A stretch of 64,000 bases of DNA from positions 124,001 through 188,000 of the forward strand of contig NZ_NFLN01000002.1 in NCBI RefSeq assembly GCF_002160955.1, given 5' to 3'. Every line of letters begins with the position of its first letter. Within the stretch, counting starts at the first letter, position 1. Below the pieces are notes generated by a model. It made no database searches. It was given only the letters and a program-made list of their open reading frames with translations, and was not told the DNA's origin. Origin of the DNA: Gemmiger sp. An120. Lineage in GTDB: Bacteria > Bacillota > Clostridia > Oscillospirales > Ruminococcaceae. Shown one piece after another: positions 1-64,000 of the stretch. The position numbers were made by a program, and so were the translations under genes.

Positions 1-531
1 CTGCTTTTGGTCGCTGCATTTCAAAATCTGGTCTCGGATCTCTTTGTCACCAAACAGCTCGGCCTTGGCAGCCATCATATACTGCTCCATGCAGAGGTAG
101 GAGTCAGCCGTCGTATAGAAGTCCTCCATCCACCACTGGCTGAGGCAGCTTTTTGTCAGCTGGCCGTCCTCGGAAGGCTGATGGCCCCAGAACAGGCACA
201 GCTCCCGCTTCCGCCCGGCGGCAAACTCCTGATGGAGCCACTGGCGGGTGTACTTGGGCCGGCCCTCCGGCTGCCATGCCTCCACCAGGAAGTCGCCGTG
301 TACCAGCACTTCACCAGTGTCCTCGTCCTCCCACCAGCCCTTCCAGGTCACCGGTTCGGGAAAGAGGGTGCGGTATTCCGTCCGCTCCTCCGGGGAGAGG
401 GTGTCCAGCCAATCGCCAAATCGGTCTATGTAATCCTCCCCATAGCCCATGCGCCAGCCAATGGAGTATCGCTCGATCTCCCGGTGGGCCAGCCAGGGGG
501 GAGGCATTATTTTCTTATCTTGTAGAGCCAT
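1..531 (-). CDS. NADAR-family protein (partial, runs off left edge)
   Basis: An open frame of 177 codons runs from an ATG at 531 to the window edge without a stop. After an N-terminal stretch of about 100 residues, the C-terminal part has the NADAR (DUF1768/YbiA-like) pattern: FWGH, then LSQWW, then MEQYMMAAKAELFGD, the block holding the conserved glutamate. NADAR enzymes hydrolyse ADP-ribosyl groups or N-glycosidic intermediates, and some remove ADP-ribose from guanine in DNA. The missing end (beyond ILKCSDQ) would carry the rest of the fold. The start is followed in the operon by the DKNYY gene's 3' end at spacing 15. In this immunity-like cluster the natural inference is protection against an ADP-ribosylating toxin, which is not shown. 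The N-terminal domain is unrecognised. Confidence 0.75.
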   Translation of the reverse strand, partial: MALQDKKIMPPPWLAHREIERYSIGWRMGYGEDYIDRFGDWLDTLSPEERTEYRTLFPEPVTWKGWWEDEDTGEVLVHGDFLVEAWQPEGRPKYTRQWLHQEFAAGRKRELCLFWGHQPSEDGQLTKSCLSQWWMEDFYTTADSYLCMEQYMMAAKAELFGDKEIRDQILKCSDQKQ

Positions 532-546
532 AGGGTTTGTCCTTTC

Positions 547-1281
547 TTATCCGAGCAGTTTCTGGTTCCATTCTTCTTCTGTGACCAGTTTATTCAGGAT
601 ATAGAAGTGCTTATCATCCCTTGAGAGACTCTTTTGTGCATTCACGATTCGCCAGGATTGCAAGTCGGCTTTCGGCAGCAGATAACCGCCCCAGAAGATG
701 GACTTGGCATCCCATGCGAAATGGGCGTCATTGTTGGAAACGAAGGTGGCAGGGTCTGCTTTTTTCAGTATCTTGATCTTGCCGGCAAAGTTTTCATAGT
801 ACACGGCCTTGCTGTCCTTGGCATATCCGTAGGGAATCCGCACTCGGATGGGGCGCTGTGTCCCATCGGACATGGTCCGGATATGTTCAATCAGTTTGAC
901 TCCATCATCACAGACAACGAAAGAGCTGATGTCCTCTGGTTCAAACCGGCCGCCGGTGGTCCAGACACTTTTACAATCCCTGGCGTAGCAGTTGTTGAGT
1001 GCCGTGAACGAGGCGTGATCCACATTCCGCAGCTTGTGGCCATGGAGAAAACAGTGTTTGCTATCCTTGGCAAAGAGCCGATTGAACCAGACAAAATGCT
1101 CTACATCCCTGGACGCCCGGTCAAAATACCAGTAGACCATTTTCCCATCCGTCCAATAGGTCAGCATCTCCTGCGCATCTTCATCATAGAACAGTGGGTT
1201 GCTGTCGATGTCAGGCAAAGTCATATAGTCCACATCTATGTATTTTGGCGGCTTGGGAAGTGGGTTTCTAATCGATTCCAT
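547..1281 (-). CDS. DKNYY-family repeat protein, putative immunity protein
   Basis: A soluble protein of 244 residues made of repeats built around AKDSK, ARDCK, DDKHF and aromatic positions (for example YAKDSKAVYY), which is the DKNYY-family signature. Proteins with this repeat are frequent in polymorphic-toxin immunity loci; their molecular targets are mostly unknown. The ATG at 1281 is chosen over an in-frame TTG at 1299 because GAGGTG sits six bases before it, and the TTG would overlap the upstream gene's stop. No signal peptide or membrane segment is visible. Function as an immunity protein is inferred from family and context. Confidence 0.65.
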   Translation of the reverse strand: MESIRNPLPKPPKYIDVDYMTLPDIDSNPLFYDEDAQEMLTYWTDGKMVYWYFDRASRDVEHFVWFNRLFAKDSKHCFLHGHKLRNVDHASFTALNNCYARDCKSVWTTGGRFEPEDISSFVVCDDGVKLIEHIRTMSDGTQRPIRVRIPYGYAKDSKAVYYENFAGKIKILKKADPATFVSNNDAHFAWDAKSIFWGGYLLPKADLQSWRIVNAQKSLSRDDKHFYILNKLVTEEEWNQKLLG

Positions 1282-1291
1282 GGTGTTCACC

Positions 1292-1537
1292 TCATTCAAT
1301 GTCGTTTCGTTCTTCTTTCATATCCAGTGGAACGCCGTCCAGGGATGTGATCTGTGCCAGCTCTGCTTCAGTCAGATTTTTCAGGAAAATGCAGTATTCG
1401 TCCGGGTGGCCTCCCACAAATTCCATTTTAGGCATCCCGATCTGCTCCGGGTCGGTGATCCACAGGCAAGGCTCTCCCGTCGCCCAAAAGCGCGTCAGGG
1501 TAAGAATTTGGCCATTGTAAATTACTGCCTGGTCCAT
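1292..1537 (-). CDS. Small hypothetical protein in immunity cluster
   Basis: An 81-residue acidic soluble protein that I do not recognise. It starts at an ATG preceded by GAGGAGGGG and lies between the DKNYY gene and a large LRR gene with gaps of about ten bases, so it is clearly part of the same transcription unit. It has no cysteine pairs, no membrane segment and no signal peptide. It could be a small immunity protein of an unnamed family. Confidence 0.55.
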   Translation of the reverse strand: MDQAVIYNGQILTLTRFWATGEPCLWITDPEQIGMPKMEFVGGHPDEYCIFLKNLTEAELAQITSLDGVPLDMKEERNDIE

Positions 1538-1549
1538 CCTAACCCCTCC

Positions 1550-3031
1550 TCAAAAATCTCGAAGCTCATCAAACTTCTCAATCAGGGCATCTTTCTGGAG
1601 CGCATCACCCGGCAGGGCATCCAGGATACCCCGCAGGGCCATGTAGATTTCATCCCGTTCCTCGGTTTCGATAAAGCCCATCTTGTTGAAGGTCTTGGTA
1701 TAGGCTGTCACCGCATCCAGCGCCTGGGACTGGGCGTCCTCGCCCGGTTCAGCGGCCAGCTTCATCAGCTGGGAACGAGTCTTTCGGTATTGATTGGCTG
1801 CCTTTTTCGCAGCAGAAGCAGGGATATGCTCCGTACCGTCCCAGCCTCGGAAGGGATTGTCCAGGTTTTGCGCCAGCCACTCCGATTTCCGGGGCTTGGT
1901 GATCCGCAGATCCATTCCCGGCTTGCTTTTCCAGAGCTGCTTTGCCGCTTTTGCTGCCGTCTCCGGCAGGCTGGTCATCCAGAACCAGCGAAGCTCCGGC
2001 ATCTGTTCCGGGGTGGGGATGTCAGCTGCGCCGAAGCCGAACAGGTCGAAGGTGGAGAGGTTCGTCAGTTCCCGGAACCCTCGCACAGCGGAGAAGTTCC
2101 CCAGGTTTCCCGGCGCACCCCAGAGCCTCAGTTCCTTCAGGTGGGGATGGACAGCAGCCAGCCCGGTCAGATCAAAGTCCTTCAGCTCGATGCCATGCAG
2201 CCCTCGTAGGTTCGGCAGTTCCGTGTGCGGGCGGTATTCCCCGATAAATTGGAGAGTCAAACCGCCGCCATCTTCGGGGGCATGGATGGCACAGGCGTCC
2301 GGCCCCTTGTTCTGGAACAGGAGCAGCTCCGTTCCCTCACACAGCCACAGTTCCTCCAGCCCGGTCATGTCCAGCATCAGCTTTCTGATGCTGGTGCCTC
2401 GCAGATCAAGTGTCCTCTGACTGTGGTTCAGCAAAGTCACTTCATCAACAAAGGGGTTTTCCCGCAAAAACTCCAGCAGATCCGGGTGCCACCGCTCGCA
2501 GATAAGGGTGGAGAGGCAAGGCAGCGACTTTAGTTCCAGCGCCGAATCGAATGGTTCGTACTGGTCCGTCACCCGGTGGCTGCTGACCTTCACCGGGATA
2601 CCGCCGATCTCCGTTTTCTCTTCGCTCTCCATGGCCTCCTTGAAGGCCCGCCGCCGTTCCTCCGGAATGGCCTGCCACCGGATCTGGAGATACACATCAT
2701 AGCCGTCACTCCAGCTGCCATAGGAGCGGCAGGGCTGGTCGGTGAAGGGCGGCAGTGTGCCTACCAGCGTGTACTGGGGCGGGACCTCCAACGGCACCCG
2801 CAGCAGGTGGAGGTCGCGGGACCAGTACATGAAGTCCTTGTAGAGCGGGCGGAGATGGGGCAGTTCCTCCGCAGTCAGAGGGGCGTCGCCCACCCAATCC
2901 AGAGAGAGGACCACCGCCCAAGATTCTTCGCTCACCGTGTCCGGCGGCGCAATATAGGCCACCTGGCAGGCGGTGTAGCGTTTCAGATATTGGTTATAGA
3001 CTGTATAGACCTCTCCGGCGTTGGCTTTCAT
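1550..3031 (-). CDS. Leucine-rich repeat protein with Imm26-like N-terminus
   Basis: A 493-residue soluble protein. Residues 1-110 begin with GEVYTVYNQYLKRYTACQVAYI, split here as GEVYTVY then YTACQVAYI, a beta-barrel opening that resembles the Imm26 immunity family. Residues about 190-380 are leucine-rich repeats (LPCLSTL, ELWLCEG, LPNLRGLHGIELKDFDL, LKELRLWGAPG). The last 90 residues are helical and charged. LRR domains in such clusters bind protein partners; the Imm26 resemblance is my pattern match and is not proven. It lies one gene below an LRR-NTF2 protein of similar design. The ATG at 3031 has GAGGAG upstream at a slightly long spacing. Confidence 0.65.
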   Translation of the reverse strand: MKANAGEVYTVYNQYLKRYTACQVAYIAPPDTVSEESWAVVLSLDWVGDAPLTAEELPHLRPLYKDFMYWSRDLHLLRVPLEVPPQYTLVGTLPPFTDQPCRSYGSWSDGYDVYLQIRWQAIPEERRRAFKEAMESEEKTEIGGIPVKVSSHRVTDQYEPFDSALELKSLPCLSTLICERWHPDLLEFLRENPFVDEVTLLNHSQRTLDLRGTSIRKLMLDMTGLEELWLCEGTELLLFQNKGPDACAIHAPEDGGGLTLQFIGEYRPHTELPNLRGLHGIELKDFDLTGLAAVHPHLKELRLWGAPGNLGNFSAVRGFRELTNLSTFDLFGFGAADIPTPEQMPELRWFWMTSLPETAAKAAKQLWKSKPGMDLRITKPRKSEWLAQNLDNPFRGWDGTEHIPASAAKKAANQYRKTRSQLMKLAAEPGEDAQSQALDAVTAYTKTFNKMGFIETEERDEIYMALRGILDALPGDALQKDALIEKFDELRDF

Positions 3032-3046
3032 GGCGCCACGCTCCTC

Positions 3047-3283
3047 TCATCTGTTCTTTTCCAGATAGAATCCCCATACACAGTTGGAGAACTCCCCGGC
3101 GGCAAAGCGGTGGAGCTGCCCGTCAATCTCCACCTGCCAGACCTCGAAGGTATGGTCTTGGTGATAGATCGGGTCTTTGACTTTTACTCGCTTGCCGGTG
3201 GTTTGCCAGTCGTAGTCAAAGATGTTCACACCAAACAATTTGCATTGACCGTCTGGGCCAAAGGTTTCATATTCCCAAGCCAT
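3047..3283 (-). CDS. Small hypothetical protein
   Basis: A 78-residue protein rich in aromatic residues (WEYETFG, FDYDWQ, VWGFYLEK), probably a small beta fold. I do not recognise the family. The ATG at 3283 is preferred over a GTG at 3295 because GTGAGG lies six bases before the ATG. The gene follows directly on the stop of the LRR-NTF2 gene, pointing to translational coupling in the immunity-type operon. Confidence 0.55.
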   Translation of the reverse strand: MAWEYETFGPDGQCKLFGVNIFDYDWQTTGKRVKVKDPIYHQDHTFEVWQVEIDGQLHRFAAGEFSNCVWGFYLEKNR

Positions 3284-3291
3284 GTGATGCC

Positions 3292-4251
3292 TCACAATCC
3301 CGTGCGCTGCCAGCCGTCCAGCTTCTCCTGCACCGCGTCGATCATCCAGCCCTCGCCCACACGCTTCATGAGGAAGCGGCGGTCAAAGCCGGTGTTTTTC
3401 TCCCTGGTGTAGATGTAGAGCTTGTTCTTGGTGATCTGCTCCGCGTCAAGGAATTCTTCCCCGTTGTAGGTGCCCTGGGCACTATATGAGAGGCCCAGAG
3501 GACGGTAGCCCGGACGGGGCTTTTCGTTCACATACTTCTCCCAGATCGCCAGCAGGCGGGGCACAGCCTCGGCATCTTCAAACCCGGCATGCTCCATGTA
3601 CTGCTCCCACTGCGTCATCTCGGCAAAGAAAGCGGACAGCACCCTGCGGCATTCTTCCGCCGCCTGCTCATCCAGCTGGACGGGCTTTTTGGCCTTTTCC
3701 CGCTGGAGCTGGGAGAAGTGTTCCATCTGCTCCTTGGTGAATTGCACATGGGCCACCGGCTCGATGCGGTTGTTACCGGCGATGGCCAGCAGGCCCTCAT
3801 AGGTAACGGCGGTATGGTCGATCTGGATGTGGGAGAGCTTGGGGATGGAGGCCGCCTGGAGCAGACCAGCATCATCCAGCCCGGTGCGGTTGAGAGTGAT
3901 AAGATCCAGCTTGCAGCCTTGCAAGGCGGACAGACCGCTGCCGTGGATGGCGGCATTGCCGTCCAGCAGCAGATAGCGCAGCTTGGGCATAGCGGAAAAA
4001 ACAGGGAAACAGGCGTCGGTGAGCGCACCGTCCTCCACGCCGAGGTTGGCCATGCTTTTATGTCCGGCAAAGGGGGCAAGCAGTTCATCCGTCACCGGAT
4101 AGCCTTTCACATGAAAGCCCACCAGAGTGTAACCGGCCAGCCGCTCCATGATCTCTGCGGTCAGTTCCGGGACTTCAAATTGCTTTTCTCCGTCTAAGGT
4201 CAGGACACCGCTCTCCCAGTTCACTGCCCGCGCCCGTTTCGGCCATTCCAT
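3292..4251 (-). CDS. LRR protein with C-terminal NTF2-fold domain
   Basis: A 319-residue soluble protein with two parts. Residues about 30-190 hold leucine-rich repeats (LLAPFAGHKSMANLGVEDGALTD is one unit, LRYLLLDGN another). Residues about 200-319 look like an NTF2-like fold: a helical start (ECRRVLSAFFAEMTQW), then strands ending RRFLMKRVGEGWMIDAV. NTF2-fold immunity proteins are an established class in polymorphic-toxin systems. A strong AAGGAGG precedes the ATG. The gene sits between a 43-codon ORF and the 78-residue protein; immunity role is inferred. Confidence 0.65.
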   Translation of the reverse strand: MEWPKRARAVNWESGVLTLDGEKQFEVPELTAEIMERLAGYTLVGFHVKGYPVTDELLAPFAGHKSMANLGVEDGALTDACFPVFSAMPKLRYLLLDGNAAIHGSGLSALQGCKLDLITLNRTGLDDAGLLQAASIPKLSHIQIDHTAVTYEGLLAIAGNNRIEPVAHVQFTKEQMEHFSQLQREKAKKPVQLDEQAAEECRRVLSAFFAEMTQWEQYMEHAGFEDAEAVPRLLAIWEKYVNEKPRPGYRPLGLSYSAQGTYNGEEFLDAEQITKNKLYIYTREKNTGFDRRFLMKRVGEGWMIDAVQEKLDGWQRTGL

Positions 4252-4265
4252 CGCTGTTTTCCTCC

Positions 4266-4397
4266 TTACGCCTGCTCCTTGTAGCTGGCTTCAATGTCGA
4301 TGAAGCGTACATACACGGCGCAGATTTCGCCCTTGGCGTCATAGCCGAAGTAGACGGGTTTGAGATCGCCGGAAATGGGGATGCGTTCTTTGATCAT
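4266..4397 (-). CDS. Short ORF, 43 residues
   Basis: A 43-codon frame starts with ATG at 4397, eight bases after AGGAGAGG, and ends in TAA two codons before the ribosome binding site of the next gene. The product starts MIKERIPISGDLKPVYFGYD and ends EASYKEQA. The good ribosome binding site and the exact fit between neighbours support translation. Family unknown; it may be the remaining part of a once longer protein. Confidence 0.45.
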   Translation of the reverse strand: MIKERIPISGDLKPVYFGYDAKGEICAVYVRFIDIEASYKEQA

Positions 4398-4423
4398 TCG
4401 AATCCTCTCCTGTCGGCTGCCAA

Positions 4424-5059
4424 TCAAAGTTCATTTGGATACCCGATCTTGTCCAGACCCGCCTTTATTTCTTCCCATTCATTGCGCTTAGGGTTCAACA
4501 CAGCGACCAGTTATTTTGTTACCGGAACCCCATCAGCAAGCTGGCGCACAGCCTCCAAAGGCAGGTCTGCTGGGTAAAACCACTTCCCGTAATCCACATA
4601 GCTCTGTGGATTACCATCAATCGTGGAGAGCAAATCTTTGGATGCGTCCTCGCCGTCCATGGGATTGCAGTGCCATGTGGTGCCATCTTCCGTCCAGACG
4701 CAGAAGGTGCTTTTCATCTTTTTGACTTCACGGCTGCTCATGAGCTTTTGCAAAGCAGAGGGCATTCCATCCGTCAGGTCTTCGATACGGGGAAGTTTTT
4801 CCTCCCAGTCGTAGAGTTCGGAATCCACACCGTTGATGACACAGCCTTCCGGCGCAAACATGACGATCATGCTCTGGTCACTGCCATCAGTGGCAAAGAA
4901 TGCCTCTTTGCCTTTTCGCCATGCGGGGTTGTATGTATAGTGGCGGATGAAGCTCCATTCCTCCTCCACCATGATGATGTCCAGAGCCGCCAGCCCTTTG
5001 CAGAAGTTTTTCAGGCGCTCCGCGTTGGGCAGGCCAGATAAATCTTTTGTGGAAATCAT
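4424..5059 (-). pseudogene. Hypothetical protein gene interrupted by in-frame TAA
   Basis: The main frame from ATG 5059 (AGGAGG eight bases before) to TAA at 4511-4513 gives 182 residues of an unrecognised soluble protein. Directly after the TAA the same frame stays open for 28 more codons, reading LVAVLNPKRNEWEEIKAGLD then KIGYPNEL, and ends at TGA 4424-4426. This extension is protein-like and the next gene only starts after it, so the TAA looks like a recent nonsense change that removes the C-terminal tail. The shortened protein (4511-5059) may still be made and active. I cannot name the family. Confidence 0.55.
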
Positions 5060-5081
5060 GTGGTTATCCTCCTGTCTTTCG

Positions 5082-5678
5082 TCACCACAGTCGGTCAATC
5101 TGGGTATATATCTTATTAGGCTCTCTGTCCGTAAAACTGGTCAATGAGTCAGTGGGTTCTGTAAGCGGCATCACATTCAAAATATCCAGTACATAATACC
5201 AGATTCCTGTATCCCAGTCCCGGAACCGCCCATTGCAGACAGCTCTCCCATACTCGCCGGGAGCCAAATCCAATGCCAGCTCATTGAGAGGCTGTTTCTG
5301 CCCGGTCTTATCGTAGGTATATCGCTCCGGCATCGCCCCGATGTGCCAATCATTGCGGTAACGCACATGGATTCCGGGCTCCTGCTGAATCAGTTCGAAA
5401 GGGTGAAGCCGCATTGTGCCATTCGGCTTCCATTCCATCAGCCTACGACAGTCCCTATCGATCTGAAATCCATCGGGCCTCTGTATGATAGATGCAAAGT
5501 GAGTAGGCAGACCAAAAGGATAATAGGAGAAGAAGTCTTTCGGCAGACGCATGGCTCTGGGATACTGGTTCCGCTGTGCGGCCGCATTTCCGCCCCGGCG
5601 GTCTTTATACCATTGCAGGCGGATCTGCTGAACCAGAAGTGTGGGCAGATGCTCCAACTGATGCTTATTCTGTTTCAT
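5082..5678 (-). CDS. Hypothetical protein in immunity cluster
   Basis: A 198-residue soluble protein rich in Arg, Trp and Tyr (IRLQWYKDRRGG, RYRNDWHIG, DWDTGIWYYVLDIL). I do not recognise it. The open frame extends 50 codons further upstream, but AGGAGG at seven bases in front of the ATG at 5678 decides the start. It ends just inside the 5' region of the next gene, keeping the operon arrangement. Role unknown. Confidence 0.55.
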   Translation of the reverse strand: MKQNKHQLEHLPTLLVQQIRLQWYKDRRGGNAAAQRNQYPRAMRLPKDFFSYYPFGLPTHFASIIQRPDGFQIDRDCRRLMEWKPNGTMRLHPFELIQQEPGIHVRYRNDWHIGAMPERYTYDKTGQKQPLNELALDLAPGEYGRAVCNGRFRDWDTGIWYYVLDILNVMPLTEPTDSLTSFTDREPNKIYTQIDRLW

Positions 5679-5733
5679 CGCCATACCTCCTTCCTTGATA
5701 GATCCCTCCAATGGTCTTCCATGTTTCAGGCAT

Positions 5734-6144
5734 TTACAACTCTGCTGCAAACTCATAGGAAACCGCAATGATGTTGTAAACATCATCGTATGTAAACAGC
5801 CGGTAGTGCCGATAGATGCCTTTGTCAAAGTCCTCCCGCACTGGCAGAGACTTCAGCCAGGTGCTGTCCTCAATTAAATCGAAGGAACTGCCATCCAGAT
5901 ACTCCGTCCCAGCCATATTTTCATAGGTGTCCAATTCACAGGTAAAATAGGCCAGCACCTGCCGGAAGGTGAGTGTATAGGGAAACCAGTCTTTTTCGTC
6001 CCTGCACTGGGAGATTAGATGGCCATTGATGTCCCCCGTAAAGGTCAGATTGTTCAGAGCATCCTGTTTCACCTGATCCAGATAGATGCAGTCCCGTCCC
6101 TTCAAAACACCTAAGCAGGTATTAACAGCAGTCGCTTTTTCCAT
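5734..6144 (-). CDS. Hypothetical protein in immunity cluster
   Basis: An unrecognised acidic soluble protein of about 136 residues, beginning MEKATAVNTCLGVLKGRDCI, rich in aromatic residues in its second half. Two starts are possible: ATG at 6144 with GAAAGAGA seven bases ahead, or ATG at 6171, which would overlap the stop of the DUF2004 gene and add nine residues. I prefer 6144. No membrane segment or known motif is visible. Confidence 0.5.
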   Translation of the reverse strand: MEKATAVNTCLGVLKGRDCIYLDQVKQDALNNLTFTGDINGHLISQCRDEKDWFPYTLTFRQVLAYFTCELDTYENMAGTEYLDGSSFDLIEDSTWLKSLPVREDFDKGIYRHYRLFTYDDVYNIIAVSYEFAAEL

Positions 6145-6160
6145 AGGCAATTCTCTTTCA

Positions 6161-6664
6161 TCAGCTTTCATGGGTAATACAGAAAATCTCCTGGTTTAAG
6201 TCAAAGTAGATTACCATCAACTCGTCGGTGATCTCCGGGTTGAAGGACAGATCCATAATGAAAACTTGTTGATCCATCTCGTCATCCACCAGACTGCCGA
6301 ACCGCTTGAGCTTCAAAAAGTCCACCATCTCGGCAAAGGACAGCTTGGATGGGTCGGTTCCCGGAAAAAGTTCCGCCGCAATATCCGGGCCTACATCGTC
6401 CCGGTGGAACTCCATGAAAAATGTCACAACGCTATGGTAGCGGCTGTCCTCGTCCGCCAGCGCCGCTTTGATGGCGGCTTTGGCCTTCTCCGCCAATTTC
6501 TCCGCCTCATCCAGTATTTCTCCCACCACATCCATGGCAGCAGGATCGCCGGTCAGTTCTTCCTCTACATCGAAGATAAAGGGTAGTCCCGATTCCTCGG
6601 GAAAGTTGAAGATTTCCTCGCCGGGGGTATATGTAAAATCAATGCGTTTACAGTTCAGCTTCAT
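6161..6664 (-). CDS. DUF2004-like protein
   Basis: A 167-residue acidic soluble protein. The central helical part (EILDEAEKLAEKAKAAIKAAL) and the end (DLSFNPEITDELMVIYFDLN then ITHES) match the DUF2004 layout as I know it, in which the final strands LxVxFD and an IxHES-like tail are typical. DUF2004 proteins recur in immunity-type gene clusters; no activity is known. The ATG at 6664 follows GGAGGCGCAGAG. The gene lies next to a broken DUF2262 gene. Confidence 0.6.
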   Translation of the reverse strand: MKLNCKRIDFTYTPGEEIFNFPEESGLPFIFDVEEELTGDPAAMDVVGEILDEAEKLAEKAKAAIKAALADEDSRYHSVVTFFMEFHRDDVGPDIAAELFPGTDPSKLSFAEMVDFLKLKRFGSLVDDEMDQQVFIMDLSFNPEITDELMVIYFDLNQEIFCITHES

Positions 6665-6676
6665 CTCTGCGCCTCC

Positions 6677-7516
6677 TTATCCCTCGATGTTGGCAGTTTT
6701 GAGGCCCTTTTTCAAGGAACCGTAGACCGTCACCGCATGATCGGTGAACATCTCATCGCAGTCAAACCAGGCGGTGAAGCTGCCGCCGGAGGTGACGGAC
6801 AGGCTCGTCAGGCTGATCCGCCGGGCCAATTCTTCCTCTGTGATGGGGTCGGTTTCCGGGTCACGGGGATTTTCTTCATCTTGGGAGAGCCAGTTGTTGG
6901 CCAGCTCGGTCAGGCTCTTGGCCGCAAGCTCCCGCATGGCTTTGTCCCAGGTGTCACAGTCGGCCAGCAGCTTCTTGGCGGCACTGCGGGCGCGGGTCCA
7001 GGAGGGCTTGCTCTCGGCATTGACTTCCAGAGAAAGGCTCACATCCTTTCCGCACCACTGGATTTCGCCCTCGAAGGTATCATAGTCCTTGTCCAGTGTC
7101 AGTTCTCCCAGCACCTAGTCCTGGATCACCACTGGCTTGTGGTACTCGTCCAGAACGGCCTGGAGTTCCGGGCAGTCCTCGTGGGCCTTGACCACCTGGG
7201 AGATACACTAGGGGCGCACCACCAGATCCTTTGCCCATTCTTCTTTCATCCGGCGGATCTTCAGGCGGCAGATCTGCTCCTTGCCAAAGCGTCCCCAGCC
7301 CTTTTCGCTGTTACGCTCCTCATCGCTGACCGGCCAATCCAGCTGCTCTTCCTTGGTGCTGACCTTGCCTGTGTCACAGAACACCATGCCCAGCGTCACA
7401 ACGGTCATTTCCCAAAAGTTGCCTTTCCAGTTATATCCGCCCCCAATGCAGCGATTGATCAGGGCGACCATTTCCTGCTCCTCGGGCTCGTACATCTCAT
7501 AGAATTCTTCAAACAT
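6677..7516 (-). pseudogene. DUF2262 gene broken by two in-frame TAG codons
   Basis: From ATG 7516 (AAGGAGG eight bases ahead) a single frame runs to 6677, interrupted by TAG at 7208-7210 and TAG at 7115-7117, with no frameshift. The joined product would be about 277 residues, matching the intact paralogue at 12779-13621 along its length. In the paralogue the first TAG position is a Trp (in PQWYVTEV) and the second a Glu (in LLEDEVLGTL), so the changes fit TGG to TAG and GAG to TAG. The C-terminal half is the DUF2262 domain (LGELTLDKDYDTFEG ... DPITEEELARRISL). The halves could be made separately, but only the first has a good start. TAG is used as a normal stop at 11020-11022, which argues against recoding. 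Confidence 0.75.
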
Positions 7517-7530
7517 CGGTGTAGCCTCCT

Positions 7531-8121
7531 TTACAGCAGTTCCAGCACCGCGGCAGCGGGCTTGGAAAACTCTGCCGGGACTTGCTCCAATACATCCTGG
7601 TAGGCTTTTACCGCCTGCCAGGAGTAGTAATAGAAGCTATAGAACAGGTCATCGGGGAAGACCTCGTCCTCCTCGTAGCGCATCTCATTTTCTTCCTCGT
7701 CGTATTCCTCCGACCACAGGTATTCTTCCCGGAGCAGATCGGAGAAGCAGGGGAGGGGAGAGGCATGTTCCATCTCGTCTCCATCGTGGAAGCACTGGAG
7801 GATGCAGGAGAAGAAGTCCAGCAGTTCCCCAGCCAGGAAATGGGCTGCGGGGTTCTGCCCGCTCTCCGCGAGGGCCTTCTCCAGAATCCGGTTCAGGAAC
7901 ACCATGCCGAAGGGGGTAGCGTGCCAAAGGGTACTCTGGTGCTCCATGTTGGTGGTGAGCTCATAGAGGGACTTTTTGACGGACGCCAAATCCCCCATCT
8001 GCTCCAGCACAGCCAGGTGAGCGGGAAACTCCGTCCCCCGGCCATAGGCGGTGGTGAGCCGGTGCCACGGGACATCCGTGACCTTGAGATGGGTAATGTA
8101 GGTTCTGTTTTCTTCTGTCAT
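7531..8121 (-). CDS. Hypothetical acidic protein in immunity cluster
   Basis: A 196-residue protein with a strongly acidic helical C-terminal half (SEEYDEEENEMRYEEDE, then FPDDLFYSFYYYSWQAVKAY). I do not recognise the family. The longest frame starts at 8184 but GGGGGG lies seven bases before the ATG at 8121, which is chosen. The 3' end is followed 14 bases later by the start of the broken DUF2262 gene. Confidence 0.5.
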   Translation of the reverse strand: MTEENRTYITHLKVTDVPWHRLTTAYGRGTEFPAHLAVLEQMGDLASVKKSLYELTTNMEHQSTLWHATPFGMVFLNRILEKALAESGQNPAAHFLAGELLDFFSCILQCFHDGDEMEHASPLPCFSDLLREEYLWSEEYDEEENEMRYEEDEVFPDDLFYSFYYYSWQAVKAYQDVLEQVPAEFSKPAAAVLELL

Positions 8122-8135
8122 GTTGTCGCCCCCCC

Positions 8136-8756
8136 TTATCCCGTTATCTGGCTGCGGTACTCCTTCTCCAGTGCGGAGTACCACCGATTCAGCATGGTTT
8201 CCAGACTGGTTTTTCCTTTCCGATCAAAAAAGGCAAGGAACTTGTCCAGCAACTCAGGAAACAAATATTTACCGGTATTTGTCAAGTCCTGGTTGATATA
8301 GACCATCCGAAGGATACGGCCCTGCCGGTCCAGAGGGTTCTTTTTCAGCAGCTCCTTTTCAAAGCAGAAGCGCAGGAATACCACATTCTCGTCGTAGAAG
8401 TCCTCCACCACAGCCGCGCCAATGCTGGTGTAGGTGATGTCGTACACCAAACGGCTCCAGTCAAATTTCTCAGCATAGAGCAGTTTCAGCGCCTTCGCCC
8501 AGTGTTCCTCCGGGATCACCAGCATCCTGTGCTGGGCGGTACTGGAGTAGCCGCGGTAGACGGGCTCCGGCTGTCCCAACAGCTCACTCACACTGTCGGC
8601 GTAGACGAAGCACAACTCCTCATCGAACAGGCCACCGATGAAGTTGCCGTTGCAGTACAACATATAATTCTTGGACTTGGCTGGAGAATAAGAGAGGCTA
8701 TATTCCTGCGAGTCCAGGCTTTTATGTACCTTGTTCAGAAAGTCTATTGATGTCAT
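8136..8756 (-). CDS. Protein with TfoX-N-like N-terminal part
   Basis: A 206-residue soluble protein. Residues about 1-100 (YMLYCNGNFIGGLFDEELCFVYADS, seen in pieces as YCNGNFIGGLFD and ELCFVYAD, later MLVIPEEHW) resemble the TfoX N-terminal fold, a small alpha/beta domain found outside competence regulators too. The remainder is helical and charged and unrecognised. GAGGAG lies seven bases before the ATG at 8756; the start overlaps the leader of the ankyrin gene's stop by no bases. Immunity function is only inferred from location. Confidence 0.5.
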   Translation of the reverse strand: MTSIDFLNKVHKSLDSQEYSLSYSPAKSKNYMLYCNGNFIGGLFDEELCFVYADSVSELLGQPEPVYRGYSSTAQHRMLVIPEEHWAKALKLLYAEKFDWSRLVYDITYTSIGAAVVEDFYDENVVFLRFCFEKELLKKNPLDRQGRILRMVYINQDLTNTGKYLFPELLDKFLAFFDRKGKTSLETMLNRWYSALEKEYRSQITG

Positions 8757-8760
8757 GGCT

Positions 8761-9840
8761 TTACTCCTCAAACTCACCCTCGATCATCCCGTTCAGATAC
8801 CGGCCGGGATCTGCGATGAAGTCATCCCATTTGGCCAGAGGGTGGAATTCCTCATGCTCTATGTCCAGATACCACAGCTTTTTGTCCCTGGGGCTCCACA
8901 GCAGCAGATAGTCGCTGTAGTTGTCCATCTGCACCATCAGGGAGAGCAGCTTCTTCCGTTTCCAGGTCATCTCCTGCACATCCATGAAGGAGTAGAGCTC
9001 CGCCCACTTCACCCATTCCTGATCCGGGAACTCCAGCCGTAGGGGGCCAGTCTTCAAGTATTCCACCAGCTTAGCGGGCAGCTTGTAGGGCATGAGCTGC
9101 CGGATCTTTTCCAGCTCGTTGTGCCATTCCTCCGGCTCCAGCACCTTCAGGTAGTCGGCCATCTCCTGATTCTTGTTCTGCACCGCCACGGTGTAAGGCC
9201 GGTCGCCGTATTTGTCAGCAATGGTGATGTCGGCTCCTTGCTCAATGAGCCAGCGCACCATGGGGAAATTGTTGGAGCGGGCGGCCTCGGTGACAGGGGT
9301 GGAGGCGTAAGGGAACACCATGTCCGGCTTGTGGTAATTGATGTCTGCCCCTTTTTCCAGAAGCAGCCGGGCAAGTTTGGTGTTGCCCTCGGACACAGCG
9401 GCCCGGAATGCCTCGCCGCCAAACTTGTCCACTGTGATCCCAGCTTGCTCCAGCACCGGGATGTTCTCCGGGCGCTTGCCCCAGCGTACTTCCTGGAAGG
9501 CCCGCTCTTTCTGCTTCGAGCTGAGTTTTGCGGCCTGTCCAGCAAAGAGCGCCACCACCTCTGGCCCACAACAGCGGGCGGCGGTGAGCAACAGGGGCTG
9601 TTCCTCTGCCAGACCGGGGTCAGCTCCATGCTCCAGCAGGAAGTGGATCATGGGCACATCATTCCGAAAAACCGCAATCTCCAATGGCATCAGCTTGATG
9701 TATTCGCTGAGCTGGATGGGAACATCTAAATCCAGACCGCCTTGGAGCAGCGCCTCCAGCTTGGGAGTGTCATGGTCACAGATGGCGGCAGCCGTTTCCG
9801 GGAGGGTCTCCCAGCGGCCAATATATGCAATTTGGTACAT
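8761..9840 (-). CDS. Ankyrin-repeat protein with SUKH-like C-terminus
   Basis: A 359-residue soluble protein. Residues about 20-230 contain ankyrin repeats (PLEIAVFRNDVPMIHFLLEHGADP; FRAAVSEGNTKLARLLLEKGADI; PVTEAARSNNFPMVRWLIEQGADI, each a full unit). The last 90 residues (YLLLWSPRDKKLWYLDIEHE, then KWDDFIADPGRYLNGM) resemble the SMI1/KNR4 (SUKH) fold, the most common immunity superfamily of polymorphic-toxin systems. Ankyrin-SUKH fusions fit that role. Two starts compete: ATG 9840 with AGGTG four bases ahead, and ATG 9870, which would overlap the upstream stop. I prefer 9840. Confidence 0.65.
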   Translation of the reverse strand: MYQIAYIGRWETLPETAAAICDHDTPKLEALLQGGLDLDVPIQLSEYIKLMPLEIAVFRNDVPMIHFLLEHGADPGLAEEQPLLLTAARCCGPEVVALFAGQAAKLSSKQKERAFQEVRWGKRPENIPVLEQAGITVDKFGGEAFRAAVSEGNTKLARLLLEKGADINYHKPDMVFPYASTPVTEAARSNNFPMVRWLIEQGADITIADKYGDRPYTVAVQNKNQEMADYLKVLEPEEWHNELEKIRQLMPYKLPAKLVEYLKTGPLRLEFPDQEWVKWAELYSFMDVQEMTWKRKKLLSLMVQMDNYSDYLLLWSPRDKKLWYLDIEHEEFHPLAKWDDFIADPGRYLNGMIEGEFEE

Positions 9841-9866
9841 AAGGCACCTGCTTTCTCGACTTGTAC

Positions 9867-11009
9867 TCATTCATCCCCGAACCGCTCAGCAGCGTCTTTG
9901 TAAACAGTGATGCTCTTAGCCACCTTCTTTTTCTGGCTACGAATGCGGAAATAGTCCCACAGAATGCGCTTCAGTTCCGGGTTCTCCACCTTGAGGGGCA
10001 GCAGGCTGATGAACATTTCGTCGTAGCTTCCATATAGCACACCGCCCCGATTGTAGGTCTGCCATGTCACCGTAGGCTTGCGGCCCTCTGGATCTTTTGC
10101 CAGATCAAAGAGCCACCGCTCATCCAGCTCCACATACCGTTCAAACATGAACCTTGTGTCATAGGTTCCATAGCTATAATCCCCCCAGAAAATCAGAGCA
10201 ATCATTCCATCCGGGCCCAGGCGTTCATAGGTCCAGCCTTCCGGATAACAGCGGTAATGGAGCATTCCCAGCGCATGGAACAAATAGCCTTTTTGCGGCG
10301 TATCCAGAAGGGGCGAATAGGTTTCATACACCTGCTCCTTGGGCTGGGTGATGATCGCCTTCATAAAGACCGGCATCAGCCAGCTGCCGCCGTAGTGTTC
10401 ATTCAGTTCATCAGCCAATGCTTGCAGTCGCTCATCCGGGTTGCGGATCAGGGAGGCGGTCAGCACCACAGCGGGAATTTTCTCTTTTTCCTTTGGTGTG
10501 GCATCCCAAATGCGAAGCCCGTCCGTGATCCACCAGGAGGTGCAGTCATCATCGGAATAAACAGGCGCGCGTTTCAGCTGGGCGATCCGCTGGGTGTTCT
10601 CCGCCAGGAAGCGGTAGACCTCCAGCATTTTAGGCGAGGCTTTCCCCAACATCAAATGGAAACAGAAGTTCAGTTGTTCTATATCCAGTGGCTTTGTGTC
10701 CCCCTCGTCCAGCAGCTGGGAGAGAGTCTTCAGAATAACTGGGGCAATCTGCTCCGATACACAGTCGGAGCAGGCATCCGACATGATATTGCTGCCCATC
10801 CACTTGCCCTTGACCAGCTTGGCCCACAGTGGGGCAGCAGGGGCATACTCCAGCTGCGCCAAAGCCTTCTGAGCAGCCGTTTTGCATTTGCCCTTTTCTG
10901 TATTCACAAGCTGGAACAGCAGTTCGCCGTTTGCTTCATCCTTGCCCAGCTCCAAAATGGCCTGTTCTCGCTTTACGCCCTTGGGGGGCAGTTGTTCCAA
11001 AGTCATCAT
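9867..11009 (-). CDS. Hypothetical HEAT-like protein in immunity cluster
   Basis: A 380-residue soluble protein. The N-terminal 60 residues look like HEAT-type helix pairs (REQAILELGKDEANGELLFQLVN, KTAAQKALAQLEYAPAAPLWAKLV). The middle and C-terminal parts carry conserved-looking aromatic blocks (DDCTSWWITDGLRIWD, FWGDYSYGTYDTRFMFERYVEL) that I cannot assign to a family. GGAGA precedes the ATG pair at 11009. It overlaps the following ankyrin gene's alternative start. Immunity role inferred only from position. Confidence 0.5.
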   Translation of the reverse strand: MMTLEQLPPKGVKREQAILELGKDEANGELLFQLVNTEKGKCKTAAQKALAQLEYAPAAPLWAKLVKGKWMGSNIMSDACSDCVSEQIAPVILKTLSQLLDEGDTKPLDIEQLNFCFHLMLGKASPKMLEVYRFLAENTQRIAQLKRAPVYSDDDCTSWWITDGLRIWDATPKEKEKIPAVVLTASLIRNPDERLQALADELNEHYGGSWLMPVFMKAIITQPKEQVYETYSPLLDTPQKGYLFHALGMLHYRCYPEGWTYERLGPDGMIALIFWGDYSYGTYDTRFMFERYVELDERWLFDLAKDPEGRKPTVTWQTYNRGGVLYGSYDEMFISLLPLKVENPELKRILWDYFRIRSQKKKVAKSITVYKDAAERFGDE

Positions 11010-11019
11010 TCATTTTCTC

Positions 11020-11607
11020 CTATCCCACAATGGTGGTTTCCTTGACAGCCAGATTGTCGTAATCCATGGCGATCAGTTTCCCGGCGGCCTCTGGGGTACA
11101 CATGAACCAGGTGCTCACGCCCCAGGCATCCATCCTTGTGACGGTGAAGAAGTCGGTTTCGGAGGGAGAGGGATTTCTGGCGTCAAGATAGCGGTCGGAA
11201 TAGAGGTAGACCAGATCCACCTCCCGGTCCGGCAGCCACTTGGCCCGGCGTGTACGCGGTTTACCATTTTTCAGAGTCTTTTCCCTGGGGTTCTCAAACC
11301 ACGCCAGTTCCTTGATCTTCAGACCGGTGAAGGTATCCATGAGCCGCTGGGCAATCTCCCGGTGGGTAAATACTCCACAGTCCCAGGAACCCATCAGCCA
11401 TGTCTGTATAAAATCGCCCACCTTGCTGCCAGGAGCAGGCGGCCCGTAGACGCTCTCATCCGCCCACATGACCTCTATCTTTTCACATTGATCTGGCCGA
11501 GGACAAGACTGCTTGTTGCCATAGCGGTACATGATATTTACATAGCCATAGTCTTCGCCGGTTCGGTCATGACCGACGGCTTCCACTTTATAGGCAGTTA
11601 TAGACAT
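11020..11607 (-). CDS. Hypothetical protein in immunity cluster
   Basis: A 195-residue protein that I do not recognise (MSITAYKVEAVGHDRTGED at the start; AWGVSTWFMCTPEAAGKLIA near the end). AGGAGGTG lies eight bases before the ATG at 11607, and the first codons overlap the end of the upstream gene by ten bases, a sign of translational coupling. It ends in TAG, which matters because it shows that TAG works as a stop in this cluster. No signal peptide or membrane segment. Confidence 0.55.
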   Translation of the reverse strand: MSITAYKVEAVGHDRTGEDYGYVNIMYRYGNKQSCPRPDQCEKIEVMWADESVYGPPAPGSKVGDFIQTWLMGSWDCGVFTHREIAQRLMDTFTGLKIKELAWFENPREKTLKNGKPRTRRAKWLPDREVDLVYLYSDRYLDARNPSPSETDFFTVTRMDAWGVSTWFMCTPEAAGKLIAMDYDNLAVKETTIVG

Positions 11608-11993
11608 TGCAGTTCCACCTCCTGAGCCAATACAAATCCACACAGCCCAAGGGAAGAATCAATGACAAATACCCGGATGTGCTCCCGATCCATGCGCTCC
11701 CGCAGTTCCTCGATGCTGCAACAGGCGGGAAAGCCGTAAGAGATGGCCCCGCCCAGCAGGTCTTTGTACTGTTTAAAAAAAGCGTCCACGCTGATCTCAT
11801 CCATGCCGAAGAGGATGTTGTCCTGGACCACATTTTCAAACCAGTGGGCCAGCAGGCCAGTAAAGTGAACGGATACTTTCTCTCCGGCCTCGGTCTGGGT
11901 ATCCATGTGCAGGATGTGGGCTTCAAAGTCAGCGTAGTAGCGCAGGACTCTGTTGTCGTGCAGACCATCAAAAGAGCAAATCAGCGTACTCAT
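11598..11993 (-). CDS. Hypothetical protein in immunity cluster
   Basis: A 131-residue soluble protein of unknown family with a cysteine-containing loop (FPACCSIEEL). Its ATG overlaps the stop of the upstream 70-residue gene as ATGA, and its 3' end overlaps the next gene by ten bases. Such overlaps on both sides make co-translation very likely. No recognisable catalytic motif. Confidence 0.55.
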   Translation of the reverse strand: MSTLICSFDGLHDNRVLRYYADFEAHILHMDTQTEAGEKVSVHFTGLLAHWFENVVQDNILFGMDEISVDAFFKQYKDLLGGAISYGFPACCSIEELRERMDREHIRVFVIDSSLGLCGFVLAQEVELQCL

Positions 11994-12202
11994 AGGGATT
12001 CCTCCTCGTCCATGAGCTGCTCCTGGACCTCTTTGGGCAGGTCATTCCATAAAATATCGTATGTAAAATCCCGAATCTCCGGGTAACACTCTCGTGCGGT
12101 CTTTTCCGCCGTTTCCCGATCCAGGTAGTGCATCTCTTGGTGGAAAAACCAGTTGAGCTTTTCCATCAGCCGATAGAGGCGGATCTGTTCTTCTTGGGTC
12201 AT
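11990..12202 (-). CDS. Small helical hypothetical protein
   Basis: A 70-residue, predominantly helical, acidic protein (EEQIRLYRLMEKLNWFFHQE; LPKEVQEQLMDEEESL). It resembles no family I can name. GGAGCGATCCC precedes the ATG at 12202. It overlaps the next gene by four bases (ATGA). Confidence 0.5.
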   Translation of the reverse strand: MTQEEQIRLYRLMEKLNWFFHQEMHYLDRETAEKTARECYPEIRDFTYDILWNDLPKEVQEQLMDEEESL

Positions 12203-12215
12203 GGGATCGCTCCTT

Positions 12216-12449
12216 TTATTGCAATTTCAGCACAAATCCCCAGATGCTCACCACGATTAGAAGGACACCCAGCAGGAAGAAGATCACCCGCCGGGAGCCG
12301 CGTCCATAGCGGTGAGAATCCGGCTTGCCGGTAGGGTCGCAGAGCCAATTCCAGTTGCGGATTGCTCCAATCAAAATCACGACCCCAATGATCACTGAGG
12401 CAATATACCAATGCTCCTGTAAAAAAGCCGTGATCTGCTCGCTGTTCAT
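12216..12449 (-). CDS. Two-TM small membrane protein, Imm17-like
   Basis: A 77-residue protein with two membrane segments, about residues 13-32 (WYIASVIIGVVILIGAI) and 56-75 (VIFFLLGVLLIVVSIWGFVL), separated by a polar loop ending in GRGSRR. Size, two-helix design and the Arg-rich turn before helix 2 fit the Imm17 family of membrane immunity proteins. It is the only obvious membrane protein of the cluster, so it may guard against a membrane-acting toxin. GGAGGAAACCTAA precedes the ATG. Assignment by pattern only. Confidence 0.6.
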   Translation of the reverse strand: MNSEQITAFLQEHWYIASVIIGVVILIGAIRNWNWLCDPTGKPDSHRYGRGSRRVIFFLLGVLLIVVSIWGFVLKLQ

Positions 12450-12468
12450 TTAGGTTTCCTCCTTCCAG

Positions 12469-12747
12469 TCATCCTTTGCCTTTTTTGAAGTGTCCGCTGC
12501 CTCGCCAGGTGTTGACTACACAGGTGAAGATCTGACCGCAGTGCTTGCATCGAATCATGTGAGCCATAATTTCGTCTGCCCACCCATCCTCAGTCTTTAC
12601 CTTCTCCAGCGGACAGGTGGATTCCTCTGCAATCAGTTCAAATTCACCTTGTTCCACCAACTGCTGGATATAGGCAATACAAGCCAGGTAGTCCTTGGGG
12701 GCATCAAATTTTCTCCATGTTTGAATGTTACGGCAGTGCTCGCACAT
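12469..12747 (-). CDS. Zinc-ribbon small protein
   Basis: A 92-residue protein starting MCEHC with a second pair CKHC near residue 68, together a likely zinc site. Between them lies a helical stretch (DYLACIAYIQQLVEQGEFEL). The ATG at 12747 has GGAGGTG six bases ahead; the frame is open to 12801 but without a ribosome binding site. Proteins of this type occur in immunity arrays; function unknown. Confidence 0.55.
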   Translation of the reverse strand: MCEHCRNIQTWRKFDAPKDYLACIAYIQQLVEQGEFELIAEESTCPLEKVKTEDGWADEIMAHMIRCKHCGQIFTCVVNTWRGSGHFKKGKG

Positions 12748-12778
12748 AATGGGCACCTCCTCCCATAAACGGTTGTAG

Positions 12779-13621
12779 TCAGCCCTGTATCTCAGCGTCA
12801 ACGGGGCCTTTTTTCAGCGTTCCATCCACAGTGATCACATGGCCCCAGAACATATCGTCATCCTCGTACCAGGCGGTAAAACGGCCGCCGGGAGATACTG
12901 TAAACTCGGTGAGGAGGATGCGCCGGGCAAACTCATCCTCGGTGATGGGGTCTTGTTTCGGGTCCCGGGCGGTCTGGTTATTGTCCGCCAGCCACTCGTT
13001 GGCCTGAGCGATGAGCTTCTGGGCAGCCATCGCCCGCAGGGACTTGTCCCACACCTCCTGATCTGCCACCAGTTTCTTCATCACATTGGTGACACGGGTC
13101 CAGGACGCTTTCTTTTCAATCTCCACATCCAACGAGATCCGGACTTCTTTTCCCATCCACTTACAGGTCCCCTCGAATATGCTCATCTCACGATCCAGCG
13201 TGAGGGTTCCCAGCACTTCGTCCTCCAGAAGAATGGGCTTTGTGTATTCCGCCCAAATCTCCTCCAGTGCCGGACAGGGTACGCCTTCCTCCAGTACCTC
13301 AGTGACATACCACTGAGGTTCGTAGAGGGCATCACCTTTCCAGCCGCGGGCTTTGATCCGGTAGATCTGGCCCTTGGTAAACCGCTTGGAATAGTCGCCG
13401 GCATCCCGTTCCTTGTCCGTCAGCGGCCAGCTCAGGTAGCATCGACCGGAGATCGCCTGTCCGGTCTGGACATCCGCCATGGCGAGGGCATGGGTATGCG
13501 CCGCCCAGTAGGTATCCAGAAAGGTTTTGTCCGCGCTGACACCGTCCTGAATCAGTACCAGTTTTTCCTCATCTTCTGGGGCGTACAGGGCAATAAAGTC
13601 CTTGACCGTTCTCTTTTTCAT
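12779..13621 (-). CDS. DUF2262-domain protein, putative immunity protein
   Basis: A 280-residue soluble protein with an N-terminal domain of about 130 residues (a small beta-rich module with TDKERDAGDYSKRFTKGQIY) and a C-terminal DUF2262 domain (LGTLTLDREMSIFEG ... WTRVTNVMKKLV ... DPITEDEFARRILLTEF). It is the intact paralogue of the broken gene at 6677-7516. AAGGAG lies six bases before the ATG at 13621. DUF2262 has no known activity, but is common in such clusters. Confidence 0.7.
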   Translation of the reverse strand: MKKRTVKDFIALYAPEDEEKLVLIQDGVSADKTFLDTYWAAHTHALAMADVQTGQAISGRCYLSWPLTDKERDAGDYSKRFTKGQIYRIKARGWKGDALYEPQWYVTEVLEEGVPCPALEEIWAEYTKPILLEDEVLGTLTLDREMSIFEGTCKWMGKEVRISLDVEIEKKASWTRVTNVMKKLVADQEVWDKSLRAMAAQKLIAQANEWLADNNQTARDPKQDPITEDEFARRILLTEFTVSPGGRFTAWYEDDDMFWGHVITVDGTLKKGPVDAEIQG

Positions 13622-13631
13622 GGCGTTCTCC

Positions 13632-15014
13632 TTACGCAAATACCTGCTGGTATTTCTCTTTCAGTTCCTTGGGCGCTGTCTTGATGACCTTGCTGCCGCC
13701 GTTTTCAGAGGCTGTGCCCCAGATGGCCCAGAGCACATCACGCCACAGGTAGGCCAGCACCCTTTTGTCATTGCCGGATTCTTCCGGCAGGTAATATTCC
13801 AGATGCCCTTTGATCTCCAGCAGAGCATCCAGGCTCTCCTCATTGGCGATCAGGGCGCGGAACTCCTTTGCGGGCTTCAGATTCTGCATGGACTGTACTC
13901 CGTGGACCAGCACCGGCAGGGACTGGGCAGTGAACCCGTACTGCTTGAACAGAATATGCAGGAACTTCTCCTGCAAAGAGGAGTGCTCGTCATCACATCG
14001 ATCCAGGTAATCGCACACCAGCCGCCACCACTTCGGCCCTTCCAGCCCCAGAGCGAACACAGCAAAAGAGCCGGGCATGGCGCAGGCTTCATCCGCGAGG
14101 TTTTGGTACCACTCATACTCCCGCATAGCCAGACGAGCGTATCGCTCTATAGACGGATGCAGATTGGGGTGTTGCACAGCGCAGGCAAAGAGCTGATTGA
14201 CTCCCTTCTTGGGCAAGCCGGGAATGGGCAGATAGATTTTCTCCTTTCCTCTGAACTCCACCGAGTAACTGCGGGGGAATTCCTCCTGCTCCAACACCGC
14301 ACACAGGTAGTCCAGGATTTCAGCATAGCACTCCTCGGTGGAGTCCCTGGCGGTGATGCGGATGGCAGCAAACGCATCATTGGCCGATGCGGTGAAATGC
14401 TCCGTCTTACGCTGCTGGATGTCCTTTGGTAATTTGCCGCTGCCGGCTGTTTTCAGTTGCTTCACCATATCTGGGCGAAGCTGGGAGACCAGGCCGAGGA
14501 TGTGCTCGGTGGTGAGGGATTCAAAACTCTGCCCGTACACCGTATGGCAGACCGCCACATAGCAGGCAAAGCGCAGCAGGCCTTCATCCACATCCTCCGG
14601 CCGCAGCTCCGGCCACACAGTACAAGGCGGGTAAGGCGTAAAATCATCCTCTTTTTCTCCAGCCTCAAAATACCTTTCCTGCACCTGCTTTTCTATGTAT
14701 TTCTCCAATGTATAGCGGATCTCCTGCCAGCCCACCAACCGCCGCAGGGCATCGCAGAATGTAACAGCTTCCTCATAGGGGAATCCCTTCAAAGGCAGTT
14801 TGGACAGATACCGCTCCAGGAGCTGGTTGGGAAGAAAGGGTGTCCCGTTGTGATTTCGCACCACGGTCGGGTAGGCGGAGTGATTTTCACGAGCGGTTCC
14901 GTTCAGCACATCCTGAATGCAGAGATCCGCCTCCGCCAGCACCTCCGGGGAAGTGTCCGGCTTGTGGATCAGATAGTAGCGGTCATGTACGCCATCACGC
15001 TTTGGCAAACTCAT
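13632..15014 (-). CDS. Large helical protein, DUF6138-like
   Basis: A 460-residue, mostly helical soluble protein. It contains EEAVTFCDALRRLVGWQEI, RYFEAGEKEDDFTPYPPC, and RPEDVDEGLLRFACYVAVCH, blocks that recall the DUF6138 family; I hold this assignment loosely. GAGAGGAGACC lies ahead of the ATG at 15014. It sits between a zinc-ribbon/YwqG-like gene and the intact DUF2262 gene. Function unknown; immunity or toxin-antagonist role inferred from context. Confidence 0.5.
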   Translation of the reverse strand: MSLPKRDGVHDRYYLIHKPDTSPEVLAEADLCIQDVLNGTARENHSAYPTVVRNHNGTPFLPNQLLERYLSKLPLKGFPYEEAVTFCDALRRLVGWQEIRYTLEKYIEKQVQERYFEAGEKEDDFTPYPPCTVWPELRPEDVDEGLLRFACYVAVCHTVYGQSFESLTTEHILGLVSQLRPDMVKQLKTAGSGKLPKDIQQRKTEHFTASANDAFAAIRITARDSTEECYAEILDYLCAVLEQEEFPRSYSVEFRGKEKIYLPIPGLPKKGVNQLFACAVQHPNLHPSIERYARLAMREYEWYQNLADEACAMPGSFAVFALGLEGPKWWRLVCDYLDRCDDEHSSLQEKFLHILFKQYGFTAQSLPVLVHGVQSMQNLKPAKEFRALIANEESLDALLEIKGHLEYYLPEESGNDKRVLAYLWRDVLWAIWGTASENGGSKVIKTAPKELKEKYQQVFA

Positions 15015-15028
15015 GGCAAGGTCTCCTC

Positions 15029-16144
15029 TCAGGTTTGCTGATGCTGCATGGATACGATTTGGCAGTCTGGACAGAATTCCACATAGAGCGTGCCCTCCGC
15101 ACAGTCAAACACCGTATCCCACTGGATCTGCGCCAGATACTTCATAGGTTTCCCGCAGTGGGGACAGATGGTATATTCCGCGTCCTGTACCCAGTTGGCA
15201 AAGCCGCCGATGGTGTTCACATCCTGACAGGCCGCGCCGTAAAACAGGGGCACAGGCATCTTGCCCAGCACAAAGGGATTTTCCGTGAGGGCCTTGTAGT
15301 CCTCGGGACTGACATAGCAATCCGTCTTCTCCGCTCCGTCAAAGAGTTCGGAGGGAAAGACCTCCACGCCGCCATCCAGAGCGAACCGGTTGAAGGCGGG
15401 GCCTTTGAGGAATCCCACGCAGCTGGGGCAGCAGGTGGCAGTCAGGACACCATCCAGCCCCAGGAACCGGAGCCGCTCATCCCGGCCATCCAGCACCAGC
15501 ATGTCCACCATGCGTCCGCCACAGTGGGGGCATGTGTCCTCCCGTGCCCGGCCAATGCGGACGGGAGATTTCTCGCCGGTAGTTCCTTTGACCATAGGAT
15601 AGCAGGTATCGAAGTTGAGTTGGATTTTCTGGCCCTCTTTGTCGAAGGTCCAGCCGCCGATCTGTGCATAGCTGGATGGGTCCACATAGAGGCCCTTGCG
15701 CCAGGGCCGGGGATTTCGCTCCAGCTCCAGCAGCGTCTCCATTGCCTTGTCATCTCCCTGCATAGCAAGGCAACTCATCAGGTTAGAAGCCGCGCTGGAA
15801 TATTCCGCAGACAACAGCGCATGAATCAGACCATCCCGCACATCGGCGGGAGCGTGATAATAGATTTCACACGGCCAGAACACCTCTGCGGCCAGTGCCG
15901 CCCGCTGAATCTCCGGGGTGATGGCATCATGGTACCCCAGCAGCTGCCAGAAGTCGGTGAACTCCGGGTCCTCCATATCAGCCAGCCGCTGGATGTTCTG
16001 AATCAGGTTTCTTTGCTTTTCTGTGATTTGTTCCGGTGTCCAAGCAAGAGCAGCCTTCCGCTCCTGTTCAGATTTGCATTTCCAGCACAATCCCTCATAG
16101 CCCAAGGGTGTCCCACAGCCGGGGCAGGTGTACTTCAGGCTCAT
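15029..16144 (-). CDS. Zinc-ribbon protein with YwqG/DUF1963-like C-terminus
   Basis: A 371-residue soluble protein, first gene of the cluster as transcribed. It opens with a zinc ribbon (CPGC then CWKC), has a central ribbon (CPHC then CPSC), and ends with a block (IGGFANWVQDAEYTICPHCG, then MKYLAQIQWD) that matches the DUF1963/YwqG pattern of IGG, WxQ, CPxCG and LAQI. YwqG-like domains occur in immunity and toxin-related neighbourhoods. AAAGGAGT lies eight bases before the ATG. A terminator-like hairpin sits 27 bases upstream of the start. Confidence 0.6.
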   Translation of the reverse strand: MSLKYTCPGCGTPLGYEGLCWKCKSEQERKAALAWTPEQITEKQRNLIQNIQRLADMEDPEFTDFWQLLGYHDAITPEIQRAALAAEVFWPCEIYYHAPADVRDGLIHALLSAEYSSAASNLMSCLAMQGDDKAMETLLELERNPRPWRKGLYVDPSSYAQIGGWTFDKEGQKIQLNFDTCYPMVKGTTGEKSPVRIGRAREDTCPHCGGRMVDMLVLDGRDERLRFLGLDGVLTATCCPSCVGFLKGPAFNRFALDGGVEVFPSELFDGAEKTDCYVSPEDYKALTENPFVLGKMPVPLFYGAACQDVNTIGGFANWVQDAEYTICPHCGKPMKYLAQIQWDTVFDCAEGTLYVEFCPDCQIVSMQHQQT

Positions 16145-16170
16145 ATTCTTTGACTCCTTTCCAAAGATAG

Positions 16171-16218
16171 AAAAACGCCCTGCGACACGCTGTCACTTGG
16201 ACAGGCTGACGCAGGGCG
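16171..16218 (-). terminator. Terminator-like hairpin in the leader of the immunity cluster
   Basis: Read on the minus strand, CGCCCTGCG (16218-16210) pairs with CGCAGGGCG (16184-16176), with an inner CTGTC/GACAG stem, and is followed by TTTTT (16175-16171). This is a standard intrinsic terminator only 27 bases ahead of the first cluster gene. It may end a lost upstream gene or act as an attenuator. Confidence 0.7.
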
Positions 16219-16893
16219 TGAAAAAGCCGCAAGAAAGAAGCCACATCTGCCTCCAGATGCGGTTTCCTCCACAGGCAAAATCCATTTTTTATATAGAATC
16301 AAAGTTATCTTTAACTGATTGGTGTACATCTCCCAAAAACTTCCGCCTACATCACGCATGATTCCATGCGTACAGTGTAAGTTGCTTGTGATATTTTTAT
16401 ATATGGTTAGTTGCTTCTTTCAAATCATAAGGTTGGATGGAGGTTGGATGGTTCTTTTCCATCATACCTAATTACATGGAAATTATCAACTAAAACTTGA
16501 ATAGAAAAATCCCAAAAACAGTTCTCTGTTAGGGAAACACATAGATGATGGCTGACAACGGGCGTACCAATTTTTTGCACGCAATATACACAAAGAAATA
16601 GGTGCTATAAAGCATATTAAAGGCCTTTAAGCCAGCAAACCGAGAGATACGGGCTATAAACAAATTCTAATACTCAAAAACTAATTATTGTAAGAGAAAA
16701 AAGTATTTAGCGTGATTTTTCGAATTTTTCTCACTTCAGTGCCTTCTTCAGAAGAATTTCTCCCTCCGCTTATGATGGCCAATATTCACAAAAGTATATA
16801 ACTATTCTGCAATCTTTAAGAGGGTTGTCCCCACCTTGAGAGATTGTTGGTAATCTTTTCACGATTATTCGTTTCTGATTCCTATAGCGACTT

Positions 16894-16927
16894 AAAGCAG
16901 GCGCGCTACCAGCTGCGCTACACCCGG
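16894..16927 (-). pseudogene. 5' half of a tRNA gene (tRNA-Pro-like)
   Basis: On the minus strand the sequence reads acceptor CCGGGTG, TA at positions 8-9, a D-arm GCGCAGCTGGTAGCGC, G, then anticodon stem CCTGC and TTT, after which homology to any tRNA stops (AAGTCGC). Bacterial tRNA-Pro(TGG) genes share this 5' half. The anticodon, T-arm and 3' acceptor are missing. Confidence 0.6.
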
Positions 16928-17489
16928 ATATGAAGTTGTGGGGTGGCCCGGGCGTATTCTTCCAAACGTGAGTCTGATCCTTCAGCTGGCACTCTATCGC
17001 CCTCTTTGTCTCTTTTCTCGACTCCGGTAGTTCCTCTTTGACTCTCTTTTACCCTGTGTGTTTCAAACAAAACTTTCTCCTTTTGGGATGGGTGTGGGAC
17101 TGGATTATGTTTATTAATATATTCCGCTCAATTTAATGGGCAACGACAGGCCAATTACCTTAGAGTATCGTAAAGATAATGCTAATTTCGAGTGGGATGT
17201 CAGAAATACTATGAAAAGTGTTCACTGTACAGAAGCGTTTTACAGTCACTTATGCGCCTCTTACTGACAAGGTATATCGCTTGTCATGTATACAGAACAA
17301 CACTGGGATCGCTTGGGGATAATCACGAAGAAATAGACGGTAATAGTCGGCCGTGCTATAGTGGGAGAAAAGAATATTAAAATGCATACGTATGACAAAA
17401 AGCATAGCAGGTAAATCACAGCGGTTGCAGGGAAATAGTACAGGGCAATTTGTACGGTACAGTTAATTTATAAAAAATATGTAATACAG

Positions 17490-17515
17490 TGAACCTATAT
17501 CCGGTGTATTTGTCT
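17490..17515 (+). promoter_or_regulatory. Candidate ECF-type promoter
   Basis: TGAACC (17490-17495), a 16-base spacer and GTCT (17512-17515) match the usual ECF sigma layout of GAAC and GTCT-like boxes. It lies 37 bases before the ECF sigma gene start, so autoregulation is plausible. Confidence 0.4.
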
Positions 17516-17551
17516 GAAGGGCCTTGGGTCAAGCAAACGGAGTGTGATGGC

Positions 17552-18112
17552 ATGGATGATAAAGAAATCCTTGAATTGTACATAGCGCGATCTGAACAAG
17601 CCATATCCGAAACCTCCCGAAAGTACGGACGGTACTGCCACTACATTGCATACAGCATTCTGCAAAACGATGAGGATTCCAAGGAATGTGTAAACGATAC
17701 ATACCTTCAGGCCTGGAATTCCATCCCACCCCAACACCCAAATCGGCTGCAAACATTTCTGGGCAAAATCACACGCAATCTGTCCATAAACAAGTGGGAA
17801 AAGCGATCCGCCGAAAAGCGGGGCGCCGGACAAGTACCCTTGATTCTGGACGAACTGGCGGAATGTGTCTCTTCCAACGAAAACACAGCCCAAACCGTTG
17901 AAGACGTGGTTATCCGAGAGGTTCTGAACCGATTTCTGGAGAACCTTCCTGCAGAAACGAGGAAAATATTCGTTCGTCGTTACTGGTACATGAGCTCTGT
18001 CAAAGAAATTGCAGAAGAATACAATCTCTCGCAGAGCAAAGTCGCCGTTACACTATTTCGCACAAGAGGGAAGCTGAAAGTCGCCCTGGAGAAAGAAGGT
18101 GTCACCTTATGA
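17552..18112 (+). CDS. ECF-type RNA polymerase sigma factor
   Basis: A 186-residue sigma-70 family protein. Region 2 spans about residues 15-80 (YCHYIAYSILQNDEDSKECV, NDTYLQAWNSIPP), and region 4 residues 120-180 (LENLPAETRKIFVRRYWYM, then the helix-turn-helix VKEIAEEYNLSQSKVAVTL). It directs RNA polymerase to a small regulon. ATG 17552 is chosen over 17489 since region 2 alignment begins there and GGAG precedes it. Its stop overlaps the start of the next gene (ATGA), which codes for a membrane anti-sigma-like protein. A related pair lies at 62978-64000. Confidence 0.9.
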   Translation: MDDKEILELYIARSEQAISETSRKYGRYCHYIAYSILQNDEDSKECVNDTYLQAWNSIPPQHPNRLQTFLGKITRNLSINKWEKRSAEKRGAGQVPLILDELAECVSSNENTAQTVEDVVIREVLNRFLENLPAETRKIFVRRYWYMSSVKEIAEEYNLSQSKVAVTLFRTRGKLKVALEKEGVTL

Positions 18113-19587
18113 ACGGCAAACGCCTTTTAGAGATTATCGGAGAAATCGATGAACGGCATATTCTGGAGGCCGCTCCTGCTGTCAGAAAATCCCGCAGTAA
18201 GTTAGTTTGGGTGAAGTGGGGCGGAATGGCGGCCTGCATGGTGCTAATACTATCCGCCTGCTTGGGAGCATTTGCCATTGCGGCAGAAGCCAAGGAATAC
18301 GAAACAGCCATACAATTTTTCCGCTACTACGATATGTCCACCGAGGGGCTTACCCGAGGGGAAATCAAAGCTGTGTATCGGGATATCACCACAAAGTCGT
18401 TCAGCTATTCCAAAACTGCCGAGGTGATCCAAAGCAGTATTTCTCCGGATACCGTTGGCGGTTATGAAATACCACAAGAGGATCCTACCCCGGAAGATGT
18501 AGAAGCTCTATGGAACCAGAAAAACTTCACAGGCCAATTTGCCGGCGATACACAGACGGGTGTTCATTATCTCTATCGCGCCGAGTACAAAGAAGACCCT
18601 TCTCTTGGTTTTGAGGTCTTCGACACAAGTTATATCGAGAAGTACGACGGAGAGACCTTGCTCTGGAGCGTTCCTGTACCTGAGTTTCGGGTTGAAGGGT
18701 GCAGCACTGTATCCGACGGTGTAATTGCTTATGGGGTAACCGATACATGGTCAAGTACGCAGGATTCTTACGCCTGGATGGCCAAAATCGATACTGACGG
18801 CCAGCTTATTTGGAAGCAGATGCTGAATCATGGATTCGAAGATGAATCGATTGCAGAGGTAGTAGAGAACGCGGATGGAAGCTATGCGATATTCAGCAGG
18901 GGAGACCTGACAACTTTCTGTCTGAGCCAGTATTCTGCCGATGGTGAGCAAACGAGTATTTCCAGGACCGAAATCGGCAATTACGGGATATGGAACGCCG
19001 CACGGTTAGGGAACGGCTATATTGTGCAGCTGGGAAATGTTCTTTTGAATGAACACGCAAAGATCGTGAAGGTGGATTATGAGGGAACCATTACCGACTC
19101 CTTCTCGTACAGCGGTGAGGACGCCTATTATTACATTGCCGATATGATCGAATTCAATGGGAATGTCTATCTGTCCGCCTATGCTGTTCCTAAACTTGCC
19201 GATGAAGAGCAGAGTGCCGGCGGCCGGTATGAGATTGCTGCCGTATTGAATTATCTGTTCGACAATGGAATCTGGGATATCTCCAGTGAGGAACTGACCC
19301 CTATGGTTAGAGAGAACTATACTGCTATGCTGCTGGTTTGCGATCCGGTTTCCGGAACCCCGCAGGAGTTCTATTCTGTCAAGGGTTCGCTTGGCAGCGA
19401 ACTCGCTGTAAGCGATACCGGCGAACTTTTGTGGAACGTTGAGAGCATTACATCTACCTTCTTCTCGCCCGCAACAAGCTCTTTCACAATCGGCGGTACA
19501 AGCTGCGTGTATCAATATACCTTTGACAATTCCGGTCAGCTGATCCGCCAGGAGAAAACAGGGGAGACTGTAGAGTATCGCAGGTAA
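18109..19587 (+). CDS. Membrane anti-sigma-like protein with extracellular beta-propeller-like domain
   Basis: A 492-residue protein with a cytoplasmic N-terminus of 38 residues, one membrane segment (about 40-58, AACMVLILSACLGAFAIAA) and a large outside domain. The outside domain has repeated strand-like units with tryptophans and glycines (GVIAYGVTDTW, SYAWMAKIDTDGQLIWKQ, KIVKVDYEGTITDSFSY) similar to a beta-propeller. Four-base overlap with the sigma gene supports an anti-sigma or sensor role. It has no typical zinc anti-sigma motif; the mode of sigma binding is unknown. Confidence 0.65.
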   Translation: MNGKRLLEIIGEIDERHILEAAPAVRKSRSKLVWVKWGGMAACMVLILSACLGAFAIAAEAKEYETAIQFFRYYDMSTEGLTRGEIKAVYRDITTKSFSYSKTAEVIQSSISPDTVGGYEIPQEDPTPEDVEALWNQKNFTGQFAGDTQTGVHYLYRAEYKEDPSLGFEVFDTSYIEKYDGETLLWSVPVPEFRVEGCSTVSDGVIAYGVTDTWSSTQDSYAWMAKIDTDGQLIWKQMLNHGFEDESIAEVVENADGSYAIFSRGDLTTFCLSQYSADGEQTSISRTEIGNYGIWNAARLGNGYIVQLGNVLLNEHAKIVKVDYEGTITDSFSYSGEDAYYYIADMIEFNGNVYLSAYAVPKLADEEQSAGGRYEIAAVLNYLFDNGIWDISSEELTPMVRENYTAMLLVCDPVSGTPQEFYSVKGSLGSELAVSDTGELLWNVESITSTFFSPATSSFTIGGTSCVYQYTFDNSGQLIRQEKTGETVEYRR

Positions 19588-19785
19588 TGTGCCCCCATTG
19601 CCTTTCGCTGTACAAGGATCCGTTGCAGGAAAAGTGTTTCCCCAAATACGGCTGTGCAGTCTGTGTCCGGAGTGTCCGATCCGAGGCGTACAAGCAGGAA
19701 ACTATTTTCTTGTTTTTCGCTCACAAAATTACAATTCTGTTACAGACCGGGAGTATTCTTCGAATTCACGGTTAATACCGTCATT

Positions 19786-19815
19786 TTTACAGGTTTTATT
19801 TGTATTTTTTATACA
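19786..19815 (+). promoter_or_regulatory. Promoter of the starch operon
   Basis: TTTACA (19786-19791), 18 bases, TATACA (19810-19815). It is followed directly by the LacI-type operator and by the ribosome binding site of the CBM gene. Confidence 0.6.
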
Positions 19816-19823
19816 AGAAGGCC

Positions 19824-19838
19824 GGAAACCGGTTTACC
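19824..19838 (+). promoter_or_regulatory. LacI-family operator
   Basis: GGAAACCGGTTTACC with a perfect core palindrome AAACCGGTTT and the central CG step typical of LacI-family sites. It covers the expected transcription start, so a bound repressor would block initiation. The likely ligand is the regulator encoded at 25908-26912. Confidence 0.65.
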
Positions 19839-19932
19839 ACTTTGCCATTGCATACTGTCGCGCACAATGGTACGCTAAAGACACAGAGGATGCGCTTCCG
19901 AAAACAAAATGCAAGGCAAAGGAGAATACGGT

Positions 19933-21093
19933 ATGAGCAGAATAAAACGATGGACAGCCGCGCTTCTGGCGCTCCTGTTTCTCTTCGTGATGGCTCCCGC
20001 TGCCGCGTTTGCAGAAGGGGACGATTACATCCTGATCTATGCGCAGGTGCCCCAGGACTGGCAAGCGCCCCACATCTGGGCTTGGGCCGATGATGGCACC
20101 AATGCCTTCGCCGCCTGGCCGGGCGAAGCCATGGAGGCCGATGCCGACAATCCCGGTTGGTACCGTTGCTGGGTACCGGCCACTGCCACCAACATCATCA
20201 TTAACGCCAGCGAAGGCACAGTGCAGACTAAAGACCAGAAGATTGAGGCCAAGAATGCTTGGTTCACCATCGCCGGCCCGGAGGACGTAACGGTCAGTTA
20301 CGACCAGCAGACCGAGGGCGAGCTTCCGGAATATGTGGCTACTTTCAAGATCCACGCCCAGGTACCGGAAAGCTGGCAGGACGTAGGCCTGTGGGCTTGG
20401 CTGGATCCGGACGGCACCAATGCCTTTGAAGCCTGGCCCGGCAAGGCGATGGCAGCAGGGGAGGACGGCTGGTATACCGCTGCTGCGCCGGTATGGGTCA
20501 ACCGTATCATTGTGAACGGCAACGGCGGCGAAGTACAAACCGAAGACCTGTCCATCGATCCTGCGGAAATCTGGGTAACAGTAGCCGAGGACGGCAGTGC
20601 TGAATTCACCTACAACGATCCCAACGCGCCGGTGGCCGAAGATATCACCGTGCGGGTGAAAGCTCCCGCCGACTGGACCGGTCCTTGCCTGTGGGCCTGG
20701 TCTGCTCCAGACGGCACCAACGCATTTACTTCCTGGCCCGGTGAACCGCTGGAAGATACCGGCGACGGCTGGCTGGCCCTGACGGTTCCCGGCTGGGTAA
20801 ACAGCCTGATCGTGAATGGCAATGAGGGCTCGGTACAGACAGGTGACCTGTCTGTGGAGCCGGGTAAGGATGTATGGGTCGTGGTAACCGACGCAGAGAA
20901 TGCTGCGGTGAGTTATGAGGAACCGGCGGACGCAGCACCCGCCCCGGACAGCGCCTCGGCGCCGGCTGCGGAACCGCAGGCCCCGGCGGAAGAACCGGGC
21001 GGCATGGCTGTCGGCGTGATCGTGGCCATTGCAGCGGTGGTGATCCTGGCTGCGGGCGGTGTGTTCCTGGCCATGAAGAAAAAGAAACAGTAA
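19933..21093 (+). CDS. Membrane-anchored starch-binding protein with three CBM26-like modules
   Basis: A 386-residue secreted protein. Signal peptide residues 1-28 (KRWTAALLALLFLFVMAPAA, cleavage near AFA). Three tandem modules at about 30-124, 136-228 and 238-329 each show IWAW or LWAW, TNAF, WPGE/K and a QTxDL/K strand, the pattern of CBM26-type starch-binding modules. A Pro/Ala linker (335-357) leads to a membrane helix (358-381) and KKKKQ. No catalytic domain is present. It probably holds starch at the cell surface for the ABC system downstream. AAAGGAG lies eight bases before ATG 19933. A GC-rich hairpin separates it from the next gene. Confidence 0.85.
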   Translation: MSRIKRWTAALLALLFLFVMAPAAAFAEGDDYILIYAQVPQDWQAPHIWAWADDGTNAFAAWPGEAMEADADNPGWYRCWVPATATNIIINASEGTVQTKDQKIEAKNAWFTIAGPEDVTVSYDQQTEGELPEYVATFKIHAQVPESWQDVGLWAWLDPDGTNAFEAWPGKAMAAGEDGWYTAAAPVWVNRIIVNGNGGEVQTEDLSIDPAEIWVTVAEDGSAEFTYNDPNAPVAEDITVRVKAPADWTGPCLWAWSAPDGTNAFTSWPGEPLEDTGDGWLALTVPGWVNSLIVNGNEGSVQTGDLSVEPGKDVWVVVTDAENAAVSYEEPADAAPAPDSASAPAAEPQAPAEEPGGMAVGVIVAIAAVVILAAGGVFLAMKKKKQ

Positions 21094-21099
21094 ATCCGC

Positions 21100-21131
21100 G
21101 GCGGCGCAGGCGTGCCTATGTCTGCGCCGCC
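21100..21131 (+). other. GC-rich intercistronic hairpin
   Basis: GGCGGCGCAG pairs with CTGCGCCGCC across a 12-base loop, with no following T-run. It may stabilise or process the message between the CBM gene and the binding-protein gene, giving different amounts of the two products. Confidence 0.5.
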
Positions 21132-21176
21132 TGACGCGGTTCACCCCCGCATCGCGGGACGCAAGGGAGGTATTGT

Positions 21177-22388
21177 ATGAAACGCTTGTTCGCAGCCCTG
21201 TTGAGCCTGTGCCTGTTGGCCGCGCTGCTGACCGCCTGCGGGGGCCCCGCCGTCGATCCGGACGGTCCGGCAACCATCACCATCTGGCATGACAAGGAAG
21301 ACGAAGTAGCCGCCGTTCTGCAGGAGGAGCTGGATCAGCTGGCCCCGGATATCCAGGTAAAGCTGGAGCGCAAGGACGGCCTGACCGACTCTCTTAAAAT
21401 GGTGGGGAACGATCCCAAGGCCGCACCGGACATGTACTTCTTTGCGCATGACAAGGTCGGCGTTTTTGCCGAGATGGGTATCCTGGCCCCCATTACCGAT
21501 TTTGTGGATGAAAAAACCTTGGCCGGGTATCTTCCCATGACCATTAAAGCAGCCACGTACAAGGGCGAGGTCTATCAGCTTCCGCTATATTTTGAGACTT
21601 TATTGTACATGTACAACCGCCTTTACATGAGCGACGAAGAGGTGCCTGCCACCACCGAGGAACTGTACGCCTACATGGAGCAGACCACCCAGGGCGGCCA
21701 CTATGGCTTTGTTGAACAGCACAGCACCGCCTACTACGCCGCAGGCTGGCTGCACGCTTTTGGCGGTTATATTCTGGACAGTGAGGGCAACCCTGGCCTC
21801 GACGATCCGAACACGATCCGGGCGCTGGAATACCATAAGAAGTTTGTCTCTCTCATGCCTACAGAAGGGGAGTACGCCACTGTAAACACCCTGTTCAGGG
21901 AAGGAAAAGCCCACTCCACCATCGGCGGACCCTGGCTGGTTCCCACCGCCCGGGAAGCAGGCATTGACCTGGGCATTGCTCCTATGCCGGTAGTGGATGA
22001 AACCGGCAGCCCCATCGCTCCCTATTCCGGAGTGCAGGGTGTCCATGTACTGAAGGTAGCGGCAGAACGCAAGCATGACGCCATCGCCAAGGTACTGGAA
22101 GTGCTGACCGGTGACAGCGTAGGCACTGCCATCGCCGCCGCCAGCGGCTGTGCGCCTGCCCGGGAGACCTGTTACCAGGACCCGGCGGTAGCCGAAGACG
22201 AAATGGTCATGGCCATGTATGAGACCGCCCAGAACGCGGTACCTATGCCCAACGTACCCGAGATGGACGTTATGTGGACGGTAACAGAAAACCTGCTGGT
22301 AGAGGTCAACATGCAGGGCGCAGACCTGCAAACCAGCGCCAACGCTGCCCAGCAGCAGGCATTGGATCTGATCAAGCAGATGCAGTGA
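21177..22388 (+). CDS. Maltodextrin/sugar ABC transporter substrate-binding lipoprotein
   Basis: A 403-residue family-1 extracellular solute-binding protein. The signal peptide ends in the lipobox LLTAC with Cys21 as the lipidated residue. The pattern ITIWHDKEDE, then APDMYFFAHDKVG, GGPWLVPTARE and the C-terminal helices fit MalE-type binding proteins. GGGAGG precedes the ATG. It forms one operon with two permease genes and a cytoplasmic GH13, so the ligand is most likely maltodextrin. No ATPase gene is present, as is common where a shared MsmK-type ATPase serves several systems. Confidence 0.9.
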   Translation: MKRLFAALLSLCLLAALLTACGGPAVDPDGPATITIWHDKEDEVAAVLQEELDQLAPDIQVKLERKDGLTDSLKMVGNDPKAAPDMYFFAHDKVGVFAEMGILAPITDFVDEKTLAGYLPMTIKAATYKGEVYQLPLYFETLLYMYNRLYMSDEEVPATTEELYAYMEQTTQGGHYGFVEQHSTAYYAAGWLHAFGGYILDSEGNPGLDDPNTIRALEYHKKFVSLMPTEGEYATVNTLFREGKAHSTIGGPWLVPTAREAGIDLGIAPMPVVDETGSPIAPYSGVQGVHVLKVAAERKHDAIAKVLEVLTGDSVGTAIAAASGCAPARETCYQDPAVAEDEMVMAMYETAQNAVPMPNVPEMDVMWTVTENLLVEVNMQGADLQTSANAAQQQALDLIKQMQ

Positions 22389-22421
22389 CAGCCGGATTTT
22401 CACCCGGCGGAAGGGGGAGCC

Positions 22422-23309
22422 ATGAAACAACGGAAAGAAACGATGTACAGCTGGCTGTGCAGCGCCCCGTCGCTGCTGCTGATCCTGCTCATCGTGGTGT
22501 TTCCCATTCTCTATACTGCGTATATTTCGGTCACCAACATGAACGTCTACCACTGGTTCAACTTCTCCTTTGTGGGGCTGGAGAACTACCGGGATGCGCT
22601 GTTCGTGTTTGATTCCGGCTTTCTGGCGGCACTGGGACGCACGGTGATCTGGACGGTACTGAACATGGTGCTTCAGCTGGTGATTGCCTTTGTGCTGGCC
22701 AGCCTGCTGAACATCCGGGATTTCCGGGGCCGTAAAATCTACAAGACTATTCTGATGGTTCCCTGGGCCATTCCGGGATATGTGTCTATCCTGCTGTGGA
22801 AAACCGGTATGTTCAACTCCCAGTTCGGTCTGCTGAACCAGTGGATGGAGCGCCTGGGTTTGCAAGCGGTGCGCTGGCTGGCCAACGATGTATCCGCTTT
22901 CCTGTGTTGCACGGTGGTAAACCTGTGGCTGGCACTGCCCTTCATGATTATGATCATGGATGGTGCGCTTCAGGCGGTGGATAAAAGTTATTATGAGAGT
23001 GCCATTCTGGACGGGGCCACCTGGCTGCAGCGGGCAGTGCACATTACGATTCCGGAGATCCGGGGTATCATTGGTCCGGCTGTCCTGATCACCCTGTTCA
23101 CCACCTTCAAACAGTTCGATGTAGTCTATCTGCTTACCCAGCAGGCAGGAGCCCGTACCGGCGCCAACATCCACACCATCCTGACCTACGCACACGAAAA
23201 CGCCTTTATTACCAACAACTACGGATACAGCTCGGCGGTGTCCATGATTATCTTCGCCGTGCTGATCCTCTTCTCAACCGCGGTGAACAGACGCAAAAAG
23301 GAGGGCTGA
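22422..23309 (+). CDS. Sugar ABC transporter permease, MalF-like
   Basis: A 295-residue inner-membrane permease with six predicted helices. Residues 190-203 form the EAA loop (YYESAILDGATWLQ) that contacts the ATPase. It lacks the long periplasmic loop of E. coli MalF, as usual in Firmicutes. GGGGGA lies ahead of the ATG. It pairs with the MalG-like permease four bases downstream. Confidence 0.9.
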   Translation: MKQRKETMYSWLCSAPSLLLILLIVVFPILYTAYISVTNMNVYHWFNFSFVGLENYRDALFVFDSGFLAALGRTVIWTVLNMVLQLVIAFVLASLLNIRDFRGRKIYKTILMVPWAIPGYVSILLWKTGMFNSQFGLLNQWMERLGLQAVRWLANDVSAFLCCTVVNLWLALPFMIMIMDGALQAVDKSYYESAILDGATWLQRAVHITIPEIRGIIGPAVLITLFTTFKQFDVVYLLTQQAGARTGANIHTILTYAHENAFITNNYGYSSAVSMIIFAVLILFSTAVNRRKKEG

Positions 23310-23312
23310 TTC

Positions 23313-24167
23313 ATGACGATGCACCAACGGCGCCGGACACGGCGCGCTCTGGCGCACCTGCTGCTCCATCTGCTGTTTCTGGCAATCTGTTTTGCCACGC
23401 TGGTGCCCATCCTGTATGCGGTGTCGGTTTCCCTCAATGCAGACAACAGCCTGCTCAGTTCCAACTTCCGGTTTATTCCGGAGCAGTTTACCCTGCGCAA
23501 CTACCAGGCTGTCTTTACGCAGGAGCCGGTAATGCTCTGGCTTGTCAATACCCTGATCCTGGCACTGGCTACCGTAGCTATCTGCCTGGCGGTATCGGTG
23601 CCTGCGGCGTATGTCTTTTCCCGCATGCGCTTTAAAGGACGCCGTCCGGTGCTGCGGCTGCTGGTCCTGCTCTATTCCTTTCCCTCGGTGCTGTCCATGT
23701 TCGCCATTTATCGGCTGCTCAGCCCATTGGGATTTGTGAACACCCATCTGGGCCTTATCCTCATTTATACCGGTACCATGGCAGAATTCGGCCTTTTGAA
23801 TATGAAAGGATACTTTGACACTATTCCGGTGGAAATTGAGGAAGCAGCCTCCATCGACGGCGCTTCCCGGGCTCAGATTGTGCTGCGGGTGGTGCTGCCT
23901 CTGGCACAGCCCAGCATCCTGGTCACTGCGGTGCAGGTTTTGATCTATGTATGGAACGAATACCTCTTCGCCACCACCTTCATGACCGGAGCAGAGCACT
24001 ATACCCTGGCTGCGGGGCTCTACTCCCTGCAGGCCACTGAGATCAGCGGCAGCTGGCCGGTGTTCGCGGCTGCATCACTGGTCGTGAGCCTGCCCATCCT
24101 GGTGGTATTCTTTGCCATCCAGCGGCACATGACTTCCGGCCTGACCGCCGGCGGCGTGAAGGGCTGA
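23313..24167 (+). CDS. Sugar ABC transporter permease, MalG-like
   Basis: A 284-residue permease with six helices and the EAA loop at about residues 176-195 (EEAASIDGASRAQ). Together with the preceding permease it forms the channel of the maltodextrin transporter. AGGAGG of the previous stop region serves as ribosome binding site. The short gap before it implies coupled translation. Confidence 0.9.
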   Translation: MTMHQRRRTRRALAHLLLHLLFLAICFATLVPILYAVSVSLNADNSLLSSNFRFIPEQFTLRNYQAVFTQEPVMLWLVNTLILALATVAICLAVSVPAAYVFSRMRFKGRRPVLRLLVLLYSFPSVLSMFAIYRLLSPLGFVNTHLGLILIYTGTMAEFGLLNMKGYFDTIPVEIEEAASIDGASRAQIVLRVVLPLAQPSILVTAVQVLIYVWNEYLFATTFMTGAEHYTLAAGLYSLQATEISGSWPVFAAASLVVSLPILVVFFAIQRHMTSGLTAGGVKG

Positions 24168-24189
24168 TTCAAAGCGAGGTGAACAACCA

Positions 24190-25911
24190 ATGAACTATCA
24201 GGCTGTCCGGCACATTCCTTTGTCCCAGGACGCACACGGCATTGATCCGGACCATGTGGTTTTCCGGCTGCGAACCGGCCGGGATGACTGCAAGCGCTGT
24301 ACCTTGTTCTACGCAGACCGTTCCTGCCGGGTAACGCCGGTGATCTTTTCTTCCGCAGTCATGCAGAAAGAAGCGCAGGATGAGTGGTTCGATTACTACC
24401 AAGTGATCCTTAAAAGCCCTTACCGGCGCATCTGCTATTACTTTGAACTGGACGACGGCCAGACCACCCGCCTGTACTACGGCGACTTTTTTGCCGACGA
24501 GCGGGTAGATGACCGTTCTGAATACTACCAGCTGCCTTACAATCATCCGGCGGATATCGCCTCGCCCCCGGAATGGGTGCAGGACGCAGTGGTCTACAAC
24601 ATTTTCCCGGACAGCTTTGCCACTTCCCGCCGATTTATCTCCGATATCCCCACACAGCGGGAGTGGAACGGGCAAATCACCCATGGCAAACGAGGCGGTA
24701 CCCTGCGGGGTGTGCGGGAAAACCTGGACTACCTGGCGGATCTGGGTATCAACTGTTTGTACCTGAATCCCATCTTCGCGGCAGGGGAGTACCACAAGTA
24801 TGACCTGCTGGACTATTATCACATTGACCCCTGCTTTGGCACCGATGAGGAATTCCGTCTTCTGGTAGAGGACTGCCACGTCCGTGGGATGCGTGTCATT
24901 ATCGATGGGGTATTCAATCATGTAGGCTGGAATTTCTTTGCCTTTGAGGATGTGGTACAGAAAGGGGAGGAATCCCGCTACAAGGACTGGTTCTACCGGC
25001 TCTCTTTCCCGGTACAGCGGCCGGAAGACCCGGAAGCCTATCCGGATTACGAGTGCTTTGGCTATGAGCGGATAATGCCTAAAACCAATACCCCAAACCC
25101 CGAAGTCGAAGCCTATTTCTGCGATGTAGGCCGGTACTGGGTGCGGGAATTCGGTATCGACGGCTGGCGGCTGGATGTGGCCAGCGAAATCAACGACGGG
25201 TTCTGGCGGGCTTTTCGCCGGGCGGTCAAGGGAGAAAATCCTGACTGCGTACTGATCGGAGAGGTATGGGAGAGCGCCGGCCACTGGCTGGCCGGAGACA
25301 TGTTCGACTCCACCATGAACTACGATCTGCGCAAGCACTGCCGCCGTTTCTTTGCTGAGCGCACCATTGACGCAGCTGCTTTTGACGGACGTGTGACCCA
25401 CATGCGGATGCGGTACAAGCTGCCCATGACCTATGCCCAGCTGAACCTGCTGGACAGCCATGATGTAAGCCGCTTTTTCTCTCTGTGCGGAGAAGACGAG
25501 GCCCGGATGCGGCTGGCCGTACTGTTCCAGATGACCTTCCTGGGCGCACCTTCGATCTTTTACGGAGATGAGCGGGGGATTGCCGGGGTGTTGGAGGACG
25601 AATACCGGCACCCCATGGACTGGTCCGACACACCCTGCCCGCTGGCTGACTTTTACCGGCAGGCCATCCGGCTGCGGCGTGAACAGCCGGCACTGCGTCG
25701 AGGCAGCTACACCACCCTCTGCGCGGAAGGCGGATTGTACGGGTATCGCCGTGCCGATGACCAGAGTGCTGTCAGTGTCTGGCTGAACAACCAGGACACA
25801 GAGGTTCTGCTGCCCGCCACACCGGTCCAGACGCTGTGGGCTCAGGGGGTGGAGAACGGGCGCCTTGCCCCCATGGGCTTTGCAGTATTCCGAGAGGAGC
25901 ATACACCATGA
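24190..25911 (+). CDS. Cytoplasmic GH13 alpha-amylase family enzyme (neopullulanase/cyclomaltodextrinase type)
   Basis: A 573-residue glycoside hydrolase without signal peptide, so it acts inside the cell on imported maltodextrins. Residues 1-115 are a CBM34-like N-terminal domain. The barrel has the GH13 regions: DGVFNH (239-244), GWRLDV with nucleophile Asp329, GEVWE with acid/base Glu358 and LDSHD with Asp425. Domain layout fits neopullulanase, maltogenic amylase or cyclomaltodextrinase; exact specificity cannot be told. Its stop overlaps the start of the LacI gene (ATGA). Confidence 0.9.
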   Translation: MNYQAVRHIPLSQDAHGIDPDHVVFRLRTGRDDCKRCTLFYADRSCRVTPVIFSSAVMQKEAQDEWFDYYQVILKSPYRRICYYFELDDGQTTRLYYGDFFADERVDDRSEYYQLPYNHPADIASPPEWVQDAVVYNIFPDSFATSRRFISDIPTQREWNGQITHGKRGGTLRGVRENLDYLADLGINCLYLNPIFAAGEYHKYDLLDYYHIDPCFGTDEEFRLLVEDCHVRGMRVIIDGVFNHVGWNFFAFEDVVQKGEESRYKDWFYRLSFPVQRPEDPEAYPDYECFGYERIMPKTNTPNPEVEAYFCDVGRYWVREFGIDGWRLDVASEINDGFWRAFRRAVKGENPDCVLIGEVWESAGHWLAGDMFDSTMNYDLRKHCRRFFAERTIDAAAFDGRVTHMRMRYKLPMTYAQLNLLDSHDVSRFFSLCGEDEARMRLAVLFQMTFLGAPSIFYGDERGIAGVLEDEYRHPMDWSDTPCPLADFYRQAIRLRREQPALRRGSYTTLCAEGGLYGYRRADDQSAVSVWLNNQDTEVLLPATPVQTLWAQGVENGRLAPMGFAVFREEHTP

Positions 25912-26912
25912 GCGTTACCATCCGGGATGTGGCTCAGCGGGCTGGCGTCTCCAAGGCCACAGTATCCAAAGTGCTGAACGATTCCTACTCCATCTCCCAG
26001 GCTACCAAGGATCGGGTACAGGCAGTGATTCAGGAACTGGGTTACAGTCCCAACCGCCGGGCCCAGAGTTTTGCCACCGGCAAGACCCGGAACATCCTGT
26101 TCTTGGCCCGGATGGAGCACGGAGTAGGCTTTTCGAACCCACATCTGTTCGAGATCCTGGCCGGGGCAGAAAATGCCCTGTCTCACAAGGGCTATGGCCT
26201 TATTCTTCGGCAGAGTACTCCGCAGGAACTCATAGAGCACTACGCCGAGCTGCTATGCAGTGAATATGTGGACGGCGCCATCCTCCACGCATCTGTGGTA
26301 GACAAGGCGGTAGCGCGGGCCCTGATGGAAGCACCGCTGCCCTACATTGTGGTAGGCATGCCGGACTTTGCCAATCAGCTCTGTTGGATCGATACCAATA
26401 ACAGTGTAGCCGGGCAGATCGCCGCTACACACTTGCTGGCCAAGGGGCGCGACCGTCTGGCCTTCATCGGCGGCCCGAAAGGGGACTCTATTTCGGCTCA
26501 CCGGCTCAGCGGATTTCTGGACCGGCTGGAGGTTGATCCGCCGGCAGGATACATCCGCAGCGGCGAGCCTACGCGGGAAGGAGGCTATACCGCTACACAG
26601 ACACTGCTGACCTTGCCCGAACCGCCCAGCGGCATTGTTTGCGCCAACCAGTACATCGCCTATGGCTGCGTGCAGGCGTTGAAGGACGCGCAGAAATCCA
26701 TTCCTCAGGATGTGGCCGTGCTGACTTTCGACGACTTTCCTTTTTCGCAGGTGCTGGATCCGCCGCTCACGGTGGTAAATCTGGATATGTACGACATGGG
26801 GGAGCAGGCAGCCAAAATCGTACTGCGGCGCATCCGCCGCCCGCAGTTGTTGGTACAGTCTCAGACAACGCTGCCTTCTCTGATTGAACGAGCTTCCACC
26901 GCAGGAGAATGA
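25908..26912 (+). CDS. LacI-family transcriptional regulator
   Basis: A 334-residue regulator. The N-terminal helix-turn-helix (IRDVAQRAGVSKATVSKVLN, residues 5-24) and hinge (NRRAQSFATGKT) are followed by a periplasmic-binding-like sensor domain. It is the last gene of the starch operon and most likely represses it at the palindrome at 19824-19838, with a maltodextrin as inducer; this link is inference. ATG 25908 is chosen because family members begin at this position and an upstream GAGGAG is present. Confidence 0.9.
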   Translation: MSVTIRDVAQRAGVSKATVSKVLNDSYSISQATKDRVQAVIQELGYSPNRRAQSFATGKTRNILFLARMEHGVGFSNPHLFEILAGAENALSHKGYGLILRQSTPQELIEHYAELLCSEYVDGAILHASVVDKAVARALMEAPLPYIVVGMPDFANQLCWIDTNNSVAGQIAATHLLAKGRDRLAFIGGPKGDSISAHRLSGFLDRLEVDPPAGYIRSGEPTREGGYTATQTLLTLPEPPSGIVCANQYIAYGCVQALKDAQKSIPQDVAVLTFDDFPFSQVLDPPLTVVNLDMYDMGEQAAKIVLRRIRRPQLLVQSQTTLPSLIERASTAGE

Positions 26913-27005
26913 GCGGCCCGCAACAGGATTACAGCGGGATCATGCCCGTCTAAAAGCTACTAAGCTATTCTCCTTAGTATTTCAGCAAATATAATTCTAT
27001 ATAGC

Positions 27006-27051
27006 AGCGCTTTGCATCCGGTATTTCTTGCTTGGAGCAAAGCGCTTTTTG
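27006..27051 (+). terminator. Terminator of the starch operon
   Basis: AGCGCTTTGC (27006-27015) pairs with GCAAAGCGCT (27037-27046), followed by TTTTG. It separates the starch operon from the TrmB operon. Confidence 0.85.
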
Positions 27052-27210
27052 TTTTCTTGAGTTTCACACGGAAATCCCCACACTTCCCGGAGCGTTGCTG
27101 CACAAGCCCATTAACTTCACCTTTTTGTATACATATCATTTCTCACCGACTATACCACGTCCTATGCAGCTATTTTTATATACTTCTCCTCTTTGCCACA
27201 GGAAAATCAA

Positions 27211-27253
27211 TTGACAATGGAACTTCACAGTGATACCATCATTATAGTGGTAT
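27211..27253 (+). promoter_or_regulatory. Promoter and inverted repeat before the TrmB operon
   Basis: A TTGACA box lies at 27211-27216 with a weak TACCAT at 17-base spacing. An inverted repeat ATACCA (27233-27238) and TGGTAT (27248-27253) overlaps the -10 region and the start of the leader. This is a plausible operator for autoregulation by the TrmB protein. Confidence 0.4.
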
Positions 27254-27269
27254 GGAGGTACACTACTAT

Positions 27270-28142
27270 ATGGACGATTTACTGTATTTAGAAAAGCTCG
27301 GATTTTCGACAAATGAAGCAAAAATCTACACAACGCTTTTGAAGCATAAGATGCTAAATGGATACGAAATCTCCAAATATTCCGGTGTCATCCGTGCTTC
27401 CGTCTATGATGTGCTTAATCGCATGGTAAACAGAGGTACTATCTTTAAAATCGACGGCGAACCCGCTTACTACAGGCCTCTGGAATACGAGAAACTCATT
27501 GAGCAAATCAAACGGGAAACGGAAGCCAATTTGGAGAAGGCACAAGCTTTATTCCAAAGCATCAGCAGTGAAGAAATGCAGGAAGATTATGTACTGAACA
27601 TTGTTGGCTTTGAAAAGTTCATCGCTAAAGCAAAAGAGCTAATCGACAGCGCAACTCAGGAAATTTCATTGTCTGTTTGGCAAAAAGAGTTTTCCTTTTT
27701 ACACGACTCTCTGAACCGCGCCATAGGCAGAGGTGTTAAAGTGTATCTTTTTTCGTTTGAACAGATTCCTCTGCAGGGTGCCACTGTATTTTCCTACCGT
27801 ATCTGTGACATTGATAATCTTTTTCCCTACCGGCGAACTGCGCTGATCGTAGACAATCAGCAAGCTCTAATCGGAGAGAGTCACATTGACAGGGGTATAT
27901 TTACATATACCAGAAACCGATCAATTGTTTCTCTGGCAACGGATGAGATGGTTCTGAACATTTTTGGGTACCGCTATATTGAAAAAAAGGCACTTCTCGG
28001 CCAAAAGAATACGAGCAAGGAATTTCTTAGCGTGATGGATCGGTTAGCAGATGAACTTGGGATTGACGCCAACATGACGAAGAATATGCAAGTGTTCAAC
28101 TACCAGAGAGAAAGAGGCGACCATAATGGAGACAAAACTTGA
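27270..28142 (+). CDS. TrmB-family transcriptional regulator
   Basis: A 290-residue regulator. Residues 1-75 form the winged helix of the TrmB family (LEKLGFSTNEAKIYTTLLKH, then YEISKYSGVIRASVYDVLNRM). The rest is the phospholipase-D-like effector domain (IVGFEKFIAKAKELIDSATQEI) that binds sugars in known members. ATG 27270 is taken because GGAGG lies 11 bases ahead; an ATG at 27252 lies on top of that site. It overlaps the MFS gene by 17 bases, so both are co-expressed. Confidence 0.85.
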   Translation: MDDLLYLEKLGFSTNEAKIYTTLLKHKMLNGYEISKYSGVIRASVYDVLNRMVNRGTIFKIDGEPAYYRPLEYEKLIEQIKRETEANLEKAQALFQSISSEEMQEDYVLNIVGFEKFIAKAKELIDSATQEISLSVWQKEFSFLHDSLNRAIGRGVKVYLFSFEQIPLQGATVFSYRICDIDNLFPYRRTALIVDNQQALIGESHIDRGIFTYTRNRSIVSLATDEMVLNIFGYRYIEKKALLGQKNTSKEFLSVMDRLADELGIDANMTKNMQVFNYQRERGDHNGDKT

Positions 28143-29544
28143 AAAAGCTCTGCAAAGAGAACAAAGTGAACTCCGGCGGCGAGAAAAGCAGCTAAGTGCC
28201 AGAGGCAACCAGTTTTACATGGTTTACCTGCTCATGATCCTCGCACTTATTTACATCACCGACGAAATCGCATCTACGATCGGCATTCAGTTTCAGTCTA
28301 ACATCATCAACGAATTTTACGTTCAGAAAATGGGGTTAACCTATGGCGAGGGGATGTCGCTTTCCTCAGCGCTTAGCTTTATCTCATACCCCATAACGGT
28401 TCTAATCGTTTTCTACCGTCCGCTTGCAGATAAATTTGGCCGTAAACCGTTTCTTGTGATCAACACATTTTCAATGGGCCTTGGACTGTTCCTTGTCTAT
28501 CTGTCCGACAACCTGGTGGTGTACCTGTTGGGCAGCACAATGATGAGTTTTATGGTCTCCCATGATATGCAATGTGTATATATTTTGGAATGCTCCAGCG
28601 AGAAGACACGTGCGCGAAATTACGCCCTTGTCAAATCCGTCGCCATTCTCGGAACTCTGCTCGTACCGCTTCTAAGGGAAACTCTGATGCATAATCAAAG
28701 CGAGCGGTGGCATCTTGTGTTCCTGATTCCGGCTATTATTGGTTTTTCCATGTCACTGATTGCGCTCATGTTTGCTCGCGAAACAAACACGTTCCTCGTA
28801 AAGCGCATCGCATATCTGAAGACGACACCTGAGGAGCGCAAACGACAGAGCGCCGAGGAAGCGTCTAAAAATGCGCAGGGTGGTATTATCCCCGCTGTGA
28901 AATTCGCTTTCCGTCACCGGCAACTGCGTTCGTTGATTATTGCATGTTGCTTTTTCTATCTTGCATCTCTTGCAACAGCGACATACAACACTGTAATGAA
29001 AGAATCCGCGCAAATGACAGAAGCTGCCATTACGCAGGCGCTTTATCTCTATCCCGTGGGCAATGCGTTGATGACTTTCATTACAGGACTTGTCTCCGAC
29101 AAATTCGGCAGAAAAGTCACGATCATTACGATGTCGTGTTCGGCTCTCGTCTGCTACAGTGTATTCATTGCAAGTTCTATGCTTGGATGGACGCCGTGGC
29201 TTACAGGCTTTGCAATCGGTGGATTCATGGGCAGCTACTGGGGTGTTGGTGACACCATTGGCGGCATTATGTTCTCGGAGTCATCGCCGACGAACCTGCG
29301 TTCGTCCGTCACAGTTATCAATACGCTGTTGAATGGGATTATTGGCGGCCTCGCCACCGTGTTTACGATGATTCTTCTGCCTATCATCCCTAAAGAGATG
29401 TTTGGGTACATGTATCTTAGCCTGATGGTCCCGGGTCTGATCGGTACGATCCTGGTCATGTGGAAATGTGTCGGCGAGACCAAGGGCCTAGACCTGACAA
29501 AGGTGACTGGCGCTGAATGGGATAAAAAGAGGAGTGCAAGTTGA
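28126..29544 (+). CDS. MFS transporter, sugar-porter-like
   Basis: A 472-residue protein with twelve predicted membrane helices. MFS motif A occurs twice (ADKFGRKPF and SDKFGRKV) after helices 2 and 8, and the central loop (KTTPEERKRQSAEEASKNAQ) is charged. The N-terminus has an extra charged helix of 25 residues. Placed between a TrmB regulator and an SGNH hydrolase, it probably imports a carbohydrate or an acylated derivative; the substrate is unknown. Confidence 0.85.
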   Translation: METKLEKALQREQSELRRREKQLSARGNQFYMVYLLMILALIYITDEIASTIGIQFQSNIINEFYVQKMGLTYGEGMSLSSALSFISYPITVLIVFYRPLADKFGRKPFLVINTFSMGLGLFLVYLSDNLVVYLLGSTMMSFMVSHDMQCVYILECSSEKTRARNYALVKSVAILGTLLVPLLRETLMHNQSERWHLVFLIPAIIGFSMSLIALMFARETNTFLVKRIAYLKTTPEERKRQSAEEASKNAQGGIIPAVKFAFRHRQLRSLIIACCFFYLASLATATYNTVMKESAQMTEAAITQALYLYPVGNALMTFITGLVSDKFGRKVTIITMSCSALVCYSVFIASSMLGWTPWLTGFAIGGFMGSYWGVGDTIGGIMFSESSPTNLRSSVTVINTLLNGIIGGLATVFTMILLPIIPKEMFGYMYLSLMVPGLIGTILVMWKCVGETKGLDLTKVTGAEWDKKRSAS

Positions 29545-30326
29545 TGAATTACGAATGCTTCATGCTTAAAGAAGGCGAGCAACCCCTCGACACGATTCGG
29601 GAAACCTGTGGATTTGCCGGAATATTCAAGAATATAGGTGTTATCGGCGATTCGCTTTCCTCTGGAGAATTTGAATCGCACGACCACGAGGGCAATGTAC
29701 TGTACCATGATATGTATGAGTACTCATGGCCTGCTATTTTACAGCGGTTGACCAGCACCGTCTACCACAACTATTCCCGTGGGGGGATGACAGCGAAAGA
29801 GTTCTATGAAAGCTGGGCGGACAAAAACGGATTCTGGCAGCCACAACAGGCCTATATTATTGCTCTTGGAAATAACGATATTTTTGTATTTCATCACCCG
29901 ATTGGCAGTGCTGCGGACATCCATCCTGATACACCGGAGAATAATCCGGACACTTTTTTCGGTAACCTTGGACGCATCCTTTCGCGACTCAAATCTCTCG
30001 AAAAGAATGCTCGCATCTTTCTCGTCTCTATGCAGAGGCGAGGAGAAGAAGAGTGCGATGCGGTTATCCGTCAAATTGCCTGTGAAATGAAAAAAGTATG
30101 CAGATTGTTTTCGTTTACCTATTTGATTGACATGACAAATGACGGCCCTGTTTACGACGAAACGATGCGTAAAACATTCGCGCTGGGCTTTCACCCGAAC
30201 CCTGTCGGTTATTACTGCTATGCTCTTATGGTTGGTAACTATATCGACTATTTGATACGTCGTTTTCCAAAGGATTTTTTTGAAGTACCATTCATCGGAA
30301 CGTCATTAAAAAACAAGGATGTTTGA
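29544..30326 (+). CDS. SGNH/GDSL hydrolase
   Basis: A 260-residue intracellular hydrolase of the SGNH superfamily. Block I is GDSLSSG with nucleophile Ser37, block II the Gly in RGGMTAKEF, block III GNND (109-112), and block V HPNP near the C-terminus with the catalytic His. Such enzymes remove acyl groups from sugars or lipids. Co-transcription with a TrmB regulator and an MFS transporter suggests deacylation of an imported carbohydrate. The ATG at 29544 shares a base with the MFS stop; GAGGAG lies upstream. Confidence 0.85.
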   Translation: MNYECFMLKEGEQPLDTIRETCGFAGIFKNIGVIGDSLSSGEFESHDHEGNVLYHDMYEYSWPAILQRLTSTVYHNYSRGGMTAKEFYESWADKNGFWQPQQAYIIALGNNDIFVFHHPIGSAADIHPDTPENNPDTFFGNLGRILSRLKSLEKNARIFLVSMQRRGEEECDAVIRQIACEMKKVCRLFSFTYLIDMTNDGPVYDETMRKTFALGFHPNPVGYYCYALMVGNYIDYLIRRFPKDFFEVPFIGTSLKNKDV

Positions 30327-30383
30327 AAACAGTTCATTCCCTTTGAGTAAGTTTCTGGCAAGTCCTTTTCCTACCGATAAAAT

Positions 30384-30415
30384 GAAGGTGCCGCCCCTTC
30401 CGGGGCGGTGCCTTC
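30384..30415 (+). terminator. GC-rich hairpin after the SGNH gene
   Basis: GAAGGTGCCGCCCC and GGGGCGGTGCCTTC form a 14-pair stem with a TTCC loop and two G-T pairs. No T-run follows, so it may be an inefficient terminator or a stabilising 3' structure. It ends 15 bases before the IS200-type element. Confidence 0.5.
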
Positions 30416-30430
30416 TGCATTGTTTGCTTA

Positions 30431-30683
30431 AGCGCAAAGGCAACCCCCGGCTCTGCCGGGGAGTGTCAAAAAGCTTTAGCTTCAAGTACCGAGCGAAGCG
30501 AGAAAAGAACAGCAACGTTATGGTTGCCCGAAAGTTGATTTTTGGAAAAGCAACGCCCGTTTACGGGCTGCCGTGCGAGTGATGCAAGAGGTGGATAATT
30601 CAGTGCCTCTTGAGAGGCTTGCCGGTACGATGCCCTTCCAGGGCTTACTCAAGCCCCCGGCTTAGCCGGGGGTCCTGACTTTA
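30431..30683 (+). mobile_element. Non-autonomous IS200/IS605-type element (MITE/PATE)
   Basis: The left end AGCGCAAAGGCAACCCCCGG with hairpin CCCCGGC/GCCGGGG, and the right end TGCCCTTCCAGGGCTTACTC followed by hairpin CCCCCGGC/GCCGGGGG and TCCTGACTTT, are nearly identical to the ends of the complete IS200 element at 51278-52014. Between them are about 165 bases without a transposase. It is therefore a short element that TnpA can probably move in trans. Exact outer bases are uncertain by a few nucleotides. Its core is listed separately as a candidate ncRNA. Confidence 0.8.
30466..30682 (+). ncRNA. Candidate omega-RNA/HEARO-like structured RNA
   Basis: A core closed by GTACCG (30486-30491) and CGGTAC (30623-30628) contains GCAAC/GTTGC (30512-30527) around TTATGG, GCCCG-TTTA-CGGGC (30555-30568), and GCCTC-TTGA-GAGGC (30605-30618). 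AAGAGG (30586-30591) can also pair with CCTCTT (30606-30611), a pseudoknot-like option. The string CAACGTTATGGTTGC followed by CGAAAGTTG resembles the start of known IscB omega-RNAs of gut Clostridia as I remember them. Being bounded by IS200/IS605 ends fits an omega-RNA; IscB and TnpB types cannot be told apart. No effector gene is nearby. Confidence 0.5.
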
Positions 30684-30715
30684 AATACTACGCGATGAAC
30701 AAATCGCGTTAATGA

Positions 30716-31516
30716 GTGATCAAACATCCGCTAATACTACAATTACGGGCAGAATGCCTGTCTAATATGTCTGTGGTACAAATTGAAGCCAACTGGACAT
30801 CTTTCCAGAGTCCGGCTGCTGCTTCTGTCTATCGCAATCGGTACGCCTCAGACAAAGACTATCTGGAACAGATAAAAGATGGGCTCAAAGATCTGGAAGG
30901 TTTGACTTTCCGGGGCCCCGCCCGCCGGGAAGACGAAAACCTGGGCTATATGGGCACCGATGCAAACGGCACTGAATTTCGGTTGCTTTTCTTTTTCCGC
31001 ACCGGCGAGTGGAACTACACCACCTTTGCGGATTCCGAGCCGCTGAGCGAACAAGCGGTACAGGAGCTGCGTAGCCGATACGAAAGCTGGATGCAGCAGC
31101 AGGGTCTGCTGCCGGAACAGGTGGAGTTCTCCGTGCAAAATGGTAATATACTCCGCTGGGATGTCCCGGACACACAGAATCTCGCCACCGGAAGCGCTTC
31201 TTTCCAGGAAGGATCGGTTATGCTCCAGTTTGATGCATCCGGCACTTTGAGCGACTTTTTCTACCAGATTACCTGGAACGAATATGTGACGACTGAGCTC
31301 ATCCTTACCAAGGATGAGGCGTTCAAGCAGGTTCAGGCAGGGAACTTCCAGCAATACGTTCCGTTCCAGCCGGGGGATGTGTTGTATGTGAACGAATGCA
31401 ATCTGGATTATATCTACGATACCAAGGGCTTTTATCAGCCGGTATACCAGTTCAGTGGGTATATCAATGAGCCCGACAATATGTGGGTATGCAGTATTCC
31501 CGCCATAGCGTCCTGA
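30716..31516 (+). pseudogene. 5'-truncated extracytoplasmic-type protein gene
   Basis: The frame gives up to 266 residues but is closed by TGA directly upstream and has no ribosome binding site at any early ATG or GTG. The product lacks a signal peptide or membrane helix although its content (many aromatic and acidic residues, ending DTKGFYQPVYQFSGYI and WVCSIPA) looks like the outside domain of a membrane or lipoprotein. It begins 33 bases after the right end of the IS200-type element, so the 5' part was probably lost there. Family unknown. Confidence 0.5.
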
Positions 31517-31517
31517 T

Positions 31518-31565
31518 AACAAACCAGAGGGAGGCAGCATCTGTGCTGCCTCCCTCTGGTTTGTT
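31518..31565. terminator. Strong bidirectional terminator
   Basis: Perfect 22-base arms starting AACAAACCAGAGGGAGG with a TCTG loop. It serves the truncated gene on the plus strand and faces the GNAT gene on the minus strand. Confidence 0.85.
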
Positions 31566-31637
31566 GCTGGCATATATTTTCCTAGTATTGATCGATGATT
31601 GTGATGCACAGTGCCCGTACACAGTTGAATCAGCGCC

Positions 31638-32405
31638 TCACCGATTCATTTCGTCTACAATAGCTGCGGGCTTAACAGTCATTTCCACCCAGGCCGGAAT
31701 AAAGCCGCTCTTGACAGCGTTCCGAACTGACCGGATGTTTGACCAGGCCGTACAATAAAATGGAACCTTGTTTCTGCTCAGTATCTCTTTAGCAAGCGTG
31801 CTTGTCAGTGCAGAAGCAATTCCTTGCCACCTGTATTGTGGCAGGATATCTACACCGATCTGCCACATCTCTTCACAATCGGCAGAGCAGGCAGCCAGTC
31901 CGATCAGTGTATCACCCTCATATGCTCCAACTCCGAGAACATCCAGCTGCTTTCGGTCTTTGCAGAGCGCATTGCTCCATTCTGGGATGTACAATTCTTC
32001 AAAGTCTTCCTGTTTTAGCAGGCGCATCTGATATGCACAAGAGAGATCCGGGATTCTATTGATATCCGGCAGATAGTATTCCGCCATAAAGCATACCTTG
32101 TGCCCTTGGTTTGACAGGCGTTCGTTCAGCCAATGCATGTTCGGAGTTTCAAAACAGTCGTAAAACCCGAATTTCCCTACATACTCCGACACCACATCGA
32201 TGGTCTCAGGAATAGCAGCCACCACCACATTATTGCCATAGGAAACAAAGTTGCAGGTAATCGGTTCTTTTAGATACTTGCGGGCATTCTTTCCCAGCTC
32301 AAAAGGTACAATGATATTTTCAGAAAGCCTAAAGTCATCCGCACAGCAGCCTATATCCTCCGCGGATTGCCTCATGGCGATTTCCAGCATTTTATGATTT
32401 GTCAT
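31638..32405 (-). CDS. GNAT-family N-acetyltransferase
   Basis: A 255-residue protein. The C-terminal GNAT domain (about 130-250) has LIGLAACSADCEEMWQIGVD as strand 4 and QYRWQGIASAL as the acetyl-CoA-binding motif A. The N-terminal 120 residues are a second, degenerate GNAT-like half, as in two-domain family members. Substrate unknown. An extended -10 (TGATATAAT on the minus strand, 32490-32498) lies about 85 bases upstream. It stands alone. Confidence 0.8.
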   Translation of the reverse strand: MTNHKMLEIAMRQSAEDIGCCADDFRLSENIIVPFELGKNARKYLKEPITCNFVSYGNNVVVAAIPETIDVVSEYVGKFGFYDCFETPNMHWLNERLSNQGHKVCFMAEYYLPDINRIPDLSCAYQMRLLKQEDFEELYIPEWSNALCKDRKQLDVLGVGAYEGDTLIGLAACSADCEEMWQIGVDILPQYRWQGIASALTSTLAKEILSRNKVPFYCTAWSNIRSVRNAVKSGFIPAWVEMTVKPAAIVDEMNR

Positions 32406-32957
32406 AAAAGTCTCTCCATGTTAAATTCAGATGGTAAATATGGTCTCCTTTTAGATTTCCAGATGGTTTATCATTACATATTTGACTTAATTATATCATT
32501 TCAAACTCAGAAAACATCTATGAAAGCGAAATGGGCATTGGGAAAACAAATAAATTTCTGCTCGCTAGTGGGGCAGATCGGTTAACTAAGCCATCAATCA
32601 AGTCAACGCTGTAGGGGGGGCTCTATCAACCCGTCAGGGCTTATTCAAAGGTGTTGGCTCAGAACAAGGCTATTGGAAATATGAGTAGATTTACGACTCA
32701 AGTACAAAGATGTAGAATAATCGTGACTACAAACTTTGTTTCGTCCGCGCAGTACTGTCCATTCCAATAAAAGCGAAGTAATTATGCGCACAAGGCCAAA
32801 ATGGTTGCGCAATGAGGTTGTACTGCCTGAAATGAGATTAATCTCTTGGTTTTTATTGCCATGAAACGCTTATGAATTTTTGTGCACTGTATTGTTTTTT
32901 CGTGTAAGTGACATATGCTTGCCCTGTTGTAGCTTCCCTGAAAAGGTCGGGAACAGA

Positions 32958-33262
32958 ATGGAAAGGAAACGAAGCATCAAAGAGAGCGATTGGCATTTGA
33001 GGAAGCGGCGAGAAAGCAACGTTTCCAAGAAGCCGAAAAAGGCGCCAAGAAGTACACACGTGAAATCGCCCAAGCGGAAAAACGCAACGAATCTATGAGG
33101 CCGACATCAATGGGGCAATCAGCCATGAACAGTTTTTGAAACTTTCTGCCGACTATGAGGCAGAACAAAAAGGACTGACGGAGCAGGGGTCAAGGCATGG
33201 CGGGACACATCGGACAAATCCAACGGCCACCGCAGGCAGAAGATCGAACTGGTCTAAAACTT
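32958..33262 (+). pseudogene. Remnant of a large serine recombinase (DUF4368-type C-terminus)
   Basis: In changing frames the translation reads RLAFEEAARKQRF, then KKYTREIAQAEKRNE, then, after a frameshift near 33098, YEADINGAISHEQFLKLSAD followed by YEAEQKGLTE, then WRDTSDKSN and a stop. The sequence of ADINGxISxEQFxKLSADYEAEQ is typical of the C-terminal coiled-coil/DUF4368 part of large serine recombinases from conjugative transposons. Catalytic N-terminus and zinc ribbon are missing. It marks a past element insertion. Confidence 0.6.
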
Positions 33263-33318
33263 CATCGGAGAAGTTAACTTACCGGGCGACAATGGAACTG
33301 TGGAATGGCAAAGAAAAG

Positions 33319-33354
33319 GCAGGACGGCATGACTTTTCAACCATGCCGTCCTGC
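33319..33354. terminator. Terminator of the ABC exporter operon
   Basis: GCAGGACGGCATG pairs with CATGCCGTCCTGC over a ten-base loop. On the minus strand it is followed by CTTTTCTTT, fitting termination of the ABC genes. Confidence 0.7.
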
Positions 33355-33518
33355 GACAATTAAATTACTTCTTTATGGGGGTGTACCTTTTCATGTCAGC
33401 CCCCTTTTTGTTAAGCAGTATTAAATTTTGCGGCTCTACATCATACTTCTTGCCTCTGAAAGCATAAATGAAATGCATTGGGAGAAAGGAGAAGTAGGCA
33501 TAGCATTTTGTTTCGGGA

Positions 33519-35477
33519 TTATTCCAGCTCGAAAGCACCAGTATACAGCTGATAGTACTTACCCTTCTGGGCAATCAGCTCATCGTGGCTGCCGCGCTCA
33601 ATGATGCGGCCATGCTCGAGGACCATGATGGCATTGGAGTTCTGAACCGTAGAAAGACGGTGGGCAATAACGAACACCGTCCGACCATGCATCAGTGCGT
33701 CCATACCGCGCTGTACGATGGCCTCGGTACGTGTATCAATGGAAGAGGTAGCCTCGTCCAGAATCATGACCGGGGGATCGGCCACAGCGGCCCGGGCAAT
33801 GCTCAGCAGCTGCCGCTGTCCCTGGCTCAGGTTGGCACCGTTGCCATGGAGTACGGTATTGTAACCCTCGGGCAGACGGCGGATGAAGTCATCGGCACCA
33901 GCCAGTTTGGCCGCTGCGATGCACTCTTCATCGCTGGCTTCCAGATAACCGTAGCGGATATTCTCCATAACGGTACCGGTGAACAGGTTTGTGTCCTGAA
34001 GCACTATACCCAGGGAATGCCGCAGGTCAGCCTTCTTGATCTTGTTGATGTTGATGCCGTCGTAACGGATTTTACCGTCGGCGATGTCATAGAACCGGTT
34101 GATCAGGTTGGTGATAGTGGTCTTACCGGCACCGGTGGCGCCTACGAAAGCGATCTTCTGACCAGGCTTAGCGTAAAGGGAGACATTGTGAAGAACGGTT
34201 TTCTCCGGCGTATAACCGAAGTCAACATCGTAGAACCGCACATCGCCGGTCAGCCGGGTGTAGGTAACGGTGCCGTCGTGATGGGGATGTTTCCAAGCCC
34301 ATACCATGGTGCGCTCGGGGCACTCGGTCAGGGTGCCGTCGGCGTTCTCCTTGGCGTTGACCAGGGTAACATAACCATCGTCGGTTTCGGGCTCCTCATC
34401 CAGCAGGGAGAAGATCCGGTGGGCGCCAGCCAGGCCCATGATGACCATGTTGATCTGGTTGGACACCTGGCCGATGGAACCGGCAAACTGCTTGGTCATA
34501 TTCAGGAACGGCACCACAATGCTGATGCTGAAGGCCATGCCGGAAAGGCTGATGTTGGGAGCGCCGGACAGCAGCAGGGCACCGCCCACCAGGGCCACGA
34601 CCACATACATTACGTTGCCCACATTGCCCAGCAGAGGCATGAGGATGTTGGCGAAACGGTTGCCGTTACGGGCGTTGAAGAAGATCTCGTCGTTGACCTT
34701 ATCAAAGTCGGCCTTGGCGGCTTCCTCATGGCAGAAGACCTTGATGACCTTCTGACCGGTCATCATTTCCTCCATAAAGGCCTCGGCGTTGGCCAGAGTG
34801 ACCTGCTGGCGCAGGAAGTAGGCGGAGGACCGCTTGGTGATTGCACGGGCGGCAAAGACCATGCAGACGACGCCAACCACCACGACGAGGGCCAGAATGA
34901 CGCTGTAGTAGACCATGATGCAGAACACCACGAACAGCGTAATGGCAGAGATAAGAATGTTGGGAAGGCTCTGGCTGATGAGCTGACGCAGGGTGTCGAC
35001 ATCGTTGGTGTAATAGCTCATGATGTCGCCGTGGCCATTGGTATCAAAGTACCGGATGGGCAGGTCCTGCATGTGGTTGAACATCTTCTGGCGCATCTTT
35101 TTCAGAGAGCCCTGGGTGATGATGGCCATCATCTGCGTGTAGAAAGCGCCGGCGATCAGGCTGATCACATACATGGTCACCAGAACCCCCACAAGACCGA
35201 GGATTTTTCCGGAGACCGCCGACCAGTCACCGCTCTTGTAGCTTTGGTCTACCAGGGCAATAACCTTCTGCAGGAAGACCGCCGGTATGGAGCTGACCAG
35301 AGCGTTGATCAGGATACATACCAGTGTGACCGGCAGCAGCACCGGATAGAACTCAAACAGGGTTTTCAGCAGTCTGCGAAGCACACCCTTGGGGGCACGG
35401 CGGCCGCGGCTGGTATTGCTGCGGGTGGCGGCGGGGGTGGCATTACGCTCTTCTATCGTATTTTTACGCTTCATCAT
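33519..35477 (-). CDS. ABC exporter subunit with canonical ATPase site
   Basis: A 652-residue half-transporter: a basic N-terminal tail (KRKNTIEERN, about 30 residues), six membrane helices (about 45-330) and a nucleotide-binding domain. Walker A GATGAGKTT, signature LSQGQRQ and Walker B VMILDEATS are intact, with the catalytic Glu. An insertion of about 45 residues between the membrane part and the ATPase (ENADGTLTECPERTMVWAWK) is typical of this subfamily. The pair with the next gene makes a heterodimeric exporter of the multidrug type. Start at 35477 overlaps the partner's end. Confidence 0.9.
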   Translation of the reverse strand: MMKRKNTIEERNATPAATRSNTSRGRRAPKGVLRRLLKTLFEFYPVLLPVTLVCILINALVSSIPAVFLQKVIALVDQSYKSGDWSAVSGKILGLVGVLVTMYVISLIAGAFYTQMMAIITQGSLKKMRQKMFNHMQDLPIRYFDTNGHGDIMSYYTNDVDTLRQLISQSLPNILISAITLFVVFCIMVYYSVILALVVVVGVVCMVFAARAITKRSSAYFLRQQVTLANAEAFMEEMMTGQKVIKVFCHEEAAKADFDKVNDEIFFNARNGNRFANILMPLLGNVGNVMYVVVALVGGALLLSGAPNISLSGMAFSISIVVPFLNMTKQFAGSIGQVSNQINMVIMGLAGAHRIFSLLDEEPETDDGYVTLVNAKENADGTLTECPERTMVWAWKHPHHDGTVTYTRLTGDVRFYDVDFGYTPEKTVLHNVSLYAKPGQKIAFVGATGAGKTTITNLINRFYDIADGKIRYDGININKIKKADLRHSLGIVLQDTNLFTGTVMENIRYGYLEASDEECIAAAKLAGADDFIRRLPEGYNTVLHGNGANLSQGQRQLLSIARAAVADPPVMILDEATSSIDTRTEAIVQRGMDALMHGRTVFVIAHRLSTVQNSNAIMVLEHGRIIERGSHDELIAQKGKYYQLYTGAFELE

Positions 35478-37209
35478 GATCACCTGCCTTCGTCTGGGAA
35501 GTGTACACTTCACGGTAAATCTCGCTGCTCTTCAAAAGCTCTTCATGGGTGCCGATAGCGCTGATGTGGCCGCCATCCATAACGATGATGCGGTCAGCGT
35601 CCTGAACCGAGGCCACGCGCTGGGCAATGATGATCTTGGTGGTATCCGGGATGAACTCCCGGAAGCCCTGGCGGATCAGGGCGTCGGTCCGGGTATCCAC
35701 GGCGGAAGTGGAGTCATCGAGGATCAGGACCTTGGGTTTCTTCAGCAGAGCACGAGCGATACAGAGCCGCTGTTTCTGACCGCCGGAAACGTTGCTGCCG
35801 CCCTGCTCGATCCAGGTGTCGTACTTATCCGGGAACTGCTGGATGAACTCGTCGGCCTGGGCCAGACGGCAGGCTTCACGCATCTCCTCATCGGTGGCGT
35901 TGGGATTGCCCCAGCGGAGGTTGTCCTTAATCGTGCCGGAGAACAGCACGTTCTTCTGCAGCACCATGGCCACGCTGTCGCGGAGAGTTTCCAGGTCATA
36001 CTTCCGTACATCTACGCCGCCGACCCGGACCGCGCCTTCGGTTACGTCATAAAGGCGGGGGATCAGCTGCACCAGAGTAGTCTTGGACGAACCCGTACCG
36101 CCCAGTATACCGATGAGTTCACCGGAATGAATGTGGAGATCCACATTCTCAAGCGCGTTGCGCTCAGCGGTCTTGAAATACTTGTAGCTGACGCTGTCAA
36201 AATCGATAGAGCCGTCCTTAATTTCCGTAATCGCATTTTCGGGGCTGGTCAGGCTGCTCTTTTCCTGCAGCACCTCAACGATACGCTCGGCAGATTCCAT
36301 GGACATAGCGATCATCACAAACACCATGGAGAGCATCATCAGGCTCATGAGGATCTGGAAGCTGTAAGTAAGGATGGCAGACATCTGTCCAACGTTGACT
36401 TCCAGGCCCTGGCTGGAGATAACGGCATAGGAGCCAAAGCTCAGAACAAAGACCATGCCGCTGTACACGCAGAACTGCATCATGGGGCTGTTGATGGCCA
36501 TGATGCGCTCGGCACGGGTGAAGTCCTTGCAGACATCTTCGGCGGCAATGCCGAATTTCTTCTTCTCATAATCCTCGCGGACATAGCTCTTGACCACGCG
36601 CATGGCCTGGACATTTTCCTGTACCGAGTCATTGAGAGCATCGTACTTGCGGAACACCCGGCGGAAAATGGGGGTGGCCTTGCGGATCACCAGAGTAAGG
36701 CCAATACCCAGCAGGGGAATGGTCACCAGGAAGATCATGGCCAGGCGGCCGCCCATGGCAAAGCCCATTACGAAAGAGAAGATCAGCATCAGCGGGCAGC
36801 GGATCGCCACGCGGATGATCATCATAAAGGACATCTGTACGTTGATTACATCGGTGGTCATTCGTGTCACCAGGCTGGAGACAGAGAACTTATCGATGTT
36901 TTCAAACGAATAGTCCTGAATGCGGTAGAACATATCCTGCCGCAGATTACGGCTGAAACCTGTAGAAGCCGTGGCGCAGGTGCTGCCGGCTGCTACACCC
37001 AGTATCAGAGACAGCATAGCCATGATAACCAGCTGCAGGCCGTATTGAATAATGACGTCCATGCCGCAGCCAGCCTGCATCTCATTGACGAGATTAGCAA
37101 TCACAAACGGGATGATGCATTCCAGGATAACCTCACCCACCACCAGAATCGGTGTGAGGATTGCTGGCTTCTTGAATTCCCGTATGCTTTTACTTAGTGT
37201 TTTGATCAT
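35464..37209 (-). CDS. ABC exporter subunit with degenerate ATPase site
   Basis: A 581-residue half-transporter with six helices and a nucleotide-binding domain. Walker A is GGTGSSKTT and the signature NVSGGQKQRL. Walker B reads VLILDDSTS, with Asp in place of the catalytic Glu, the known degenerate site of heterodimeric exporters such as TM287/288 and BmrCD. It is translated before its partner, overlapping it by 14 bases, and stands behind a MarR gene. Substrate is unknown; drug or peptide export is likely. Confidence 0.9.
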   Translation of the reverse strand: MIKTLSKSIREFKKPAILTPILVVGEVILECIIPFVIANLVNEMQAGCGMDVIIQYGLQLVIMAMLSLILGVAAGSTCATASTGFSRNLRQDMFYRIQDYSFENIDKFSVSSLVTRMTTDVINVQMSFMMIIRVAIRCPLMLIFSFVMGFAMGGRLAMIFLVTIPLLGIGLTLVIRKATPIFRRVFRKYDALNDSVQENVQAMRVVKSYVREDYEKKKFGIAAEDVCKDFTRAERIMAINSPMMQFCVYSGMVFVLSFGSYAVISSQGLEVNVGQMSAILTYSFQILMSLMMLSMVFVMIAMSMESAERIVEVLQEKSSLTSPENAITEIKDGSIDFDSVSYKYFKTAERNALENVDLHIHSGELIGILGGTGSSKTTLVQLIPRLYDVTEGAVRVGGVDVRKYDLETLRDSVAMVLQKNVLFSGTIKDNLRWGNPNATDEEMREACRLAQADEFIQQFPDKYDTWIEQGGSNVSGGQKQRLCIARALLKKPKVLILDDSTSAVDTRTDALIRQGFREFIPDTTKIIIAQRVASVQDADRIIVMDGGHISAIGTHEELLKSSEIYREVYTSQTKAGDHDEA

Positions 37210-37343
37210 ACCAGTAAATTCCTCCTATCTAAACTCCCGGAACCTTCCGGCACCTTGGGATGCCGCACCGCGCGAGATCCGCACTTCCCGCGGTACAGCT
37301 CCCATTTGGAGCTTGTAAAGCAGATTTTATCGAAAACCGGAGA

Positions 37344-37865
37344 TTAACACCCGCAATCTTCGATTTCTCTCTCCGTTTCGTCAGCGAACCGGTGAAGCTG
37401 GTCCGTCGACTGCGATGCGCTGTTGGAAGCGCTGAGATTTTGAATCATCCTATCCAGTAAGTTTTTGAGCTGGGCAATCTCTGCTCCAGACATGTCGCTG
37501 ACCAGCCGCTGCTCCGACGCGGCCAGCTGATCAAGGACCTGCTGATTAGCTTCCAGTGCCCGCTTTGTGACGTGGATCTGCTTGCACCGCCGATCCTCCG
37601 CGGACGTTTCGATGCTCAGATATCCTTTTGTTTCCAGCCGCTGCAGCAGTCCTGATACCGTGGGATGGGTAAAGCGGAAATCCCGTTCGATGTCCCGCGG
37701 ATAGACCTTTTCTTGCCGTTTCGTTCGGTAACACAGATAGCCGAGCACACGGGCTTGCGAGCTTGTCAGATCCAGGGAGGTGATGCTGTTTGTTATGTTC
37801 TGCGTCAGCAGCTTGGAAATGGTTTTAATCTTGAATCCCAGGTCACCTTTACCGACCTGTGACAT
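37344..37865 (-). CDS. MarR-family transcriptional regulator
   Basis: A 173-residue winged-helix regulator. SQARVLGYLCYRTKRQEKVY, then the recognition helix HPTVSGLLQRLETKGYL and the wing AEDRRCKQIHVT are the MarR pattern. GGAGG lies eight bases before the ATG at 37865; the frame is open to 37919. It heads the operon with the ABC exporter genes, a common arrangement in which the repressor is released by an exported compound. Two inverted-repeat sites overlap its own promoter. Confidence 0.9.
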   Translation of the reverse strand: MSQVGKGDLGFKIKTISKLLTQNITNSITSLDLTSSQARVLGYLCYRTKRQEKVYPRDIERDFRFTHPTVSGLLQRLETKGYLSIETSAEDRRCKQIHVTKRALEANQQVLDQLAASEQRLVSDMSGAEIAQLKNLLDRMIQNLSASNSASQSTDQLHRFADETEREIEDCGC

Positions 37866-37892
37866 GAATGCCGCCTCCTTTTTTGCGAATTC

Positions 37893-37953
37893 GTAGCACA
37901 CTACATAATCCAGTAGCAAGCTACATAATATTGTAAGAAAAGCGGATTGTCAA
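37893..37953 (-). promoter_or_regulatory. MarR promoter with two operator repeats
   Basis: Read on the minus strand: TTGACA (37953-37948), 17 bases, TATTAT (37930-37925). Downstream are GTAGCTTGCTAC (37924-37913) and GTAGTGTGCTAC (37904-37893), inverted repeats 20 bases apart, two helical turns. The first one adjoins the -10 box, so repressor binding would block transcription. Confidence 0.7.
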
Positions 37954-38175
37954 GAACGTATCTTCAAAATTTTATTGGTGCCTGCTTGTGCAAAGCAGGG
38001 GAGAGGGCAAATCTGTCATTTTGACCTGCTTGCCCATACAGCTGCGGTATTGGGCAGGAGGCGCCGCTCTGTCCAAGAATCCTGCATGTCGATTTTTCCT
38101 CAGAGCCTGCTACAGCCCTCGCGGAATGGGACTTGCCGAAAAATCCCTGAAAAAGTCAGCGATTTCGTTTTTATC

Positions 38176-38205
38176 TTGAAAAGTATTTGGAAAGTCGTAT
38201 ATAAT
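38176..38205 (+). promoter_or_regulatory. Sigma-A-type promoter before palindromic region
   Basis: TTGAAA (38176-38181), 18 bases, TATAAT (38200-38205). Transcription would enter the palindromic region and the broken InlB-repeat gene. Confidence 0.5.
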
Positions 38206-38222
38206 TTTGATAATACATGATG

Positions 38223-38258
38223 TTGTCAAGTTATTTGACAAAAGAGTACTCTTTTGTC
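38223..38258. repeat. Overlapping inverted repeats
   Basis: TTGTCAA-GTTAT-TTGACAA (38223-38241) overlaps a perfect palindrome with arms GACAAAAGAGT and ACTCTTTTGTC (38237-38258). It may be an operator, a recombination site, or a hairpin in the leader. Confidence 0.6.
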
Positions 38259-38272
38259 CGTGTTTATAGAAT

Positions 38273-39653
38273 ACAAGACAAATCTTATTAAGCTATGCCC
38301 GTACGGGCGAGAAGACTACACTGGACGTGGTTCAGACCAATAATGACACCACCACGGCCACGGTGGTTCTGAGAAACAACAGTCTCCAGCCGCAGTCCAC
38401 CGCCACTCTGGTAGCGACGCTGCTGGATGAAAACAACAAGGTTCTGGAAATCAAGAACACCTCTATTTCCGGGGCGTTGAATGGCGAGAGTGAACAGTCC
38501 ACCGTCGTTCAATTCAGTCAGCTGGGTAGCCAGGTAGTGGTCCACGCCGCTGCCGATGGCGAGGATAGCCTGACCTTTGACGGTCTGCCTGTGGATATGG
38601 ATGATTTCGTTCTTACGAACGACATCTACACCTATGATATTTATGGTGTTACCGCATCCGATACCCTTGTCACCGCTATCTCCGGCAGTGGGGAAACGGT
38701 TACCATTAACGGCGAAGCGGCCAACAGCAAGTGTGTTTCCATCAATAAATATGGGCAGACCATTATTTCCGTGGAAATCGGGGACACTGCCTACCAGTTG
38801 ACTATCCACAATGATGCTGCTCCGCCTGTGACAGAGCCGGAGACAAAGCCTGAAACAAAGCCGACGACGGAAGTAACAGTAACCTTCGATGCCAACGGCG
38901 GCAATGTAACACCGTCCAGCACCACCACTAAAGTCGGAAAGCTGGAAAGCCTGCCCACTCCCACGTATGATGGCTATGACTTCCTCGGCTGGTACACGGA
39001 AAAAGACGGCGGTAACAAAGTAACTACCGACACCGTCTTTACACAAAACTCCACCATCTATGCCCGTTGGAAGAACCAGGCTGATCCGGAGTACACCGTG
39101 ACCTTTGATGCCAACGGCGGCAGCGTGACACCGACCAGCGCCACCACCAAGGGTTGGAAACTGGAGAAGCTGCCAACCCCCACGTATGATGGCTTTGACT
39201 TCCTCGGCTGGTACACGGAAAAAGACGGAGGAAATGCAGTAACCACCGACACCATCTTCACGAAGGACTCCACCATCTGTGCCCGTTGGAAGAACCAGGC
39301 TGATCCGGAGTGCACCGTGACCTTTGATGCCAACGGCGGCAGCGTGACACCGACCAGCGCCACCACCAAGGGTTGGAAGCTGGAGACGCTGCCCACGCCC
39401 ACGTACGATGGCTATAACTTCCTCGGCTGGTACACAGAAAAAGACGCCGGTGACCAAGTAACTACCGACACCGTCTTTACCCACCATCTATGCGCATTGG
39501 GAAAAAGAAGGTATCGCCAGCGTTGGTTCGCAGACCGACAGCAGCAAAACAGGGCTTTGGTTCTTCCTGATACCGGCTTCTCTCGCTGTTCTTTTTGTAA
39601 TTCTGATCGTATCTCGCAAACGAAAGAACAAGGGCGAAGAAACATTGCCGTAA
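38273..39653 (+). pseudogene. Broken InlB-repeat surface protein gene
   Basis: The frame lacks a signal peptide and start; it opens with a beta-rich region (TGEKTTLDVVQTNNDTTT) and a Thr/Glu/Pro linker, then three tandem InlB B-repeats (Flg_new type: VTFDANGG, LPTPTYDGYDFLGWYTEKDG, YARWKNQ). An eight-base deletion between 39480 and 39481, compared with the earlier repeats (ACAAAACT missing), shifts the frame. In the restored frame the last repeat ends IYAHWEKEG and continues into a membrane anchor (LWFFLIPASLAVLFVILIV) and SRKRKNK, ending TAA 39651-39653. So the protein lost its anchor and its 5' part. Confidence 0.75.
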
Positions 39654-39779
39654 CGTACGCATTTTTCTTTCCTGTCCGCCTAGCGGTGCAGGGAAGGCCG
39701 CTCATGAAGAAACGCATCTTTTGACCCATCTCCACCGTTGAACCGGGGAGATTTACAGAACCAAATACATGATCCGAAA

Positions 39780-39816
39780 GGGCGCAAGTGAACGGGCAAT
39801 CACTTGCGCCCTTTTT
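39780..39816 (+). terminator. Terminator after the InlB-repeat gene
   Basis: GGGCGCAAGTGA pairs with TCACTTGCGCCC over an eight-base loop and is followed by TTTTT. Confidence 0.85.
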
Positions 39817-40108
39817 ATATCGGCCGTTCTCAATGCGAAACCCGCATTCTCCTTGTAACCGCTCCACAATTTGCCGGCTACCGGCTTGATTCGCAAAAAC
39901 CGCGGAATTGCGCCATTTTCTAGCTGTACAGTGTATAGCCTTTACGTGAATATTCGTGAGAAATTGCGCAGTTTTCAGGCGCAAAATCACTTCTGAGCTT
40001 TGTATTTGTAATGGCAAGCCCCCATTTTCGGTCTTAATAGGTGAGGAGATACAGACAAGCCAACTATCCCGGAAACGCGAGAAAGGAATGGAAAAAGGGG
40101 GAATCGGT

Positions 40109-41836
40109 TTGGAACTGCGAATTGTTGTAAGAAGAGCCCGGAAGATTGTGCTGATCACGTTATTCCTTCTGCTCATATTGCTTTCCGTGTTTCTTTTTGT
40201 AATACAGTCCATTCTGGATGGAATTGGTCTGCAATATACAATAGAATCCTATGCATCTGTCGGCACTGTATATCGTTCCGATGCGGAAAACGCGGCATTT
40301 ACTCCCGTTGAAGAAGATGTACTGGCGTTACTTGCAGAATCGGATGCCGTACAGAAGATCGATATCCGACAAACCTTATCCGCGAAGGTTCACGGGATGG
40401 AAAATGTTCCTTCTTATTTTGCTGTGCCGCAGACAAATCACCTGGTTTTCTTCCGGGGAACGGTTTTGAATCAGATGGACGTGCCTGCTGATGCGAGCGT
40501 GTCTTACCACGCACGGTATGCAACCGTCCGGGTGGATTCCATTCTCGCCGGACAGTCCAACTGGATCACCAAGGGGAAAAATGTTGATGTGGCAATTATA
40601 TGGAACGGCGATCCGGAATGCAGCACCACAGTAGGGGAGGAATACTGCTTTTTGGCGCACAGCTCTTTTTCCAGCGCGCTCGGTATGCTGGACACTCTGC
40701 TGTATGCCCCGAATTACACGGAAGAAAGTGTTGCGGGGTATGAGAAGATTCAAAGCAATTATGAGCTGTACCATGATACCGTTCTGCCCGTTCCTGATTC
40801 TATGAGCGGGGAAGAGGCAGATGCGTATTTTCTGGATATCTTAAAAAGCCGTGGTCTCGACCCCTATATTCAGGAGATAAAAGAGCTGGATGACGTGTTT
40901 ACAATCCGCCAGACAAGTGACATGCAAATGCTGATTCCCGTTGCCAACGAGGTCATGTTTTTCACCGCAGGGCGCGGTATCCGGCCCGATGACAGTGGTA
41001 AAAAGGTCTGTGTAATCAGCCATGAACTGGCAGCGCAGCAAAAGCTGAATGTAGGGGATTATATCCCCATCTCATTGGGTAACGGCTGTTATACGGACAA
41101 TGGATATGAATCCGGTTTTCCTGCTTTTGGTGAGTTGTCCACGGTAAGCTATAATACCCCGCAAGACTATGAAATCATCGGTATCTATGCTTTTTCCTCA
41201 TTTGATCCACGCGAGGCAACCTTGCTGTTTGGGTATAACGACATTTTTATCCCGACAAGCACCGAAACAATTCCGCCCAGCAAAAACACCTATCCATACA
41301 CTTTGTCCTTCTGTGTCGGCGGGCCCGAATACAATACGTTTCTGGATACAACTGTCGCCGATCTGTCTGATATGGGCTACACTGTGCAGATGTCGGCCTC
41401 TCGCTGGGAGGATGTGGAATCCACCTATGAAGCAATGGCAAGCAGGCGCCGGCTGACACTGCTTTGTGCCATTCTGTCCTGTATTGCCGGCATAATCCTC
41501 TATGTCCTGATTCTGCTGTTCCTGTACCGCAAAGAATTTGCTCTGCGGGAATTATTCGGTGCAAGCTTCCGCCATACAAGAAAAGCGTATACGATCCCGT
41601 TCGCTGTATCCTCTGTTATTGCGTCTGTCCTGGCTGTCTTTGCGGCATACCTGTGGTATCTGTACCGCCTGGTACCGCAAACAGAATTGATAGCACCGGG
41701 CCGAACCCCCGCAAACGCACAAATTCTTGCCGTTCTCACCGCCCTGGCACTTATCCAGATGCTGATGACCTATATACTGATTCTCTGTTTAGCCGGCCAT
41801 TCCCGAAGGAAATCCGTATTACGATTGCTGAAGTGA
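40109..41836 (+). CDS. FtsX/MacB-like ABC transporter permease
   Basis: A 575-residue membrane protein: one N-terminal helix (about 13-36, IVLITLFLLLILLSVFLFVI), a large outside domain of about 420 residues and three C-terminal helices. This is the MacB/FtsX layout of transporters that work on the cell envelope or remove peptides. The start is a TTG at 40109 with AAAGGGGG seven bases ahead; an ATG at 40088 sits too close to its ribosome binding site. The product then begins MELRIVVRRARK, typical of the family. First gene of a three-gene operon. Confidence 0.75.
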   Translation: MELRIVVRRARKIVLITLFLLLILLSVFLFVIQSILDGIGLQYTIESYASVGTVYRSDAENAAFTPVEEDVLALLAESDAVQKIDIRQTLSAKVHGMENVPSYFAVPQTNHLVFFRGTVLNQMDVPADASVSYHARYATVRVDSILAGQSNWITKGKNVDVAIIWNGDPECSTTVGEEYCFLAHSSFSSALGMLDTLLYAPNYTEESVAGYEKIQSNYELYHDTVLPVPDSMSGEEADAYFLDILKSRGLDPYIQEIKELDDVFTIRQTSDMQMLIPVANEVMFFTAGRGIRPDDSGKKVCVISHELAAQQKLNVGDYIPISLGNGCYTDNGYESGFPAFGELSTVSYNTPQDYEIIGIYAFSSFDPREATLLFGYNDIFIPTSTETIPPSKNTYPYTLSFCVGGPEYNTFLDTTVADLSDMGYTVQMSASRWEDVESTYEAMASRRRLTLLCAILSCIAGIILYVLILLFLYRKEFALRELFGASFRHTRKAYTIPFAVSSVIASVLAVFAAYLWYLYRLVPQTELIAPGRTPANAQILAVLTALALIQMLMTYILILCLAGHSRRKSVLRLLK

Positions 41837-41846
41837 GGTGCGCGGA

Positions 41847-42998
41847 ATGTTCATGAAACGAATATGTCGTAAGCCCTTACTGCCATTGCTGCTGTTGCTG
41901 GTTATCCTGCTGGGCGTATTGTTTCCCACGGTACTGAATCAGTCAATCGAAAAAAGCTATACAGAATTAGACGAGCTTTACGCCGGAATAGTGATACAGT
42001 GCAAGCTGATACCGCAGACATATATCGGTGCAGATTTTGCTTTGGCGCCGGAAATAGGGGATCAGATATCCCGAATGGACGAGGTCTCCGGATACTACTG
42101 CGAACTGAACTGTCCTTACTATTTCCGGGATCCGGGGCCATCTTCCGGCAACAGTATGGCGCACGGGACGAATGATATCTACCGATTTGCCGAAGAACAC
42201 GCATTGGAGCTATGTTTTCCTGTAGGGGAGAGCATCGATTTTTCCGGCGATGAAAACATCTGCGTTGTCAGCGAAGATTTATTGGATGCGGCCTCCCGAA
42301 GTATAGGGGATACCGTGACCGTTGCGGGCAGTGTGTCAACGGCAGAAAAGGATACAAATGCGCCCGACCTGAACCTAACGATTGTCGGCTCTTTCACAGC
42401 GGAAGATACCGATATTCCATGGAACGCCATTATCGTGCCGAAAGCCTGTTTCTTCGACACAGCAGAACTGCTATCGACCGCGGAGGGGATCCGCAGATGG
42501 AGAGTTTACACGGCTTTCGATTTTACGATCGACCAAGCCTGCAACAAAGAATTTGATACGGTAAAAGAGGCCTTACAAGGCATCGTCGGTGACAAGTGGC
42601 TGCTCTACTCCACAAGCCGGGAGCTGTACCGTGCCGTACAGCCCCTGGAAAAGAAATTGCAAATGCAGGAAATGCTGTTTCGCATTGTGACGGTATTGTT
42701 TGTATTTCTCCCGGCACTCATCACATTTTTGCTTTGCACGAAAGACAAAAATGAGGTTCTGATCCGGATCCTGTACGGAGAAAAGCCAAGCCGTGTGTTC
42801 TGGAGCAGCTGGGCGCCATACACCGGATTGGTTATCCTGTACGGGATGCTGGCTCTTTTGCTCTCTCAAGCCATGGGTTATCTCAACGGGTGGAATATCA
42901 CGGGAATTGTAGCTGTCTCCATTCTCGCCGCCGGAATTGCCATCGGCTTACTATGCAAAACCAAACTCGTTACACTCTATCAGTCAAGGGAGGGATAA
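41847..42998 (+). CDS. Second FtsX-like ABC permease
   Basis: A 383-residue membrane protein with an N-terminal helix (LLPLLLLLVILLGVLFPTVL), an outside domain of about 240 residues, and three C-terminal helices (LFVFLPALITFLLC, APYTGLVILYGMLALLL, GIVAVSILAAGIAIGLL). It pairs with the preceding permease; the third gene gives the ATPase. GAGGTG is six bases before ATG 41847. Substrate not evident. Confidence 0.75.
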   Translation: MFMKRICRKPLLPLLLLLVILLGVLFPTVLNQSIEKSYTELDELYAGIVIQCKLIPQTYIGADFALAPEIGDQISRMDEVSGYYCELNCPYYFRDPGPSSGNSMAHGTNDIYRFAEEHALELCFPVGESIDFSGDENICVVSEDLLDAASRSIGDTVTVAGSVSTAEKDTNAPDLNLTIVGSFTAEDTDIPWNAIIVPKACFFDTAELLSTAEGIRRWRVYTAFDFTIDQACNKEFDTVKEALQGIVGDKWLLYSTSRELYRAVQPLEKKLQMQEMLFRIVTVLFVFLPALITFLLCTKDKNEVLIRILYGEKPSRVFWSSWAPYTGLVILYGMLALLLSQAMGYLNGWNITGIVAVSILAAGIAIGLLCKTKLVTLYQSREG

Positions 42999-43000
42999 TC

Positions 43001-43657
43001 GTGTCTGATTTAGTGCTCAGAAATATCTGCTATCGTTATCCCAAAACCCGGCAAATGGTGCTGCATGAAATCAATGCCACATTTCGGGAAGGCACTGTGA
43101 CCTCCATCCGGGGACAGTCAGGTGCAGGTAAAAGCACTTTATTGTATCTGATAGCAGGAATAGACCATCCCGTCAGCGGCCAGCTCTTGTGGGATAATAC
43201 CCCTGTCACGGATTTATCTGCCTACCGGAGAAATGTCGTAAGCATTATCAGTCAATCCTACCTCTTGTTCCCAACAAGAACTGTACTGGAAAATGTCTGT
43301 TATCCGTTGCATCTAAAAAAGCACCCCCATAACGAAGCCGCAGAAGAAGCTAAACAGCTACTGCAATCCGTTGGTATCGACAAAAAACTTTATGACCGGC
43401 TTCCTGAAAAGCTGTCAGGCGGCGAGCAACAACGGGTCGCGATTGCCCGGTGCCTTGCAACGAACTCAAAAATCATAGCCGCTGATGAGCCGACCGGAAA
43501 TCTGGATGAAGAAAACACGCAGATCATCGTAAAGCTCTTGCAGAGGTTGGCACACAAGAATAAGAAAACAGTGATTGTTGTTACCCATGATCCCGCAGTG
43601 GCACAGATGGCAGATAAGCAATTGCAGCTGGCAGCCGGTAATCTAATTGACGAATAA
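43001..43657 (+). CDS. ABC transporter ATP-binding protein (MacB/LolD type)
   Basis: A 218-residue ATPase. Walker A GQSGAGKST, Q-loop ISQSYLLFP, signature LSGGEQQRVAIARCL and Walker B IIAADEPTGNLD are intact, and the DEPTGNLD text marks the LolD/MacB/FtsE group. The start is GTG at 43001, six bases after GGGAGGG inside the end of the permease gene. It drives the two permeases encoded upstream. Confidence 0.9.
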   Translation: MSDLVLRNICYRYPKTRQMVLHEINATFREGTVTSIRGQSGAGKSTLLYLIAGIDHPVSGQLLWDNTPVTDLSAYRRNVVSIISQSYLLFPTRTVLENVCYPLHLKKHPHNEAAEEAKQLLQSVGIDKKLYDRLPEKLSGGEQQRVAIARCLATNSKIIAADEPTGNLDEENTQIIVKLLQRLAHKNKKTVIVVTHDPAVAQMADKQLQLAAGNLIDE

Positions 43658-43777
43658 AAGATGGGGCAGCAGAGACTGGCAATCTGTATCCTGGCTTGCA
43701 CACAGCTTTTTTCATACCTGATCAACCAGCTAAAATGCTTTTATCCGGAAAAGTGTTTTCTGTTCTCACCCCATTTG

Positions 43778-43786
43778 TGGTATAAT
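43778..43786 (+). promoter_or_regulatory. Extended -10 promoter of the HEPN-NACHT operon
   Basis: TGGTATAAT (TG 43778-43779, TATAAT 43781-43786) is a classic extended -10 box, with no clear -35. It lies 32 bases before the start of the NTPase gene. Confidence 0.55.
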
Positions 43787-43817
43787 TAAACAAATGTCAC
43801 GCAAGGGGGAGCGCATC

Positions 43818-45455
43818 ATGTTGAACACCGAAACGGCAGCCTGGATTGTCGCCAATGTGCGGAATGTGTATCCGGACAACAGCCGGGACACCGCATTGCA
43901 AGCGTTGAGCTATTTCCTGGATTTGACCTCTGGCGACGACCGCCCAATGGAAGCCTGTATTCAAGCCATGAGCCAGGCAAACGATCTGCAAAAGCAGCTG
44001 CAGATGAAGGAATTTACCGACATCGAACGGTTCATGAAAGATCTGCTGAAACAGGTTTCTCCGGATGTTTTGAATAAAGCGCCCGCAGGCTGCACGGAAT
44101 GGTCGTTGAAGCCGCTGTATACTCAGGCCTTTAGACTGTTTGCGCCAAACTTCTCCCTGTCCAATTCTGCGTCGCTGGACACGTTGAAAAAGGACAACGA
44201 TGAAAAGTGGCATTTCGTCAACCTTTACCAGTTCCGTAACCGTATCTCTCACGGAGAAAATCCGGCGCTGGACCCGGCCCGCATGACAGAACTTATCACC
44301 AGTATGCTGGTTTGCGAGCTGCGGCTGTGCTATACCTGGGCAAAAGAACTAGCCGCATTGTGGGCTCAGCGCCAGGCCTGGAACACCTTTGACCGGATGG
44401 GGTACTGTCGGCAAATTACGGACGCCTATAATGAGTTGTGTCGTCAGGGCTTCGGCTATCTGGACGTGCACTGGTATGCGGACAGCGATCCGGACACTAC
44501 GGGTAAAACCATCGATGATCTGCGGCGCAGGTCTAAAGATCCGGCACTGAAACTGCTGGGCGAAGCGGGCACCGGAAAAAGCACCGCCTTGCGGCGCATG
44601 GAGTTCCTGATGGCCCAGGCGCTTGCAAACAATGCCCGGGGAATCATTCCCGTGTATCTGGAGCTGAATAGTCTGACCGATGACGATCATCCCGTGCTAA
44701 ACCGCGCCGCACGCCAGCTGGGGATTGAGGAAACCCATCTGGCGGCGCTGCTGGCCAGCGGGGAAATCTGCCTGCTGCTGGACGGCTTCAACGAGATCCT
44801 GGATCTGGTTGTCAAGAAAAAGGTTGCCAACGAACTGGACAGTCTGAATGCCCGATACCCTGCATCTCGCATCCTGCTTACGGATCGGGCCATGGCCCGG
44901 GCCAACATTCCCACACTGGCACAAGCCCGGCGGCTGTACCTGTCTCCCATTACCATGGAAGCTCGTGTGGAGTATTTCAAGCATAACTGCAAGGATGAAG
45001 CCGCCCGTAAGCTGATACTGAGCAAAGCCGACCAGGATCCGGCTTATTTTGAGGGGATGAACACCCCGCTCAAGCTCAAGCAGCTGGTGGATGTAGTCAC
45101 CGCCACCCACACCGTGCCGGAAGATCTGCTGCACAGTTACGTGCAGCATCTGCTGGAGCGGGAAATGAATGAGAAAAAGGATCCGAACATTGAATATCTG
45201 AACGTATTTCTGCAGGTACTGGCGCTGCAGTTCCAGGAAGAGTTTTCCATGATGGCGGCCCAGAGGGAACTGGCCAAATGCAAAACCGCTCTGGGCTACA
45301 CCCAGCCGGACACATTGCAATGTCTGAAGCTGGCGCTGGACATGGGGCTGCTCGTAAGCGAGGAGGCCAACACCCTGCGATTTGCCTCACCGGAGTACCA
45401 GGAATACTTTGAGTTTGAGGCCGATGCCAATGACCTGATCAGTGTGCTGGATTGA
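43818..45455 (+). CDS. HEPN-NACHT STAND NTPase, putative antiphage protein
   Basis: A 545-residue soluble protein. Residues about 1-185 are helical and contain RNRISH (Arg140-His145), the RxxxxH motif of HEPN ribonucleases. A NACHT-type STAND NTPase follows: Walker A GEAGTGKST (248-256), strand PVYLELNSL, Walker B LLLDGFNEI (319-327), sensor-1-like RILLTDR, and a winged-helix part (NTPLKLKQLVDVV). Such proteins in bacteria sense phage or stress and trigger an effector, here RNA cleavage by HEPN (inference). AAGGGGGAG lies six bases before ATG 43818. It is followed nine bases later by a 978-residue partner gene. Confidence 0.75.
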   Translation: MLNTETAAWIVANVRNVYPDNSRDTALQALSYFLDLTSGDDRPMEACIQAMSQANDLQKQLQMKEFTDIERFMKDLLKQVSPDVLNKAPAGCTEWSLKPLYTQAFRLFAPNFSLSNSASLDTLKKDNDEKWHFVNLYQFRNRISHGENPALDPARMTELITSMLVCELRLCYTWAKELAALWAQRQAWNTFDRMGYCRQITDAYNELCRQGFGYLDVHWYADSDPDTTGKTIDDLRRRSKDPALKLLGEAGTGKSTALRRMEFLMAQALANNARGIIPVYLELNSLTDDDHPVLNRAARQLGIEETHLAALLASGEICLLLDGFNEILDLVVKKKVANELDSLNARYPASRILLTDRAMARANIPTLAQARRLYLSPITMEARVEYFKHNCKDEAARKLILSKADQDPAYFEGMNTPLKLKQLVDVVTATHTVPEDLLHSYVQHLLEREMNEKKDPNIEYLNVFLQVLALQFQEEFSMMAAQRELAKCKTALGYTQPDTLQCLKLALDMGLLVSEEANTLRFASPEYQEYFEFEADANDLISVLD

Positions 45456-45463
45456 GGTGCGCC

Positions 45464-48397
45464 ATGGAACAATCCCTGGAACAACGGATGGCATCCCGCA
45501 TACCCTGGCAGTCCAGCGACCCGTCCGCTGTACTTCGCACCGGTGAGCGGGCTGCGCTGACGGTGCATCGCCGGGGCGGCAGTACTTCCGCTTTGATACA
45601 AGCCGGGCTTGAACAAAACCCGCCGGCAGCGCTGCTGCTGAACCGCCTGCTTCTTCGCCGGAATCTGCTGGACACCGATCTGACCACCGCCATTGCAGAC
45701 GCCTGCCGCCGGGAACTGGCTGCTGCCGAAACCGCCGATACTGCCGACCCTGTAACGCTGGCACCGCTGTGCGCCGCGCTGGTGATGCTGCAGCTGCGGC
45801 CAGAAGCTGTCCGGGCGCTGTCTCTTTGCGGGCGGTCAATGCCTCAGTATACGGAAGGCGGGCAGGAGTTTTCCAGGCGGCTGCTTCAGTTTCTGAATGC
45901 AGAAAACAGCCAGCCTCTGATTCTTCAGGCAGAATTGCTGAATCTGATGTACCAGTGTCTTTCCCTGGACTGGAATGAGCAGCTGCTGTACCATTACGGG
46001 GTAGAACTGCCCACTGGCGGACAGATTCCTCCGGCGCTGATCGAACTGGTGCACCGGGCAGAACAGGACTGCGCCTTTCGTTACCTGCACAACCTGTTTA
46101 CCGTTTTTGTGGATCTGCGCCCCGCTGACGTGGGGCTGAGTCCCGAGCCGTTGACGGAGCGGGCATTTGGGATCGAGAGCATTGAAATCTTTCGTGCTCT
46201 GCTATTCTGCCACAAGGTCTTTAAGCTGGAAAGTCCCTCTGAACTGGAGGGGCTGGATCGCTGGTGGACCGTCCTGCAGCGCCACCAGGAGGATGCCAAC
46301 CCTTTCTGGCAGCAGCATCGCGGCTGGTTCACCTTATACTATGTCAGCCGTCAAGCCCGTTTTGAACCGGCCCGGGTGGCCGAACTTCTGGATCAGTATC
46401 CGACACTGCCGCCCCCGCCGCCGGGTAAGCCTTATCAAAAGACCAGCCGGGTAATTCAGAATGCCATTACCGACCTGTTTTTCACCCCAGGCGATGTCCT
46501 GCTGCGCTATCTGCAATGGTGCTGTGATTACAATCCTTTCCGCTTCCGTTCCGATGAGGAGCGCACCCCGTATTCCTATCTGAATCGGCAGCTGAATCTG
46601 GATGCGGCATTCCGGTTTCAGCGCAGCCAGGGGCGTACCGCCCGGGAACTGGTATATCTGTACATGAACAGCTTCGCCCGCTGCCAGTTTGCTCTGCACC
46701 ATCTGGGTCGCATTCTTTGTGAATACCCGGAAATGCACCCCAATCAGTACGGTACCATCACGGTAGAAAACCTGTTTGAGGATTACCCCATACCTGCAAT
46801 CCTGCAGGGGCAGAATGTCTCCTGGTCCGTGCGGCCGCTGAACGTGCGGACCGGTGAATCGGGATTCCTGACCATCCCTCCGGACTGGGTCTCCGCCCGA
46901 CAGGCGCATTTCAATGCTGCCGGTCTGGATGGGACCCGGGTACGTTGTGTAGTATTCCGCCTGTCCGCAGCCAACGGCTCGGCGTATGTCAAACCTCTGT
47001 TTGACAACACCCAGGCTGAGGCTGCTCGCCAGGTCCGGCGGGAAGCCTTTGATGAGTTTTGTCTCCGTCTGCAGCAGATTGCTGATACCGGCCGGTTTGA
47101 CCCGCTTATCAATCGGGAGATTCAGCAACTGGGTATTTCTCCCTTACTGCCGCCCTACAAAATGGTTCGCATGGAACGGCTGGTGGTAGCTTGCTGCGCC
47201 TCACTGCTGGCCACCCCGGGACAGGCGCGGCATTTTGTTCTGATGCTCAGCAACCTGCACCGGGGCCGTCTGAATCGGTACCGGTTTCCCTGTCAGAACA
47301 GCCGTCATCGCATGTCCACCTATCTGGACAAACAGCTTTTCAGTGATTGCCGCAAACTCTGGCAAACCATCCGTACGCTGCGCCCTGCCTGGGACGAGCT
47401 GTTCTTTGTGTATATCAACACCCCATTCAAAATGTGTGTCTCGATGGGGGAACTGGTGCGTCTGTACGCCCCGCCAGGCAATGCTCCTATGGATCTGCGG
47501 GAACAGTATTCCCATCCGCACCCTCACTGGTTCGCCGGAACCATAACCGGCCGGCTGCCGGCGCATCGCTCTCCACTAGGGCAAGACTGCCTGATACTGC
47601 ACCCGCTGGAATTTTCGCCCGGTGCGCCTAACCATCAGGACCGGTTCCTGTACCCGATTTCCGGCCCTGCCGATGAACTGCCGCCCAGTGACAGGCTGTA
47701 TGCTTTCCGCATTAGCAAGCTGCTGCCTCGTGACCATTGTTTTGTACTGGAGGAACTGGCACTCGCTGACGACCGGCGGCGGATCTCTCCCAAGGCGGTT
47801 TACATGGAAGCGATGGGCCAGGCTGCCTGCACCGCCGCACCCCCGGAACAAGTACGCCGGGATCTGGGCCTTTTCAGCGGACCGCTTACCTGGGAAGACC
47901 GCACCGAACTGATCACCATGACTCTTCAGGCGCTCAGCCTTCGAGCAGACAGCGCCTCCGCACTGGAACAATTTCTGGCTGACCTGGGGCCCAATAATCC
48001 ATGGCCCACCGCTCAGGATACCGGCCTGGATGAATGGGTAGCTGATCTGTCCCACAGTGCTCCGTTGAACGAGCTGACACGTCTTCTGGCGCTCCACCAG
48101 GAACTGGAAACCAGCCTGCGGATTTATTTTTCTTCGGTACTCCGGGCGGTACTGCCGCTGAACCGGCTGCTGGGCGCCAGTGCCCGGGCCGGACGCAGCC
48201 TGTTGCTTGTACCCAAACAAATGGAATCGTATCTGCTGACTTTACACTTTGGTCCCGATGGTCCCCAAACCCGCGGTTTCCGCATAGGAGACTGGGAGTT
48301 GGACGGAACTGCCCCGGCAGCCGGATCTCTCACCGTTCGTGTAACGGGTTATATCCCGGAAACCGACCAGCTTGTACTCCGACCAGTGGGTGAATAA
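45464..48397 (+). CDS. Large protein of unknown family, partner of the HEPN-NACHT NTPase
   Basis: A 977-residue soluble protein that I do not recognise. Residues about 1-450 are helical and leucine-rich, like a solenoid (PAALLLNRLLLRRNLLDTDL; LLQFLNAENSQPLILQAELL). The C-terminal half has three or four beta-type units with similar wording: VRCVVFRLSAANGSAYVKPL, HWFAGTITGRL, RLYAFRISKLLPRDHCFVLE, LTVRVTGYIPETDQLVLRPV. These recall S1/OB or SH3 strands that bind nucleic acid. It has no ATPase motif. Nine bases after the NTPase gene, it is surely co-expressed and could be the sensor or a target binder. GAGGTG precedes ATG 45464 at four bases. Confidence 0.6.
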   Translation: MEQSLEQRMASRIPWQSSDPSAVLRTGERAALTVHRRGGSTSALIQAGLEQNPPAALLLNRLLLRRNLLDTDLTTAIADACRRELAAAETADTADPVTLAPLCAALVMLQLRPEAVRALSLCGRSMPQYTEGGQEFSRRLLQFLNAENSQPLILQAELLNLMYQCLSLDWNEQLLYHYGVELPTGGQIPPALIELVHRAEQDCAFRYLHNLFTVFVDLRPADVGLSPEPLTERAFGIESIEIFRALLFCHKVFKLESPSELEGLDRWWTVLQRHQEDANPFWQQHRGWFTLYYVSRQARFEPARVAELLDQYPTLPPPPPGKPYQKTSRVIQNAITDLFFTPGDVLLRYLQWCCDYNPFRFRSDEERTPYSYLNRQLNLDAAFRFQRSQGRTARELVYLYMNSFARCQFALHHLGRILCEYPEMHPNQYGTITVENLFEDYPIPAILQGQNVSWSVRPLNVRTGESGFLTIPPDWVSARQAHFNAAGLDGTRVRCVVFRLSAANGSAYVKPLFDNTQAEAARQVRREAFDEFCLRLQQIADTGRFDPLINREIQQLGISPLLPPYKMVRMERLVVACCASLLATPGQARHFVLMLSNLHRGRLNRYRFPCQNSRHRMSTYLDKQLFSDCRKLWQTIRTLRPAWDELFFVYINTPFKMCVSMGELVRLYAPPGNAPMDLREQYSHPHPHWFAGTITGRLPAHRSPLGQDCLILHPLEFSPGAPNHQDRFLYPISGPADELPPSDRLYAFRISKLLPRDHCFVLEELALADDRRRISPKAVYMEAMGQAACTAAPPEQVRRDLGLFSGPLTWEDRTELITMTLQALSLRADSASALEQFLADLGPNNPWPTAQDTGLDEWVADLSHSAPLNELTRLLALHQELETSLRIYFSSVLRAVLPLNRLLGASARAGRSLLLVPKQMESYLLTLHFGPDGPQTRGFRIGDWELDGTAPAAGSLTVRVTGYIPETDQLVLRPVGE

Positions 48398-48405
48398 GGG
48401 AAAGT

Positions 48406-48440
48406 AAGCGGCCGTGTCCATTCGGATGCGGCCGCTTTTC
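48406..48440 (+). terminator. Terminator of the HEPN-NACHT operon
   Basis: AAGCGGCCG pairs with CGGCCGCTT, followed by TTCC. It ends the two-gene unit. Confidence 0.7.
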
Positions 48441-48716
48441 CTTGATTTTCGATTTTCGATTAGCACACACGGTAGATGTTGCGCAGAAACCAATGCACTA
48501 TACTATAATAGGCCCTCAGGACGAGAGCAGCAGCTCTTTACGACACACAAAATTTCTCTACCGGTTCAGGGCTGACACTGTCGTTTTATGACGGAATACT
48601 GGCGTCTTATGCGGTTTGCCGGGAGAGAATATTGCAATGCTCCAACCCTCGTGATATATTCAAAAAACCCCGTCCACAAGCCGGGATTTTTACTCAGTAA
48701 AACGAGGAGGATGTCT

Positions 48717-49028
48717 ATGAAACGGGTTGCGGCAATGGTTGTTCTGGCAGTTCTGCTATTGGCAGGTTGTGCCGGCGAGTTGATGACCTGGCAGGAGCAG
48801 TATGATCTGGGAATGCGGTACCTGAACGAAAGCAACTACGAAGAGGCTATTCTTGCCTTTACCCAGGCAATCGAAATTGATCCCAAGAACGTCGAAGGCT
48901 ATTTGGGCCGTGCTGAGGCATGTGTATCGGCAAGGCAGACAAAAAGAGGGACATGCGTCAGCAAATACCATGCCGCCTTACAGGGGCTGGTGGATACTCG
49001 GCTGATAAAAATTTTAAAAGAAGCCTGA
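48717..49028 (+). CDS. Short TPR lipoprotein, possibly truncated
   Basis: A 103-residue lipoprotein: signal peptide with lipobox LLAGC, then a single clear TPR unit (QYDLGMRYLNESNYEEAILA, FTQAIEIDPKNVEGYLGRAE). After ACVSARQTKRG the sequence no longer looks like TPR, which suggests a frameshift or 3' loss; related gut lipoproteins are longer. AGGAGG is six bases ahead of ATG 48717. A possible promoter (TATAAT 48504-48509) lies upstream. It sits between the HEPN-NACHT operon and a HEAT-like gene. Confidence 0.6.
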   Translation: MKRVAAMVVLAVLLLAGCAGELMTWQEQYDLGMRYLNESNYEEAILAFTQAIEIDPKNVEGYLGRAEACVSARQTKRGTCVSKYHAALQGLVDTRLIKILKEA

Positions 49029-49044
49029 ATAGGAGTGATTGTTC

Positions 49045-49563
49045 TTGAGTCTAACGGAGATTTTCGGGGATAAAAGCATTAAAAAAATCCAGGCCCGGGC
49101 CATGATTGTGGAAGGGATTATAAGCGGCGAGCTGACAATTGAAGAAATAGAAGCCGCATGTCACCATTTAAAAGATACTAAAATTGCCACTGTTCTGGAG
49201 GCTATTGAGGAAATTTCCAATAAGAAGCTCATGAATTTAAGCGTAGATTACCTTGCGTTTTCCAAGAAATATATTTCGAGCAAGGATAATTCCTGCAAAC
49301 GCGAATCATCACGGATAGTTGGCAATTTAGCTGCCCAGTACCCGCAGGCTGTTCAGGATTGTATTCCCACATTGCTTGGTAACGCGACCGATGAGGGGAC
49401 AGTGGTTCGCTGGAGTAGCGCCTATGCACTGTCCAGGATCATTGTGTTGGAAGACTACAAAAACACCGCTCTGTATGAAACTTTGGTTTCTATCTGCGAT
49501 ACCGAACAGGATAACGGTGTAAAGAACCAATATGTAAAGGCGTTAAAGAAAATCAAACGCTAA
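49045..49563 (+). CDS. HEAT-like repeat protein
   Basis: A 172-residue helical protein with HEAT-like helix pairs (TIEEIEAACHHLKDTKIATV, LEAIEEISNKKLM, then TVVRWSSAYALSRIIVLEDY). Start at TTG 49045, seven bases after AGGAGTG; the next upstream TTG is too close to the site. HEAT proteins serve as protein-binding scaffolds. It precedes a zinc-ribbon gene by 50 bases; both may belong to the same unit. Confidence 0.55.
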   Translation: MSLTEIFGDKSIKKIQARAMIVEGIISGELTIEEIEAACHHLKDTKIATVLEAIEEISNKKLMNLSVDYLAFSKKYISSKDNSCKRESSRIVGNLAAQYPQAVQDCIPTLLGNATDEGTVVRWSSAYALSRIIVLEDYKNTALYETLVSICDTEQDNGVKNQYVKALKKIKR

Positions 49564-49612
49564 GTCAGTCCATTTTGCTTCCGCCATTCATTTTCCTGCC
49601 AAAGGAGAGCCC

Positions 49613-51220
49613 ATGCATCACCCTGTGTCGAAAATATCGTCAGGGCAAATTGTTTGCCCGAAACATCGAATCCCCTTAACTGAGCTAAGACGGCTGCGGT
49701 TGAATGACGGAAGGGAGATTCTGGTTTCTCCATGCCCGAAATGCGGCTGTCTGTACACAAATGATTATGCTCCTTTGAATGTACCGAATGGGGAATTCCA
49801 TGTCGGGGACAAAGTCGTTCTTTGGTCCGGGCTGCGCGTGCAGATTCAAAAGAACGGAAAGCCCAAAATAAAGCCAGTCAAACCCGTCCTTCAGAATAAG
49901 CCCGTCAACATTATTCGAAGCAAAAAAGAGCTTTCTGCATTTCGCGACATGACTTCCGCTAAAAACATACTGTACCTGAGCAATAAACGTATGTATCGGG
50001 TCATCGGATATTTTGTAGCGGAAAACCAGCAATTCTACTGTCTTCCAGATCGTCTTGATATAGAAGGCCTGGGGAATGCAGATTTGTCGCAAATCAAAGT
50101 GAACGACCCGCACAACTATCTGAATACCACAAAGTCCGGCCGGACCTACCTGAAAGCCAGGAAAGAGTGGGAGGCACGGGCGAAAAGATTGGCCGAAGAA
50201 CAGGCAAAAGCAAAAGAAGCCCGTTTGAAAAAGCAGAAAGAACTGATCCAAAACGCTTACCCAGGCCTTTATTACACCCTGCCATTGCTGGATGAGTCGC
50301 ACGAGGAATACTGCCCGTTTTGCCACACCAAACTGGAGCATGTGCGGGCGGCTAATATTGTCCTTTACGCGCAAAGGAAACCGCAAAAGAGCATCTATTT
50401 TATCGTTGCGGGATGCAGTCGCTGCAACCTGCCGCTTGCAACCCATAAAGATCTGGAACGGATACGGGCGCACACCAAGGGTAGAATCGTAAAAATCCTG
50501 TATGCGTCCCGTTTTTCTCAGGCAAGTGCGGTGATTGCGGAAGGGCAGAAAAAGGTCATGAAGATTCCAGCCTATATTCCGCCCGCAACAGAGGCACAAA
50601 GCATCCTCCCATTTGCTCCGAAAACATGGGCGCGGGAGCTCCCTGACTTAAGCCGCATTTCCCAGTCCCGGAAAGTTCTTGTATTTGCAAGGAAGTGTAC
50701 ATGCGCCACCTGCCGGGAAACCTTCAAGCAGGACACGATTGTGGCCAGAACCGCAACCGTATTTACCGCAAGCGGTATTCCGGTAGAAATCAATGTGCAA
50801 TTTTGCATGGGGTGCGGACAGTATTTTCTTTCGCTCCGCTCTTTCTATGCGTATAAAAAGATGTACGGGCCGCTGGACTTCCAGTTCATTCTGGATGAAG
50901 TATCCTCGGAAGTGCTGGATTGGGATAAATTCGCAGCCGACAGTGTTCTCAGCCAAAACGGATACTCCGTAAAGGCCGGAGTCTCTGCTGCACAAAGGCA
51001 ACGTGTTTTGGCTTATCTGCTGGATAACCACATAGCCGAAAAGCACGAGATCATTGCACTGCTCAACCAGTTTATCCAGCTGCAGAAGAACCGCTTGCCG
51101 GAAGCCTGTGAAAGATGGAAAGAAGACCTGGCGTTCGTAAATCAGTATAAGATCGATGAACAGGAAAAGGCTGGATTCAAGAAATTGGTTCAGGGTGGTC
51201 GTCTGACGCAAAAAGAGTAA
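49613..51220 (+). CDS. Multi-zinc-ribbon protein of unknown function
   Basis: A 535-residue soluble protein with at least three zinc pairs: CPKH and CPKC at the N-terminus, CPFC and CSRC in the middle, CATC and CMGC near residue 370-410. A charged helix (about 180-215, EWEARAKRLAEEQAKAKEAR) lies between. The C-terminal 100 residues (VLSQNGYSVKAGVSAAQRQR, VLAYLLDNHIAEKHEIIALL) form a domain I have seen at the end of other zinc-ribbon proteins in defence-like neighbourhoods, where it ends with a LxKxxxxxAxxxWxxDxxFV-like helix. Function not known. AAAGGAG precedes the ATG. Confidence 0.6.
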   Translation: MHHPVSKISSGQIVCPKHRIPLTELRRLRLNDGREILVSPCPKCGCLYTNDYAPLNVPNGEFHVGDKVVLWSGLRVQIQKNGKPKIKPVKPVLQNKPVNIIRSKKELSAFRDMTSAKNILYLSNKRMYRVIGYFVAENQQFYCLPDRLDIEGLGNADLSQIKVNDPHNYLNTTKSGRTYLKARKEWEARAKRLAEEQAKAKEARLKKQKELIQNAYPGLYYTLPLLDESHEEYCPFCHTKLEHVRAANIVLYAQRKPQKSIYFIVAGCSRCNLPLATHKDLERIRAHTKGRIVKILYASRFSQASAVIAEGQKKVMKIPAYIPPATEAQSILPFAPKTWARELPDLSRISQSRKVLVFARKCTCATCRETFKQDTIVARTATVFTASGIPVEINVQFCMGCGQYFLSLRSFYAYKKMYGPLDFQFILDEVSSEVLDWDKFAADSVLSQNGYSVKAGVSAAQRQRVLAYLLDNHIAEKHEIIALLNQFIQLQKNRLPEACERWKEDLAFVNQYKIDEQEKAGFKKLVQGGRLTQKE

Positions 51221-51225
51221 TGTAA

Positions 51226-51261
51226 AAGAACTCCCACGGGTAAAGCCCTGTGGGAGTTCTT
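51226..51261 (+). terminator. Terminator after the zinc-ribbon gene
   Basis: AAGAACTCCCACGGG pairs with CCCTGTGGGAGTTCTT (one G-T pair), followed by GCTGTTGTT. It ends just before the IS200 left end. Confidence 0.7.
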
Positions 51262-51329
51262 GCTGTTGTTAGCTTTAGCGCAAAGGCAACCCCCGGCTTT
51301 GCCGGGGAGTGTAAAGAAATTATATAGTG

Positions 51330-51399
51330 AAAAAGACCTGCTGGTAGAATAAAGTTGCGGTCGGCCAACTGCAACAATAAAAAACCAGGAGGTCTTTTT
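51330..51399 (+). promoter_or_regulatory. Hairpin that hides the tnpA ribosome binding site
   Basis: AAAAAGACCTGCTGG (51330-51344) pairs with CCAGGAGGTCTTTTT (51385-51399) at 14 of 15 positions; the second arm contains the AGGAGGT ribosome binding site of tnpA. A second hairpin (GTTGC/GCAAC) fills the loop. This matches the known translational repression of IS200 transposases. Confidence 0.75.
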
Positions 51400-51401
51400 A
51401 C

Positions 51402-51878
51402 ATGAAAGAAAAGGATATAGCGAGCCTGCAGCACACAACATGGAGATGCCAGTATCATGTAGTGTTTGCACCGAAATGCCGTCGGATGGCAATATACGGG
51501 CAAATCAAAAAAGATATTGGGCAAATACTAAGAACGTTGTGCGATCAAAAAGGGGTAGAGATCATCGAGGCGCAAGCGTGCCCAGACCACATCCACATGC
51601 TGCTGAGTATCCCTCCGAAGTATAGTGTATCACAAATCATGGGGTATCTCAAAGGGAAAAGCAGCCTGATGATTTTCGACAGACACGCGAATCTGAAATG
51701 CAAATATGGGGACAGGCATTTCTGGGCAAGAGGATACTACGTTGATACGGTGGGGCGAAACAAAAGGCAGATACAGGAATACATCAAAAGGCAGTTGGAT
51801 GAGGACCAGATTGCGGACCAGATGAGCCTGAAAGCGTTTATTGACCCGTTTACAGGTAGCAAGAATATCAAGGCATAA
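51402..51878 (+). CDS. tnpA: IS200-family Y1 transposase TnpA
   Basis: A 158-residue single-strand transposase. The HUH motif lies in ACPDHIHMLLSIPP (His-x-His at about residues 65-67), strand TTWRCQYHVVFAPKCRR is at the N-terminus, and the catalytic tyrosine sits in ARGYYVDTVGRNK near residue 111-112. Length matches the family (about 150). TnpA cuts and joins the hairpin ends as single-stranded DNA. The gene appears intact and could also mobilise the short element at 30431-30683. Confidence 0.95.
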   Translation: MKEKDIASLQHTTWRCQYHVVFAPKCRRMAIYGQIKKDIGQILRTLCDQKGVEIIEAQACPDHIHMLLSIPPKYSVSQIMGYLKGKSSLMIFDRHANLKCKYGDRHFWARGYYVDTVGRNKRQIQEYIKRQLDEDQIADQMSLKAFIDPFTGSKNIKA

Positions 51879-52079
51879 GAAAGCCCCTTAAGGGGCCGCC
51901 ATGAGTCAGCAATGCAGTTGGCCGACCCATTCGTGGCCCCTTGAGGGGCGTTGTCTGTATTATGCCCTTCCAGGGCTTACTCAAGCCCCCGGCTTAGCCG
52001 GGGGTCCTGACTTTTATATTTGCTTCATGGGAAGATTGCAGCCCATACTCAAAGTCAAAAAGCCCCGATCCCCGCCAGA

Positions 52080-52108
52080 TTGAACCCAGCCTCCATCCAT
52101 GCTATAAT
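52080..52108 (+). promoter_or_regulatory. Promoter of the selenium operon
   Basis: TTGAAC (52080-52085), 17 bases, TATAAT (52103-52108). It stands 55 bases before the DUF3343 gene and just beyond the IS200 right end, so the insertion left it intact. Confidence 0.75.
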
Positions 52109-52162
52109 AGGTAAAATCGTTCTACTTTCAAAACTACAACGAGACGGCAGGGAGGATGGCCC

Positions 52163-52399
52163 ATGATACCCAAGCAGGACAGGCTGGTGATTACCTTTTA
52201 TACCACCACCGATGCCATGGCCATGGAGCATCTGTGCCGGGAACAGAAGGCCGACGGCCGGATGATTCCAGTACCCCGCAGCATCTCTGCCGGCTGCGGG
52301 CTGGCCTGGAGCGCCCCTCCCGAGAGCGAAAAAGCGCTGCGTGCCTTACTGGATGCGGAACACATCCGGTTTCAAGGCGTGTATCGCTGCCTGGTGTAA
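52163..52399 (+). CDS. DUF3343 protein, putative Se/S carrier
   Basis: A 78-residue protein of the DUF3343 type (LVITFYTTTDAMAMEHLCRE; GRMIPVPRSISAGCGLAWSA). The conserved Cys in SAGCGLAW is thought to carry sulfur or selenium and work with TusA/YedF and cysteine-desulfurase proteins. GGGAGG lies ahead of the ATG. First gene of the selenium operon, 11 bases before the desulfurase gene. Confidence 0.8.
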   Translation: MIPKQDRLVITFYTTTDAMAMEHLCREQKADGRMIPVPRSISAGCGLAWSAPPESEKALRALLDAEHIRFQGVYRCLV

Positions 52400-52410
52400 G
52401 AGGTGGCGAG

Positions 52411-53550
52411 ATGATTTATCTGGACAATGCCGCCACCACCCGGCATAAACCGGACTGTGTGGTGGAAGCGGTAACCCGCGCCCTGTGCAGCCTGGGCAAC
52501 CCGGGCCGTGGGGCACACGAGGGATCCCTGGATGCAGACCGTGTGGTCTTTGATACCCGACTGGCTCTGGCAGAACTGTTTCACGCCGAGGGCCCGGAGC
52601 GGATCGCTTTTACGGCCAACGCCACGGAAGCCCTGAACATAGCCATTAAAGGGATACTGCAGCCGGGGGACCATGTCATCACCACTGCTATGGAGCACAA
52701 TTCGGTTCTGCGCCCACTCTATGAAATGGAAGAGCGGGGAGCGGAACTGACCATCCTTCCGGCAGACCGGCAGGGCCGTCTTCATCTGGAGGCATTCGAG
52801 GCAGCCATACGCCCCAATACCCGGGCCATCGTCTCTACTCATGGCTCCAACCTTACCGGAAACCTGGTGGACATCGGACAGGTGGGGCAGCTGGCCCGGC
52901 GTCATGGTCTGCTGCTGGTGGCGGACGCTTCTCAGACGGCAGGTGTATTTCCCATCGATGTCCAGCAGATGCAGATCGACATTCTCTGCTTCACCGGTCA
53001 CAAAAGTCTGCTGGGACCCCAGGGCACCGGCGGCCTGTATGTGCGGCCGGGCGTAACCGTGCGGCCGCTGCTCAGCGGGGGCAGCGGGATACAGACCTAC
53101 CGTCGGCACCACCCGCCCGAGATGCCCACCGCCCTGGAAGCCGGCACCCTCAACGCCCACGGCCTGGCGGGCCTGGGGGCCGCGGTGGACTACATCCGAC
53201 AGGTGGGACTGGAAACCATCCGGGAACAGGAAATGGACCGGATGTGGGAGTTTTACCGTCGTGTCCGGGCAATCCCGGGGATAACGGTGTACGGAGATTT
53301 TTCTCAGCGTCTCCGTTGTCCCATTGTGGCCCTGAACGTGCGGGATTACGATTCCAGCCAGGTCAGTGATGCGCTGTCTTCTCACTATGGCATCGCTACC
53401 CGGCCGGGGGCTCACTGTGCTCCTTTGATGCACCAGGCCCTGGGCACAGTGGAGCAGGGAGCCGTGCGGTTCAGCTTTTCCCACTTCAACACCCGCGAGG
53501 AAATCGAAACGGCCGTTTCCGCACTGGCGGAACTGGCACAGGAGGAATAA
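52411..53550 (+). CDS. Class V aminotransferase / cysteine desulfurase (selenium-linked)
   Basis: A 379-residue PLP enzyme. It starts IYLDNAATTRHKP, has SNLTG and ADASQTAG, the PLP lysine in FTGHKSLLG (Lys198), and a C-terminal Cys in RPGAHCAP that can carry persulfide or perselenide. In this group, next to DUF3343, YedF and SelD, the enzyme likely frees sulfur or selenium from cysteine or selenocysteine for the molybdenum hydroxylase cofactor. ATG 52411 has GAGGTGG ahead; the longer frame from 52156 overlaps the DUF3343 gene. Confidence 0.9.
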   Translation: MIYLDNAATTRHKPDCVVEAVTRALCSLGNPGRGAHEGSLDADRVVFDTRLALAELFHAEGPERIAFTANATEALNIAIKGILQPGDHVITTAMEHNSVLRPLYEMEERGAELTILPADRQGRLHLEAFEAAIRPNTRAIVSTHGSNLTGNLVDIGQVGQLARRHGLLLVADASQTAGVFPIDVQQMQIDILCFTGHKSLLGPQGTGGLYVRPGVTVRPLLSGGSGIQTYRRHHPPEMPTALEAGTLNAHGLAGLGAAVDYIRQVGLETIREQEMDRMWEFYRRVRAIPGITVYGDFSQRLRCPIVALNVRDYDSSQVSDALSSHYGIATRPGAHCAPLMHQALGTVEQGAVRFSFSHFNTREEIETAVSALAELAQEE

Positions 53551-53553
53551 ATC

Positions 53554-54165
53554 ATGGAACGAACAATTGATTGCCGGGGCATGGCCTGCCCTTTGCCGGT
53601 AGTCAACGCAAAAAAGGCATCGGAAGAACTGCAGGCCGGGGATATTCTGACGGTTCTGGTGGATAACGAGGTAGCGGTGCAGAACCTGCAGCGCTTTGCT
53701 TCTCACAAGGGATATGTCTCCACCGGTGAGAAGAAGAGCGAAACGGAATACACGGTAGTAATGACCATTACCGGCGCTGGAACGGCTGCTCCGGAAGAGG
53801 CAATTGCCTGCCACCAGGATACCCGTCGGAAAGGGATGCTGGTAGTGCTGTCGGCCAACACTATGGGCAATGGTGACCCCAAGCTGGGCACCGCCTTGAT
53901 GAAGGCCTTTGTATTTGCTCTCACCAAGCAGGATCAGCTGCCCGATACGATTCTGTGCTACAACAGCGGCGCATATCTGACCTGCGAGGGTTCCGAATCG
54001 CTGGAAGACCTGCAGCTGCTGGAATCGGAAGGGGTCACAATCCTGACCTGCGGCACCTGCCTGGACTTCTACGGTCTGCGGGAGAAGGTGGCGGTGGGCG
54101 GTGTCACCAATATGTATGAGATCGTGGAGAGAATGGAAGCCGCCAGCCAGATCATCCGGCCGTAA
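53554..54165 (+). CDS. yedF: YedF, TusA-DsrE sulfurtransferase-like selenium protein
   Basis: A 203-residue protein in two parts. Residues 1-75 are a TusA-like domain with the CPxP motif (RGMACPLPVVNAKK, Cys12), and residues 90-203 a DsrE-like domain (GMLVVLSANTMGNGDPKLG; LTCGTCLDFYGL). YedF is always found beside SelD in selenium-dependent molybdenum hydroxylase loci and probably carries the selenium. Three bases after the desulfurase gene. Confidence 0.9.
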   Translation: MERTIDCRGMACPLPVVNAKKASEELQAGDILTVLVDNEVAVQNLQRFASHKGYVSTGEKKSETEYTVVMTITGAGTAAPEEAIACHQDTRRKGMLVVLSANTMGNGDPKLGTALMKAFVFALTKQDQLPDTILCYNSGAYLTCEGSESLEDLQLLESEGVTILTCGTCLDFYGLREKVAVGGVTNMYEIVERMEAASQIIRP

Positions 54166-54179
54166 CAGGGGAGAACAGG

Positions 54180-55217
54180 ATGGAAACACAGGTAAAACTC
54201 ACCAAACTGGCCACCTGCGCCGGCTGCGGCGCCAAGATGGGTGCCGGCACTCTGACCAAAATGCTGGAGGGCTTCAAGACCCATTCGGATCCCCGGCTGA
54301 TCGTGGGCTATGATAAGAGCGATGACGCCAGCGTCTATGTGCTGAGCGAGGATCAGGCCCTGATCCAGACCACCGACTTTTTCCCGCCCATTGTGGACGA
54401 TCCTTACCTATACGGCAAAATCGCCGCCACCAATGCCCTCAGTGATGTGTACGCCATGGGGGGCGAGCCGAAGCTGGCTCTGAACATCCTGTGCGCGGCT
54501 GAGTCCATGGAGGACAAGACCATCCGGGAGATCCTGCGGGGCGGCTACGACGCAGCCTACGAAGCCGGGGCCATCATCACCGGCGGCCACACCATCAAGG
54601 GAACTGAACCCTTCTATGGCCTGGCGGTATCGGGGTTTGTGCACCCCGACAAGGTTCTGACCAATTCCGGTGCCCGGCCGGGAGATGTGCTGTTGCTGAC
54701 AAAACCGCTGGGTGTAGGGATCCTGACCACCGCCGCCAAGGCCGGGATGGCCGAGGGCGCCGTGATGGACCGGATCTACCGGCAGATGGCAACTCTGAAC
54801 AAGACCGCCCGGGATATCATGGTGCAGTACCCGGTTCACAGCTGCACCGACGTTACCGGCTTCGGCCTGCTGGGCCACAGTTATGAGATGGCCCAGGGCA
54901 GCGGCTGCACCCTGCACATTCAGGCGGATCAGGTACCGTATCATCCGGAAGCTCTGGAATTCGCCGACATGGGCCTGGTTCCTGACGGCGCCTACCGGAA
55001 CCGTGACTACGCCCAGCCGGGGGTCAGGGTGTGCCGGGAAATCCCCCTGGCCCTGGAGGATATCTTCTACGATCCGCAGACCAGCGGCGGTTTGCTGATC
55101 GCTCTCCCGGCGGAAGCTGCCGAAGCGTGCCTGGCCGAACTGCAAAAACAGATTCCGCAGGCTGCCCGGATTGGCTATGTGACCGAGCTGCAGGATGCAG
55201 CCATTAAACTGGAGTAA
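54180..55217 (+). CDS. selD: Selenide, water dikinase SelD
   Basis: A 345-residue enzyme that makes selenophosphate from selenide and ATP. The N-terminal glycine-rich loop reads TCAGCGAKMG, with Cys16 and Lys19 at the catalytic positions; it is a cysteine form, without in-frame TGA for selenocysteine. The ATP-binding DDASVY, TTDFFPP and TDVTGFGLLGH motifs are intact. No selA or selB is in the window, so selenophosphate here probably serves the molybdenum hydroxylase pathway. Confidence 0.95.
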   Translation: METQVKLTKLATCAGCGAKMGAGTLTKMLEGFKTHSDPRLIVGYDKSDDASVYVLSEDQALIQTTDFFPPIVDDPYLYGKIAATNALSDVYAMGGEPKLALNILCAAESMEDKTIREILRGGYDAAYEAGAIITGGHTIKGTEPFYGLAVSGFVHPDKVLTNSGARPGDVLLLTKPLGVGILTTAAKAGMAEGAVMDRIYRQMATLNKTARDIMVQYPVHSCTDVTGFGLLGHSYEMAQGSGCTLHIQADQVPYHPEALEFADMGLVPDGAYRNRDYAQPGVRVCREIPLALEDIFYDPQTSGGLLIALPAEAAEACLAELQKQIPQAARIGYVTELQDAAIKLE

Positions 55218-55220
55218 ATC

Positions 55221-56036
55221 ATGAAGAATTTGATTGTTGTCCGGGGCGGGGGAGATCTGGCCACCGGCACCATTTATAAACTGCACCAATGCGGGTTTCC
55301 TGTGCTGGTTCTGGAGATCGCCGCGCCCTCCGCTATCCGGCGGAACGTGGCTTTCTCGGAAGCTGTATACCAGGGCACCCAACAGGTGGAAAATGTGACC
55401 TGCCGTTTTGCCGACTCGCTGGAGGAGGCTGTCCGCCTGCTGGAAAACGGGGAACTGCCCCTGCTGGTGGACCCGGAAGGGAAATCCATTGAAGCGCTGA
55501 AACCCATGGCCGTGGTGGACGCCATTCTGGCCAAGCGGAACCTAGGCACGCATAAGGAGATGGCTCCCATCACGGTAGCCCTGGGCCCTGGTTTCACCGC
55601 CGGGGTGGACGTGGATGCCGTGGTGGAAACCCAGCGTGGTCACAACCTGGGACGGGTGCTGTGGCAGGGAGCTGCCGCCCCGAACACCGGCGTTCCCGGC
55701 ATCATTGCGGGTTATGGCAAGGAACGGGTAATACACAGTCCTGCGGCGGGAGTGCTGCGAAATGTCTGCAAAATCACCAATACGGTCCGTAAGGGCCAGA
55801 CGATTGCCGTGGTGGAGAATGAAGCCGGCGATGTACCGGTGGAGGCAACCCTGGACGGTCTGCTGCGCGGCCTGATCCGGGACGGTTACCCGGTAACCCA
55901 GGGATTCAAGATCGCGGACATTGACCCCCGCATAGGGGAGTACCAGAACTGCTTTACCATCTCGGATAAAGCCCGGTGCATTGCCGGGGGCGTGGTGGAA
56001 GCCGTACTGCATCTGAAAGGTGAGAGAGGCATATGA
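55221..56036 (+). CDS. yqeB: YqeB, EF2563-family selenium-dependent molybdenum hydroxylase protein
   Basis: A 271-residue protein (LIVVRGGGDLATGTIYKLHQ; ITVALGPGFTAGVDVDAVVE; PAAGVLRNVCKITNTVRKGQ) of the EF2563/YqeB family found in selenium-dependent molybdenum hydroxylase operons. Its biochemical role is not established. Overlaps the YqeC-XdhC gene as ATGA, three bases after SelD. Confidence 0.9.
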   Translation: MKNLIVVRGGGDLATGTIYKLHQCGFPVLVLEIAAPSAIRRNVAFSEAVYQGTQQVENVTCRFADSLEEAVRLLENGELPLLVDPEGKSIEALKPMAVVDAILAKRNLGTHKEMAPITVALGPGFTAGVDVDAVVETQRGHNLGRVLWQGAAAPNTGVPGIIAGYGKERVIHSPAAGVLRNVCKITNTVRKGQTIAVVENEAGDVPVEATLDGLLRGLIRDGYPVTQGFKIADIDPRIGEYQNCFTISDKARCIAGGVVEAVLHLKGERGI

Positions 56037-57421
56037 TTCAGGCGGTTGTGGGGTCAGGGGGTAAGACTACCCTGATTCACCGGCTGGCCACGGAGGCCCG
56101 GGCTCAAGGGAAAAAGGTTCTGGTAACCACCACTACCCATATGCGGATCGAGCCCGACACCCTGCTGAGCGGAGAGACTGCCCCCATTCTCCAGGCGCTG
56201 GAGGAAAAGGGCTATGCCATGGCGGGTCTGCCGCTAGGGGAGAAGATCTGCGCCCTGCCGCCGGACGTGTACCGGGCCGCCTGCGCTGCCGCTGACCTGG
56301 TTCTGATCGAAGCGGACGGATCCCGGAGTCTGCCTCTGAAATTCCCCCGAGAACAGGAACCGGTGATCCCGGACAATACCGATGAAATTCTGGTGGTCTG
56401 CGGACTGAATGGCCTGGGCCGTCCGGCCCGGGAGGTTTGTCACCGGCTGGATCTGGTCACGGCCTGCCTGGGGATTTCCGAAAACACCGTCATCACCCCG
56501 GTTCATGTCCAGCGGCTCGTGACCGAGGGATACCTGAAACCGTTGCGGCAGCAGTACCCGGACAAAAAGGTGGTGCTGATGCCCCGGGACAACGGTTCGC
56601 TGTATCAGAGGGCGGTGGCCAGTCTTCTGGCTCGGGAACAGGATGTGTCGGTGCTGGATCCGGCCTGGTTTGCCCTTCAGCCCGCCCTTATCATCTGCGG
56701 CGCCGGCCATGTGGGCCGGGAGGTGGCAGACCTGGCATCCCGCCTGGATTTTGATATCCGTGTAATAGATGCTCGGCCCGAGTTGGTAACCCGGGAACGT
56801 TTTCCTGCCGCCCGGCAGCTGATCTGCGATTCCTACGATCACCTGAACGACCATCTGGAACCGGGAGCCTGTTATGTGGTAGTGACCCCGGATCATCAGG
56901 CCGATTACCAATGCGTTTCTACCATTCTGCCCACCCCCTATACCTATCTCGGGATGCTCGGCAGCAGGAGAAAGGCCGCCTCTGCCTTCCGGCAGCTGGA
57001 GGAAGCAGGCTTTTCCCGGCAACAGATTGATAGTATCCATGCACCTATCGGTCTGTCCATCGGGGCGGTAACGCCGACCGAGATTGCCTTCAGCATCATG
57101 GCGCAGATCATCCAGGTAAAGAACCAGCACCCTGTGAGTTCCGCCGACCGGAATCTTTTGGAAAGCCAGGAAAAGGGCGTTCTGTGCGTAGTCATCGAAG
57201 CACAGGGCTCGGTACCCCGGCGGGAAGGCAGCATGATGCTGGTAACCGCCAGCCAGGTACTGGGGACCATCGGCGGCGGTGAGAGCGAATACCAGGCCAT
57301 CTGCCATGCCCGGGAACACGCAGGCTTGGATATCCAGACCTACGGGCTCCACCAAAGCGCTGCCGCAGAGCCGGACACGGCCTGTGGTGGTCAGATTAAG
57401 GTATTGTTTCTGCCGGTGTAA
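56033..57421 (+). CDS. YqeC-XdhC fusion protein with swapped XdhC domains
   Basis: A 462-residue fusion. Residues 1-205 are YqeC, a P-loop protein (VGSGGKTTLIHRL, TTTTHMRIE, LVLIEADGS, PVIPDNTDEI). Residues 220-345 match the Rossmann C-domain of XdhC (ALIICGAGHVGREVADLA; YLGMLGSRRKA; PIGLSIGAVTPTEIA). Residues 365-460 match the XdhC/CoxI domain that normally comes first (VEAQGSVPRREGSMMLVTASQ; GTIGGGESEYQAI). XdhC inserts the sulfido-molybdenum cofactor into xanthine dehydrogenase-type enzymes. Fusion with YqeC and the reversed order of the two XdhC parts are unusual to me. Confidence 0.85.
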   Translation: MIQAVVGSGGKTTLIHRLATEARAQGKKVLVTTTTHMRIEPDTLLSGETAPILQALEEKGYAMAGLPLGEKICALPPDVYRAACAAADLVLIEADGSRSLPLKFPREQEPVIPDNTDEILVVCGLNGLGRPAREVCHRLDLVTACLGISENTVITPVHVQRLVTEGYLKPLRQQYPDKKVVLMPRDNGSLYQRAVASLLAREQDVSVLDPAWFALQPALIICGAGHVGREVADLASRLDFDIRVIDARPELVTRERFPAARQLICDSYDHLNDHLEPGACYVVVTPDHQADYQCVSTILPTPYTYLGMLGSRRKAASAFRQLEEAGFSRQQIDSIHAPIGLSIGAVTPTEIAFSIMAQIIQVKNQHPVSSADRNLLESQEKGVLCVVIEAQGSVPRREGSMMLVTASQVLGTIGGGESEYQAICHAREHAGLDIQTYGLHQSAAAEPDTACGGQIKVLFLPV

Positions 57422-57449
57422 TTATTCCGAGAAAACCGTCTACAGCAAA

Positions 57450-57480
57450 AAGCACCTGATTCCAAGAGGGATCAGGTGCA
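57450..57480. terminator. Hairpin after the selenium operon
   Basis: GCACCTGAT pairs with ATCAGGTGC over an 11-base loop; A-rich on the left, T-poor on the right, so weak as a plus-strand terminator. Confidence 0.5.
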
Positions 57481-57602
57481 AATTTCAGATTGGGATCCGC
57501 ACTTGCCGATGATCATCCGATAAAGGCGATCTGCAACCGACGCAGGAATACGACTGCGCAGTATCTCCATGTGGAAAACTGGACGAACAGATCTCTAAGG
57601 GA

Positions 57603-57725
57603 ATGAAACTGTTTGCGAAAAACAAACTGAAACGGGCAATCAAAGAAGTTGCCTGCGCACAGGATGATTACGCCAAAGGAATGGAACCCGATGCCTTGCT
57701 GAAAGAAGCAACGGCGAAAAGTTGA
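57603..57725 (+). CDS. Small ORF or gene remnant
   Basis: A 40-residue frame (MKLFAKNKLKRAIKEVACAQ) whose frame stays open upstream to about 57516 without a good start. No spaced ribosome binding site is present. Composition looks protein-like. Probably the tail of a lost gene; family unknown. Confidence 0.3.
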   Translation: MKLFAKNKLKRAIKEVACAQDDYAKGMEPDALLKEATAKS

Positions 57726-57742
57726 ATTTGACGGAGGATTTT

Positions 57743-58258
57743 ATGAAGATAAAGGATATTGAAACTTCAAGACTTTTATTAAGAGCATTCACAAAAGAAG
57801 ATGCTTTGTGGGCATATAGTATCTGGAACAATCCAGAGATGGGACAATATCTGCCAGATGAAGCAAAAGAAGAAATAGATGATGAATATTTGAGCATGTT
57901 AGAAGGCTTAGGCGAGGATGAGGACTGTTGTTATTTGATTCCTGTTTTTAAGAATTCCTTGGAACGGGTTGGGACATGCAGTTTCATGGTAAGTGATGAT
58001 GGAAAAGTATACGATATTGCTTATTGCGTACATAAGAATTTTTGGTGTCAAGGCTATGCAACTGAAATCGCTCAGGGATTGATAGAATATGCTCGTCGAC
58101 AAGGAGCTGAGAAAGTAACGATTTATGTGAATCAGGAAAATACCGCTTCCAATCGTGTTGCCCAGAAATGTGGCGGAAAAATTGTCAGCGAGAGCACATA
58201 TAAGAAAAGGGGAACAGATATAATCATGAAAGATTATAAATACGAAATTCTATTGTAA
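57743..58258 (+). CDS. GNAT acetyltransferase, RimJ-like
   Basis: A 171-residue protein of the ribosomal-protein acetyltransferase branch. It starts ETSRLLLRAFTKEDA, has YDIAYCVHKNFWCQGYATEI as the acetyl-CoA-binding stretch, and ends NTASNRVAQKCGGKI. GGAGG precedes ATG 57743. Base composition is clearly more AT-rich than the neighbouring selenium operon, which suggests separate ancestry. Substrate unknown. Confidence 0.85.
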   Translation: MKIKDIETSRLLLRAFTKEDALWAYSIWNNPEMGQYLPDEAKEEIDDEYLSMLEGLGEDEDCCYLIPVFKNSLERVGTCSFMVSDDGKVYDIAYCVHKNFWCQGYATEIAQGLIEYARRQGAEKVTIYVNQENTASNRVAQKCGGKIVSESTYKKRGTDIIMKDYKYEILL

Positions 58259-58401
58259 AGTATTCCATACATAAATGGAGACAAGTTATCATTTCCCAAA
58301 GAATTTCTTGCGCACTAATTTACAGAGAGAAAGTGCGCCGCTAATGACAGAAAAACGCTCCCAGGCAACCGCTGACAAAATATAAACTCTGTTAACAAGA
58401 A

Positions 58402-58442
58402 AAACTCCCGTCTGATTCCTGTCAGGAATCAGACGGGAGTTT
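58402..58442. terminator. Bidirectional terminator
   Basis: AAACTCCCGTCTGATTCC pairs with GGAATCAGACGGGAGTTT over a short loop. It serves the GNAT gene on the plus strand and the BcrAB-like operon on the minus strand. Confidence 0.85.
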
Positions 58443-58534
58443 CGTATATTCACCCGAAAATCGCCAGCATCAAATCGTTTCATTCCGCTCAAAGCCTGCA
58501 AAATCAGGAAATACGGACTATGTGGGTATGTACG

Positions 58535-59275
58535 TCACATGACATCCTGATTTTTCAGAAGCTTGAAGCCGGCAAAAGTCGATACCGCCAGATAGCCGCA
58601 CAGCACAAGGAAGCACGGCAGGAATGCAGACAAGTCATCCGATGCCGAATAAACGGACGGCATATTCGCAGAGATTTTGATAAACCCAAGGCTGACCTGG
58701 ATTTTCAGGAATCCCAAAACCATTTCCAGGATATTGGGGAGATTTGGAATTACAAGACCGAACACAACACCCGTAATGGCATTTCTGGTATAGATTGCCA
58801 TAGTAACCGCAAAACTGATATGCGCCATTGCATACAGAATGCGTGCCAGCACGCCCAGAACATAATAGGCGGGATAGGCAACTCCACCTAAGCCGAATCT
58901 GCTGCCAGCAATAATGCCCATAACGATACCGCCGGCCAGCGTTACCAGCACATACACGGCGGATACGGTGAAAACAATGGAGAGGTAGTAATGCTTCTTC
59001 GCAATACCCCGGCCAAAAATGTTCTTCATGACACCGGAGCGATAGGCTTCCGCCACCATGTTCGTTGTCAGCAGCATGAAGACATACAGGACGGTATCTC
59101 CGCTAAAGAATATATCAAACAGCCCTTCCAGACCTGTAACCGGGTTGTCCACCGAGGCCAGGGAAAGAGTGAGCCGGATCGATACAAACATAAGGATAAA
59201 ACTGAGGGCAAGGCAGCCAAAGAAGAAATGGTCTTTTTTCAGCTGATACATATGTCCGCGAATCAAGCTTTTCAT
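58535..59275 (-). CDS. ABC-2 type permease, BcrB-like
   Basis: A 246-residue membrane protein with six predicted helices (LALSFILMFVSIRLTLSLA; TVLYVFMLLTTNMVAEAY; VFTVSAVYVLVTLAGGIVMG and others). The ATGA overlap with the ATPase gene shows they work together. Such pairs give self-protection or resistance against cell-wall peptide antibiotics or lantibiotics, or export lipids. GGGAGGG is eight bases before ATG 59275. Confidence 0.8.
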   Translation of the reverse strand: MKSLIRGHMYQLKKDHFFFGCLALSFILMFVSIRLTLSLASVDNPVTGLEGLFDIFFSGDTVLYVFMLLTTNMVAEAYRSGVMKNIFGRGIAKKHYYLSIVFTVSAVYVLVTLAGGIVMGIIAGSRFGLGGVAYPAYYVLGVLARILYAMAHISFAVTMAIYTRNAITGVVFGLVIPNLPNILEMVLGFLKIQVSLGFIKISANMPSVYSASDDLSAFLPCFLVLCGYLAVSTFAGFKLLKNQDVM

Positions 59276-60183
59276 ACCGCTTTCCCTCCCGAGAGTTTTT
59301 CCACGAAAAATCTCTCGATATCTTCGTCGTTTGCTCCCAAGCCACATACGCGCACCTTGTTTTCTACCAGGAACTGGTTCAGATCCGCCGGATTGATTTT
59401 CTCATACAGCTGCAGACTCTGATCAGAAATGGCCTCACAGCGAACGTCCGGATACCGGGACGCAATGAGGGTTTTGGCGCCTTCCAGATACCCCGGCTCA
59501 ACCGTAACCCGCACACCGCTGCTGCAGGCCTTTTCCAGCGTCTCTTTGCTGAACTCGTCAATCAGACATCCGCCATCAATGATGGCATAGTCCGTCGCCA
59601 GCTTATGCAGTTCGCTCAGGATATGGCTGGCAATCAGGATCGTGGTGCCATGCTCCCGGTTCAGCGCCTCCAGCATTTTGCGCATCTCATATACGCCTTC
59701 CGGGTCAAGGCCGTTGATCGGCTCATCGAGGATGAGGAAATCAGGATTTCCCAACAGCGAAATGGCAATGCCCAGCCGCTGTTTCATACCCAAGGAGAAC
59801 TGGCTGGCTTTCTTTTTTCCGGCATTCTGCAGTCCGACCATTTCCAGAATCTTCTGATGATCTTGCCCCTGGATACCAAACAGCAGGGAAAAATAGCGCA
59901 GGTTCTCCAGCGCTGTCATATGCTCATAGACGCCCGGTTTCTCAATCAGCATACCCAGGTTCTTGCGCACGGCAGGATCGTTTGTCTTTCCCAGCAGGGT
60001 ATAGCTGCCGTCGCTTTGCTGGGTCAGGCCGCAGATAATGCGCATGAGCGTGGTCTTGCCGGCTCCGTTCTTTCCGACCAGACCATAAATCGACTTTTTC
60101 GGCACATGAATGCTCACATGATTCAAAACCGTTTTAGCGCCATAGACTTTAGACAGGCCATCTGTTTGCAAAATGTATTCCAT
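59272..60183 (-). CDS. ABC transporter ATP-binding protein, BcrA-like
   Basis: A 303-residue ATPase. Walker A VGKNGAGKTT, signature FSLGMKQRLGIAISL, Walker B FLILDEPINGLDPEG. The last 80 residues (FSKETLEKACSSGVRVTVEP) are the usual BcrA-type C-terminal part. ATP use drives the permease at 58535-59275. GGAGATGATATG gives a ribosome binding site. An 8-6-8 inverted repeat lies 70 bases upstream. Confidence 0.9.
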   Translation of the reverse strand: MEYILQTDGLSKVYGAKTVLNHVSIHVPKKSIYGLVGKNGAGKTTLMRIICGLTQQSDGSYTLLGKTNDPAVRKNLGMLIEKPGVYEHMTALENLRYFSLLFGIQGQDHQKILEMVGLQNAGKKKASQFSLGMKQRLGIAISLLGNPDFLILDEPINGLDPEGVYEMRKMLEALNREHGTTILIASHILSELHKLATDYAIIDGGCLIDEFSKETLEKACSSGVRVTVEPGYLEGAKTLIASRYPDVRCEAISDQSLQLYEKINPADLNQFLVENKVRVCGLGANDEDIERFFVEKLSGGKAV

Positions 60184-60253
60184 ATCATCTCCATCTTTAT
60201 GTGTTTTCGGACAAAAAGAAGTATTTGCACAATTTGTTAATCTCAGTATAATC

Positions 60254-60275
60254 TAACAAATCTCCGCATTTGTTA
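60254..60275 (-). promoter_or_regulatory. Inverted-repeat operator before the BcrA-like gene
   Basis: TAACAAAT (60254-60261), CTCCGC, ATTTGTTA (60268-60275), a perfect 8-6-8 repeat. Partial copies TTGTTAAT lie on both sides (60234, 60281). A -10-like TATACT on the minus strand lies just downstream. It is probably the binding site of an unlinked TetR- or GntR-type regulator. Confidence 0.5.
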
Positions 60276-60347
60276 AGATGTTGTTAATTTCGAGCCCATA
60301 TCCGTGCTGTCATCCCAGGATAGCTCTTTTTAAATTCCGCACAAGAA

Positions 60348-60376
60348 AACCGCCGCAGGATATACCCTGCGGCGGT
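60348..60376 (-). terminator. GC-rich hairpin
   Basis: ACCGCCGCAGG pairs with CCTGCGGCGGT over a short loop with T-containing flanks. It may insulate the region between converging fragments. Confidence 0.5.
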
Positions 60377-60562
60377 AGTTTCTCATTCTTCTCTTTATGC
60401 CAGAATCCCGGATACTCCGGCAGTTTTGCCGTTCCGGATCCGTACCCCAAAGGTAGAAAACAGGAAACCGTACAGGTTCCGAAAACCGGGGACAGGGGAT
60501 AAGTCTTAGGCTTTTCCGGCTGTCCATTCAGGAGCCGCAAAGAATGCCCCTGCTTCATACCA

Positions 60563-60612
60563 AAAGCGCGGAAACAAGCCTGCTGTAAAGCGGCTTGTTT
60601 CCGCGCTTTCTT
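60563..60612 (+). terminator. Strong hairpin terminator
   Basis: AAAGCGCGGAAACAAGCC pairs with GGCTTGTTTCCGCGCTTT over an 11-base loop, followed by CTTG. No intact plus-strand gene precedes it, so it may be what is left of a lost operon. Confidence 0.6.
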
Positions 60613-60678
60613 GTATGTTTTAATAGGTGAGTATTTATCAGGCGCGTCACTGAAAAGTGGTACGCTTTTTGCAGCAAC

Positions 60679-60820
60679 AGGAGGGAAATCTTATTAGAAG
60701 CAAAACTCTCCAAAGAGATCCGTGAATACCGGAAATTCATTAACTTATACTGCTTAAATGAAAAGCCAATAAAATTCGTCTGCCCATGCTTTGTATTCGA
60801 AATCATGATACAATTAAACT
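60679..60820 (+). pseudogene. Possible remnant of a PrgI-like conjugation protein
   Basis: After AGGAGGG the frame reads LEAKLSKEIREYRKFINLYC and soon stops. N-terminus EAKLxKEIREY is typical of PrgI-family proteins of Gram-positive conjugative elements. A start codon is lacking (TTA in its place) and the membrane part is missing. Low confidence. Confidence 0.25.
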
Positions 60821-60952
60821 GAAATAGATGAACACATGGAGGTTCAGGTTTACAAAAGAATGGATCTTGACGAGCAGGGCAATCCCTATCCGCTTTTGTA
60901 CATGAGCCTGCCGAATACATCTGCGAAAAATCATAGTGACAGAGAGGGCCTT

Positions 60953-61540
60953 ATGAACACACCAACCTTAGAGACAAAACGTCTGATTTTGCGGAAATTT
61001 ACCAATCAGGATATGGATGCGTTGTTCCTTATCCTGCAGGATGAAGAGGTCAACCGTTTTTTGCCCTGGTATCCGGCCAGGAGCCTGGAAGGGGCAAAGC
61101 GATTTTACGAGGAACGCTTTGCCGCCAAATATGCCCAACCGCAAGCATATGCCTATGCGATCTGTCTGAAAGAGAACAACACCCCCATTGGGTACATCAA
61201 GGTGGATATGGAAGAACACCACGATTTCGGCTATGGGCTGCGCAAGGAGTTTTGGCATAAAGGGATTGTCACGGAAGCGGGCAAAGCTGTGATTGAACAG
61301 GTGAAAAAGGATGGTCTTCCCTATATCACAGCAACCCACGACAGAAATAATCCCAGAAGCGGCGGCGTCATGCGAAAAGTGGGGATGAAATACCAGTATT
61401 CTTACGAGGAGCAATGGCAGCCGAAAAATATTCTGGTGACATTCCGGGCGTATCAGCTCAATCTTGACGGAAACGAAAGCCGGGTCTATAAGAAGTACTG
61501 GGATACCTCCTCTGTGCATTTTATCGAGCCGAACCTGTAA
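60953..61540 (+). CDS. GNAT acetyltransferase
   Basis: A 195-residue protein: TKRLILRKFTNQDMDALFLI at the start, DFGYGLRKEFWHKGIVTEAG as the acetyl-CoA-binding stretch and DRNNPRSGGVMRKVGMKY. The pattern is that of RimJ/RimL-like acetyltransferases. ATG 60953 has GAGAGGG four bases ahead. The frame also opens 39 codons earlier, with MEVQVYKRMDLDEQGNPYPL, which may be a fused remnant of another gene. Substrate unknown. Confidence 0.8.
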   Translation: MNTPTLETKRLILRKFTNQDMDALFLILQDEEVNRFLPWYPARSLEGAKRFYEERFAAKYAQPQAYAYAICLKENNTPIGYIKVDMEEHHDFGYGLRKEFWHKGIVTEAGKAVIEQVKKDGLPYITATHDRNNPRSGGVMRKVGMKYQYSYEEQWQPKNILVTFRAYQLNLDGNESRVYKKYWDTSSVHFIEPNL

Positions 61541-61683
61541 ACGGAATCAGGAAAAGCATTACATAGCGAGTCCGCTTCCAGACGACCGCTTTCTCTGATA
61601 TAAGTCCGGGTCATTTTGCATGTATCACCATCGGCACTGGTATAGTATAATAAAAGCAATGCATCAACAAGGAGGCGCTGAGC

Positions 61684-62169
61684 ATGTCCTTTGAGCAAAG
61701 TTTATTCCAGGAATATAAGCACATAATTGAAACGACCTCGATTCAGAAGTGCTATCAGCAGGTCATGAAGCTCATCAAATACATTGCTTCCGAGCTTGAA
61801 AAAGAGATGCCGGAATACACTTTTATGGGCAGAGTAGTAGAGAATCAGATGGACTTTTCATATTTTCAAGCTACCCGGGAAAGCCTGAAAGAAACCGGCC
61901 TCAAAGTCCAAATCGTGTTCATCCACAGCACCTGCGAGTTCGAAGTTTGGATGTCCGGATACAACCGAAAGATTCAATGCCGCTACTATAAAATGCTCTA
62001 TAATTCCGCGTGCCCCTTTGAAGTGTGTTCCGATCCGGAAAAGAACGATTTCATACTCAAGGCTACAGTAGAAAAGGGGATAACAACCGATACCCCGGAA
62101 GCGATCATTGCTGAAATAAAAGGGAAGATTATAGAATTAGAGGCGTATATTCAGAAACTAACAGCGTAA
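61684..62169 (+). CDS. DUF7000-like protein
   Basis: A 161-residue soluble protein. LFQEYKHIIETTSIQKCYQQ, then YFQATRESLKETGLKVQIVF and FEVWMSGYNRKIQCRYYKML match the DUF7000 pattern as I recall it (FEVWLxGYNRxxQxxY). Function unknown. AAGGAGG precedes the ATG; an extended -10 (TGGTATAGT, 61638-61646) lies 40 bases upstream. It precedes remnants of a conjugative element. Confidence 0.65.
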   Translation: MSFEQSLFQEYKHIIETTSIQKCYQQVMKLIKYIASELEKEMPEYTFMGRVVENQMDFSYFQATRESLKETGLKVQIVFIHSTCEFEVWMSGYNRKIQCRYYKMLYNSACPFEVCSDPEKNDFILKATVEKGITTDTPEAIIAEIKGKIIELEAYIQKLTA

Positions 62170-62228
62170 AGCGGGCAGCAGTTACCAAAATAGGGACTGC
62201 TGCTTTTTCATGCAGGAAAGGAGATTTT

Positions 62229-62428
62229 ATGAGCAGAGAACCCTTTGAAACCATGCCCGATGTGATGGACGCAAAGCAGCTTGCACAGGCGTTGCAGATT
62301 TCCAAAGCGGGAGCATATAACCTTTTAATAGCCCGGACTTTCCGACCTTGCGGATCGGTGGGCGCAAATTGGTGATGAAAAATGAGCTTTTGGAATGGCT
62401 GCAAAGCCGCACAAACCGAAAGGTATGA
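62229..62428 (+). pseudogene. Frameshifted excisionase-like helix-turn-helix gene
   Basis: ATG 62229 follows AAAGGAG. The frame reads MSREPFETMPDVMDAKQLAQ then ALQISKAGAYNLL and is then shifted by a one-base loss near 62325-62330. In the restored frame it continues SPDFPTLRIGGRKLVMKNEL then LEWLQSR and ends at TGA 62426-62428. This is the MerR-like excisionase domain of conjugative transposons (about 65 residues). Confidence 0.7.
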
Positions 62429-62576
62429 AAACATGGTCAAGAGTTGGAAAAGCTGAAAATCAGCCGATAGTGATAGCTGGAACATACGCCACATCGTTTG
62501 GAGTATTTCTATCGGATAATCACATCACTTTTCCAATTCAAGAACTGAGAAAAATTTGCGAAAAACAGGAAGTTTT

Positions 62577-62861
62577 ATGAGAACAGGACTTACCAAGAGA
62601 GAAAAGACCACAGCCATCTATTTTGACGAGTATGGCAGTATGATCGAGGTACAAACCCACAACACCGATCTGAAAAAGCGGCTGACAGCATTTGCAGCGA
62701 ATTACCCGGAGTGCTGCCGCCAAATTGACGATGACGAGCAAGGAGGACTGACCTTTGAGATTGAAAAAGGCAGATTGAGTTTTAGGCTGACTGCACCGTA
62801 TAGTGAGGAGCGGAAACAGGCGGCAAGCGAGTGGGCGAAGAAGAATGGAAGCAAAGGTTAA
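62577..62861 (+). CDS. Conserved small protein of conjugative elements
   Basis: A 94-residue soluble protein (RTGLTKREKTTAIYFDEYGS; THNTDLKKRLTAFAANYP; LSFRLTAPYSEERKQAASEW). I know this type from integrative and conjugative elements of gut Clostridia, where it accompanies excisionase and mobilisation genes; its function is unknown. AGGAAG lies four bases ahead of ATG 62577. With the broken excisionase it marks element remains. Confidence 0.55.
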   Translation: MRTGLTKREKTTAIYFDEYGSMIEVQTHNTDLKKRLTAFAANYPECCRQIDDDEQGGLTFEIEKGRLSFRLTAPYSEERKQAASEWAKKNGSKG

Positions 62862-62977
62862 TGTCGAAATGTTCAAAAAATTTTGCTATAGTTTTTGTGA
62901 AGCTGTAACGAAAGCCAATTAAAAAGTGCTTATAAGGGTGAAAGGCCTTTTACTACAGAGGAAAGGAGATGAAGGCT

Positions 62978-63538
62978 TTGGATGACACTAAAATTATAGA
63001 CCTGTTTTTTGAACGCGATGAAACCGCAATCCGGTACGCCTCCGAAAAATATGGAAACCGTCTGCGTTCGCTATCCCACAGTATTGTAAAAGATAGGCAG
63101 ACTGCCGAGGAATGTGAAAATGATACTTACACGGAAGCGTGGGATACGATTCCGCCCCATGAGCCAAGAAGCTATCTGTATGCGTTCCTTGCCCGGATCA
63201 TCCGTCATTTTTCCCTGAACTGTTGCCGTAACCGCAGTCGGCTGAAACGCAGTGCCTTCATATGCGAACTCAGTGCAGAGATGGAACAGTGTATTCCTGC
63301 GCCCGACGATGTTCAATGCCGCATCGAGGATAAAGTCTTTGCCGATGCAATCAATGAATTCCTCAGCCGACTGGATGAGGAAAAAAGGAATATTTTTGTT
63401 CGCCGGTATTGGTATCTGGATTCCATAGCTTCCATCTCCGAACACTTCGCCTTATCACAGAGCAAAATTAAAACGACGCTCTTTCGCTGTCGAAATGAGC
63501 TTCGGGAGTATCTTGAGAAGGAGGGTTACTCCATATGA
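62978..63538 (+). CDS. ECF-type RNA polymerase sigma factor (second)
   Basis: A 186-residue sigma factor similar in design to the one at 17552-18112. Region 2 (RSLSHSIVKDRQTAEECEND, TYTEAWDTIPPHEP) and region 4 (LSRLDEEKRNIFVRRYWYLD, then IASISEHFALSQSKIKTTLF). The start is TTG 62978 with AAGGAG nine bases ahead; the ATG at 62969 sits on the ribosome binding site. The stop overlaps the anti-sigma gene (ATGA). Confidence 0.9.
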   Translation: MDDTKIIDLFFERDETAIRYASEKYGNRLRSLSHSIVKDRQTAEECENDTYTEAWDTIPPHEPRSYLYAFLARIIRHFSLNCCRNRSRLKRSAFICELSAEMEQCIPAPDDVQCRIEDKVFADAINEFLSRLDEEKRNIFVRRYWYLDSIASISEHFALSQSKIKTTLFRCRNELREYLEKEGYSI

Positions 63539-64000
63539 GAGGAAATGATTTTTTAGAAAAGATGGGGCTGATTGATCCTGCCTATGTTGAAGCAGCAGAT
63601 ACCGCAACGAACAAAAAGAAAAATCCCTGGATGCAGTGGGGAGCGATTGCTGCTTGTTTTGCAGTCATTGTTGTTGCAGCAACGATGCTCTTCCCACACG
63701 ATGAACCAGAATTGCCCTCTGACCTACCGATGCTGTCGATTTCTGAAAACACTTCGGGTGGAATGGGATATGAGGGATATATGGCTTATGACATTTCGGA
63801 ACTCGTAAACGCGAATCCCTGGAATGAAGAATCTGAGATATCCGCACTCCCTGTCTATCAAAACCTCTTGCTCTACAATGAGTACTATATTGCATCAGGA
63901 GCGGATTTTGATAAAATGCGGGAGTTTATCCTGGATGTTGCTGGGAGATTGGGACTTGATCCAAGCAACCTGACGATCACTGACAATGCACTCAGCGAAG
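63535..64000 (+). CDS. Anti-sigma-like membrane protein (partial, runs off right edge)
   Basis: At least 155 residues before the window ends. A cytoplasmic start (MRGNDFLEKMGLIDPAYVEA), a membrane helix (about 35-55, WGAIAACFAVIVVAATMLF) and an outside domain rich in acidic residues. Same order and overlap as the first sigma/anti-sigma pair. Domain type of the outside part cannot be told from the fragment. Confidence 0.7.
   Translation, partial: MRGNDFLEKMGLIDPAYVEAADTATNKKKNPWMQWGAIAACFAVIVVAATMLFPHDEPELPSDLPMLSISENTSGGMGYEGYMAYDISELVNANPWNEESEISALPVYQNLLLYNEYYIASGADFDKMREFILDVAGRLGLDPSNLTITDNALSE

Follow-up and report, generated by a model that had tools for sequence, protein, structure and literature searches.

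A single gene in the window (the whole 64,000-nucleotide stretch of DNA that was analysed, from the gut bacterium Gemmiger sp. An120) raises the question of how YqeC came to be joined to an XdhC whose two domains stand in the opposite of the usual order, and of what such a chain might do. XdhC binds the molybdenum cofactor (Moco), shields it during sulfur addition by a cysteine desulfurase and then inserts it, as described in the available sections of PMC10609526 and PMC2997495. The gene is an open reading frame that runs from an ATG to a TAA without an internal stop codon, and its parts are as follows.

56033–57421, + strand: YqeC–XdhC Rossmann–XdhC_CoxI fusion, 462 residues (ORF, Pfam/NCBIfam and model)
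56033–56641, + strand: YqeC part, residues 1–203 (PF19842, TIGR03172, alignment and model)
56051–56071, + strand: Walker A-like motif GSGGKTT, residues 7–13 (aligned rows)
56672–57130, + strand: XdhC Rossmann domain, residues 214–366 (PF13478; fold match to 2we8/2we7/3on5)
57158–57418, + strand: XdhC_CoxI domain, residues 376–462, C-terminal (PF02625; GSVPR, IGGG..E and CGG motifs)
57383–57385, + strand: codon of Cys451 (TGT), in the CGG motif (position read from the sequence)

All three domain families score above their cut-offs in this one frame. Pfam places YqeC (PF19842) at residues 4–139 of the fusion protein (132.3 bits, cut-off 27.6), XdhC_C (PF13478) at 219–359 (142.1 bits, cut-off 29.7) and XdhC_CoxI (PF02625) at 376–428 (54.3 bits, cut-off 24.3), and the NCBIfam model of YqeC, TIGR03172, reaches 169.4 bits against a cut-off of 73.05. 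The claim of an earlier note that YqeC is fused here to XdhC, joining two genes of one maturation system, is borne out, and the domain identities are confirmed; the chain may thereby unite two maturation steps, as that note also proposed. The fusion stays below the cut-offs of the XdhC equivalogs of NCBIfam (NF045664, 214.9 versus 350; TIGR02964, 147.6 versus 161.6), each of which it matches in two stretches, the Rossmann stretch corresponding to the C-terminal end of the model. Modelled in full with AlphaFold, the protein reaches a mean pLDDT of 87.9, and its Rossmann part (residues 214–365) matches the fold of 2we8_A (Z = 20.4, 148 residues, r.m.s.d. 2.3); the XdhC-type structures 2we8, 2we7 and 3on5 give Z scores of 19.7–20.4, compared with 15.2 for the next family, TcdA.

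The domain order of the fusion is reversed, Rossmann and then CoxI, since CoxI comes first in Escherichia coli YqeB and in the solved XdhC-type chains. E. coli YqeB (b2875) likewise unites a selenium–molybdenum accessory protein and an XdhC in one chain, with GSTPR, IGGG and CGG motifs and a C-terminal part that aligns with stand-alone YqeBs, but there CoxI (12–74) precedes the Rossmann domain (106–247), YqeB follows and YqeC is a separate gene. The solved chains 2we7/2we8 and 3on5 share the family and fold of the window's Rossmann domain, whereas their CoxI domain is N-terminal, ahead of the Rossmann domain (2we7, 26–106; 3on5, 32–82), and they carry no YqeC; the CoxI alignments of the window protein with 2we7 and 3on5 are weak (8.8 and 7.6 bits), unlike the Rossmann alignments. 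A domain search could have returned the usual order or assigned the last 95 residues to another family; it placed the tail in PF02625, with the CGG motif, and the C-terminal CoxI domain that the earlier note had read from the sequence stands.

The fusion is also real, since the same full-length frame is open in nine other genomes (53–91% identity), which rules out an assembly artefact or chance. The window protein served as query against four overlapping draws of genomes, from the family (297), the order (395), the class (393) and the phylum (398); among the matches listed, full-length ones (residues 1–462) came only from the window genome (G000) and from G008, G236, G054 and G786. A scan of named genomes used two peptide patterns taken from the YqeC part and would therefore miss fusions with a diverged YqeC; it yielded nine full-length fusion loci and three loci with YqeC alone. 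The nine belong to two Gemmiger, three Faecalibacterium, one Oscillospiraceae, two ‘Bacillota’ and one uncultured Clostridia, and the sequences of four of them are the same as those of G008, G236, G054 and G786. The survey of fusions thus counts ten distinct genomes with the whole chain, the window's included. The spacing between the Rossmann and CoxI domains is equal in all ten, and the nearest relative of the window fusion is that of G008 (91% identical). Directly upstream of the fusion lies yqeB in nine of the ten loci (the exception is L149); selD is found upstream in eight, among them L146, where it is only a fragment at the contig end. The title of one of these genomes, Faecalibacterium An122, is not that of a metagenome assembly.

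The YqeC family (TIGR03172/PF19842; EF2564 in Enterococcus faecalis) has its Walker A-like and EADG motifs in common with the window protein, but its unfused members stand alone and others are fused to MocA (8 of 59 loci), whereas the partner here is XdhC. In the available part of PMC2432076, the table has rows for HP1–XdhC, HP1–MobA and HP2–MobA fusions and none for XdhC–HP2 (YqeC), although the text states that such neighbouring genes are fused with HP1 or HP2.

What the YqeC part contributes is suggested by its fold and motifs. Modelled alone, it has a pLDDT of 93.5. Foldseek found no match to this model at E ≤ 0.001 (the best was 0.0015), and its top rows mixed nitrogenase Fe protein and HypB with thymidylate, uridine–cytidine and guanylate kinases; a second-look aligner returned, among 50 listed rows, SRP GTPases, nitrogenase-Fe-protein-like proteins, MinD/ParA, FlhF/FlhG and HypB, tied at Z scores of 9.4–10.3. 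We take these fold matches to be the SIMIBI class. The YqeC part may thus resemble in fold the class of HypB, UreG, NifH and the SRP GTPases, without a significant sequence match to it; HypB and UreG serve the maturation of metal centres. Pfam gave MobB, SRP54 and cobW below cut-off for this part (E values of 0.019–0.12), its PDB sequence matches were weak rows led by a ribosomal protein, and a literature search for YqeC as a GTPase gave nothing that was relevant by title. Lys11 and Thr12 of the Walker A motif are invariant in 13 aligned rows, the lysine column holds Lys in all ten fused YqeCs and in 53 of 56 unfused ones (two of the other three being gaps), and the acidic E.DG motif (EADG) is retained in the fusion. 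Fold and motif together suggest that YqeC belongs to the P-loop NTPases, in the class of SRP, NifH and HypB.

A motif resembling the base-recognition motif of GTPases, N[KQ]x[DE], occurs in one column in 43 of the 56 unfused YqeCs, and just one more instance was counted in 13,001 residues. It is absent from all ten fused YqeCs, and likewise from L151–L153, L012 and E. coli YqeC. To call the YqeC of the fused clade a GTPase by its base motif is unsupported. Nucleotide recognition appears to have changed in the fused lineage, and the nucleotide switch there may be altered or dead because N[KQ]x[DE] is missing.

The fusion gene is the last of a cluster on the + strand that runs Se_S_carrier–desulfurase–yedF–selD–yqeB–fusion:

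52080–52108, + strand: promoter-like site TTGAAC-17-TATAAT upstream of the cluster (consensus scan, 10 of 12 matches)
52163–52399, + strand: putative Se/S carrier (DUF3343), 78 residues (PF11823 Se_S_carrier, 88 bits, cut-off 25)
52411–53550, + strand: cysteine desulfurase/selenocysteine lyase-like protein, 379 residues (TIGR01977, EF2568 type, 417 bits, cut-off 377)
53554–54165, + strand: YedF, TusA-like selenium metabolism protein (TIGR03527, 213 bits, cut-off 110)
54180–55217, + strand: SelD, selenophosphate synthetase (TIGR00476, 394 bits, cut-off 125)
55221–56036, + strand: YqeB, selenium-dependent molybdenum cofactor protein (TIGR03309, 369.6 bits, cut-off 220)
56033–56036, + strand: ATGA overlap of the yqeB stop and the fusion start (read from the sequence)

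The ATGA overlap suggests that yqeB and the fusion may be translationally coupled. Five promoter-like consensus sites were found in 51900–57700 compared with 2.4 expected, which is not evidence of function, and an Rfam search of 48000–58500 gave no match. The window genome (completeness 99.87%) has a single YqeC, no selB over cut-off (ten sub-threshold matches) and no match for ybbB of the selenouridine route. SelD is thus an orphan here, with neither SelB over cut-off nor YbbB, a status that the selenium-cofactor (SDMH) trait does not require. The gene set of this trait is present: SelD, YqeB and YqeC, with a Mo hydroxylase in the genome. The SelD of the window genome looks dedicated to the selenium cofactor trait that the available parts of PMC2276186 and PMC2432076 describe, because there is one YqeC, no selB over cut-off and no match for ybbB. 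The accessible text of PMC9312934 takes as its criterion for YqeC that the genome also holds SelD and YqeB, and both lie in the window cluster. The genome encodes two Mo hydroxylases, each below the cut-off of every NCBIfam model that it matched, including that of the selenium-dependent xanthine dehydrogenase (TIGR03311).

A search of eight fusion genomes with the full-length protein showed the fusion as the only XdhC-like match in six (G054, G236, G786, G1406, G1407 and G1408), four of five first-look candidates having been scored in G786. The other two, G000 and G008, each hold one extra, canonical XdhC that shares its contig with another Mo hydroxylase; in the window genome it lies on a different contig from the fusion, about 7 kb from the second Mo hydroxylase. 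A PF02738 search of the ten fusion genomes found exactly one Mo hydroxylase in seven (the six sole-copy genomes and G1410), two in G000, three in G008 and none in G1411; in these counts, as in those of sole copies, draft genomes may hide genes. The fusion is probably the chaperone of the single Mo hydroxylase in the six sole-copy genomes, because it is the only XdhC-like match there and exactly one PF02738 protein accompanies it.

We favour, as the probable reading, that the fusion serves a selenium-dependent Mo hydroxylase as a one-chain maturation factor, composed of a permuted XdhC Moco chaperone and a complete YqeC. The domains and their order, the gene context, the common ancestry of the fusions, the retained motifs and the sole-copy status in six of eight genomes are observed; we infer Moco binding, nucleotide binding, selenium chemistry and the following order of steps. 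SelD and the selenium carriers would supply selenophosphate or selenide, and the XdhC part would hold Moco with Cys451 near the cofactor. The XdhC of Rhodobacter capsulatus, which has no YqeC, serves a sulfurated cofactor (available parts of PMC10609526 and PMC2997495); in maturation by the window cluster, selenium would take the place of sulfur. Nucleotide binding or hydrolysis by YqeC, together with YqeB, would then drive or gate the loading of the cofactor, its selenation or its hand-over to the hydroxylase, and this nucleotide-gated loading or hand-over is the most conjectural of the steps. The YqeC–MocA, YqeC–XdhC and YqeB–XdhC fusions fit a single physical complex at the cofactor. The accessible part of PMC11448449 reports for Clostridioides difficile that yqeC deletion gave no growth phenotype, with normal growth on purines, and that yqeB alone only partly complemented a double mutant; the yqeC result speaks against YqeC being essential everywhere. 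Also weighing against the one-chain factor are the lack of N[KQ]x[DE] in the fused YqeCs, the replaced CGG cysteine of the G008 fusion, the faster change of CoxI codons, the Foldseek result, the scores below cut-off of both Mo hydroxylases of the window genome and the absence of a PF02738 match from G1411.

The origin of the Rossmann-first order can be sought among the XdhC proteins themselves. The matches listed gave 130 distinct XdhC rows (10 fused, 84 unfused with the Rossmann domain first, 13 split pairs and 23 canonical), 109 from one compilation and 21 from a separate set of loci. Because they were chosen for their resemblance to a permuted query, from at most the best 30 loci of each survey, these shares are not frequencies; two one-domain ORFs were left out, L110, which lies at the position of L157, and L029, whose halves are in different frames. 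Unfused permuted XdhCs turn up in every draw, from the family and order to the class and phylum. Stand-alone examples in Clostridia (such as L007, L035 and L070) have the Rossmann–CoxI order and the motifs of the fusion and often lie beside yqeC and yqeB, but they lack YqeC. The earlier note had tied the reversed order to the fusion, a claim that fails against the 84 unfused proteins with the same order. All 13 split pairs have the Rossmann gene ahead of the CoxI gene on one strand (offsets of −73 to 187 bases), but these are not 13 independent cases, since L176 and L177 are near-duplicates and the pairs form only a small number of groups; in L157 the halves are parted by a single stop codon. 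A quick tree without bootstrap, made from 88 of the 130 rows with every second unfused permuted row kept, groups the fusions in one clade (SH-aLRT 98) among the unfused permuted XdhCs, and the nearest neighbour of this clade is an unfused permuted XdhC (support 82). The permuted label changes six times on the tree, of which well-supported branches force only one; a single origin of the permutation would be compatible with it despite several order changes. As judged from these alignments and this tree, the XdhC to which YqeC became joined had been permuted beforehand, because the 84 unfused rows share the order of the fusion and the fusions nest among them. A literature search found no paper on an XdhC with circular permutation.

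In the 84 unfused permuted XdhCs, the Rossmann domain is preceded by a median of 80 residues, taking the first Met of each ORF as the start; in the fusion this N-terminal part of about 80 residues is replaced by YqeC, which ends about 10 residues short of the Rossmann domain. Among the scanned loci, the closest unfused YqeCs to the fusion (L151–L153) end at about residue 203, in a cluster like that of the window (Se_S_carrier–desulfurase–yedF–selD–yqeB–yqeC), and the XdhC matches of their genomes lie elsewhere. A stand-alone permuted xdhC gene would have come first and, in one lineage, would have been joined to the end of yqeC in a selD–yqeB cluster, XdhC losing on joining the N-terminal part (a median of about 80 residues) ahead of its Rossmann domain. 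The permuted order as a marker of selenium loci was rejected on neighbourhood counts: among 40 loci picked from the phylum, 10 of 19 permuted XdhCs, 6 of 13 split pairs (L157, picked as permuted, being counted here) and 7 of 8 canonical XdhCs had yqeB or yqeC nearby, as had 14 of 15 permuted loci in the family/order pick. These counts come from fetched stretches of 3.3–17 kb at loci from the top of the similarity lists and are not frequencies.

Other explanations can be set against a one-chain maturation factor. The fusion could itself have invented the permutation, by setting YqeC beside the Rossmann domain of an XdhC of the usual order and moving CoxI to the end; the reversal relative to E. 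coli YqeB, and by the weak CoxI alignments relative to the solved chains, would fit, but the order shared by the unfused proteins and the nesting of the fusions among them make this highly improbable. A less remote alternative, still rather unlikely in our view, is that the fusion is a convenience of expression, with neighbouring genes of an operon joined and the NTPase and chaperone halves independent and uncoupled. Little would be needed for this, because yqeC, yqeB and xdhC are already neighbours (yqeC–yqeB–xdhC or xdhC–yqeC–yqeB occur close together in the family and order), and yqeC fuses readily, as its joining to mocA in 8 of the 59 loci indicates. Yet a loose convenience sits poorly with a chain that is whole in ten genomes at identical Rossmann–CoxI spacing and is the sole XdhC-like match in six of eight, and the YqeC partners found, MocA and XdhC, are both Moco-handling proteins.

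We regard it as unlikely, somewhat more so than an uncoupled pair, that in the window's genus the CoxI or XdhC half is merely carried along and decays, YqeC remaining at work and the canonical XdhC acting as chaperone. The canonical XdhCs of G000 and G008, each on the contig of another Mo hydroxylase, would agree with decay, as would the state of the CGG cysteine in G008. This cysteine, Cys451 in the window protein, is kept in 129 of the 130 rows, whether permuted, canonical, split or fused, and in nine of the ten fusions; in the G008 fusion it is replaced by Arg and the next Gly by Asp. A conserved cysteine is described for XdhC in the available part of PMC2997495, and that of the CGG motif may be equivalent to Cys82 of the R. 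capsulatus protein. The CoxI codons also change more than the YqeC codons between the window and G008 (silent/changed: YqeC 29/6, Rossmann 38/16, CoxI 20/17). But CoxI is the fastest-changing part in all three comparisons made, including those with L150 (60/29, 41/32 and 24/21, respectively) and L143 (57/45, 48/46 and 21/30), and faster CoxI change alone is no sign of decay because the fusion is the sole XdhC-like match in these last two. The window protein moreover retains Cys451 and the other XdhC motifs in an intact frame.

Returning to the one-chain maturation factor, a more specific version of it is possible, and we hold it only tentatively: YqeC would be a nucleotide-driven switch of the HypB/NifH/SRP class that acts directly on the XdhC chaperone while this holds the cofactor, the fusion would be its covalent form, taking up Moco, gating its selenation and passing it on in a single chain, and the permutation would have passed through a split-gene stage that freed the front end of the chaperone for YqeC or MOSC. 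Such split genes persist today in relatives from the same phylum.

Since six of eight genomes have no XdhC-like match other than a natural chain of YqeC and XdhC, YqeC may act on the cofactor while XdhC binds it. The fusion bears on how selenium enters the cofactor of Mo hydroxylases, and it offers one protein for the joint study of Moco binding, the use of nucleotides and the transfer of selenium. The permuted and split XdhCs, for their part, provide a usable case of circular permutation in a chaperone family.

The fusion of YqeC to a permuted XdhC, in which the Rossmann part precedes the CoxI domain, has a counterpart at locus L097, in genome G893:

757-2328, + strand of L097: MOSC-XdhC fusion ORF

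This ORF carries a MOSC domain (PF03473) at residues 35-140, ahead of an XdhC part that runs from Rossmann (251-393) to CoxI (435-489). Both proteins combine a Rossmann-first XdhC with an N-terminal partner, which is YqeC in the window fusion and MOSC in L097. MOSC is therefore a second type of N-terminal partner for Rossmann-first XdhC, distinct from YqeC. The CoxI domain has a CGG motif whose cysteine is present in 129 of the 130 XdhC rows compared; the sole exception is the fusion nearest to that of the window (genome G008; L004 / L142), where an arginine replaces it at the C-terminus.

The motif N[KQ]x[DE] is conserved in 43 of 56 unfused YqeCs, a sequence feature that hints at a GTPase-like family; in the same comparison, the fused YqeC lineage and its unfused sisters do not have it. 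YqeC also forms a single ORF with MocA at eight loci (L154, L170, L172, L175, L178, L179, L183 and L187), and fusions of this type already appear, as HP2-MobA, in the table of PMC2432076.

The selenium cluster that ends with the window fusion is flanked by the following features:

49613-51220: 535-residue ORF with many CxxC pairs, upstream of the transposase gene
51402-52005: IS200-type transposase gene, then GC-rich hairpins, immediately upstream of the cluster
57453-57480: inverted repeat seen by eye, immediately 3′ of the fusion gene

This repeat is absent from the terminator-like sites listed by the scan for such sites.

Finally, XdhC is encoded by two adjacent genes at 13 loci (L157, L174-L180, L183, L186, L190, L191 and L193), and in 13/13 pairs the Rossmann gene comes first and the CoxI gene second, on the same strand. 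Such a pair could possibly represent a step toward the permuted chain, or a step back from it.
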